From positions 1-34,486 of the IMG/VR virus record IMGVR_UViG_3300047548_001116: a stretch of DNA of 34,486 nucleotides. One strand, given 5' to 3'. The notes under the pieces are model-generated. The model had not been told where the DNA came from and did not search any database. It saw only the letters and a list, made by a program, of their open reading frames with translations. The stretch is from a virus. The translations under genes and the position numbers were made by a program. Of the stretch, positions 1 through 34,486 are shown one piece after another. Each line of letters starts with the position of its first letter. Position 1 is the stretch's first letter.

Positions 1-150
1 GTCGTCGCCGTCGCCGTAGCCTTAGCCGTTGCCGTAGGCGTATCCCTAGCCGTCGCCGTTGCCGTAGCCGTTGCCGTAGCCGTCGCCGTTGCCGTAGCCG
101 TTGCCGTCGCCGTATCCGTAGCCGTAGCCGTTGCCGTATCCGTAGCCGTC
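1..150 (-). repeat. GGCNAC hexanucleotide repeat tract
   Basis: On the minus strand this stretch is almost entirely a six-base unit GGC-NAC, where N is T, A or G, coding alternating Gly with Tyr, Asn or Asp. It forms the C-terminal half of the gene at 46-318 and continues past its stop to the window edge. Two in-frame stops, TAG at 46-48 and TAA at 22-24, each differ from TAC by one base. The tract therefore probably once coded for more protein, or contains sequencing errors. Its left end lies outside the window. Confidence 0.85.
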
Positions 151-318
151 TAATCCAGCAGCGAACATTATTCGACGCTTTTCATCTTCGCCAAATAGTT
201 TCACGCATTCAGAGACAGAGCCATAGAACAATCCCGTTTCTTTACACGCTTCAATAACACCGGACAAGCAAGCGCCTGATCTGACAACGTCTTCAAAAGT
301 TATTACGCGCTCAGCCAT
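46..318 (-). CDS. Gly-Tyr/Asn/Asp repeat protein, truncated in the repeat
   Basis: This 90-residue protein has a non-repetitive N-terminal part (about residues 1-56, containing SGACLSGV and a Lys/Glu-rich helix). It is followed by a low-complexity tail of GYGNG, GYGDG and GYGYG units. Its start overlaps the end of the upstream gene (303-575) by 16 bases, which suggests translational coupling as the last gene of the leftward operon. The tail would be flexible and tyrosine-rich. The stop lies inside the repeat and the repeat continues beyond it, so the present C-terminus may be secondary. I do not recognise a function. Confidence 0.6.
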   Translation of the reverse strand: MAERVITFEDVVRSGACLSGVIEACKETGLFYGSVSECVKLFGEDEKRRIMFAAGLDGYGYGNGYGYGYGDGNGYGNGDGYGNGYGNGDG

Positions 319-575
319 TTTTCAGCGGCTTGATCGGTTACAGAAAATACGGCTGTAATGTCGTGCAGCACTTCAATGTCTGAATTGTGCCCTATTTTAC
401 TTCCTGAGTTTGGACCAACAGAGCAAAGCTCTTGCAGGCCGCCCGTGGTGTTCCATCTGATAGCCATTCGGCAGTTTTTCAAGTTAGTAAGAGTCGTTTG
501 GGTAATGTCTTTGTCTTGCTCTACCTGAGCAAACCAAACGCCTCTGTGTTTTGTAGTGATAATGATATTTTTCAT
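303..575 (-). CDS. DUF6948-like hypothetical protein
   Basis: This 90-residue protein begins MKNIIITTKHRGVWFAQVE and contains the pattern NCRMAIRWNTTGG and LHDITAVFSVT. From memory this resembles the small phage family DUF6948 (N-terminal TTxHRGVFFG, central cysteine/alanine-rich segment, C-terminal LxxVTAVxxVT). The ATG at 575 was chosen because the family-like sequence begins there; a longer frame to 743 would overlap the upstream gene. It follows the SSB-like gene after a hairpin and overlaps the repeat gene downstream. Function is unknown; the family name is moderate confidence. Confidence 0.65.
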   Translation of the reverse strand: MKNIIITTKHRGVWFAQVEQDKDITQTTLTNLKNCRMAIRWNTTGGLQELCSVGPNSGSKIGHNSDIEVLHDITAVFSVTDQAAEKWLSA

Positions 576-589
576 GTTTTTTAAATTTT

Positions 590-613
590 CCCCGGCCCGA
601 AAAGAGCCGGGGG
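590..613 (-). terminator. GC hairpin in leader of 303-575 gene
   Basis: A perfect 7-bp inverted repeat (CCCCGGC at 590-596, GCCGGGG at 607-613) lies between the stop of the gene at 631 and the start at 575. In the minus direction it is followed by an A/T-rich stretch but not by an uninterrupted T-tract. It is therefore a weak terminator, or more likely an intercistronic hairpin that ends about 14 bases before the next start. Confidence 0.5.
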
Positions 614-630
614 TTTGGTGAATGGTTATG

Positions 631-1569
631 TTAAAAAGGGAGGTCTTCACCTTCCAGAGTTCCGACCGGCGGCGCTTCCATTCCGGCGAACGGGTCATGT
701 TGTGGCTGTGGGGTATTAGCCGTCTTTGCCAGATTCCATTCATCCGGCATTTTTTCAGCAGTTGCGGGGGTCACATATTCTTGCCCAGATCCTGGAGTGA
801 TTGGCTTTTTCTTTGCTTTCGCCGCTTGGTCAGCTTCCAGATAAGCAGGGACGGCCGCCTCCAGATCAGCCAGTGCCGGGAACTTTTGCGATGTGGTAAT
901 CCCCGCCTTCAATTCGGGGTAGAAAAACATATCACCGGCACCGTTCCACAGTTCGCCCTCTTTTGTACGCTTGGTGAACTTGCCGCCAAAGTGGAACGCC
1001 CAAAAGCGGCCCTGTACATAGAAAAGATCAAAGAGGTTGACACGGGCGGCGTTCTGTTTTGTTTCCGCTGCAATGGCTTCGCGAAGTGATTGCTCCAAGC
1101 CTGCCGTTAATCGCATGGCCACACAGTCGCCGCTTGCGTGGTCATACAGGATGGCATACTTTGCGTATCCTACGCCTTGCGGCAAATCCTTTTTGAAGTC
1201 TTGGTAAATGCCGGATGCCACAAGCACGGAGTTTTCACCGTAGCCCATGCGCACATCAATGGTCTGAGTTCGGGTGTCTTGCACCAGGTTGCTGTAATAG
1301 TTGATGTACCTGGAGCCGTCAGGAATCGTGCCTTGCACACCGGAAAGCATGGCAATGATGGTGCCAGTGAATTTTTCGAGGTGTACGGTTTGCTGGGTGT
1401 CTTTGTCGTAATAGCTGAATCCAGCTTTTACTTTGTCGGGCGTAGCGTCAGCCGCAAATGCCGCCGGTGTTTTGCCTGACCTGTACTCAACGAAACGCAC
1501 CCAGGGGTAAGCGGCACCGCTTTTTGGGATGTCGTTCGTGGTTGGTTGTTCAAATTGGAAAGTGTCCAT
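631..1569 (-). CDS. Probable phage ssDNA-binding protein
   Basis: This 312-residue protein ends in a Pro/Ala-rich linker followed by an acidic tip, GEDLPF. Such a tip is the hallmark of bacterial and phage single-stranded DNA-binding proteins, where it recruits partner enzymes. The first ~240 residues are a globular domain with many aromatic and basic residues (for example GRFWAFHFGGKFTKRTK), compatible with an OB-fold, though I cannot prove the fold. The ATG at 1569 was chosen over an in-frame start at 1863, because the extra N-terminus would overlap the gene at 1595-1939 and reads as out-of-frame sequence. It lies in the leftward early operon, suiting a protein needed in quantity at replication. 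Confidence 0.6.
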   Translation of the reverse strand: MDTFQFEQPTTNDIPKSGAAYPWVRFVEYRSGKTPAAFAADATPDKVKAGFSYYDKDTQQTVHLEKFTGTIIAMLSGVQGTIPDGSRYINYYSNLVQDTRTQTIDVRMGYGENSVLVASGIYQDFKKDLPQGVGYAKYAILYDHASGDCVAMRLTAGLEQSLREAIAAETKQNAARVNLFDLFYVQGRFWAFHFGGKFTKRTKEGELWNGAGDMFFYPELKAGITTSQKFPALADLEAAVPAYLEADQAAKAKKKPITPGSGQEYVTPATAEKMPDEWNLAKTANTPQPQHDPFAGMEAPPVGTLEGEDLPF

Positions 1570-1594
1570 TATACCAAAATTTAAGGTTGAAAAA

Positions 1595-1939
1595 TCATTG
1601 TTTGCCGTCGCGCGGCTCTTCCATCCAAGCCGCTTCGCTTTTGCCATCCCATGGTTGAAATTGGCGGCTTTTGGGCTGGTTTTCCGTTTTGCCGTCCCAC
1701 GGATTGAACTGGTAGGAAAGTTGCAAAGCCAGTTCCTTTTGGCTGACGTAGCGGCGCTTGATGCGTGGCGTGTGTTCATTTCCCATAGCTTTAACTCCAT
1801 TTCTGTCAAGTGAAATCCATGTGTTTTTTGGAAGGCTTTGCAGATACTCCATTCTCTCGACATCTTGCCTTGACAAATTTTCCTTGCCTACAATTTCAAA
1901 AATTCCAAGCTCAATACCTCCGTTTAATGTCTTTTTCAT
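1595..1939 (-). CDS. Hypothetical early protein with PWDGK repeat
   Basis: This is a 114-residue protein of unknown function. It begins MKKTLNGGIELG and is rich in charged residues. Near the C-terminus the short motif (N/Q)xPWDGK(T/S)E occurs twice, about 16 residues apart, which suggests a small internal duplication. It starts 4 bases after the upstream gene stops and ends 25 bases before the SSB-like gene starts, so it is co-transcribed with both. The competing reading in another frame is an N-terminal extension of the SSB-like gene, judged less likely. Confidence 0.55.
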   Translation of the reverse strand: MKKTLNGGIELGIFEIVGKENLSRQDVERMEYLQSLPKNTWISLDRNGVKAMGNEHTPRIKRRYVSQKELALQLSYQFNPWDGKTENQPKSRQFQPWDGKSEAAWMEEPRDGKQ

Positions 1940-1943
1940 AACA

Positions 1944-2315
1944 TTACACCGTTTGAAGGTTATCGTATACGGTTACATCCTGACCGTTAACATGGTCGTG
2001 GATTGTCACGGTTTCAAAGTCAGTTGAGCCGTGGCGCTGGTCATAGTGCCAGCGGGCGGATTCTTTGATTTCAGAATAGAAATTTTTAGAATCCTGGTCA
2101 CGGGCGGCGGCATTCAAAATGCCGATGCCGTTGGTAACGCACTCTATTTGTTCAATGTGAAAGTCCATGCCCTCAAATACGTCAGCGCCGGAGATGGTGC
2201 AGTAATCGTACTGCGGTTCCGGTTGTAAGGTAACGCGATACAGGTACTCAATGTGCCCATACAGAGGCACTTCTATTTGGTATGGGAAATCAAAGGTGAA
2301 AGACGTAGTGTCCAT
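1944..2315 (-). CDS. Hypothetical protein, first gene of leftward operon
   Basis: This 123-residue acidic protein (MDTTSFTFDFPYQIEVP at the start) has many aromatic and charged residues and no signal peptide, membrane segment or motif that I recognise. It is the first gene downstream of the leftward promoter at 2365-2396, with an untranslated leader of roughly 40-50 bases ending in an A/T-rich stretch. That position makes it an early-expressed phage gene. Only four bases separate it from the next gene. Function unknown. Confidence 0.65.
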   Translation of the reverse strand: MDTTSFTFDFPYQIEVPLYGHIEYLYRVTLQPEPQYDYCTISGADVFEGMDFHIEQIECVTNGIGILNAAARDQDSKNFYSEIKESARWHYDQRHGSTDFETVTIHDHVNGQDVTVYDNLQTV

Positions 2316-2364
2316 GATGTTTAAATTTAGGTGGTGAATGATTTGCTTTCGCTGTTAACTGGGA

Positions 2365-2396
2365 CAAAGATACACACATACTATTGACAATACCAA
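2365..2396 (-). promoter_or_regulatory. Leftward Bacteroidota-type promoter
   Basis: Read on the minus strand, the -7 element is TATCTTTG (2372 to 2365), a match to TAnnTTTG. A TTGG lies 20 bases further upstream (2396 to 2393) at the expected -33 spacing. The -33 side is embedded in the inverted-repeat arm TTGGTATTGTCAA. It would drive the leftward operon beginning at 2315. Confidence 0.7.
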
Positions 2397-2442
2397 GCAA
2401 TATTTAAAAAAAAATATTGGCAAATGTTTGGTATTGTCAATG
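2382..2442. promoter_or_regulatory. Divergent operator region with inverted repeats
   Basis: TTGACAATACCAA (2384-2396) and TTGGTATTGTCAA (2428-2440) are perfect 13-bp inverted repeats. An inner pair CAATATTT (2398-2405) / AAATATTG (2412-2419) has a slightly different centre. Each outer arm contains the near-palindrome TATTG-A/T-CAAT(A/G) and overlaps the -33 region of the promoter facing outward. A perfect copy of TATTGACAATA recurs in the promoter at 9252. This arrangement suggests a repressor or activator acting on both promoters. Confidence 0.65.
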
Positions 2443-2459
2443 CCGCGCCTATACCTTTG
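2427..2459 (+). promoter_or_regulatory. Rightward Bacteroidota-type promoter
   Basis: TTTG at 2427-2430 and TACCTTTG at 2452-2459 are separated by 21 bases, matching the TTTG / TAnnTTTG promoter of Bacteroidota. Its upstream half is the right arm of the inverted repeat. It mirrors the leftward promoter and would transcribe the ribbon-helix-helix-like gene at 2487. Confidence 0.7.
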
Positions 2460-2486
2460 GGCATTGAAAAAAAACGAAGCAATAAA

Positions 2487-2651
2487 ATGACTGAACAAGT
2501 GAAAAAGGAGCGTCGTACCGAATGGATGCAAATAAGGGTTACGCCACAGGAAAAAGAGTTTTTAAAGCAAGCGTTCGGAGATCAAACCGCGTTTGTTCGT
2601 GCGGCAATTCGTCAAGCAGCAAAAGAAAGAGGTGTAACACTTCCAAACTAA
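2487..2651 (+). CDS. Small ribbon-helix-helix-like regulator candidate
   Basis: This 54-residue protein starts MTEQVKKERRTEWMQIRVTP and then reads QEKEFLKQAFGDQTAFVRAA followed by a basic helix. The layout of a short strand (WMQIRVTP), a helix, a turn with Asp-Gln-Thr and a second helix resembles the Arc/MetJ/CopG ribbon-helix-helix fold. The ATG at 2487 was preferred to one at 2424, which would lie upstream of the predicted transcription start. It sits directly behind the rightward divergent promoter and is followed by terminators, so it is probably a monocistronic, autoregulated repressor of the 2382-2442 operator. The fold is likely; the target is inference. Confidence 0.6.
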   Translation: MTEQVKKERRTEWMQIRVTPQEKEFLKQAFGDQTAFVRAAIRQAAKERGVTLPN

Positions 2652-2724
2652 AAAGGCGAGGTAGTGGATGCCTGCAAATGCGTAGGATAACACACCGTTG
2701 ATAATTTCTTTTTACGACCAGTTA

Positions 2725-2755
2725 ACCAAGGCGGCTGTAAAGTAGCCTGGTTTTT
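2725..2755 (+). terminator. Intrinsic terminator after RHH-like gene
   Basis: ACCAAGGC (2725-2732) pairs with GCCTGGT (2745-2751) apart from one bulged A, and the stem runs into TTTTT (2751-2755). It lies 74 bases after the stop of the small regulator gene. Confidence 0.6.
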
Positions 2756-2870
2756 AAAGAGAGTTCATGTTTAGTGAAGCGTCCCGGAGAGCGGTGAAAA
2801 AGGAGCCGGGGCGCATTTTTCGGAAAGGTGTTTTTCAGTTTATACGGTGGTTTGAGATGTATTTGGTCCA

Positions 2871-2913
2871 GGGCGGCTCGACTTGGTTTGGGATGGTAGC
2901 CGCCCTTTTTTTT
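2871..2913 (+). terminator. Strong intrinsic terminator
   Basis: GGGCGGCT (2871-2878) and AGCCGCCC (2898-2905) form a perfect 8-bp stem with a 19-base loop, followed at once by eight T residues (2906-2913). It would isolate the operon starting at 3003 from the regulator gene upstream. Confidence 0.8.
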
Positions 2914-3002
2914 GGCACTCTTTTCATGAGATACATAGGTAAGGGCTGGCGGGGTGAATGTTACACTGCTGGCCCTTTTCATTTGAAAAATTCTAACACG
3001 CA

Positions 3003-3590
3003 ATGAATACTTCACAAACATCCCCCCTGATTGATTCTCTGCGAGAATGGGCACAGATGGTGTCAGGTGGAGCAGGTGTTAAATACACCGTCACTCCGAC
3101 AACTAACAGTGAGGCGCTTAATCTTATGGAAAAGGCGCTTACACTCCCAGCCTGGTTTGCTGGTAAAGGAATCAGGTGCAGGGTATCCAGCAGCCTGGAT
3201 GTGGTGAAAAAAGGGTTTAAGGTCACGGCGGGCACATCTGAGTTTCATGTGAACCCAGTCCATATTCCTTACGCTGGGAAACGTCCGCAGGCAGTGACGG
3301 CAACAAGCCGGGATGCGTATAGGTCCATTAACCTGGATACTCTACAAAGGGAGGTAGTAAAGGCTGCGTTGGAAGCGGGCGAAACATACGACCGTCACCT
3401 TGCTGAAAAAATAGGCAAGGGGCCTAATGATGTGTCAGCGCGTAGGAACGAGCTGGAATTGGGTGATTTTGAATTTAACGGCAAAATGTACCGGATTGAA
3501 TACCATATCCAAAAGCCTTCACTGCATACAGGAAGGCTGGTGCAATGGTGGCGCATTGTGGAGGCCGGGGGGCAGGGGAAACTATTTTAA
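3003..3590 (+). CDS. Phage protein with C-terminal winged-helix-like domain
   Basis: This is a 195-residue protein of two parts. Residues ~1-100 are a mixed alpha/beta region with no motif I recognise. Residues ~108-190 read like a winged helix: two helices (LQREVVKAALEAGE, DRHLAEKIGKGPNDVSARRN), then a strand-turn-strand wing ending in a Trp-Trp pair. The order 'helix, xLAExIGxxPNxVSxRRxEL' is typical of phage HTH proteins that separate coding modules. It opens the rightward replication operon, 22 bases before the HTH replication gene. A role in DNA binding at replication or transcription is inference. Confidence 0.65.
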   Translation: MNTSQTSPLIDSLREWAQMVSGGAGVKYTVTPTTNSEALNLMEKALTLPAWFAGKGIRCRVSSSLDVVKKGFKVTAGTSEFHVNPVHIPYAGKRPQAVTATSRDAYRSINLDTLQREVVKAALEAGETYDRHLAEKIGKGPNDVSARRNELELGDFEFNGKMYRIEYHIQKPSLHTGRLVQWWRIVEAGGQGKLF

Positions 3591-3612
3591 TAACACAAAA
3601 CACGATAATACT

Positions 3613-4464
3613 ATGGCTGGTGGAATTTACAGAAAGAAAAAGGAAAGCAATTATGTGGTGTTAGACAAACACTGCCTACAAAACACATCGCTTTCATGGG
3701 CTGCAAAGGGTTTGCACTCCTATTTAATGGGGTTGCCTGATGACTGGAAAGTCACGGTTTCTGACCTGAAAAACAGAAGCAAGGACGGCCGCGATGCGAC
3801 CTCCTCAGCTATGCAGTCACTTATTCAGGCTGGATATGTTGTGAGAGAATCAGAACACGACAAAGCCGGGCGGTTTGCTGGATACAATTACTATGTGTTT
3901 GAAACGCCAGAGCAGGCAAGCGAGTTCTTAAGCACATCAACCGTTTCGGGATTAACCGTTTACGGGTTTTCCGAAAACGGTAAAACCGAAAACGGAAAAT
4001 CTGGAACTACTAAGTATTATAATAACCAAATAACCAATAAACTAACAGAAGAAGAAACGCGCGAAAGTGATTTTTCGCAGTTCGAAGAAAAACCCCTCTT
4101 AGCAAAAGATAGTGGCCCGGCCGCCGCCGCGCCGCAAACACCGGCACCGCATCCCTTCCAATCCTTCGACATAGACCGCGCGGCGGAAAGCCTGACAGCC
4201 GATCCGCTTTGCATTGACCGATTTGGCCGGACGCTTGCATGTTCGCCAGAAACGGCAGCGGCCAAACATCCAGCAGCTGTTATCGAGTTCGTTGCCGACC
4301 AAAAGGCGGTGGGCTATACATACAACAACGACCGTGATTTTCGCAGCCACTATTTCAACTGGCTCCCGCTTCGGGTGGCGAAGAAGCGTGCAGAGGCACA
4401 AAAGCAAGTCCAAGTAAGTGCCAATACGACTTTCATCCCCAAAAACATCCCTGTATTCAGATGA
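3613..4464 (+). CDS. Helix-turn-helix replication initiator-like protein
   Basis: This 283-residue protein has residues ~1-75 (VVLDKHCLQNTSLSWAAKGL, LPDDWKVTVSDL, then DATSSAMQSLIQAGYV) that match the winged-helix start of phage replication proteins of the DnaD/replisome-organiser type. A low-complexity acidic and Pro/Ala-rich linker (~130-190) follows. A C-terminal helical region (~190-270) would be the helicase-loading or origin-binding end. The ATG at 3613 was chosen because the family sequence starts there and an A/C-rich leader precedes it. It overlaps the methyltransferase gene as ATGA and lies three genes before a DnaB-like helicase, which supports a role in replication initiation. Confidence 0.75.
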   Translation: MAGGIYRKKKESNYVVLDKHCLQNTSLSWAAKGLHSYLMGLPDDWKVTVSDLKNRSKDGRDATSSAMQSLIQAGYVVRESEHDKAGRFAGYNYYVFETPEQASEFLSTSTVSGLTVYGFSENGKTENGKSGTTKYYNNQITNKLTEEETRESDFSQFEEKPLLAKDSGPAAAAPQTPAPHPFQSFDIDRAAESLTADPLCIDRFGRTLACSPETAAAKHPAAVIEFVADQKAVGYTYNNDRDFRSHYFNWLPLRVAKKRAEAQKQVQVSANTTFIPKNIPVFR

Positions 4465-5144
4465 GCAGCGATAAACAACCGATTTCCATCGTACAGAACC
4501 GGGATTGCATGGAAGCTATGGCAGAGTTCCCGGATAAGTTTTTTGAACTGGCTATTGTTGACCCGCCGTATGGGTTGGGCAATAGACTTAGCGACGGAGG
4601 CGGCAAGCTGAAGAACACGCCAATGAGTGTTTTATACAAAAACTCTAACAAGTGGGACTCTTCTACGCCTGACGAATCTTATTTTGAAGAGCTTTTTCGT
4701 GTGTCTAAACATCAAATAATTTGGGGAGGTAATTATTTTAAACTGCCACCATCCAGATGTATGATTTGTTGGGACAAAAAACAGGATATGCCAACACTTT
4801 CCGCGTGGGAACTTGGATGGTCCTCATTTGATAAGCCATCAAAAATATTTGAGTGTGTTTCTACTGACTTAAGCAGATTCCACCCCACCCAAAAGCCCAT
4901 AGCCCTATACAAGTGGCTTTTACAGAACTACGCAAAGCCGGGTGACAAGATACTTGACACTCATTTAGGTTCTGGCAGTTCCAGGATTGCGGCTTATGAT
5001 ATGGGTTTTGATTTTTGGGGCTACGAACTGGATGCAGACTATTTCGAGGCAATGGAAAAGCGATTCAAAACCCATATTTCAAAGCCGACACTTTTTGCCC
5101 CGGAGCAGATGTACCATTTTGAACAAACTGCTTTAGACTTATGA
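4461..5144 (+). CDS. Adenine/cytosine-N DNA methyltransferase (beta class)
   Basis: This 227-residue enzyme transfers a methyl group from S-adenosylmethionine to an exocyclic amino group of DNA. The catalytic motif DPPYGLG is at residues 34-40. The conserved HPTQKP is at 141-146 and the SAM-binding motif DTHLGSGSS at 166-174. Catalytic motif before SAM motif is the beta-class order. No restriction partner is adjacent, so it is probably an orphan phage methylase that protects phage DNA from host restriction or controls replication. ATGA overlaps at both ends (4461-4464 and 5141-5144) couple it to its neighbours. Target sequence cannot be read from the protein. Confidence 0.92.
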   Translation: MSSDKQPISIVQNRDCMEAMAEFPDKFFELAIVDPPYGLGNRLSDGGGKLKNTPMSVLYKNSNKWDSSTPDESYFEELFRVSKHQIIWGGNYFKLPPSRCMICWDKKQDMPTLSAWELGWSSFDKPSKIFECVSTDLSRFHPTQKPIALYKWLLQNYAKPGDKILDTHLGSGSSRIAAYDMGFDFWGYELDADYFEAMEKRFKTHISKPTLFAPEQMYHFEQTALDL

Positions 5145-5461
5145 AAGCCGCCGAACAAATACAGGTGCTTAAATACCGCTTTAACTGTCATAAGCAGGAC
5201 ACGGCCGGATTTACCCTGGATATTGAAAGCCTGACAGACGATGAGGCCTTTGAAATGGCACCTGTTATGCAGGATACTATTAACGGGCTTTCATCCTTGG
5301 TCCTAAAAATAGTACACCCCAAACAAGCCCCGGAACTAAAAACCCAGATTGCTTACCTGATCGCCCTCCGCGACAGGCAGGAAAGAGCCTGGGACGCAAA
5401 GCGAACAGAATATAAAACCCGCTTAAATAACACTAAACAATGGGTGCAGAACCACGCCTAA
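5141..5461 (+). CDS. Hypothetical helical protein
   Basis: This 106-residue protein appears mainly alpha-helical, with charged helices in the second half (DRQERAWDAKRTEYKTRLNN). It has no cysteine cluster, membrane segment or known motif. It overlaps the methyltransferase by four bases and the helicase by 22, so it is translated from the same message. Its place between a replication protein and a helicase suggests a replication accessory function, but nothing in the sequence proves it. Confidence 0.65.
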   Translation: MKAAEQIQVLKYRFNCHKQDTAGFTLDIESLTDDEAFEMAPVMQDTINGLSSLVLKIVHPKQAPELKTQIAYLIALRDRQERAWDAKRTEYKTRLNNTKQWVQNHA

Positions 5462-6819
5462 CGATTGAACAGGAAATCCAACAGCGCCACGACACGGCAA
5501 TGCAGACACTCGCCTGCCGCTGCCTTGGGGAGCCCTACAACTTCCATCGCATTGCCTCCATGCTTTCCCCTGGCATGATGCAGGGCGACAGCGCTTGGTC
5601 TGCTATCATTCGGGAGTGCCTAAGCCAGTACACAGCAAAGGATAGCTACACCCCGCAAAGCATAGCCCTTGCCTGCCGGATTGCAAATAGCCAGGCCATT
5701 GAATATGCCAAGAAAGACAGTGAAATGTCTTTACCTGATGCAATGGAGGCTTACACGCTTTATCACGGGCAGTGGGCAGAGGTGCGTATTAGCGAGCTAA
5801 CAAAGGGCTATGTACTGCGCGGGATGACCACTGAAGAGATCCAAGTTGAGCAGGCAAAAGCCCGCAGAGAGTTTGGATTAACTGGCAGGCTAAACACATC
5901 CGACGGCCGTGACGAATTTGAAGCGGAACTACTTGCAGCACTGGAAGGTAAACAATTTACTTTCCCGGTAACACCTTGCCTGTCTGGCATGGAAAAGTTT
6001 GTAAACTTCTACGAGCCGGGGGATTATATAGTAATAGCAGCGCTTTCCCGGATTGGGAAAAGCTACTACGCACTAAATCAGGTCTACCATAATGCAGTAC
6101 GCGGCGTTCCATCTTGCGTTATCAATCTGGAGATGACCCCAAAGCATGTGCAAAAGCGTATCTGGCAAATGCACGCAGATATTAAGTTCAGCCGCGACAT
6201 GCGCGGCCCTGACACCCAGACAATGAACGCACTAAAGGCATGGGACGAGGTTAAGAAAATGCCTTTCAGGTCATACAACCCCGGCCCGACATTACCCGCT
6301 GTGCTGTCTACGATCCGGCAGGATTACCACGAACGTGGCATCCAGTTTGCCGTCGTGGATTACGCACAGTTAATGAACATTCCAGGATACCGAGGCGGAC
6401 GCAATTACGAGTTAGGAGAAATCAGCGCGGCATTCAGGGCGCTTGCCCTGGAATTGCAGATTCCAATCATGGTGCTGGCTCAGTTGAAGCAGGAAGTGGA
6501 GCAGCGCGGCGACAAAAAGGGCGGGCTGTTTGACATTAAGGATTGCGCCAACTTTTCGCAGGACGCTACAATGGTGCAGGTGCTATACAGGCCCGATGTG
6601 TACGACATTGCTACTGATGCAAACGGTATTCCATACCCTGAAGGATATGCAGAGGTGTTTATCGCAAAGGGCCGGGAGGTTGGCCACGGCCTTGTTGAAG
6701 CGCGGTTTAATCCGGTTAAAGGCTTTAACAACCCTGAGCAATGGCCACAAACCCAATTCCCCATCAAAGAAACATTCACCCCACAAAGACCAAGCGCAAC
6801 AGATGACATACCATTTTGA
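5440..6819 (+). CDS. DnaB-like replicative helicase
   Basis: This 459-residue protein has a helical N-terminal region (~1-165) and a RecA-type ATPase domain. The Walker A region reads AALSRIGKSYYALN (residues 200-213), in the DnaB form (A-A/R-x-S-x-x-GKT/S). Walker B is VVDYAQLM (305-312), followed by the sensor segment LAQLKQEVEQR and the DnaB-like FSQDATMVQVLYR. It would unwind DNA at the phage replication fork. No primase domain is present. Unusually it ends in DDIPF, an SSB-like tip. The start at 5440 overlaps the previous gene by 22 bases. Confidence 0.9.
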   Translation: MGAEPRLTIEQEIQQRHDTAMQTLACRCLGEPYNFHRIASMLSPGMMQGDSAWSAIIRECLSQYTAKDSYTPQSIALACRIANSQAIEYAKKDSEMSLPDAMEAYTLYHGQWAEVRISELTKGYVLRGMTTEEIQVEQAKARREFGLTGRLNTSDGRDEFEAELLAALEGKQFTFPVTPCLSGMEKFVNFYEPGDYIVIAALSRIGKSYYALNQVYHNAVRGVPSCVINLEMTPKHVQKRIWQMHADIKFSRDMRGPDTQTMNALKAWDEVKKMPFRSYNPGPTLPAVLSTIRQDYHERGIQFAVVDYAQLMNIPGYRGGRNYELGEISAAFRALALELQIPIMVLAQLKQEVEQRGDKKGGLFDIKDCANFSQDATMVQVLYRPDVYDIATDANGIPYPEGYAEVFIAKGREVGHGLVEARFNPVKGFNNPEQWPQTQFPIKETFTPQRPSATDDIPF

Positions 6820-6979
6820 CCCCGGCGAAATAGTCCTTTTCACCCCGGCCCACGAGGCAACAGCCTGGGCCAAAGGTCGGCGGCGTGTGCTGCGAGTGTT
6901 GGGGGATTACATACAACTTGAGTGCGGCAACATTAAGCTACTGGCAACGGTAGCTGAACTAAAAAAGGTAAGCAAATGA
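6803..6979 (+). CDS. Small hypothetical protein
   Basis: This is a 58-residue basic protein (MTYHFDPGEIVLFTPAHEAT at the start) that looks like a small beta-barrel, with strands such as RRVLRVLGDYIQLEC and NIKLLATVAEL. It overlaps the helicase end by 17 bases and ends in an ATGA overlap with a possible 25-codon frame. The composition would suit an SH3- or KOW-like nucleic-acid-binding fold, but this is only an impression. It appears to be the last well-supported gene before the hairpin at 6988. Confidence 0.6.
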   Translation: MTYHFDPGEIVLFTPAHEATAWAKGRRRVLRVLGDYIQLECGNIKLLATVAELKKVSK

Positions 6980-7053
6980 GTCAAGATAAAAAAGCCCCTG
7001 TTTTATTGCAGGGGCTAAAGGTCATTTTTTTGGTCGCTTTTTCTTTTTCATAA
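6976..7053 (+). CDS. Possible 25-residue peptide
   Basis: A 25-codon frame starts at the ATGA overlap with the previous gene. It encodes a short polar start (MSQDKKAP) and a hydrophobic C-terminal half (GLKVIFLVAF), then ends at TAA 7051-7053. A GC hairpin lies within it, so the reading may be chance rather than a true micropeptide. Confidence 0.2.
   Translation: MSQDKKAPVLLQGLKVIFLVAFSFS
6988..7016 (-). terminator. Hairpin with T-tract on the minus strand
   Basis: AGCCCCTG (6993-7000) and CAGGGGCT (7009-7016) form a perfect 8-bp stem. On the minus strand the stem is followed directly by six T residues (6993 down to 6988). On the plus strand the next T-run (7026-7032) starts nine bases away. 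It therefore looks better as a terminator of leftward transcription, although both flanking genes point right. It could still act weakly in the plus direction. Confidence 0.5.
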
Positions 7054-7071
7054 CAGAAAATTTGATAAACA

Positions 7072-7845
7072 ATGGACAAATATATTGCTTTTTCAGGCGG
7101 GGTTGAAAGTACAGTTATGTGTATTTTATACGGCAAAGGTTCTACGGCTGTATTCACTGATACAGGAAGCGAACATGCGGAAATGTACCGCCGTATTGAC
7201 CAAGTTGAAAAAAGACTGATTGAAATTCATAATGGAGACTTTAAGCTGGTAAGGCTTAGAGCCAGCGTAACAGCAAAGGGGGAAAAAGTCTCATCATTAA
7301 CTGATTATGTAAAGCGCATGCAGTATTTCCCAAGTGGAGGCGACAGATATTGCACAAGGCTTTTCAAAATTGGCCCACTTGATGCCTTCCTAAAATCAAA
7401 AGGACAGGCTGAATTGATGATTGGTTTAAATGCCGATGAAACAGACAGAGAGGGTAATTACGGCTTATTGTCAAACGTAAATTATAGATACCCATTGCAA
7501 GAAGATGGCTACACTCGCCAGGATTGTGTAGACATACTTGAAAAGTACGACTTAAAGCCAGATTTCCCGGCATACATGCGGCGAGGTGGATGTGTTTTTT
7601 GCCCGTTTAAGTCAAAAAAAGAGTACAAAGCAATGGTGCATTTGGCTATTGATGAAATAGAAGCGATTAGAGAACTGGAAGAAATGTGTCAAGATAAAAG
7701 GGGAAAGTATTACCGTCTAAGGCAAAATATGCCATCATTAAGGGATTTTATAGAGCAGGAAAAAAACAACCTGTTTGGGGACTTATCGCCATACTACGAC
7801 GCATGGGAGGAACAGTATTCATGCGGCGTTTTTTGTCACCGATAA
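7072..7845 (+). CDS. PP-loop / PAPS-reductase-like enzyme
   Basis: This 257-residue protein belongs to the PP-loop ATP-pyrophosphatase superfamily. The nucleotide-binding loop is SGGVEST (8-14), a variant of SGGxDS with Glu for Asp. RYCTRLFK (92-99) matches the R-x-C-T-x-x-x-K signature of the PAPS-reductase/DndC-like branch. IGLNADETDRE (~117-127) fits the GxxADExxR pattern. A CxxC pair (C174, C177) sits in GGCVFCPFK. Such enzymes adenylate a substrate before sulfur or nitrogen transfer. In phages the substrate is usually unknown; the CxxC pair would suit an Fe-S cluster or thiol relay. No complete dnd set is nearby, so phosphorothioation is not claimed. Confidence 0.85.
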   Translation: MDKYIAFSGGVESTVMCILYGKGSTAVFTDTGSEHAEMYRRIDQVEKRLIEIHNGDFKLVRLRASVTAKGEKVSSLTDYVKRMQYFPSGGDRYCTRLFKIGPLDAFLKSKGQAELMIGLNADETDREGNYGLLSNVNYRYPLQEDGYTRQDCVDILEKYDLKPDFPAYMRRGGCVFCPFKSKKEYKAMVHLAIDEIEAIRELEEMCQDKRGKYYRLRQNMPSLRDFIEQEKNNLFGDLSPYYDAWEEQYSCGVFCHR

Positions 7846-7856
7846 ACACTAAAACA

Positions 7857-8174
7857 ATGACCCGCGATTACGAAGAAATATGCCAGAGATACGGCGTGCA
7901 TTCCCTCTGTGATCTGGCTAACGAACTGGAGCGGCGCGGCTTTCCCCGGCCTGAAACCTTCCAAGCCCGGCAAGTCTGGTACAACACCGGCGGGACGCGG
8001 GTAGAGGTTGTGAGATTCAGGAATGGCCTTGCGGCTGAATATTACATGAATGACGGCCGATTCTGGCAAAGAAAAATGATTAAAAACTCACCAGGGGCAT
8101 TTGCAGTGTATCTGCCTACGGTTCACGAAATAAAGACATGGGAAATTTCAAAGGATGGACAGCTGATAAAGTAG
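7857..8174 (+). CDS. Hypothetical protein
   Basis: This 105-residue protein starts at the ATG of MTRDYEEICQRYGVHSL, after the stop of the PP-loop gene; an in-frame ATG at 7803 would overlap that gene and read as shifted sequence. The first ~45 residues form a helical unit (LCDLANELERRGFPRP) reminiscent of a small HTH. The rest is beta-rich with a Tyr/Trp-rich face. It overlaps the VRR-NUC-like gene by 37 bases, a long overlap that suggests strict co-translation. Function unknown. Confidence 0.6.
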   Translation: MTRDYEEICQRYGVHSLCDLANELERRGFPRPETFQARQVWYNTGGTRVEVVRFRNGLAAEYYMNDGRFWQRKMIKNSPGAFAVYLPTVHEIKTWEISKDGQLIK

Positions 8175-8569
8175 AGGCATTAGCGCGGGAAATGTCAGCG
8201 CGCAGCATTGACCGCAAAGAGGCGGCGAGGAGGGTAAAGCCCAAAGAGTCAGCAAACCAAATAACGGCCAATCTAATCAGGGCTATCAATATGCAGCCCC
8301 GGTGTGTGGCATATCGGATAAATAATGTGGGGGTGTGGGACGCTGCAAAAGAGGTGTACCGGAAGGGCAACACTCAGAAAGGCATTTTTGATATTTCAGC
8401 AGTGATCCGGGGCCGGGCGGTATGGATAGAGATTAAAGCGGGGCGGGATAAGCCTTCGCCCGATCAGCTTCTTTTCCAACAGGAAGTGAGGTTATCCGGG
8501 GGTGTTGCTGAGTTCGTGTACTCTACGGAGGAAGGGTTGAAGCTATTAACCAAACTGATTTCTGAATGA
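8138..8569 (+). CDS. VRR-NUC-like nuclease (PD-(D/E)XK fold)
   Basis: This is a 143-residue protein. Its C-terminal half (residues ~48-140) carries the order expected of VRR-NUC nucleases. GIFDISAV supplies the metal-binding Asp (D85), WIEIKAG supplies Glu and Lys (E98, K100), and a Gln-rich helix (PSPDQLLFQQEV) is followed by a strand with a Val/Ala core. VRR-NUC proteins act as Holliday-junction or flap nucleases, so a role in recombination or trimming replication intermediates is likely. About 40 basic helical residues precede the domain. ATGA overlap with the next gene. Confidence 0.8.
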   Translation: MGNFKGWTADKVEALAREMSARSIDRKEAARRVKPKESANQITANLIRAINMQPRCVAYRINNVGVWDAAKEVYRKGNTQKGIFDISAVIRGRAVWIEIKAGRDKPSPDQLLFQQEVRLSGGVAEFVYSTEEGLKLLTKLISE

Positions 8570-8910
8570 AGCACCACATCGTTTACATGCTATTACATCT
8601 CCCCTGCATTTGGCGCGTAAAAATCGGCATAACAGGCCGGACTGCGAAAGCAAGGGCAAAGCAGGTTAGCAGGGCCATGCCCGGCGTTGCCGTACCAATC
8701 GGATTTATGTTTTTGCCACTGATTGCAAAGCCAGTTGAACAAGCGCTCCACCACTTGTTTCAACCGCTCGAAACGAGGTTCTACCGGGGCGACGGATCAA
8801 CAGAATGGTTCCTTGTTTTGGTCGCCCCTGTGTTCTGGGGGCTGATGTGGCTGCACGTGGTCGCGTGGTGGTGGGTAATTCAGTTCACACTTAAATACAT
8901 TGGACAATGA
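8566..8910 (+). CDS. GIY-YIG-like (T5orf172-type) protein with membrane tail
   Basis: This is a 114-residue protein. Residues ~1-80 resemble the T5orf172/MUG113 branch of GIY-YIG domains: IVYMLL...WRVKIGITGR with a basic helix (RAKQVSRAM), then VEQALHHLFQPLETRFY and STEWF. Instead of ending there, the chain continues with a strongly hydrophobic, Trp-rich segment (about residues 80-108) that would span a membrane. The canonical Tyr-Ile-Gly is represented by KIGITG; whether it is catalytic is unclear. ATGA overlaps on both sides place it within the DNA-processing operon. Confidence 0.6.
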   Translation: MKHHIVYMLLHLPCIWRVKIGITGRTAKARAKQVSRAMPGVAVPIGFMFLPLIAKPVEQALHHLFQPLETRFYRGDGSTEWFLVLVAPVFWGLMWLHVVAWWWVIQFTLKYIGQ

Positions 8911-9200
8911 GTAAGCTAATAACAAGAATCAGGGAGTTCATTATCGGCAAAGGGCGCAAAAACATGGTCATTCGCCACTTCCTTGCTGAAACCTGCCAGG
9001 AAGAGCGACACAACAACTGCTTTTCATGGGGCAGCCTTCGCATACAGTTGGACCATGATTCACCGATTAAAGGCGTGGAGTTCCAGGAGCGGGTGTATGT
9101 GAGCATATACGATCCTCAAACGGACACTATGTTGCAGTTTAGTGTACCGGTTGAAGAGGTGCAGTTTGAGGAAAACGCCCTTGGTGAAACGGAGATTTAA
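8907..9200 (+). CDS. Hypothetical protein
   Basis: This 97-residue protein has a basic N-terminus (MSKLITRIREFIIGKGRK), then a mixed region with CQEERHNNC and a beta-rich acidic C-terminus. Two cysteines flank a His/Asn-rich turn, but there is no complete metal-binding pattern. Its start overlaps the membrane-tailed GIY-YIG-like gene by four bases. It is the last gene of the replication operon before a new promoter at 9252. Function unknown. Confidence 0.6.
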   Translation: MSKLITRIREFIIGKGRKNMVIRHFLAETCQEERHNNCFSWGSLRIQLDHDSPIKGVEFQERVYVSIYDPQTDTMLQFSVPVEEVQFEENALGETEI

Positions 9201-9251
9201 TCGCTGTTTTTTATGGGTTGAAAAAATATTTTAGTTAAAATCTAATAAAGG

Positions 9252-9283
9252 TATTGACAATATCAAAAAGGGGTGTATCTTTG
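9252..9283 (+). promoter_or_regulatory. Promoter with palindromic TATTGACAATA box
   Basis: TATTGACAATA (9252-9262) is a perfect 11-base palindrome with a central A, identical to the box at 2382-2392. Its TTG (9254-9256) stands 19 bases before TATCTTTG (9276-9283), a match to TAnnTTTG. Transcription would start near 9290 and run into the small-gene cassette at 9328. The shared box suggests joint regulation with the divergent early promoters. Confidence 0.75.
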
Positions 9284-9327
9284 TACTATCAATAACAAAC
9301 GCCGAAAGGCACTAAATAACCTGAAAC

Positions 9328-9591
9328 ATGACAACGATGGAAAAAGTACAAAAAGCTCAAGAAATCTTGAACGAAAATTTTTCTTTTACCTCAGTAGAGG
9401 TTTCTAACTGGAATAACGAAAGAATATACATTAACCGACCAGATCAAAGCAAAGCATATCAGGCTGTTGGGTATGTTAGAATTTCTGACGGAAAAACATT
9501 CCCTGCGTTTGGTACTAAGGCTCGTACTGAGCGCGACCGCGACGCACAAAAAATGCTTGATTTTGTTGCAGATGTATTGACGAGCGCATAA
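9328..9591 (+). CDS. Hypothetical small protein, first gene of cassette
   Basis: This 87-residue protein begins MTTMEKVQKAQEILNENFSF. It appears to consist of a helix, three or four strands (SVEVSNWNNERIYINRP, AVGYVRISDGKTFPAFG) and a final helix with an Arg/Asp-rich turn. No known motif was seen. It follows the palindrome-bearing promoter with a ~40-base leader. Its codons are more A/T-rich than those of the flanking operons, as in the rest of this cassette. Function unknown; an early host-takeover or accessory role is a guess from position. Confidence 0.65.
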   Translation: MTTMEKVQKAQEILNENFSFTSVEVSNWNNERIYINRPDQSKAYQAVGYVRISDGKTFPAFGTKARTERDRDAQKMLDFVADVLTSA

Positions 9592-9619
9592 ATATTTAAC
9601 AAACTAAAAACTCTGAATT

Positions 9620-9802
9620 ATGAACACTCAAGAAATTATCGCTACCCTGAAAAACGAATCTCCAAAAAACTTCGACGTTGATCGTGCTTTTCAAGCCGCT
9701 GACCAAGAGAAAAACTTTTCTTTCAAGTTTGGCAAAACAAAAGAACATTGGACAAGCACCCAGTGGAATGAAGTTGCCAAAGAAGTTAAGGCAAAAATGT
9801 AA
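9620..9802 (+). CDS. Hypothetical small protein
   Basis: This is a 60-residue charged, Lys-rich protein (MNTQEIIATLKNESPKNFDV at the start) with a predicted helix-loop-helix and a Trp pair in the second half (EHWTSTQWNEVAKE). It lies 28 bases downstream of the previous gene and is followed by a hairpin with a T-run, so it may mark a partial stop within the cassette message. No family recognised. Confidence 0.6.
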   Translation: MNTQEIIATLKNESPKNFDVDRAFQAADQEKNFSFKFGKTKEHWTSTQWNEVAKEVKAKM

Positions 9803-9814
9803 CCACCCTCCCCA

Positions 9815-9842
9815 CGCCCTGAAATACGGGCGGGTATTTTTT
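9815..9842 (+). terminator. Hairpin/T-run between cassette genes
   Basis: CGCCC (9815-9819) pairs with GGGCG (9828-9832) and is followed by GGTATTTTTT. The 3' half and the following bases are repeated almost exactly at 10081-10105. The stem is short, so termination is probably partial. Confidence 0.5.
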
Positions 9843-9862
9843 CACACTAAAAATACATTGAC

Positions 9863-10060
9863 ATGAACGCAGATTTAAAAACAACATTAGGACTTAGGAA
9901 TAAAATTGATCAATTTTCATCCTTAGAAAGTGCAAATAGATGGGCTAACAACTGTATAAAATTGCACATTGTTATGCTTGGCGATAACGGAAAATATTGG
10001 GTGGCTTGTTTTTCAGATGCTCAAAAACTTTTTAAAATGGGCTATGAACTCGCAAAATAA
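9863..10060 (+). CDS. Hypothetical small protein
   Basis: This 65-residue protein reads as helix (LKTTLGLRNKIDQFSSLESA), then a strand-rich centre (IVMLGDNGKYWVACF) and a short closing helix. There is one central Cys and no recognisable motif. It is flanked on both sides by near-identical hairpin/leader copies (9822-9846 and 10081-10105), which suggests that it or its neighbour arose by insertion or duplication of a gene-leader unit. Confidence 0.6.
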   Translation: MNADLKTTLGLRNKIDQFSSLESANRWANNCIKLHIVMLGDNGKYWVACFSDAQKLFKMGYELAK

Positions 10061-10071
10061 CCCCCGCAACC

Positions 10072-10101
10072 CCCGCCATTAAATACGGGCGGGTATTTCT
10101 T
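10072..10101 (+). terminator. Hairpin/T-run, copy of the 9815 element
   Basis: CCCGCC (10072-10077) and GGCGGG (10088-10093) form a 6-bp stem, followed by TATTTCTT. Bases 10081-10105 repeat 9822-9846 with one mismatch. The next start codon lies 22 bases beyond the T-run. Confidence 0.55.
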
Positions 10102-10123
10102 CACAAACTTAAATTTTTGAAAC

Positions 10124-10357
10124 ATGAGCTACCAAGTAATTAAATCTAAAGCAGAAGGCCCAAGTAATGACCCGGTAATTTTGTCATCTGAAATATTAGA
10201 CTCTGGCCTAACCCATGACGGCGCAAATGAGGTACTTTACTACGAGGCACATGGCTATAAAAGATCAGGCGCTCAAGTGATAGAAAAGAATGACAGGATT
10301 GTGATAGTAGATGAATCAGACCGCGCTAAATATGTACTTGACATTGTTGAAGCATGA
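10124..10357 (+). CDS. Hypothetical small protein
   Basis: This is a 77-residue acidic protein (MSYQVIKSKAEGPSNDPVIL at the start) with strands in the N-terminal third and near the end (RIVIVDESDRAKYVLDIV). No motif recognised. Its stop overlaps the start of the RHH-like gene as ATGA, so the two are translationally coupled. Pairing of a small acidic protein with a small basic RHH protein recalls toxin-antitoxin or regulator pairs, but there is no family match to support that. Confidence 0.6.
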   Translation: MSYQVIKSKAEGPSNDPVILSSEILDSGLTHDGANEVLYYEAHGYKRSGAQVIEKNDRIVIVDESDRAKYVLDIVEA

Positions 10358-10533
10358 GTAAAAAAACATCGAACAACCCAAAAGGAGCCGGAGCCAAACC
10401 AAAGCACCCAAGCGGTACAAAGGTGAGGCTCTCGCTTCGCCTCCGGGCTGACATTCACAACAAAATCAAGCAAGACGGTCGCGGCGCTGTGGTCGTGATC
10501 GAAGAAGCGCTGGAGCAATACTTTAACCTTTAA
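10354..10533 (+). CDS. Small ribbon-helix-helix-like protein
   Basis: This 59-residue protein has a disordered, basic N-terminus with NPKGAGAKPKHPSGTK. It is followed by a strand (VRLSLRLRADI), a helix (HNKIKQDG) and a second helix (VVVIEEALEQYF). This is the layout of CopG/MetJ-type DNA-binding proteins, and the NPKGAGRKP-like lead is common in phage versions. It starts at an ATGA overlap with 10124-10357 and is 11 bases before the next gene. It is the second RHH-like protein of the window and a candidate regulator of the cassette. Confidence 0.65.
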   Translation: MSKKTSNNPKGAGAKPKHPSGTKVRLSLRLRADIHNKIKQDGRGAVVVIEEALEQYFNL

Positions 10534-10544
10534 AACTTTGAAAC

Positions 10545-10748
10545 ATGGATAGCTACCAAAAATTAACTATTGAAATGCTGCCTGGTGACACGCCGCGCGA
10601 AAAGTACGAAAGCATGAGGAAAATTGCAAAGCTTTTAAACGATCTTGCTTTCCCTTCGCGTGGATCTGAAGCAGAAAGCGCAGATGTAGAACACTTCGCT
10701 AAAATTGCGGAGAGTATTCTGGAAGGTGAACCGATTAATGTTGAATAA
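10545..10748 (+). CDS. Hypothetical small acidic helical protein
   Basis: This 67-residue protein (MDSYQKLTIEMLPGDTPREK at the start) is mostly alpha-helical and acidic. The final helix is VEHFAKIAESILEG. It contains no Cys or Trp. It is the last gene of the cassette and is followed within four bases by a strong terminator. A leader with TTTGAAAC precedes its start, the same leader used at 10124 and similar to the one at 9328. Function unknown. Confidence 0.6.
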   Translation: MDSYQKLTIEMLPGDTPREKYESMRKIAKLLNDLAFPSRGSEAESADVEHFAKIAESILEGEPINVE

Positions 10749-10751
10749 CCA

Positions 10752-10791
10752 AAAACCCGCGCCTTAGTCTTTGCACTTTGGCGCGGGTTTT
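10752..10791 (+). terminator. Strong, bidirectional-looking intrinsic terminator
   Basis: ACCCGCGCC (10755-10763) and GGCGCGGGT (10780-10788) form a 9-bp perfect stem. It is flanked by AAA before and TTT after, extending the pairing to 12 bp. It ends the small-gene cassette. The loop and right arm also hold parts of the next promoter. Confidence 0.8.
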
Positions 10792-10800
10792 GTATATTTG
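10770..10800 (+). promoter_or_regulatory. Promoter nested in the terminator
   Basis: TTTG (10770-10773) in the terminator loop and TATATTTG (10793-10800) just past the stem are 19 bases apart, fitting the Bacteroidota pattern. Transcription would begin near 10807, about 20 bases before the start at 10829. Confidence 0.65.
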
Positions 10801-10828
10801 CCCCATTGAATAAGAAGCGAGCGAGTGA

Positions 10829-11488
10829 ATGAGTGTAACAGCGAGCGAATTAGTAGCGTTTAGTTCGTCCATATACGGGACGAAATTCGAGCAGGCACCG
10901 GGCGCGGTTAACATCCTCTACTTGGAAGGATGCACAGCCGCCACGCTGGAACCTAATCCAGACTTGCCCGATCTTTGGAACGACACTTCCACCATAATTC
11001 AGTTTGATGAAGCCGGAAACGCTTTCTTTGCCCACAAGGCAGAGGCAACAAGCGAACCGGGACTTAGCGCCACTATGTCGAAGCGATCTGCTCGGCTTGG
11101 TGGCGTTTTCCGTATTGCAATAGGATTTCATGAAAACAAATGGCGGCTTGGTTTACACCAGCGCAACCCGCAGCATCCGGCACTTATCCAGGTGGCCCCG
11201 ATTACAGGACACCGCGACCGGAACCGCGACGGCAAGCGCACAGCCGACCCACTTACACAGGATGTTACCGGATTAAACCAGCACGGCACAAGGCGGAATC
11301 TTCGCAGCGTTCGCGTGGGTGAATGGTCATACGCTTGCCTCGTTCGCCGGATGTGGGAAGATCATATCCAGTTTATTGACCTATGCCGTACCGATCCACG
11401 GTGGATAGCAGATAGTACATTTAAGTTTTCCACGACCGTCGTGGATTATAGCGCATTTTGGAAATGGCGACAAAGACAGACAGCGTAG
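10829..11488 (+). CDS. Possible YkuD-like cell-wall enzyme (lysis candidate)
   Basis: This is a 219-residue protein. The central part (FRIAIGFHENKWRLGLHQRN) and the stretch ALIQVAPITGHRDRNRDG followed by GLNQHG and WSYACLVRR recall a phage/cyanobacterial family. That family has a His (H152) followed by an S-x-x-C pattern (S167, C170), reminiscent of L,D-transpeptidase (YkuD) active sites. It may cleave or remodel peptidoglycan at lysis or entry. It lacks a signal peptide. It is the first gene behind the promoter at 10793. No holin is evident next to it, so the lysis role is inference. Confidence 0.45.
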   Translation: MSVTASELVAFSSSIYGTKFEQAPGAVNILYLEGCTAATLEPNPDLPDLWNDTSTIIQFDEAGNAFFAHKAEATSEPGLSATMSKRSARLGGVFRIAIGFHENKWRLGLHQRNPQHPALIQVAPITGHRDRNRDGKRTADPLTQDVTGLNQHGTRRNLRSVRVGEWSYACLVRRMWEDHIQFIDLCRTDPRWIADSTFKFSTTVVDYSAFWKWRQRQTA

Positions 11489-11646
11489 AGGGGCAAAAGT
11501 TTTTTGACCCGAAGAAAAATTACTGTTGGTTAACGGGCTACCCAACAGACAACCTTTCGCAGATACGCGACGCAAAGGCCCATAACAGAAAAATAAAAGA
11601 GAAACGAGATGCAAAGAAGCAAATTCAGATTGAAACGGGAGGTTAA
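11464..11646 (+). CDS. Small hypothetical basic protein
   Basis: This 60-residue protein starts MATKTDSVEGQKFFDPKKNY. It has one central Cys-Trp pair and a Lys/Arg-rich helical C-terminus. The ATG at 11464 was chosen over a TTG two codons earlier. It overlaps the possible cell-wall enzyme gene by 25 bases and the next gene by 38 bases, each in a different frame. That strongly suggests one compact message. Function unknown. Confidence 0.5.
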   Translation: MATKTDSVEGQKFFDPKKNYCWLTGYPTDNLSQIRDAKAHNRKIKEKRDAKKQIQIETGG

Positions 11647-11953
11647 CCCGATTGGAAAGACTTTTGAAATGACCTCCTACGTTGACGGTCAGACGCACGC
11701 CCGCCGGGTGAAATACCGGGTGTTCCACATCCACGGCGACACTAATTTCACCCCGGTTGAAGAGCCTTTGGTGTTTGCGGAAATTGCCACAAAGGAGCAT
11801 TACAACTCAAACCCGTTCATGGTTTTGCCGCTTTCAAAGTTTGCAGAGCTTTTCCAGTTTGCCCCGGCAGAGGACATTTTTTGGGAGCCTGTGAAGCAGT
11901 ACCAGATGGAAGAAGTTGCAGACGGAGCCGAAATTGTGGGGGAAACGGATTAG
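11609..11953 (+). CDS. Hypothetical protein
   Basis: This 114-residue protein appears beta-rich in the middle (RRVKYRVFHIHGDTNFTPVE) with a basic N-terminus (MQRSKFRLKREVNP) and an acidic C-terminus. The ATG at 11609 overlaps the previous gene by 38 bases. Its stop is four bases before the PLD-like gene. No motif or membrane segment recognised. Confidence 0.6.
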   Translation: MQRSKFRLKREVNPIGKTFEMTSYVDGQTHARRVKYRVFHIHGDTNFTPVEEPLVFAEIATKEHYNSNPFMVLPLSKFAELFQFAPAEDIFWEPVKQYQMEEVADGAEIVGETD

Positions 11954-11957
11954 TGGT

Positions 11958-12617
11958 ATGAACGAGCTACACGCCTTTAAAAAGACGGCACAAATAAAGC
12001 TAAGTACCGGAGGCCGTTACCGGAACCCGCCAAAAATGCGGGAAATACCGGAACGCATGATGAAATACGAACTTGCTCAGCAACTTGCAAAGGACGTAAC
12101 ACCGGAGGCCGGAATGAGGCACTTTTGTTTTTTGAGCGGGCGCTTTATTGCGGGTGACTTTTTGGAGGCGTGGATAGTAGAACATAACATCCATGTGAAG
12201 GAGTTAACGGTTTCTACTTTGTCAATGTCAGAGGCAAATATTGATAGCCTCGCAAACCTGCTAAACGGCGGGTTTGTTGAAAAAATGAATATTGTTGTTT
12301 CAGATTACTTCTTTTCGCACGAACGGCAAAACCTCGTTCCGTACATGCTCAAAGAACTTGATAAAGAAGATCGGTTTCAGTTGGCGGTATGTGGTACGCA
12401 CTGCAAATTAGCACTGATTGAAACGGCGCATGGGAGCAAGGTGGTAATCCACGGGAGCGCAAACCTTCGCAGTTCTGGCAACCTTGAGCATATTTGCATA
12501 GAGGAAAACAAACAGCTTTACGACTTCAACTACCAGATACAAAGGTCAATTATCGACAAGTATTGGGTAGTGAAAAAGGCGCTAAGACACGAAACACTTT
12601 GGAACACATTAAAATAA
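11958..12617 (+). CDS. PLD-like (HKD) superfamily protein
   Basis: This is a 219-residue protein. Near the C-terminus it has H-C-K-L (H148, K150) followed by GSKVVIHGSANLRSSGN, i.e. H-x-K plus G-S-x-N, the half-site of the phospholipase D/nuclease superfamily. Only one such half-site is present, so an active enzyme would need a dimer, as in bacterial Nuc-type endonucleases. Residues ~55-130 form an alpha/beta region with alternating strands (VKELTVSTLS, MNIVVSDYF). The ATG at 11958 was chosen because it follows the previous stop. Located just upstream of the packaging genes, it may process DNA, but the substrate is unknown. Confidence 0.65.
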   Translation: MNELHAFKKTAQIKLSTGGRYRNPPKMREIPERMMKYELAQQLAKDVTPEAGMRHFCFLSGRFIAGDFLEAWIVEHNIHVKELTVSTLSMSEANIDSLANLLNGGFVEKMNIVVSDYFFSHERQNLVPYMLKELDKEDRFQLAVCGTHCKLALIETAHGSKVVIHGSANLRSSGNLEHICIEENKQLYDFNYQIQRSIIDKYWVVKKALRHETLWNTLK

Positions 12618-12624
12618 AAACAAT

Positions 12625-12759
12625 ATGGCGAGCGGTTCAACAAGCGGTAAGGGCAAATCAAAAAAGGCAGGATCAAAGCGCACAAAAGCAAAGAGCCGCG
12701 ACCCACGTAGACGGCTTTTAGCTCAGGTAACAGGCAGAACGGCTGACGTTCCGTTTTAA
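12625..12759 (+). CDS. Small basic protein with SSB-like DVPF tip
   Basis: This is a 44-residue protein starting 7 bases after the PLD-like gene. Residues 1-30 are Gly/Ser/Lys/Arg-rich (MASGSTSGKGKSKKAGSKR and a following basic run), so probably disordered and nucleic-acid-binding. It then has a short helix (RRRLLAQVTGR) and ends TADVPF. The D-V-P-F ending parallels the tips of the SSB-like protein and the helicase. It fits the gap before the next gene exactly and uses the same codon style, which supports it despite its size. Confidence 0.5.
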   Translation: MASGSTSGKGKSKKAGSKRTKAKSRDPRRRLLAQVTGRTADVPF

Positions 12760-12777
12760 TACGGATAAAATACGGCA

Positions 12778-13176
12778 ATGAAAAGGGAAAAGCAGAAACA
12801 CGGTGGAGAGCTGGCAAAGGCTGAAAAGGGCGACGTTTTAAACCCAAACGGGCGGCCTAAAGGGGCTTTAGGTATTAAGGCTACCCTAAAAAAGCTTTTG
12901 GCGCACGAAATTGAAATAGCTGAAGCGGGCGAGATTCTGAAGCTACCAAAAAAAGAAGCCATGCTTTTGCTTATGATTCAAAGGGCGACAGACCAAGACG
13001 AAGACCCGGCAATTCAGCTAAAGGCTACACAAATGATTTTAGACAGGCTCCAGGGTAAACCTAAGCAGCCTATAAAACACTCCGGCGACCAGGATAAGCC
13101 GATCAAAGTGCAAACAGACAAACTAAGCCGGGAGGAACTGGAGGTTCTCACCAAGCTAAGGGGAAAAAAGGTTTAA
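12778..13176 (+). CDS. DUF5681-like, probable small terminase subunit
   Basis: This 132-residue protein has the GDVLNPNGRPKGA lead (~18-30) typical of the phage family DUF5681. A helical segment follows (LKKLLAHEIEIAEAGEIL, KEAMLLLMIQRA) and then an acidic/basic tail. Families with this lead regularly sit directly before the large terminase, and this one is followed 66 bases later by it. It is therefore the best candidate for the small, DNA-recognising packaging subunit. A separate HTH small terminase was not found. Confidence 0.7.
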   Translation: MKREKQKHGGELAKAEKGDVLNPNGRPKGALGIKATLKKLLAHEIEIAEAGEILKLPKKEAMLLLMIQRATDQDEDPAIQLKATQMILDRLQGKPKQPIKHSGDQDKPIKVQTDKLSREELEVLTKLRGKKV

Positions 13177-13206
13177 GGGTTTTTCATTCTGCATTTTTTT
13201 GGTTTG

Positions 13207-13237
13207 GCCCGGCTCTATCAAAGGGGCCGGGCTTTTT
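13207..13237 (+). terminator. Terminator 5 bases before the terminase start
   Basis: GCCCGGC (13207-13213) and GCCGGGC (13226-13232) form a 7-bp stem followed by TTTTT (13233-13237). The ATG of the large terminase follows after five more bases, leaving no room for a promoter between them. Confidence 0.75.
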
Positions 13238-13242
13238 AATAC

Positions 13243-14655
13243 ATGGGCAAAGAAATTGAAATATCAGAGGCACTAATCGAGCGGGCGCACCGTGAATTGG
13301 CGGCGCTCGACTTTCGCTATTTCATCCAGCAAGCCAGGCCCGACTATCAGTTTAACTGGCACCATGACCGCCTTATTGATGCCCTGCAACGGTTGGCAGA
13401 TAGGGAGTACAAGCGGCTTATTGTAATGATGCCTCCACGTCATGGTAAAAGCGAACTTGTTTCCCGCCTTTTCCCCGCTTGGATACTTGGGCGCAATGGT
13501 AACGAGCAAATAATACTTTCATCTTATTCGCTTGACCTTGCCAGCGCAATGAATAGGGATTGCCAGCGCATTATTCAGACCCCCGCCTTTGCAGAGATGT
13601 TCCCAGGCACACGCCTATCAGACGGCACGGGCGAAGCAATCAAGACGCAAAAGCGTTTTGACATAGTTGGCAAAAAGGGGTACTACGTCAGCGCGGGCGT
13701 AGGCGGTGGTATTACGGGGGTGGGCGCAACCGTGGCCATTGTAGACGACCCGGTAAAGAACGCAGCAGAGGCCGACAGCACGACTTACCGGGATGCTGCC
13801 TGGGAATGGTACACGACCACTTTTCGCACCCGATTTGAGCCGGATTGTATAGAGGTAATATGTCAAACCCGATGGCATGAAGACGACCTAACAGGGCGCA
13901 TCCTGCAAAGGACACAGGTAGGCACGGATACACAAATTATCAATTTCCCGGCAATATGCGAACAGGCAGAGGAAAGCCGCAATGTAGGCGAACCACTTTG
14001 GGAAAGCAAATACAGCCTTACAAAGCTAAATGAGATCAGGCAGGAGGTTGGAAGCCGGGCCTGGAACGCACTATATCAGCAACGGCCCGCCCCGGATGAT
14101 GGTAGCATACTTAAAAAGGCATGGTTTAGGACATACCGCGCGGCTGATCTGCCAGACAGCCCGGTAAATTTCTACTTTGATACGGCATACACTGACAAAG
14201 AGGCAAACGACCCGACAGCCGGAATAGCATACATTAAGCGCGGGCCGGATTACTACGTCCTTGCATGCGTAGAAAAGTGGCTAGACTTCACCGGACAAAT
14301 TGCATGGATACAAGCCTTTGCCCAGGCCAACGGGTACACACCTCGCAGCCTCATAAGGATAGAACCAAAAGCAACGGGTAAAAGCGTGGTAGAGGTAATC
14401 CGAAAGCAGACCGGCCTAAACGTGAAAGAAGCGGATGCACCAAAAGACAGCAAGACAGCGCGGGCAAATGCTGTCTCCCCCATCATTGAGGCGGGCAGGG
14501 TATTCCTGCCTGAATGGGCGACGTGGGTAGATGCTTTCTTTGCCCAAATAGCGGCGTTCCCAAACGCGGCCCATGATGACATGGTGGACTGCCTGGTAGG
14601 TATGATTCAAAGCGAACAAACAACGGGCGTGCGGATACATTCAACGGCCCGGTAA
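13243..14655 (+). CDS. terL: Terminase large subunit
   Basis: This 470-residue DNA-packaging motor has an N-terminal ATPase with Walker A PPRHGKS (64-70) and Walker B VAIVDDP (164-170). The CQTRWHEDD segment (208-216) is conserved in this terminase group. The C-terminal RNase H-like nuclease begins with YFDTAYTD (D313) and ends with HDDMVD (444-449). It would bind the procapsid portal and translocate and cut concatemeric DNA. Length is normal and no residue is visibly missing. It has its own terminator-like hairpin just upstream and a promoter just downstream, so it is probably expressed at a low level by read-through. Confidence 0.95.
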   Translation: MGKEIEISEALIERAHRELAALDFRYFIQQARPDYQFNWHHDRLIDALQRLADREYKRLIVMMPPRHGKSELVSRLFPAWILGRNGNEQIILSSYSLDLASAMNRDCQRIIQTPAFAEMFPGTRLSDGTGEAIKTQKRFDIVGKKGYYVSAGVGGGITGVGATVAIVDDPVKNAAEADSTTYRDAAWEWYTTTFRTRFEPDCIEVICQTRWHEDDLTGRILQRTQVGTDTQIINFPAICEQAEESRNVGEPLWESKYSLTKLNEIRQEVGSRAWNALYQQRPAPDDGSILKKAWFRTYRAADLPDSPVNFYFDTAYTDKEANDPTAGIAYIKRGPDYYVLACVEKWLDFTGQIAWIQAFAQANGYTPRSLIRIEPKATGKSVVEVIRKQTGLNVKEADAPKDSKTARANAVSPIIEAGRVFLPEWATWVDAFFAQIAAFPNAAHDDMVDCLVGMIQSEQTTGVRIHSTAR

Positions 14656-14682
14656 TTTTGTCCAATCCGTACCGCGCAACCC

Positions 14683-14735
14683 TTTACCCCGTTACATAGT
14701 GGGCCTACTTTTGTGTACAAACAAACACAAACACT
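14683..14735 (+). promoter_or_regulatory. Promoter and A/C-rich leader of abundant virion gene
   Basis: TACTTTTG (14706-14713) matches TAnnTTTG; TTTA (14683-14686) lies 19 bases upstream as a weak -33. The leader then reads as ACAAAC repeats (14717-14735) up to the ATG. The same 19 bases plus ATGGCT recur before the major capsid gene. Such unstructured A/C-rich leaders suit strong translation in Bacteroidota. Confidence 0.6.
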
Positions 14736-15293
14736 ATGGCTTGTACTGTAACGCTTCCGGCGTTGGCCTCCGATGATAGCTGCCCAACCGTCAAAACAGG
14801 GCAAATTTTCAAAGCCTATTTCACACGGGCAACCTCCGAGGATGTCCTGACGGATGTAACCGACGATGCCGAATGGGCGACCCGCCTGGATCAGGACGCG
14901 GTAATCCCTGGCAGCGGCCCGGCTCCCATCCGGGAATGGTCGGTTGTCGGCTCAAAAGCAGAGGGCGAAGTTTCAGAAGTGGAACTGCCTTTGAATCAGG
15001 TGTATTCGATCAAAGGGAATACTACTATTGCCCTTCGCTGTTATGACCTGACAGCCACCAATCTGGCAGCCGTTAAGACATACAACGACGCGGGCAGCGT
15101 AAAGCAAAAAGCATGGTTTGCTTTTGCTGACCAGATCATCGGCGGAGATGCCGGCATTAACGGCTCTTTGCGCGTTGACCTGGTAATTCCTGAAGGCTCA
15201 CAGGAGCTTTCCTACATTGCCCTCAACTTCACGTTCAAAGGCTCTTTGGGCGGCTTCGACGCAACCCCGCTCCCTGCCTTTGCATCCTACTAA
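14736..15293 (+). CDS. Abundant beta-rich virion protein, possible major tail protein
   Basis: This is a 185-residue protein. It appears almost wholly beta-stranded, with a Thr/Asp-rich start (MACTVTLPALASDD), AYFTRATSEDVLTDVTDD, a middle segment EVELPLNQVYSIKG and a C-terminal VDLVIPEGSQELSYIALNF. This composition fits a tail-tube or capsid-decoration protein. It has its own promoter, the A/C-rich leader shared with the capsid gene, and a strong terminator, so it is probably one of the most abundant phage proteins. No other tail-tube candidate stands in the usual place before the tail chaperone genes, which favours major tail protein. Decoration protein is the alternative. Confidence 0.5.
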   Translation: MACTVTLPALASDDSCPTVKTGQIFKAYFTRATSEDVLTDVTDDAEWATRLDQDAVIPGSGPAPIREWSVVGSKAEGEVSEVELPLNQVYSIKGNTTIALRCYDLTATNLAAVKTYNDAGSVKQKAWFAFADQIIGGDAGINGSLRVDLVIPEGSQELSYIALNFTFKGSLGGFDATPLPAFASY

Positions 15294-15316
15294 ATAACGA
15301 CCTAGACAAGCCATAA

Positions 15317-15349
15317 AGCCCGGCCCTAACATTCGGGCTGGGCTTTTTT
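15317..15349 (+). terminator. Strong intrinsic terminator
   Basis: AGCCCGGCCC (15317-15326) pairs with GGGCTGGGCT (15335-15344) over 10 bp with one G-T wobble, then T-run to 15349. It closes the 14736 transcript and ends five bases before the portal start. Confidence 0.85.
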
Positions 15350-15354
15350 CATAT

Positions 15355-17115
15355 ATGCAGCAAGCTACCATTAACGCACGGTTAATCCAGGTTGCAGCCG
15401 GAAAGCGGACGCACACCCACTACCAACGTACGGTAGAGCTTGCACGCATGTACACTGCATTTAGTACCGGCGAAGGGCTGGAAAAGTATGTAAAGATGTA
15501 CAGCCGCCGGGAGGACGAAGCCCTGTTTAAGCAGAAAATTGAAATTACGGAGCAGATTACCCCCTCCATCATTGCCAATCTTTCGGCGATCCTGGAAAAG
15601 GGTTACCGTTCGCACTATCGCCGGGAACTGACATACGGCGCGGGCGAACAGGCAGACGCGCGGGCGGCGGAATTGGAAACGATGCTTTCCATGTACGCGG
15701 GCAAAATGGGCGCTGATCGGTACTGCCAGGAGCGGTTAATAGAACTGAATTGCACAGACCCGAATACCTGGATCATTCAGGAATGGAAAGACTTTGATAA
15801 CCTCAAAGACTATGCAAGCCCGTACCCATTCGAGGCAAGCGCTGAAATGGCCCTGGATTTCGCCTACGAACGCGGCGAACTGCAATACCTGACGGCGCTA
15901 ACATACGCGGCCAATCCGAAAGACGAACGAACCCCGCTAAAGGTGCTGACCTGTTATCAAAAAGACTTTGCGTCCGTACTTCGCCAAACGCCAAACACCA
16001 CAAGCCGCAAAGATGCCACGGAGTTAATTCCGGGTGAAGAAATAGCCATTGACGGGCATTTGTGGACGTATACTGAATACCGGCACAACCTTGGATTTGT
16101 ACCGGCACACCGGGCGGGATACAAGCGCGACAAGCGCACAAACGGTGAAACATATGTCTGGCCCTTTGAAGCGGCTGACCCGTACCTGAAAAAGACGCTT
16201 AAAACGGTTTCAGAGCTGGATTTAACGGCTGCCAACGTGGCAATGCCGCTTACGATCCGTTACGGCGATGACTGCCAGGCTCCGGGCTGTAACGGCGGAT
16301 ACACTGACGGCGGCGGTACATGCAAAAGTTGCCACGGCACAGGGCGCAAGGCTTCACCTACCTCTGTTATGGAGGAAATAGTTGTTACCCCGATGCCGGA
16401 TAGCCCCGATAGGATGCTGGATTTATCCAGGCTTTACACCCACGTACACCCGGACGTTTCGATCCTGGATTGGCAAAAGGCGTATGTGCAAGACCTTGAA
16501 AAGAAGTGCAAAAGTGCGGTACTGAATAGCGAAATATTCAGTAAGGACGAAGTTGCTCAGACGGCAACTGGCAAGAGTATTGACCAGCAGAACGCGAACG
16601 ACTTTGTTTACAAGTATTTCCGGTTTTACGCGGAGTTCTGGCGCTTTACGGTGGAAACGTTCGCAGAGATTACCGGAAAGCGAAACGGCCTAACGGCTCA
16701 AATATTTGTCAGCCGGGATCTGAAACTGAAAACGGTGGGCGAATTGATGGAAGACCTACGCGCTGCCAACGATAGCGGCGCAGGCCCGGCCACCCGGCAA
16801 AATATCGAATGGGATATAAACCGGGCAATGATGGTGGATAGCCCCGAAGAGTTCAAAGCGTGGGAAATCCGGGAACGCTTCAACCCGTTCAGCGGCTACA
16901 CTGAAGAGCAAAAAATGGCATGGGCGCAAAGTGACTTAATACCACGGGCGCAGCGTGTACTGTACGCCAATTTAGGCTACATATTCGACAGTTTGGAGTT
17001 TGAAAACCCCGGCTTTTACCGTCTGCCATACGACCGCCAACGGGAATTGGTAGCGGCAAAGGTGCAAGAGATAATGAATGAAACCGGCCCGGCGGCTCCG
17101 GCCTTAGCTCTGTAA
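15355..17115 (+). CDS. Portal protein with zinc-ribbon-like insert
   Basis: This 586-residue protein lies directly between the terminase module and a MuF-like gene, the classical portal position. It has portal-like features: an N-terminal helical region, a central clip/stem-like part with LDLSRLYTHVHPD, and TGKSIDQQNANDFVYKYF followed by long helices. Residues ~305-331 contain C307-x4-C312-x10-C323-x2-C326 with Gly-rich spacers and a CxSCHGTG end, much like a DnaJ-type zinc ribbon; this is unusual for portals. The portal would form the dodecameric DNA channel. Identity relies on position and size more than on a specific motif. Confidence 0.75.
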   Translation: MQQATINARLIQVAAGKRTHTHYQRTVELARMYTAFSTGEGLEKYVKMYSRREDEALFKQKIEITEQITPSIIANLSAILEKGYRSHYRRELTYGAGEQADARAAELETMLSMYAGKMGADRYCQERLIELNCTDPNTWIIQEWKDFDNLKDYASPYPFEASAEMALDFAYERGELQYLTALTYAANPKDERTPLKVLTCYQKDFASVLRQTPNTTSRKDATELIPGEEIAIDGHLWTYTEYRHNLGFVPAHRAGYKRDKRTNGETYVWPFEAADPYLKKTLKTVSELDLTAANVAMPLTIRYGDDCQAPGCNGGYTDGGGTCKSCHGTGRKASPTSVMEEIVVTPMPDSPDRMLDLSRLYTHVHPDVSILDWQKAYVQDLEKKCKSAVLNSEIFSKDEVAQTATGKSIDQQNANDFVYKYFRFYAEFWRFTVETFAEITGKRNGLTAQIFVSRDLKLKTVGELMEDLRAANDSGAGPATRQNIEWDINRAMMVDSPEEFKAWEIRERFNPFSGYTEEQKMAWAQSDLIPRAQRVLYANLGYIFDSLEFENPGFYRLPYDRQRELVAAKVQEIMNETGPAAPALAL

Positions 17116-17116
17116 A

Positions 17117-18019
17117 ATGGAAGAGCTACTGCAAAGCATACGGGAGTGGATAGCCGGGTTTGATCGGGATTATGAGGCGCTGAAATTGCGACTTGAAAAG
17201 GATTTGAGGAAAGTAGAGGCAAGCGTTTTGAGGCGGGTTTTAGCGGACATTTTGCCGCTTTTGAAGGTCGAAGACGGGATCATAAAAAACACGGTTACAA
17301 ACATGGCAAAGGCTAACGTACTTGACCGGGTTTTCCTGGAAATACAGCAGGATGAATTAAAGCCCATTATTCAGGCATTTTCAGAGGCGCTATTGTCGAT
17401 CAGCGGGCGCAATGCTGAATACTACCTAATGACCGGCTTCGACACTGCGAAGGTTAACGCGATTGCAAAGGACACGGCACTACTTCGCAGCGTGGTGGGA
17501 TTGGATGACAAAGGGGAGCTGATAAAGGGCGGCTACCTGGATAGCCTATTCAAAAGCGAAGCGGCAAAGCAGGAAGTGAAACAATACCTGTTAACCGGGA
17601 TTGCCACAAAGCAGGGCGTTAGTCAGTTCCAAAGAGGGTTAAAGAACCTGATAGAGGGGACAAAAGAAGTAGAGGGGGCAATGGTGGGCTATTGGCGGCG
17701 GTATGCCTTCGATCAGTATGCACAAGTGAGGGAGGTTAACAATTTGCACTTCGCTCAGGAGCTTAACCTAAAGTGGTTCGTGTACCAGGGCGGCATTATC
17801 CCAACAAGCCGGGATTTCTGCAAAAAGAAAAACGGACGGGTTTTTTCGGACCAAGAAGCCTTAAAGGACTGGCCGAAAGACCCGGATTTGATTGATAAAA
17901 AAACGGCCGCTTCATATAGGCCATTATTGGAGAGGGGGCGGTACAACTGCCGACACTTTTTGATGTGGATCAGTGAGGAGCGGGCAAAGGAACTAAAACA
18001 ACGGGAAAATGGCGAATAG
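17117..18019 (+). CDS. MuF-like minor head morphogenesis protein
   Basis: This 300-residue protein has helical N-terminal two thirds. The C-terminal ~75 residues show the MuF (phage Mu gpF) arrangement: FVYQGGIIPTSRDFC, then KKNGRVFS and finally RGRYNCRHFLMWIS, i.e. a Cys before a Gly-Arg-Val and an Asn-Cys-Arg-His near the end. MuF-like proteins are injected or incorporated into the procapsid next to the portal. It starts two bases after the portal stop and overlaps the next gene by 11 bases. Confidence 0.85.
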   Translation: MEELLQSIREWIAGFDRDYEALKLRLEKDLRKVEASVLRRVLADILPLLKVEDGIIKNTVTNMAKANVLDRVFLEIQQDELKPIIQAFSEALLSISGRNAEYYLMTGFDTAKVNAIAKDTALLRSVVGLDDKGELIKGGYLDSLFKSEAAKQEVKQYLLTGIATKQGVSQFQRGLKNLIEGTKEVEGAMVGYWRRYAFDQYAQVREVNNLHFAQELNLKWFVYQGGIIPTSRDFCKKKNGRVFSDQEALKDWPKDPDLIDKKTAASYRPLLERGRYNCRHFLMWISEERAKELKQRENGE

Positions 18020-18359
18020 CGGAATTTTTACTATTGGCGAAACAGCCCACCGCCTGGACATTGCCCAGGATGTGGCGGGGGATTTCCGTTGGGCAATAGA
18101 GTTCCTGGAAGAAGGCACAGACACGCCGCTGGATGTGTCAGCCGATACTTTTGAAATGGAGGTGTACGACACGGACGGCACGGCGGTACTGATGACAGCG
18201 GCACAGTCTTTCCTGTCCGATAGCATTGTGCAGTTTGACATACCATCCGGCGACTATGAAGGCACGACCGGTTGCCGGTACGATTATAAGGTGTTACAAA
18301 CGACGGCGGGCGGCTTCAAAAAGGTTTTGTTCCGGGGCAAATTCACACTGACAAAATGA
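18009..18359 (+). CDS. Beta-rich structural protein
   Basis: This 116-residue protein starts MANSGIFTIGETAHRLDIAQ and continues as alternating strands (FEMEVYDTDGTAVLMTA, CRYDYKVLQTTAGGFKKVLF). The theme 'DxRWAIEFLEEGTDTPLDVSADTFEMEV' resembles N-terminal beta domains of phage baseplate or fibre-attached proteins (BppU-like), but the match is loose. The overlap of 11 bases with MuF and the ATGA overlap with the next gene place it in the virion message. Probably a virion component; exact place unknown. Confidence 0.55.
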   Translation: MANSGIFTIGETAHRLDIAQDVAGDFRWAIEFLEEGTDTPLDVSADTFEMEVYDTDGTAVLMTAAQSFLSDSIVQFDIPSGDYEGTTGCRYDYKVLQTTAGGFKKVLFRGKFTLTK

Positions 18360-18826
18360 ATACGACATTTCGCATAGTAAGCAATAAAACCACCCTGCGT
18401 TTCCCGGCCTCGCTGCCTGGGGAAAAGGGGGAGGCTGCAAACCGTAGCGGCTGCGTAATGGTCAGCCCGTCGGCCACTGGTTCGCCCGCGCTAACGACCG
18501 GAACGAGCAAGGCGGTTGTCCGCATCCCTTCAGAACTGGGCGGTATGGTGCTTACTGATGCCGGGGCGGGTGTTTCCTCGCCTTCAACGTCCGGGCCTGT
18601 ATCCGTTCAAATACGGCGCGTTCGGGCGGGCGTTTCAGTCAATATGCTGACCACTGAAATAACGATAGATCAGGACGAATACGACAGTGTAACGGCGGCG
18701 GCCGGTAGTATCAACCCGGCTAACAGGGCGGTGCAAGCGGGCGACCATCTGCATTTTGACGTGACGGCGGCCGGGAACAATGCCCGTGGCCTAGTGATTT
18801 CATTTACATTCCAACCAACACAATAA
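18356..18826 (+). CDS. Probable virion surface protein
   Basis: This is a 156-residue Ser/Thr/Gly/Ala-rich protein with regular short strands (TTFRIVSNKTTLRFPA, GPVSVQIRRVRAGVSV, DHLHFDVTAAGNN, ARGLVISFTFQPTQ). It has no signal peptide or membrane segment. The C-terminal strand-rich end looks like a jelly-roll or Ig-like fold. It is ATGA-coupled with the gene at 18009 and followed 12 bases later by another virion-like gene. Possibly a decoration or fibre-base protein. Confidence 0.5.
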   Translation: MNTTFRIVSNKTTLRFPASLPGEKGEAANRSGCVMVSPSATGSPALTTGTSKAVVRIPSELGGMVLTDAGAGVSSPSTSGPVSVQIRRVRAGVSVNMLTTEITIDQDEYDSVTAAAGSINPANRAVQAGDHLHFDVTAAGNNARGLVISFTFQPTQ

Positions 18827-18838
18827 ACAAACAAACAC

Positions 18839-19255
18839 ATGGCTACATTCAATAAGTTCAACGCATTTGTAGAGCACGTCGCCGAAAAGGTACACAACCT
18901 TGGAAGCGATCAACTTGTGGTGGCGCTCACTAACAGCGCTCCGCTTGCATCCAATAGTGTACTTGCGGACATTACGCAGATTACCTACACTAATCTATCC
19001 AGCCGCAACATCACCACATCCACCAGTTCGCAAACGTCGGGCTTGTATAAGCTGGTGGTTAATGACCTTACGCTGACCGCTTCAGGCGGTTCGGTAGGCC
19101 CGTTCAGGTACATTGTGGTGTATAACGACACACCTACCTCACCGGCCGATCCACTGATTGGCAATTACGACTACGGTTCCTCATTGACCCTTGCAAGCGG
19201 TGAGAGCCTTACTATTGACTTCGACGGTGTAAATGGACTGTTAACTATCCAATAA
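18839..19255 (+). CDS. Phage virion protein of the 'MATFNKFNxFVE' type
   Basis: This 138-residue protein begins MATFNKFNAFVEHVAEKVHN and continues SDQLVVALTNSAPLASNSVL, then LADITQIT. From memory this lead and the 'VHNLxSDxLxVALTNxAP' pattern are shared by structural proteins of many unrelated phages. The remainder is beta-rich. It is preceded by an ACAAACAAACAC leader like that of the capsid gene, so it is probably abundant. Its place just before a large fibre gene suggests a capsid decoration or fibre-base role. Confidence 0.6.
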   Translation: MATFNKFNAFVEHVAEKVHNLGSDQLVVALTNSAPLASNSVLADITQITYTNLSSRNITTSTSSQTSGLYKLVVNDLTLTASGGSVGPFRYIVVYNDTPTSPADPLIGNYDYGSSLTLASGESLTIDFDGVNGLLTIQ

Positions 19256-19258
19256 GCG

Positions 19259-21349
19259 ATGCCCTACACAAACGGGATATTTCATATTGATTACGTGAGT
19301 GGAAGCGATGCAACACGAGCACAGTTAACCGGTTGTGTTGCTTCCAATCCATCCGGCACGATCACCCGGATCAACAAGACCGGGCACGGATTAACGACTG
19401 GAGCTGTGGTAGACTTAACGCTTTTTACCGCATGGCTGAATGGGGCATGGAAAATAACGGTAGTAGATGCCGATAATTTCTACCTGGATGATGCCGTATG
19501 GCAGGCAACGGCTGACGCAAACGGAACGGTAACGCCGCGCGGCGGATCTTCGTGGTCCGATGCATGGGCAACGGTTACATCCGGGGCGACAGCGGCCCGT
19601 ATCCAGCCTGGCGATGAAATACGCATTGCCCAGACTGAAGAGGTAAGCACCGGGGTAACAGGTACGTTCACAAATGGCAGCCGTGATGTGACGCTTTCGA
19701 GCGCACTCACGAAAAACATTGAGCTTGCCACTACGGCGACTAACTGGACCGTTAGCACAAATATCACAAGGGGGACAAGTACAACGCGAAAAATTGGATC
19801 AACGTCGGTGACATTCACACCGGCAGCAGCATTCACAACGGGTAAGGTAGCTTATGCAACTATTGCAGGTGGTGGCACACAGGATTTTTCTGCATACCAA
19901 AGGATAAGCGGGTATTTCTTCCCGTCTTCAAACGCAACAATTGCAGCAGATACTTATAAAATTTGTCTTTGCTCAGATGCCACAGGTGACACGATAGTAA
20001 ATGAGGTTAATATACCAGCGACTTTAAATTCATCAGCCGTGCAATTTTTCACGGTTGATTACGGTGCTGCGCTTGGTAATAACATTCAATCAGTGGCTAT
20101 ATATGCAAATTCAGACCCAGGGGTAATCACAATAACAATCAATAATATAATTGCATGTAACAGCTTTCACTTGGGCAGCATATTTGGGCCTGAAGATGAT
20201 TGCATCTATGTTGTGCAGTCAATAGATGGCACAACGGTAGCCATTGATTCAGCATCAACATCGGTCACAGGAAGGGGGTATGGTGGCACGACCGGATCGT
20301 ATAATATAAATAGGATTGAGCCAATTACATTATCCACTACCAGCAACGCTATTTCATTCAATGAAGCCGGTACAGCAGAAGCAAGGACGGTATTTATAGG
20401 CGGATATGACACATCAACAAATACACGCACTGGGGTAACTTTTTTCACAAATAAGGCATTGACAGGCACACCATATTTGATTCAGAGGTTTAACGACTTG
20501 AAGTATTTAGGTTTTTTTGGATTTACGACAACTAATACATCCAGAAATACATTTGCGAACTATTACAACTGTGTTTTTGGCTCCTGCCAAAATGCAGTTG
20601 GTCCATACGGAGGCTATTATGAAAATTGCATAATTGCAAATTTTTCGAGTAATGGGATCGTCCCTTCTACGGCTGACTCTTCAAGTAGGTTTTATAACTG
20701 CACGTTTCAAAACAACACCGCGACCCCACTGCTTTCATCAACGTTTGCCTTTTATAAGTGCACCTTTAGGAATAACGGCACAGGCTCGATAAACCACAAC
20801 GGGACCTATTTGTCTTTGTATGGCTCTGTTCCAATCCTTAATTCATGCAAGCTGAATGATGCAACAGAAGTAGTAACAAGTACTGATGCGGTGTCTATAC
20901 TATGGTCATATCGGCACGATGACACAGACGGCAACCATTGGGGATTTACGGATGCAGGAACAATCAACTGGCAGACCACAGAAAAGCAGGGAAGCGATCC
21001 GGGGGCATGGAGGGTGGTGCATTCTGGGAGTGGCAGGACGGAAAACAATCCTATAAAATTCATTTTTGCACAGATCGCCGTCACCGCATCCAGCTTGGTT
21101 ACAGTGAAAGCATGGGTGAAAAAAGACCATGCGACAAACGTAGGCTGCAAAATCAGGGTAGAAGATGCCATCTACAATTTACCAGGCGTATCAGCAGCAA
21201 GCGCCACAGCCGCAAATAATACAAGTTGGCAGGAGTTAACGATCACTTTCACGCCGACAGCATCGGGCATTGTGCCTATTTGGTTTGATTCGTTTTATAT
21301 CGCAGGGAACTCAAACACCTATTTGGGCTCCATAACCGTAACGCAATAA
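19259..21349 (+). CDS. Large fibre-like protein, beta-helix with carbohydrate-binding-like end
   Basis: This is a 696-residue protein. The N-terminus begins with FHIDYVSGSDATRAQL, like phage beta-helix proteins ('DxxGSDxxxGTxxxP' starts). The middle (~400-520) has short regular turns with recurrent aromatic/Cys strands (FYNCTFQNN, FYKCTFRNN) typical of a right-handed parallel beta-helix. The last ~130 residues form a jelly-roll-like domain with WRVVHSGSG, KAWVKKDHATNVG and WQELTITFTPTASG, a pattern seen in carbohydrate-binding modules. It would bind or degrade surface glycans. It stands between MuF and the capsid genes, an unusual location. Confidence 0.7.
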   Translation: MPYTNGIFHIDYVSGSDATRAQLTGCVASNPSGTITRINKTGHGLTTGAVVDLTLFTAWLNGAWKITVVDADNFYLDDAVWQATADANGTVTPRGGSSWSDAWATVTSGATAARIQPGDEIRIAQTEEVSTGVTGTFTNGSRDVTLSSALTKNIELATTATNWTVSTNITRGTSTTRKIGSTSVTFTPAAAFTTGKVAYATIAGGGTQDFSAYQRISGYFFPSSNATIAADTYKICLCSDATGDTIVNEVNIPATLNSSAVQFFTVDYGAALGNNIQSVAIYANSDPGVITITINNIIACNSFHLGSIFGPEDDCIYVVQSIDGTTVAIDSASTSVTGRGYGGTTGSYNINRIEPITLSTTSNAISFNEAGTAEARTVFIGGYDTSTNTRTGVTFFTNKALTGTPYLIQRFNDLKYLGFFGFTTTNTSRNTFANYYNCVFGSCQNAVGPYGGYYENCIIANFSSNGIVPSTADSSSRFYNCTFQNNTATPLLSSTFAFYKCTFRNNGTGSINHNGTYLSLYGSVPILNSCKLNDATEVVTSTDAVSILWSYRHDDTDGNHWGFTDAGTINWQTTEKQGSDPGAWRVVHSGSGRTENNPIKFIFAQIAVTASSLVTVKAWVKKDHATNVGCKIRVEDAIYNLPGVSAASATAANNTSWQELTITFTPTASGIVPIWFDSFYIAGNSNTYLGSITVTQ

Positions 21350-21612
21350 TGAGCAAAAAACCATATTTTGAAACGCACAGGATTATCAAATTCGAAAATG
21401 ATCCGGCGGGCAAAAAGCGCGTCTGGGTAGAGGTTGCCGAAGGCGAGGCTTTAATGCTGAAGTTCAAAGCCGGGACAAAGGCGGACGAAATAGAAGCGGC
21501 AGCGGCGGCCAAACTTCAGGCACTGAAAGACCGGCAAGCGTTGGAAGACGAACTTGCAGCCCTGGAAGCAGAGGCGGAACTATTGCGCCAACAGCTTGAA
21601 AATGGGGGTTAA
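21349..21612 (+). CDS. Small coiled-coil protein
   Basis: This is an 87-residue protein. A beta-like start (MSKKPYFETHRIIKFENDPA) is followed from about residue 42 by an Ala/Glu/Leu-rich coiled coil (KADEIEAAAAAKLQALKDRQ and beyond). The first base of its ATG is shared with the stop of the fibre gene (TAATG). Such short proteins with a C-terminal coiled coil often trimerise with or cap fibres, but this is inference. Clearly a real gene by spacing. Confidence 0.6.
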   Translation: MSKKPYFETHRIIKFENDPAGKKRVWVEVAEGEALMLKFKAGTKADEIEAAAAAKLQALKDRQALEDELAALEAEAELLRQQLENGG

Positions 21613-21649
21613 TTGCGCGGTTTCCCGTAATTTGCTGGAAAAATAGCAC

Positions 21650-21886
21650 ATGGGTAAGATTTATACCATAACAGATGACGCCGGGAACGTTGAGGTTGTC
21701 CATGTAAAAGTCTTTTACAGACACCTACGGAAGTCGTTTGATATTTCATTCGGCAAATGGTATTTTGAGCAGAAGTTCCTAAAAATAGATGGGTGGATTG
21801 AAAATGGGGACGAAATCAACATTTGCGGGCTAAAATACAAGATGGTTGATGATAAGCCAGGAGGAGATACTAAAACTACAACATAG
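21650..21886 (+). CDS. Hypothetical small protein
   Basis: This 78-residue protein has a strand-rich start (MGKIYTITDDAGNVEVVHVK), a basic turn and an aromatic centre (FDISFGKWYFEQKFLKIDGW), ending in a hydrophilic tail with repeated Thr. No motif recognised. It overlaps the start of the repeat protein by 38 bases in another frame. Position suggests a virion or fibre accessory function. Confidence 0.55.
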   Translation: MGKIYTITDDAGNVEVVHVKVFYRHLRKSFDISFGKWYFEQKFLKIDGWIENGDEINICGLKYKMVDDKPGGDTKTTT

Positions 21887-23171
21887 CGCCGACGGTTCGC
21901 CGTGGGTTAATGTCGTCACGTCATCCTCCATTGACACAAACACCCTCGAATATAGCTCCGACGGTTCACCATGGACGGGCATAGGCCCCGACAGTTCGGG
22001 CGGTTCTTACACGCTGACGGCGGCGGCCGGTGCGTTCACGCTTACCGGGCAAGCGGCCGGCCTTTTGGTTGCCCTGAATTTAATTGCAAGTGCTGGCAGC
22101 TTTACACTTACGGGCAATGATGCCGGACTGTCCAGGGGCGTATCTATCCAGGCTGATTCCGGAGCCTTTACGCTGACAGGTCAGGATGCAGGCCTAACGC
22201 GATCGCTTCGCCTAACTGCTGATCCTGGAGCTTTCACGCTTACGGGGCAAGACATAACCCTGACGCGGGCGCTGAAGATCACAGCCGATTCAGGCACATA
22301 CGACCTTACAGGATACGCGGCCGGGCTGTTAAAATCCGATGTCTTAACGGCAAACACCGGCACGTTCACCCTGACGGGCAGCGATGCCGGATTAGTTAAG
22401 GCCTCAAAGCTAACAGCCGATTCCGGAGCCTTCGCGCTTACGGGACAAGACGCGGGCCTGTTAACCGGGCAGCGATTAACGGCCGACCCTGGAACGTTCA
22501 CCCTGACTGGATACGATGCCGGACTTTTAAGAGGCGAAAGCCTGACGGCCGATGCAGGCGCGTTCACGCTTACCGGGCAAGACGTTGGACTAATCCGGGC
22601 CATTCGCCTAACGGCTGATGCCGGGGCCTTCACCCTGACGGGAGGCGACGTTCAGTTCTCGCAGGATGGGCAACTGATTGCCAGCGCCGGGGTATTTACG
22701 CTGACGGGACGCGATGCCGGATTATTGCGGGCGCTTCGCCTAACAGCCGATGCAGGCAGCTTCACATTAACAGGATCAGACGCGGCACTATCCAGGGGCG
22801 TATCTATCCAGGCAGGCGCGGGTTCGTACACACTGACGGGCGTAGAGGCCGGATTAATCAAAGCCTCAAAGCTAACAGCCGATGCCGGGGCGTTCACTTA
22901 TACGGGATACGCTGCGGGCCTGTTAAACTCCGATGTCTTAACAGCCAATACCGGCACATTCACCCTGACGGGCTATGATGCCACGTTTACGGTCGCGCGG
23001 GTGTTACCATGCGACGCGGGTAGTTATGCGCTTACGGGACAAGACGCGGGCCTTATTCGGGCTACCATCATGCAGGCGGGCGCGGGTTCTTACACGCTGA
23101 CAGGGCAGGATGCCGGATTGGTGTATTCAGGCGAGGAAATATTTGTGCCGGTAGTGGCATTCTTTTACTAA
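21849..23171 (+). CDS. Fibre-like protein of seventeen 22-residue repeats
   Basis: This is a 440-residue protein. After ~60 residues (including two SADGSPW/SSDGSPW motifs) it is built from seventeen consecutive 22-residue units of the type xFTLTGxDAGLxRxxxLTADxG; the last one is partial and runs into a hydrophobic end (VPVVAFFY). The ATG at 21849 is used; a TTG one codon earlier is possible. Each unit would give two to three short strands, so a beta-solenoid or repetitive fibre shaft is likely. It overlaps its upstream neighbour by 38 bases and sits among fibre genes. Probably a virion-surface adhesin or fibre. Confidence 0.75.
   Translation: MISQEEILKLQHSADGSPWVNVVTSSSIDTNTLEYSSDGSPWTGIGPDSSGGSYTLTAAAGAFTLTGQAAGLLVALNLIASAGSFTLTGNDAGLSRGVSIQADSGAFTLTGQDAGLTRSLRLTADPGAFTLTGQDITLTRALKITADSGTYDLTGYAAGLLKSDVLTANTGTFTLTGSDAGLVKASKLTADSGAFALTGQDAGLLTGQRLTADPGTFTLTGYDAGLLRGESLTADAGAFTLTGQDVGLIRAIRLTADAGAFTLTGGDVQFSQDGQLIASAGVFTLTGRDAGLLRALRLTADAGSFTLTGSDAALSRGVSIQAGAGSYTLTGVEAGLIKASKLTADAGAFTYTGYAAGLLNSDVLTANTGTFTLTGYDATFTVARVLPCDAGSYALTGQDAGLIRATIMQAGAGSYTLTGQDAGLVYSGEEIFVPVVAFFY
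22032..23132 (+). repeat. 66-bp tandem repeats in the 21849 gene
   Basis: Sixteen full units of exactly 66 bases and part of a seventeenth encode the 22-residue repeats; no insertion or deletion breaks the phase. Distant units share longer identical stretches: 22131-22153 equals 22791-22813 (ten units apart), and the segment from 22401 equals that from 22863 (seven units apart). This indicates copying among repeats. Confidence 0.9.
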
Positions 23172-23185
23172 ACGAAACAAGAAAC

Positions 23186-23383
23186 ATGAAAAAAATACAC
23201 CTTCAAAACCTGGTAGCCATCTGCGATCTGGCTGTACAAAAAGGACTTATCCACCCGGACGACCTGATTAACGTCGGGCTATCCAGAAAGGCCGCTATTG
23301 ATACGGCGGCGGCAATGGGCGACGCTGACGAACTGGAAGTTAAACGGGATGAAACGCCGGGAGAGGCAAAAGAAAAGAAATAA
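23186..23383 (+). CDS. Hypothetical small protein
   Basis: This 65-residue protein is helical in its first two thirds (LQNLVAICDLAVQKGLIHPD, then SRKAAIDTAAAMGDAD) with a charged tail. It starts 14 bases after the repeat gene, behind an A-rich leader with GAAACAAGAAAC. It ends three bases before the next fibre gene. No family recognised; possibly a fibre chaperone by position only. Confidence 0.55.
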   Translation: MKKIHLQNLVAICDLAVQKGLIHPDDLINVGLSRKAAIDTAAAMGDADELEVKRDETPGEAKEKK

Positions 23384-23386
23384 GCA

Positions 23387-25420
23387 ATGGCAGTAAGGGT
23401 AAAGAAAATTTCTGATAACAGCCTGTTTTCGTTCACATGCGCCCAATGGGCGCTAATGGAAACGGCCGACCGTGCAAACTGGACGGTGCTAGAAAACACC
23501 TGCGGGCTGGTAACGCAATTATCCTACCCTTACGCAGCAAGTGAGTTCTTTTATACCCTGGACGGATTGGTTGCAGCCGATGACCCTTTGCAGATTCAAA
23601 CACAGGACGGTATTTCAACCATCCTATTCAAAAACCAGGCGGCCGGTACGATTTTGGCCGGGCCTATTACGGGGCCGGATGACTACCCGACTTTCCGGGC
23701 GCTGGAATTGACAGACCTGCCGGACCTGACCGAAACGATACAGGACGCAATAGGGCCAATCCTTGCGGACACGGACACGGTAAACTTTACGTACACGGAT
23801 GCTACTCCGGAAATAAAAGCCGATGTTCGTCTGCAAATGTCCATCACGTCCGACGCTTTAGGCGTTAAGCTATCCGGCGACGCGGCAAGCCCTGGCAATA
23901 ACAAAGTCTACGGAACGGATGCAAGCGGGGTGAAAGGATGGAAGGATGACCCTGCCGGTGGCGGCTTGGTGGATGGCGACTATGGGGACATATCCGTCAG
24001 CGGTGGCGGCACGGTGTTAAGTATAGATTCAGGGGTAGTAGATACTAACGAGCTGGCAAATTTTGCGGTAACAACTGTCAAGCTTGCAAGCGATTCAGTC
24101 ACCTTTGCAAAGATTGTTGACGGGGCGGTTATTACAGCTAAAATCGCAGACCTGAACGTCACGACCGGTAAATTGGCAGATGGGGCGGTTATTACAGCTA
24201 AAATAGCAGACCTGAATGTTACGACGGGTAAATTGGCAGATAATGCGGTTACTACCGTAAAGATTACAGACCTGAACGTCACGACGGAAAAACTAAACAC
24301 CGCTGCCGTAACGACAGCTAAAATAGCAGACCTGAACGTCACGACCGGTAAATTGGCGGATAATGCGGTAACTACCGTAAAGATTACAGACCTGAACGTC
24401 ACGACGGCAAAGATTGCAAACGATGCAGTTACATACGCCAAAATCCAGAATGTAACAGCAACGAATAGGGTACTTGGCCGTATTGCAGCCGGGGCTGGAG
24501 ATGTGCAGGAGCTTACGCCTGCCAACCTGTATACATTGATGAGTATAACCGGACAAACAGACCGAGTACCGTATTTCACCGGAGTAAGTGCTATTGGCAG
24601 TAGCTCAAATTTCAGGTGGCTTGACGGCACACAAGAAGTGTTAGTAGGTCCAGGAGGTTCACTGAATGCCCGATTTACGCATAGCGATAATACGTCTGGA
24701 GGGATTGCCAATGCCACTATCCTATATGGCCAAGCCAATGTGCAAAGCGTGTATACTGCGCGGATTGAAAATACGCGAAATGCCGCCAACGCTGGCACAA
24801 AGCTATTATTGCAGGTGGGCGGAGTAGATGCCGCTGATCCGTTTATTGAATTTATTATCAATGGAGCGGGAAACAACTGGACTATTGGCCCAGACAATTC
24901 AGACTCTGACAAATTCAAAATCACGCCAAAAAGCACGGCCCCTGGAAGCGTAGCAAATAGTGGTCTGATAATACGAAGTGAAGCCGCTGCAAGGGTTGGG
25001 ATAAACAAAGACAACCCAGCTCATCCGCTAGATGTAGCAGGTATTACACAGGCTCACCAGTTCAGAAACCATGCAAATGTTTGGACGGCTGCGAGGATTG
25101 TATTCGCAACTGGAGCCGGCACAGGCCCATCTATTACATCAATATCAGGAGGCGTCAATGGATTCCGTATCGATTTTAAGACGGGAACAGCACCAACGGC
25201 AGGCGGTGACATATTTACCGCAACTTACCCAACGCCATTCGACGGGGAGAGTTATGTTGTTATGGGCGGGAGAGAAGACAACGCATACAATGACGAAATG
25301 TCAAAGTTTTACATAAGTGAAGCGGGCGGGGCAAGCTTTACCCTTAAGTCGCACGGGGCGCTCACTGCTACAAAAGACTACCATATTCAATTCGTAATTT
25401 TTGGAACCACAATAGGATGA
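23387..25420 (+). CDS. Tail-fibre-like protein with trimeric repeat shaft
   Basis: This is a 677-residue protein. Residues ~1-220 contain a beta domain (ISDNSLFSFTCAQWAL at the start). Residues ~220-365 form a shaft of ten-residue units such as AVTTAKIADL and NVTTGKLADN, the pattern of phage fibre triple-stranded stems. Towards the C-terminus, RVGINKDNPAHPLDVAG matches the VGIGTxxPxxxLxVxG motif common in Bacteroidota fibre and chaperone-associated proteins. A terminal beta domain follows. No S74 self-cleaving chaperone signature was seen. It overlaps the next gene as ATGA. It would bind the host receptor. Confidence 0.8.
   Translation: MAVRVKKISDNSLFSFTCAQWALMETADRANWTVLENTCGLVTQLSYPYAASEFFYTLDGLVAADDPLQIQTQDGISTILFKNQAAGTILAGPITGPDDYPTFRALELTDLPDLTETIQDAIGPILADTDTVNFTYTDATPEIKADVRLQMSITSDALGVKLSGDAASPGNNKVYGTDASGVKGWKDDPAGGGLVDGDYGDISVSGGGTVLSIDSGVVDTNELANFAVTTVKLASDSVTFAKIVDGAVITAKIADLNVTTGKLADGAVITAKIADLNVTTGKLADNAVTTVKITDLNVTTEKLNTAAVTTAKIADLNVTTGKLADNAVTTVKITDLNVTTAKIANDAVTYAKIQNVTATNRVLGRIAAGAGDVQELTPANLYTLMSITGQTDRVPYFTGVSAIGSSSNFRWLDGTQEVLVGPGGSLNARFTHSDNTSGGIANATILYGQANVQSVYTARIENTRNAANAGTKLLLQVGGVDAADPFIEFIINGAGNNWTIGPDNSDSDKFKITPKSTAPGSVANSGLIIRSEAAARVGINKDNPAHPLDVAGITQAHQFRNHANVWTAARIVFATGAGTGPSITSISGGVNGFRIDFKTGTAPTAGGDIFTATYPTPFDGESYVVMGGREDNAYNDEMSKFYISEAGGASFTLKSHGALTATKDYHIQFVIFGTTIG
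24121..24420 (+). repeat. 60-bp tandem repeats in the fibre shaft
   Basis: Five consecutive 60-base units with a conserved core (gcagacctgaacgtcacgac and variants at the same phase) encode pairs of ten-residue shaft motifs. Units 1, 2 and 4 and units 3 and 5 are the closest to each other, so two unit types alternate. Confidence 0.85.
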
Positions 25421-25731
25421 TTACTACTGCATCGGCTGCTTTTGTCCTCGAGGAGGACAGTCAGCAACAGTTTTTGGGGGCTCGCATTCTTTGTGAGCCA
25501 ACATTTAGGGAAACAGAAGCGAAATTCAGTGTGAGGCTGAATGTGTTGGATAGTACTACCTCACATGTGATCCACTATGGATACATAGAGGTAACCTCCG
25601 CTGAAGTAGATGCAGAAACCGGTAGCGGCACGGGTGAGGTAGACCAGTGGTGGAACGCCCTGCAAAAAGCCGTTAAAACCAAACTTGCAGCAATACCGGA
25701 TAATTCCGGGGTTACGTTCACGGTTATTTAA
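25417..25731 (+). CDS. Hypothetical small protein, possible fibre partner
   Basis: This is a 104-residue acidic protein. N-terminal MITTASAAFVLEEDSQQQFL is followed by two long strands (AKFSVRLNVLDSTTSHVIHY, GYIEVTSAEVDAETGS), then a helix (VDQWWNALQKAVKTKLAAIP) and a final strand. Its ATGA overlap with the fibre gene suggests a cognate function such as a fibre tip or chaperone. No known motif. It is the last gene of the fibre cluster. Confidence 0.6.
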   Translation: MITTASAAFVLEEDSQQQFLGARILCEPTFRETEAKFSVRLNVLDSTTSHVIHYGYIEVTSAEVDAETGSGTGEVDQWWNALQKAVKTKLAAIPDNSGVTFTVI

Positions 25732-25757
25732 ATTGTTACACCATGCCGCTATTTTTG
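25727..25757 (+). promoter_or_regulatory. Weak promoter candidate
   Basis: TATTTTTG (25750-25757) matches TAnnTTTG; TTTA (25727-25730) lies 19 bases upstream. It is in the short gap before the gene at 25783 and could start a scaffold/capsid message. The -33 match is poor. Confidence 0.4.
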
Positions 25758-25782
25758 TACAAGGCAAAATTTAAACGTGATT

Positions 25783-26019
25783 ATGGGGAAAATACAGGGC
25801 GAATTGCGCGGAATCCCTGCTATATTAAGGTCAAACGCGATAGACTTAGTTTGTTTCGGAGCTATACAAGTCCAAAGAGCAAACAACCCGGAGGAAAGTA
25901 TTGATAAAATTGTCCAAAATGTATTGGATACGTTTGGACTGAATGACAAGCTAACACCGGGGGCGGCAAAAACGGCCTATTTTAGAAACATAAAACTTTT
26001 CGTGGATTCAGGGTTATGA
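25783..26019 (+). CDS. Hypothetical small protein
   Basis: This 78-residue protein (MGKIQGELRGIPAILRSNAI at the start) has a mixed alpha/beta composition with one Cys. The ATG at 25783 was preferred to a GTG two codons earlier. It is ATGA-coupled to the first of two similar small genes. It lies just upstream of the scaffold/capsid module, so a head-related function is possible. No family recognised. Confidence 0.55.
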   Translation: MGKIQGELRGIPAILRSNAIDLVCFGAIQVQRANNPEESIDKIVQNVLDTFGLNDKLTPGAAKTAYFRNIKLFVDSGL

Positions 26020-26216
26020 GCGATTATATCTACGCAGAAAAAAACGGGATACGCCAACGGTTTACCCGCAAATCCTGGGACGTACTCGGTACGGATAAAC
26101 TCGGTTGGGTAGAGGTGGAACCAACGCCGCCACCCGTCCCTAAAGAGGTGGAGCCGGTATTAACCCGGCAAAGCGTACAAACTGAAACCCCCAACAAAAA
26201 ACGCGGCCGCAAATGA
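26016..26216 (+). CDS. Small protein, paralogue of the 26213 gene
   Basis: This 66-residue protein has a strand-rich start (YIYAEKNGIRQRFTRKSWDV), then LGWVEVEPTPPPVPKEVEP, then a basic tail (NKKRGRK). The central pattern '(Q/K)xxTRxxWDxLxxxxxxWxxVExxPPVPKE' is shared with the next gene, indicating an old duplication. Short proteins with this plan (a few strands plus a Pro-rich tail) are common near phage capsid genes, but their role is not known. Confidence 0.55.
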   Translation: MSDYIYAEKNGIRQRFTRKSWDVLGTDKLGWVEVEPTPPPVPKEVEPVLTRQSVQTETPNKKRGRK

Positions 26217-26449
26217 TTACCATTCGAAATAAACAGAACGGGAAAGTACACAAGGTCACACGCGAAATGCTGGACAACCTCTATGCACGTGGCGATCAGT
26301 GGCGTACCCTTTATGAGATAATTACGGAACCACCCGTTCCGAAAGAGATAAAAAAACTGTCCGGTAAACAAAAGCCGGAATCTGACACCGATGGACTTTC
26401 AATCAATAATGATGGAGTTCCTGAGCAAGACGCTGGGGAAATCCAATGA
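26213..26449 (+). CDS. Small protein, paralogue of the 26016 gene
   Basis: This 78-residue protein is built like its neighbour: MITIRNKQNGKVHKVTREML, then WRTLYEIITEPPVPKEIKKL and a polar tail. It is ATGA-coupled to the first copy and overlaps the scaffold gene by 59 bases if that gene starts at 26391. The tail of this protein and the start of the scaffold therefore use the same DNA in two frames. Confidence 0.55.
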   Translation: MITIRNKQNGKVHKVTREMLDNLYARGDQWRTLYEIITEPPVPKEIKKLSGKQKPESDTDGLSINNDGVPEQDAGEIQ

Positions 26450-27296
26450 AGAGTTAACCGCGCTACTCTTTCAAAAAGCGGATGACGGAACGCTGACCGA
26501 TCAAATAGCGACTGACGCTCTTTCACAGTTAGAAGCCCTCCATCAAACACACCTGCAAAGCCTTCAGGAAGATGCTGGTAAAGATCAGTACAATGAAGGC
26601 CACCAAAAGGGAAAGTTTGAAGCGCTATCCAAAGAGGAAGAATGGCTGAAAAAGTCGTTCAACCTCCAGGGTAAGGGCAAGTTGCGCGACCTGATTGCAG
26701 AGGCTATCCAGGCAAGCGCAAGCCTGACGGAAGATAAGGTGCAAACGCACCCGCTTTTTGTCAATGCCAAAACAGCGTGGGAGGAAGAAAAAGCCCAACT
26801 GATTGAAGCACACACGGCGCAACTTTCAGAGGCGACAACGAAGGTAGAGCGACAAATGAGGTTTTCACAGGTGTCACCCGTCATTGACGAGGCACTTATC
26901 AAAGCCGGTGTTTCACCCGATTTCCTTAAGCCGGCCGCAAAGCGGGCTTTTCTCTCGCAATTTGAGGGCAAAGACTTTGAAGTTACTGACACGGGTATTT
27001 ACATCAAAAACCCAGACGGTAAACTGGAAAAGGACGCACACGGCCACCCTGTTAAACTGGATGCCTATGTATGTAGGGTCGCCTCTGATTGGTTTCCGAT
27101 TGAAAAGCAGCCAACGCGACAGGCCCCAGGGAATGACCCGGTTGATCCGGCAAAGCCCGCAACTAAGTGGACAAAAGAAAACGCACCGAAAACGCAAAAG
27201 GAATTTGACGCGCTTTATGCAACGCTGGAAGGCGAAGAAGCGCGAGAATTAACCAGGGCTTTTCTGGATGCAAACGCACCGCAGCCAGCGACCTAA
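26391..27296 (+). CDS. Capsid scaffolding protein
   Basis: This is a 301-residue hydrophilic protein directly upstream of the major capsid gene. Residues ~40-180 are helical and coiled-coil-like (LSQLEALHQTHLQSLQEDAG, WEEEKAQLIEAHTAQLSEAT). Two conserved-looking Asp/Phe-rich segments and a Pro/Ala-rich C-terminal region follow. Composition and position fit a phage scaffold that directs procapsid assembly and is later removed. No protease motif was seen. Starts at 26391, 26409 or 26412 are possible; the first overlaps the previous gene by 59 bases. Confidence 0.7.
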   Translation: MDFQSIMMEFLSKTLGKSNEELTALLFQKADDGTLTDQIATDALSQLEALHQTHLQSLQEDAGKDQYNEGHQKGKFEALSKEEEWLKKSFNLQGKGKLRDLIAEAIQASASLTEDKVQTHPLFVNAKTAWEEEKAQLIEAHTAQLSEATTKVERQMRFSQVSPVIDEALIKAGVSPDFLKPAAKRAFLSQFEGKDFEVTDTGIYIKNPDGKLEKDAHGHPVKLDAYVCRVASDWFPIEKQPTRQAPGNDPVDPAKPATKWTKENAPKTQKEFDALYATLEGEEARELTRAFLDANAPQPAT

Positions 27297-27330
27297 GAGC
27301 GGGTTAAGCGGGGCGCGAAACAAAAAACAA

Positions 27331-27349
27331 ACAAACAAACACAAACACT
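27331..27349 (+). promoter_or_regulatory. A/C-rich translation leader of the capsid gene
   Basis: Nineteen bases of ACAAAC-type sequence end at the ATG. They are identical to 14717-14735, and the identity continues through ATGGCT. No -7 promoter motif is visible close upstream, so this is probably a translation-enhancing leader on a longer message. Confidence 0.65.
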
Positions 27350-28357
27350 ATGGCTATTACTAATAGCGCCCTCCCTCTTGTTTTGGAGATGGCTTCGACC
27401 CGTTGGCCTAACAGCATGGCCGAACGCGATTTCACCGCACGAATTGACACCCTTTTGGCCCTCCGTGACCAACAAACGGCCCGCATTGAATACGCCAACC
27501 TCCCGGACGGCGTGGATGCCCGTATTGCATGGATGGATAATTGCGACCTGACCGTAGATAGCTACGTTTCTACCGATTGCACGTTTTCAGGCCCGGAAGC
27601 GGACACATACAAAAAGGATTTGTCTATTGACCAGGCGCGGGAAACCAAGTTCAGTGTACCACTGGACGCATGGCGCGACAACCTTTTCGGCTTCGCTGAC
27701 GCTGTGGCCGTCAACCTTAATAAAGTGATGGTTGCACAGGCTGAATACGTAGCGCAATACTGCGTCGGCGTATTCAATGCCAACCTGGGTGTTAACACCT
27801 ACAACAACGGCGGCAACTGGACTATTTCCGGCACTACCAACACCGTTCCGGGCGCTGAATGGGAAAGCACCGCTATCATGGGCAAGCTACTGATTGCAGC
27901 CCGGAAAAACCGTTTCGAGAATCCTTATGTGATTTCAGGCGAAAACCTGTTTCAACTTGCATACATGGCCCGCACGAGCGCGGCTAACGGTGAAGGCCGG
28001 GGCGATTTCCAGCGAATTAACGAAATGCCGATTTACAACGACATTTGGAATGTGGATGACGTGAACAGCGGAACCCTGATTTCCTACCTGATCGAGCGCG
28101 GCACTTTCGCGTTCCTATCTAAAGGGTACTACCCAACGACCCCGGAAACGATTAACGGCAATTTCCAGCGCTTCAGCATCCGAAACCGTTTCTTCCCGCA
28201 GCTTGTGCATGACGTTGAAACGCTGACGGATTGCACGACCGGAACCTGGAAGCAGCACTGGAAAGTTATTCCACGTTACAAGCTGGAAATTAACCCGACC
28301 GGATGCACGGCAACCAGCACGGGCGTAATTGCACTCACAAACGGCGGCGGCGTGTAA
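27350..28357 (+). CDS. Major capsid protein
   Basis: This is a 335-residue protein. The sequence MAITNSALPLVLEMASTRWP, then FSVPLDAWRDNLFGFADAVA, a central region with NTYNNGGNW and a C-terminal beta-rich part (FSIRNRFFPQLVHDVETLTD) is consistent with an HK97-type capsid subunit: an N-arm, a long spine helix and strands. The scaffold gene precedes it, its leader is the strongest in the window and its length is usual. No specific catalytic motif is expected. A capsid protease was not found. Identity rests on position, size and leader. Confidence 0.75.
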   Translation: MAITNSALPLVLEMASTRWPNSMAERDFTARIDTLLALRDQQTARIEYANLPDGVDARIAWMDNCDLTVDSYVSTDCTFSGPEADTYKKDLSIDQARETKFSVPLDAWRDNLFGFADAVAVNLNKVMVAQAEYVAQYCVGVFNANLGVNTYNNGGNWTISGTTNTVPGAEWESTAIMGKLLIAARKNRFENPYVISGENLFQLAYMARTSAANGEGRGDFQRINEMPIYNDIWNVDDVNSGTLISYLIERGTFAFLSKGYYPTTPETINGNFQRFSIRNRFFPQLVHDVETLTDCTTGTWKQHWKVIPRYKLEINPTGCTATSTGVIALTNGGGV

Positions 28358-28389
28358 GCGGCTGACCTGACAAAAAACAAACATTCAAT

Positions 28390-28881
28390 ATGATGAAAAA
28401 TAAATTCATTCTCCCGCTTTTTGCCTTTGTTGGCTTCGCTGTGGCCCTTGTTGCCTGGAACTATCCAGAGAGCGAGTACCAAACCAGCGCTACGGCGCTT
28501 TACGAATACGCCTGGACAAAGGACACCATTACCAACGCCGCAAACGACACGCTTTATTTGCCTTCGCGCATGCGTCCGGTAAACTCTGATTTCCTGATTG
28601 CCTTCGCCATTAACCGTACCTCTATTTCCGGCACTGCAAACGTAGCAGTAAAGGTGGAGGAAAGCGTGTACCCTTACACGGGCAGCACACCGCCAACGCG
28701 CGGCTGGGTAACGTCTTTGAACAGCGTAGGCGGTGCAGCCGATACAGACGCGACAACGGCAACAGAGGAAACGATCAGGATTCCAAACGCTTACGGGCGT
28801 TCTTACAGGATCATAATTGACGGCACAGGCACACAGTCAACATCCTATGATGCCCGAATACTGATGAAGCGTAAGAACTAA
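28390..28881 (+). CDS. Hypothetical virion protein with hydrophobic N-terminus
   Basis: This 163-residue protein begins MMKNKFILPLFAFVGFAVAL, a basic start with a hydrophobic segment of ~18 residues that looks like a signal anchor or uncleaved signal peptide. The rest is Thr/Ser/Ala-rich and beta-stranded (VAVKVEESVYPYTGS, SYRIIIDGTG). It follows the capsid gene by 32 bases, where decoration or head-fibre proteins are common, yet a membrane segment is unusual for those. It is followed by a strong hairpin. Confidence 0.55.
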   Translation: MMKNKFILPLFAFVGFAVALVAWNYPESEYQTSATALYEYAWTKDTITNAANDTLYLPSRMRPVNSDFLIAFAINRTSISGTANVAVKVEESVYPYTGSTPPTRGWVTSLNSVGGAADTDATTATEETIRIPNAYGRSYRIIIDGTGTQSTSYDARILMKRKN

Positions 28882-28908
28882 TCAACATCTGAATTTTGCC
28901 CAATACAC

Positions 28909-28941
28909 GGGGCCGGGATTACTTCTGGCCTGGCCCCTTTT
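28909..28941 (+). terminator. Terminator 12 bases before next gene
   Basis: GGGGCCGGG (28909-28917) pairs with CCTGGCCCC (28929-28937) with one G-T wobble, followed by TTTT (28938-28941). The sequence after it, with CAATTTGAAAAA, closely resembles that after the weak hairpin at 2941-2979. Confidence 0.7.
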
Positions 28942-28953
28942 CAATTTGAAAAA

Positions 28954-30090
28954 ATGGCTGCAATAGATACAACTTGTTTTGATGGGGTGGTTGGGCTTGC
29001 TAATTGCGCATGTCCTTGCCTAAGCGATACGGCCCCTGAAGGGTACAACGAGGCAACAAGCGGCCTATACATTGCCGATATTTTGCCGCTTGAAATGGCC
29101 GACGGCGCAGACGATTGCAGCGACCCGGATAACCCCTGGAACGTACTCGAGCGCGGGCTTTCAGAGGGCAAAAACATGCTTTTGAAAGACCTGAACGCGG
29201 GCCTTATGAAGCGAAACCAGCTGACCAGGCAGCCGTTTAATGGGCTTATTGGGGAAAAGACACACCGCGACACGCTGACGCTATCCAAAGCCTATGCAGG
29301 TATGCGTATATGGTCACCCACTATTAAGGGCGGCTATTTGAGAATTAACAAATTGGGCGGCGTATTCAACACATCCGGCACGGTAACGGTAACGGTGTAC
29401 GACCGCTTTAACGTGCAAGTGGGTAATCCGGTTGCTATAACAGTAACGGCCGGGACATACAGCACCGCCAACGCTTCTTTTGTTCTACCACTTTGGCAGG
29501 ACGGCGCACCGGATACGCAATACTTTTTGACGTACCAAACAAGCGCAGCCCCGGCCCCGCGTGGCGTTCGGGCATGGTGTTCGACCTGCAACGGGGTTAG
29601 CGTTCCGCTATTCAGCACGACACGACCCTGGACGGGGCAAAAGGTTTGGAGCCGGAACCTTCAATGGGCAAACTGGATTCAGGTCGGCGGCTTTCAGGCT
29701 GATGACCTTACATCCTTTGACCTTTTGGCCGATCAACCGGGGGCAGATAGCGTATCAAACGGCCTTGCTATGGAGGTGGAACTAACATGCGATCCGGTTA
29801 GCGCCGTTTGTCTTTCCGGCCTGGATTATTCCGACCCGGTTTCCCTATCCATTGCCCACGCTTTACGGTATGCCGCCGCCATTTGCACGGCTGAAAAGAT
29901 AATCAGACGTACAAGCCCTTACAGGAACGCACAGGTAGCGCGGGAGATCCTGGCACAAGACATACAGCAGTGGTGGAAAGACTATCAAACGAACGTAGAA
30001 TACGCCACGTTCCACGCCAACGTAGGCAATACCGATTGTGTTTTTTGCAAACCCGCTTTTTCAATGGGCGTACAAAGTAAATTAGTGTGA
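28954..30090 (+). CDS. Cys-rich head-tail region protein
   Basis: This is a 378-residue protein. It has an N-terminal Cys cluster (CFDGVVGLANCACPCLS), a central beta domain (TVTVTVYDRFNVQVGN and others), another Cys pair (WCSTCNG) and a C-terminal CVFCKP. The helical stretch SIAHALRYAAAICTAEKIIR and REILAQDIQQWWKDYQ near the end suits a protein-protein interface. I do not recognise the family. Its place after the capsid and before a tail-terminator-like gene suggests a head-tail connector or virion-associated protein. Confidence 0.5.
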   Translation: MAAIDTTCFDGVVGLANCACPCLSDTAPEGYNEATSGLYIADILPLEMADGADDCSDPDNPWNVLERGLSEGKNMLLKDLNAGLMKRNQLTRQPFNGLIGEKTHRDTLTLSKAYAGMRIWSPTIKGGYLRINKLGGVFNTSGTVTVTVYDRFNVQVGNPVAITVTAGTYSTANASFVLPLWQDGAPDTQYFLTYQTSAAPAPRGVRAWCSTCNGVSVPLFSTTRPWTGQKVWSRNLQWANWIQVGGFQADDLTSFDLLADQPGADSVSNGLAMEVELTCDPVSAVCLSGLDYSDPVSLSIAHALRYAAAICTAEKIIRRTSPYRNAQVAREILAQDIQQWWKDYQTNVEYATFHANVGNTDCVFCKPAFSMGVQSKLV

Positions 30091-30091
30091 T

Positions 30092-30670
30092 ATGACTTTC
30101 GAGGCAATAATTCAGGAATACAGCAAAGCGGTAATTGAATCCGGGTTTGTGTCAAAGGTTGGCGGCCTTGCACAGGTAGCCAACGTCAGCACGGCGGGCG
30201 GGAACCAGACTATTGTGTCTGCAAAGCTGTTCCCGTTTGAATCCGGCACATACTCGACGATTTCCCCCGATAAAAAAGAAACGGGTATTGCCTTTTGGCG
30301 GGCAAGCCCAACGAGGATCACCCGGCAAAGCGCCTACCTATCAGAACATCAAAACACGGTGACGCTTACTGTATGGGTGAACGGGGATAAGGTGAAGCTA
30401 TCCAGCGACATGGACGCGGTTATGTACCTGCAAAAATTAATTGCAGGATATAGCCCGCAAATAGACAGCAACAGCCCGTACAGGAAGGTGAGCATGGAAT
30501 TTATAGGCGATAGCCTGGGAGAGGTGGTCACGGGGTACGGATGGGATGGGCTTAATTTTAAGTACCACGAACACCCGCACCGGCTTTTTAACCTTCAGTT
30601 CCGTTTCTCGGCATTTGTCGGCGCGGGCTGTGCAACGCCTACCTTTCACATAGTTAGTCCGGTATGCTAA
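30092..30670 (+). CDS. Probable head-tail joining / tail terminator protein
   Basis: This 192-residue protein starts two bases after the previous gene. N-terminal helix (MTFEAIIQEYSKAVIESGF), then strands with a Ser/Thr-rich region, TVTLTVWVNGDKVKLS and a helix (MDAVMYLQKLIAGY) followed by more strands. The order helix, strand-pair, helix, strands and the position before the tail chaperones fit tail-terminator proteins. There is no decisive motif. Confidence 0.45.
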   Translation: MTFEAIIQEYSKAVIESGFVSKVGGLAQVANVSTAGGNQTIVSAKLFPFESGTYSTISPDKKETGIAFWRASPTRITRQSAYLSEHQNTVTLTVWVNGDKVKLSSDMDAVMYLQKLIAGYSPQIDSNSPYRKVSMEFIGDSLGEVVTGYGWDGLNFKYHEHPHRLFNLQFRFSAFVGAGCATPTFHIVSPVC

Positions 30671-30999
30671 TACTCGAATCCATAAGCGCGGGCCTTAGCG
30701 CCTGGGTAGTTTGCCGGGTTCTGATGGAGCCGGGAATGATCTTTGAAAAGTGGGGCCGGTTTGTTGATGAACTGGCAAACAATGGGTTGGAATGGATAGC
30801 AAAGCCTTTGGGCTATTGCGGCGTTTGTTTTTCCGGGCAATGGGGTTTTTGGTTCTACCTGATCGCGTGGCGTGATCGCTGGCAAGCGGGTGAACTGATA
30901 GCCTTTACACTTCAGACAATAGCGGCCTTTATGGTCATTGACTTTATAAAAGAAACAGGGCAAACATGGTTGAATCAACTGAAAAAAGAATCCAGTTAA
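30664..30999 (+). CDS. Small membrane protein with CxxC (DUF1360-like)
   Basis: This 111-residue protein has two hydrophobic segments (about residues 5-22 and 78-95) and a central GYCGVCFSGQWGFW (C52, C55) between helices. The 'CxxCxGxWxxF' theme in a small membrane protein recalls DUF1360-type proteins seen in phages and bacteria. It is embedded in the tail operon, overlapping neighbours by 7 and 34 bases. Its role in the virion or in the host membrane is unknown. Confidence 0.6.
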   Translation: MLILESISAGLSAWVVCRVLMEPGMIFEKWGRFVDELANNGLEWIAKPLGYCGVCFSGQWGFWFYLIAWRDRWQAGELIAFTLQTIAAFMVIDFIKETGQTWLNQLKKESS

Positions 31000-31454
31000 C
31001 CGACAACAGCTTTACAGCTGGAGGGGTGAAATACATCATTCATTCCAGCCTAAACATTGAACGTTACAGACACCTGGACGAATTACAAGTGCGGGCAGCT
31101 TATGGCACAGATTACGCCGGATTATTCCGGGGCTTTCTCAAATGGGTAGAGCTAAAGAACGCCTCAAAGCCTTTCGATGCTGATACGCATTTGAGGAATG
31201 TCTTTGAGGGGGTGCTAAGAAAACAGAACAAACAGAACGACCCGCTTTTACTGATTTGTACTCTGTTTTGTGATCCTGAAGGGGCAGACCGGACGGAATG
31301 GAGCGAAGAGCAAGCTAACGAAACGATAGAGGCATGGAGCCGGGAAGGTTATCCGGTAGAGGATTTTTTCAAATTGGGGCTGGAATTTGTACGGCGTTAT
31401 CAGGTCGCCTTTCAGCCCGATTCCCTGAATACTTCGGAAGCGGAGGAAAAGTAA
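30966..31454 (+). CDS. Tail assembly chaperone (gpG-like)
   Basis: This is a 162-residue, largely helical acidic protein. It starts with a strand-rich region (TDNSFTAGGVKYIIHSSLNI) and then helices (LDELQVRAAYG, NVFEGVLRKQNKQN). Its C-terminal codons GAG GAA AAG TAA lie over the start of a second frame. In siphoviruses the gene pair before the tape measure encodes chaperones made by -1 frameshifting, and this gene matches that position and size. It would coat the tape measure during tail polymerisation. Confidence 0.65.
   Translation: MVESTEKRIQLTDNSFTAGGVKYIIHSSLNIERYRHLDELQVRAAYGTDYAGLFRGFLKWVELKNASKPFDADTHLRNVFEGVLRKQNKQNDPLLLICTLFCDPEGADRTEWSEEQANETIEAWSREGYPVEDFFKLGLEFVRRYQVAFQPDSLNTSEAEEK
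31445..31451 (+). promoter_or_regulatory. Putative -1 frameshift slippery site
   Basis: GGAAAAG lies just before the TAA stop of the upstream chaperone (in-frame codons GAA AAG TAA). Slippage by -1 on the A-run would read GTA AAA GGG and enter the second chaperone frame. It resembles the lambda site GGGAAAG but with a weaker first triplet. Confidence 0.5.
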
Positions 31455-31642
31455 AAGGGAAGCAGCCTGACAAAGAAGTGGCAATAGATACGGTGGTAAA
31501 AGACCAAGCAGGCTTTTGGATGTCGGTACTTACTACGGTTTCCACCACCACAGGAACGCCACTTACTGACGTTCAAAAAATGGATGTGTTCGACTTCTTC
31601 GCGCTATTGGGCGTAGTGGAACGAAAGAACAAGGCAAAGTAA
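31451..31642 (+). CDS. Second tail-chaperone segment (gpT-like), frameshift product
   Basis: This open frame in the -1 phase continues from the slippery site for 63 residues (VKGKQPDKEVAIDTVVKDQA at the start, ending ERKNKAK). It has no convincing start of its own: the first ATG in the frame after the overlap lies inside GFWMSV. Fused to the upstream protein it would give a ~225-residue product, as in G-GT chaperone pairs. Its last helix (MDVFDFFALLGVVERK) suits binding to tape measure. The frame also extends upstream to 31334, where translation is unlikely. Confidence 0.6.
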   Translation, partial: VKGKQPDKEVAIDTVVKDQAGFWMSVLTTVSTTTGTPLTDVQKMDVFDFFALLGVVERKNKAK

Positions 31643-32173
31643 ATGGGTAGCATAAGCGAACAGATACAGCGATTGGAGGCCATTAAAAACAGGCTTTTAA
31701 ACCTATCCGATGCAATAGCAACGGCCGGTGCTGACCTGTGCGCTGACATTGCCGACCGGGTTATAAATAGAGGGGAGCGCGGCGAAGGCGGCAAATTTAG
31801 CCCGTATTCAACGAAAGATGTCCCGGCGTTCTGGTATATGGGTAGGAGCCTAAACGCGCAAGGTGAGGCAAAGGTGAAGGCTAAGGCGAAAGCTAAAGAA
31901 GGGATGTCGTACAAAGAGTTCAGAGAGGCGAACAACCGGCCTACTGCCTTCAAAAACTTTTCTTTTTCGCAGGAAATGTGGCGCGGGTTTGGCGTGAAAA
32001 AGGTAGAGGCTAACGGCGGGGATTATACGCTTGTAATTGGCGGGCAAACGAAAGAGAGCGAGGAAAAAATAGCTTGGATGTCCGGGCAGGAAAAGGTTTC
32101 AATCATTTCGCCGTCTGAAGAAGAAAAACGGCGGCTTTTACGAACGCTTACAAACAAGGTGCTAAATGGCTGA
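31643..32173 (+). CDS. Tail/virion morphogenesis protein
   Basis: This 176-residue protein starts directly after the chaperone stop. N-terminal helix (MGSISEQIQRLEAIKNRLLN) and a second helix (LCADIADRVI) are followed by RGERGEGGKFSPYST, a Lys-rich run, and a strand-rich C-terminal half (DYTLVIGGQTKESEEK). The 'R-G-x-x-G-GKFxPYS' start recalls HK97 gp10-like or virion-morphogenesis proteins that complete tails, but these usually sit before the chaperones. It overlaps the tape measure start by eight bases. Confidence 0.5.
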   Translation: MGSISEQIQRLEAIKNRLLNLSDAIATAGADLCADIADRVINRGERGEGGKFSPYSTKDVPAFWYMGRSLNAQGEAKVKAKAKAKEGMSYKEFREANNRPTAFKNFSFSQEMWRGFGVKKVEANGGDYTLVIGGQTKESEEKIAWMSGQEKVSIISPSEEEKRRLLRTLTNKVLNG

Positions 32174-34486
32174 CGAGCGGTTAAGAATAGATACGACAGA
32201 GGCGGTGCGCGACATTGCCAGGCTTACCGATGGGTTAACCGGCCTCCAGGCAAGTGCAAAGAAAGCGGGGGCGGCCTTTAATGATGCCTTTAGCGCTGAC
32301 GAAGCGCAAGGGGTAGCTGATGCCCTGGATGATCTACAAAGGCAGTATGACAGCCTGAAAAAGTCAGCCGATACGCTGAAAACGGCACTAAAGAACGCCA
32401 CGAACCCAGAGCTAATAAAGCTATACGCCTCCAATATCGCAAAGCTGGAGGCCGGGATGCACAAGTTGGAGCAGACGGGAAAGGCGGCCGGGGTGAATCT
32501 GCAAAAGGTGAACGGCGCAATGACAACCGGCAAGGAGGTTGTTCAGAACTACATAGGGGCGTTTACAAAGGCCACGATTATCATTGCCGCTATTGACGCT
32601 GTTTTGAAGTTTGGAGCGGAGGCGATAAACCTTGCTAACCAAACAGCAAAGGCACAAAAACAATTTGAAGCGTTCACGGGTAGCGCCGATTCTGCGAGCA
32701 AAATACTTCAGGAGTTAAAAGGATTTGCCAATGAAAAGGTATTGCCAAGTGATGACGTTTTCCAGGCCGGCAAAGCGCTTTTGGCGTTTGGGGAGGAGGC
32801 GGACAATATAGTGCCGGTGTTGGGGCGTATTGCCGATGTATCGAGGGCAACGGGTAAGGATTTCAACGAGTTAACGACTATATATGGCAAGGCGCGGGCG
32901 GCGGGTGTACTGTATGCAGAGGATATTAACCAGCTTGTAGATGCAGGCGTTCCTATTATTCAGGAGTTCGCCAAACAAATGGGCGTTTCTAACGACCAAG
33001 TGAAAAAGTTGGCCTCCGAGGGAAAAATCAGTTTTGAAGAGCTGCAACTCGCATTATTCAACCTGACGGCCGAAGGCGGCAAGTTTGCCGGGCAAGCGGA
33101 GGCGGGTGTTTCAGCAGGCGACAGATTTAGTGTGGCCTGGTCAACGGCACTCGAAAAGGTAGGGACTGTATTAAAGCCCGCTTGGGATGCTATACTAAAT
33201 GGGTTGGCGGGGATATTAGATAGCGTTTCAAAACTGGCTGAATCCAACAGTTTTAGCCAGTTTTTGGAAAATAGCGCAAGAGCTGTTTTAAAGGTTTCGC
33301 CGATACTTGGGCAGGTTGCAAAGTTTTTTAATGTCCTTCAGGATGAAGAAAAGCAAGGGGCGTTTTTTGACATACCGGATAACAACGCAGAGGCAAAAAA
33401 AGTGGCAGATGAGCGTTTAAAGATTGAGCAGGAGGCCGAAAAGAAGCGCAAAGAACGGGCAAAAGCCAACGCCGCCGAACTTGCAAAGATTGAAAAGGAA
33501 AAGAACGCCCTCCGAATCCAGGCAATGAAGGACGGCGAGGCAAAGGAAATCGCACAGGAAAATCTACGCTTCTCAGAACTGAAAAAGCAGCTTGAAAAGT
33601 ACAACCTGGACACCACGGAGGCAACGGAGCATCACGAAGAAAACCTACTCAAAATCCAGGCTAAATACTTCTTGGAGCGCTTCAACGAGCAGCAGGATGA
33701 AATAGAGCGCCAAAAGGAACTTGAGCAGGAACTAATAGACTTCGACAACGAAAAGGCCGCCGAACGGATAGCCAATGCAAAGAAAAAAGCAGAGGATATT
33801 TTCAATGTCAGGGAATCCGAGTTGGATTTGTTGGAGCAGCAGTACGCCAACTATCTTGCACAAATGCGTAAGGATGGGGCGGACGAAAAAGCGATTGGAG
33901 AGCAGCAATTAAAGTTCGACAACGCAATAGCAGCCGAACGCCTGAAAAATAAAATTGCCTTACAGGAGGCCATTTTAAAAACGCTCGACGCTGGGAATAC
34001 CGCCGAAATAGAAATTGTAAAGAACAATATTGCCACACTAAAGGCGCAATTAGAAGGCTTGTCTATTGACGTTCCAACGCCTGACGGCGGGAAGGGCGAC
34101 GGCAAAGGACTTTTGGAAAGTTTTGGTTTCAATGATGACCAGATTGCAGAGCTACGCAAAGGAGCCGACAGCCTTATTTCCATCATTAACGACGTAAGCG
34201 CCGCCCAAATTGAAAAAGCAGACCGGGCCATTGACGCGGCAAACCGGGAAAAGGACGCGGCTAAATCATTCTACGACGAACAAAAGGCGCTTAATGAGCA
34301 GGGCTTCGCCAATGACTTGGATCTGGCAGAGCGCCGATTACAGGCAGCCGCCGCACAGGAGCAACGGGCCTTAGAACAAAAGAAAAAAGCACAGCGACAA
34401 CAAATACTTATTGAATCGGCATTGCAGGCGGCAAACATAGCAACGTCGGCTTCACAGGCTTTTAAAGCGTTCCCGCCTCCATTAAC
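32166..34486 (+). CDS. Tape measure protein, 3' end outside the window
   Basis: At least 773 codons are open from the ATG at 32166 to the window edge. The N-terminal ~120 residues are helical coiled coil. A hydrophobic segment (IGAFTKATIIIAAIDAVLKF) leads into the tape-measure domain with FTGSADSASKILQELKGFAN, DVFQAGKALLAFGEEADNIV and YAEDINQLVDAGVPIIQEFA. Then come long Lys/Glu/Ala-rich coiled coils (KKRKERAKANAAELAKIEKE and beyond). It sets tail length and is injected with the DNA. Its start overlaps the previous stop by eight bases. Confidence 0.9.
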   Translation, partial: MADERLRIDTTEAVRDIARLTDGLTGLQASAKKAGAAFNDAFSADEAQGVADALDDLQRQYDSLKKSADTLKTALKNATNPELIKLYASNIAKLEAGMHKLEQTGKAAGVNLQKVNGAMTTGKEVVQNYIGAFTKATIIIAAIDAVLKFGAEAINLANQTAKAQKQFEAFTGSADSASKILQELKGFANEKVLPSDDVFQAGKALLAFGEEADNIVPVLGRIADVSRATGKDFNELTTIYGKARAAGVLYAEDINQLVDAGVPIIQEFAKQMGVSNDQVKKLASEGKISFEELQLALFNLTAEGGKFAGQAEAGVSAGDRFSVAWSTALEKVGTVLKPAWDAILNGLAGILDSVSKLAESNSFSQFLENSARAVLKVSPILGQVAKFFNVLQDEEKQGAFFDIPDNNAEAKKVADERLKIEQEAEKKRKERAKANAAELAKIEKEKNALRIQAMKDGEAKEIAQENLRFSELKKQLEKYNLDTTEATEHHEENLLKIQAKYFLERFNEQQDEIERQKELEQELIDFDNEKAAERIANAKKKAEDIFNVRESELDLLEQQYANYLAQMRKDGADEKAIGEQQLKFDNAIAAERLKNKIALQEAILKTLDAGNTAEIEIVKNNIATLKAQLEGLSIDVPTPDGGKGDGKGLLESFGFNDDQIAELRKGADSLISIINDVSAAQIEKADRAIDAANREKDAAKSFYDEQKALNEQGFANDLDLAERRLQAAAAQEQRALEQKKKAQRQQILIESALQAANIATSASQAFKAFPPPL

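Follow-up and report, generated by a model that had tools for sequence, protein, structure and literature searches.

A palindromic 11-nt box recurs at three intergenic sites in the 34,486-base virus record that we analyzed at its full length (hereafter the window), each time within a predicted promoter of the Bacteroidota type. Two of the copies occupy a divergent pair of early promoters, P1 and P2, in which they form part of a longer inverted repeat, and the third lies in P3, the promoter of a cassette of small genes. We interpret the box as the putative operator of a phage-encoded repressor, most likely the small ribbon-helix-helix (RHH)-like protein encoded first in the P2 operon, with the P3 copy probably under the same protein. 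We hold this interpretation to be evenly poised between right and wrong, since the sites are solid, the regulator is plausible but weakly assigned, and no relative with the P1/P2 region turned up in the searchable collections.

A palindromic box within predicted promoters

The exact form of the box, TATTGACAATA, is found at 2382-2392 and 9252-9262, and a version with one change, TATTGTCAATG, at 2432-2442, as the first-pass annotation had reported. It had noticed no further promoter-linked copy, and this also holds: a search of the whole window for TATTGWCAATA with at most one change recovers no site besides these three. Two exact copies are observed against 0.017 expected, and none of 300 dinucleotide shuffles in 200-nt blocks yielded two; for copies with up to one change the count is three against 0.65 expected, a number reached in 2 of 60 shuffles. 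Intergenic DNA constitutes 4.0% of the window in our ORF reading and holds all three copies, with none inside a gene. Each is positioned 5' of a TANNTTTG -7 box within a Bacteroidota-type promoter. The recurrence of the box in the window is confirmed as real and above chance, and the data support a non-random, promoter-linked palindrome restricted to early promoters.

Promoters were predicted by a scan for TANNTTTG, the -7 box of Bacteroidota, preceded by a TTG. The TAnnTTTG -7 box has been set at -12 to -5 in Flavobacterium psychrophilum (PMC9723704), and the positions given here relative to +1 depend on starts predicted from that placement. The leftward early promoter P1 has the -7 box TATCTTTG at 2365-2372 on the minus strand (predicted +1 at ~2360); the rightward early promoter P2 has TACCTTTG at 2452-2459 on the plus strand (predicted +1 at ~2464); and P3 has TATCTTTG at 9276-9283 on the plus strand (predicted +1 at ~9288). 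A fourth promoter, P4, with its -7 box at 10793 (plus strand) and an upstream TTG, lacks the palindrome, and at the -7 box at 14706 the scan found no suitably spaced TTG. The palindrome is missing at 14706 as well, in agreement with the first-pass annotation, which had described these two promoters (from 10770 and 14683) as devoid of the box.

The copies are not placed identically within the three promoters. Those at 2382 and 2432 occupy -32 to -22 of P1 and P2, respectively, and the 9252 copy is shifted by 4 bp to -36 to -26 of P3. At P3 the -33 TTG lies inside the box, with a spacing of 19 nt to the -7 box. In P1 and P2 just 15 nt separate the box-internal TTG from the -7 box, a distance that is too short; the -33 element of these promoters is likely to be the TTGG found just upstream of the box, at a spacing of 21 nt, with the box then filling the spacer. 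The earlier claim that all three copies overlap a -33 region is therefore correct for the 9252 copy, while the other two abut the element. All three sites fall within promoters conforming to the Bacteroidota primary consensus TTG-N19-21-TAnnTTTG (PMC9723704 for the -7 box), but the 11-nt dyad is no part of that consensus.

If the 11-mer were simply the standard -33 element of Bacteroidota promoters, its TTG and the 19-nt spacing at P3 would be accounted for, but neither the 15-nt distance at P1 and P2, nor the dyad symmetry, nor the inverted repeat of 17 nt described below would be. Across 296 Bacteroidota genomes, the 11-mer followed by TANNTTTG at 11-15 nt gives 5 matches versus 3 for a reversed control. 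This is the background level, and the 11-mer is thus no plain host -33 word; we reject this explanation as largely refuted and very improbable, and the result favors the observation on a point that the first-pass annotation had itself named as its test. The pattern TTGGTATTGTCAAT-N9-11-TANNTTTG has 13 matches in genome contigs. Those from Bacteroidota include unrelated host promoters (for example, before an apparent tRNA gene) and one that is repeated in related freshwater genomes, and the flanks inspected display no phage-like operon. We read these matches as background.

The divergent P1/P2 pair and its candidate repressor

The copies at 2382 and 2432 are embedded in a 17-nt inverted repeat that the first-pass annotation had overlooked. 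Its left arm (2383-2399, plus strand) includes the P1 -33 TTGG (2396-2393, minus strand), its right arm (2425-2441, minus strand) includes the P2 -33 TTTGG (2427-2431), and the two are separated by a 25-nt A+T-rich spacer (2400-2424). The arms match at 16 of 17 positions; shuffling the intergenic spacer between the divergent promoters 200 times gave no arms better than 14 of 17. The 9-nt stretches between the box and the -7 box, GTATGTGTG and CCGCGCCTA, are unrelated at P1 and P2, which suggests that the box itself has been maintained rather than the whole promoter, and that the likeness of the two promoters is more than the leftover of an inverted duplication. Filling the same -32 to -22 position of two divergent early promoters, these copies read as a double operator, and they constitute the strongest part of the finding, ahead of the 9252 copy.

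An A+T-rich inverted repeat with an A-tract spacer between its arms, ~1.1 kb upstream of a gene for an initiator-like protein (3613-4464), might alternatively be a replication origin or a site for that phage initiator. We consider this quite improbable: the arms coincide exactly with the promoter spacers on both sides, there are only two copies in the region with no iteron array, and a further copy is present at a distant promoter.

P1 precedes a leftward operon, the first gene of which (1944-2315, minus strand) has no assigned function. Further along, the gene at 631-1577 (minus strand; its start within the ORF 631-1863 is uncertain) encodes a protein with a C-terminal EGEDLPF tail (631-657), read from the sequence. 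This tail is like that of single-strand binding proteins, a likeness on which its putative function is based. The helicase-like protein (5440-6819, plus strand) likewise ends in an SSB-like C-terminus, ATDDIPF (6796-6819), and the helicase of the related phage L004 ends in ADIPF. Queries with the 2487-2651 protein, the helicase, the leftward genes and the inverted repeat/spacer DNA recovered no relative with the P1/P2 region in the searchable collections. A helicase profile search of Bacteroidota genomes gave matches in nearly every genome but no clear prophage, and we read these as host DnaB helicases. Rfam yielded no match across 2200-9500.

Heading the P2 operon, the gene at 2487-2651 (plus strand) encodes a 54-aa RHH-like protein, MTEQVKKERRTEWMQIRVTPQEKEFLKQAFGDQTAFVRAAIRQAAKERGVTLPN. 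It matches the Pfam NikA-like profile with E 1.1e-4 and 22.7 bits, below the cut-off of 27, and TacA1 with E 0.08. A single-sequence structural model has an extended N-terminus followed by helices at residues 20-29 and 34-48, at low confidence (pLDDT 66); a fold search of the PDB with this weak model returned no match. We found no convincing homologue in the collections searched, and annotated phages contained no match to this protein or to the second RHH-like protein discussed below. Its predicted N-terminal strand and first helix match the start of the profile of the NikA/MobC-type RHH relaxosome proteins (PF21983); however, the match is sub-threshold and covers just 21 profile positions, and we noticed neither a relaxase nor an oriT in the window. 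The promoter of this gene carries the dyad box inside its core (-32 to -22). As the first gene behind P2, it stands where autorepressors are commonly encoded. The 2487-2651 product is the natural candidate, and most likely the protein that reads the box as an autorepressor.

From this arrangement we infer that the box is bound, that the 2487-2651 protein is the binder, that binding represses transcription, and that P3 may be part of the same circuit. The two predicted operators, inverted and 50 bp apart from center to center, fill the -33/-7 spacers of the divergent promoters, such that a repressor dimer on each box would block the host RNA polymerase at both P1 and P2. The 54-aa protein would build up early from the P2 operon and, once sufficiently abundant, would shut off both early operons, its own included. 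The outcome would be delayed negative feedback or, if the phage is temperate, a stable off state. With the third copy covering the -33 element of P3, the small-gene cassette would probably come under the same protein in this phage.

The third copy, the P3 leader and the small-gene cassette

The P3 promoter can be compared across relatives, of which L003, L004 and L005 possess a terminase 96% identical to that of the window. All three keep the -33 TTG, the -7 box and the start of the transcript, but the position of the box reads CTTGCACAATT; the 9252 copy has been lost or not yet gained in these phages. The role of operator may be limited to the P1/P2 pair, with the 9252 copy being a chance product of an A+T-rich -33 region that needs a TTG in any case. 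The relatives' orthologous promoter, with its conserved leader, and the 4-bp offset of this copy relative to +1 are both consistent with such an origin, which we consider a distinct possibility, though one somewhat short of even. Against it, the window has just one other exact copy, and in shuffles of the 9201-9327 spacer alone the exact 11-mer arose in just 6 of 20,000, which makes chance alone an unlikely source. It is possible that the copy was gained in this lineage, or that operators change along with their regulator. P3 is accordingly a tentative third operator site, and of the regulon of three promoters that the first-pass annotation proposed, two (P1 and P2) are retained as probable; the third, offset by 4 bp and without the box in three relatives, is retained only tentatively. 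Repetition of a motif inside a single phage is thus compatible with its absence at the orthologous promoter of phages whose terminase is 96% identical, and recurrence within a genome is therefore by itself no proof of a conserved regulon.

What is conserved at P3 is the -7 box and the start of the transcript. In the window the latter (9286-9310, plus strand) comprises CTATCA (9286-9291) and a GCC-GAAA-GGC hairpin (9301-9310). Comparison of six related phages, namely the window, L003, L004, L005 and the more distant L086 and L088, recovers GTATCTTTG, CTATCA and CCGNAAGGCA as common elements, with the -7 box invariant and the palindromic box unconserved. L086 was recruited via its helicase and L088 via the leader pattern, so the latter was selected for having the leader. 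The conserved starts are at 9276-9310 in the window, 128-163 in L003, 6522-6557 in L004, 4088-4123 in L005, 2854-2883 in L086 and 9158-9129 (minus strand) in L088. The hairpin has the general form GCC-GNRA-GGC, with the loops GAAA, GCAA and GGAA. Four leaders were folded (-4.9 kcal/mol), and in the L005 leader the outer stem pair is broken. A TATCTTTG box followed by the leader hairpin is rare, with 3 matches versus 0 for the control in 148 host genomes. The hairpin could be a stabilizer of the mRNA 5'-end or a binding site, both being possible.

L086 additionally shows, at 5426-5500 and 5894-5968, two TATCTTTG promoters followed by similar structured sequence: a GCAAT..ATTGC hairpin, a second hairpin and then GAAAGCGTTT. 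They resemble a pair of related small non-coding RNAs, near which Rfam gives a single match, to IMES-3 (5645-5772), far below the gathering score. Two other repeats were observed in the window itself: a simple repeat of GCCGTA-like units at its left edge (1-150), partly within an ORF at 46-318 (minus strand), and internal repeats at 22095-23295 in the gene at 21.8-23.2 kb, apparent from the numerous overlapping alignments between this gene and its counterpart in relatives.

Downstream of the leader lies a variable small-gene cassette, spanning 9328-10748 in the window, 186-1247 in L003, 6581-7025 in L004 and 4146-4873 in L005. Its first gene in the window (9328-9591, plus strand) encodes 87 aa, and the relatives have other small ORFs in this place; the first genes thus differ (87, 63, 71 and 69 aa in the window and relatives) under a conserved promoter, with the gene for the second RHH-like protein kept. 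The cassette may represent a hotspot of accessory or anti-defence genes.

This second protein (59 aa; 10354-10533, plus strand) is conserved in L003, L004 and L005. It shows weak matches to the BrnA antitoxin (E 0.011) and Arc-like repressors (E 0.067) and a weak omega-repressor alignment, and its likely RHH strand is VRLSLRLRAD. Its L004 counterpart shares 72% identity and an unchanged strand region, and those of L003 and L005 share 77% identity over the matched part. That the reader of the box is a host repressor, or this protein acting in the manner of an Aca regulator at an anti-CRISPR operon, is unlikely in our estimate. The probable RHH strand, the weak profile matches and the position of the gene in the P3 operon, preserved at the end of a changing cassette, would be in keeping with a regulatory role for the 10354-10533 protein. 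However, it is conserved, strand included, in precisely those relatives whose P3 lacks the box, which makes it an unlikely reader; if it binds at P3, it should recognize something that their promoters share, and L086 and L088 have the leader without the protein. The first-pass annotation had proposed one of the two RHH-like proteins as the candidate regulator; the choice narrows to the 2487-2651 product.

Relation to known phage repressors

In phage P22, Arc (53 aa) and Mnt are RHH repressors that bind short dyad operators located within promoters of the phage, repressing genes nearby. The putative system in the window resembles these in combining a very small RHH-type protein with a short dyad in a phage promoter, but differs in operator sequence, host phylum and promoter type, and our searches detected no sequence homology of the 2487-2651 protein to Arc or Mnt. 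A further parallel is offered by the Aca regulators, small DNA-binding proteins that autorepress anti-CRISPR operons through a short inverted repeat situated within their core promoter (PMC9410906). Here too a small DNA-binding protein appears to be encoded alongside small early genes of the phage, and an inverted repeat lies in the core promoter. The known Aca1-10 families, however, are helix-turn-helix proteins (PMC9410906), whereas those in the window are RHH-like, and the cassette RHH gene is kept where the box is missing. No known anti-CRISPR was identified in this phage.

The kind of switch proposed here is well known. We suggest only tentatively, and regard as rather doubtful, that it represents an undescribed RHH-type early repressor of a Bacteroidota phage, with a dual divergent operator and a recently captured promoter of a swappable cassette, the relatives' promoter using other signals. 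Transcription control in Bacteroidota phages seems to be little described. If our interpretation is correct, this phage would possess a compact early-gene switch, with a specific operator and a 54-aa candidate regulator, operating in the -33/-7 promoter system.
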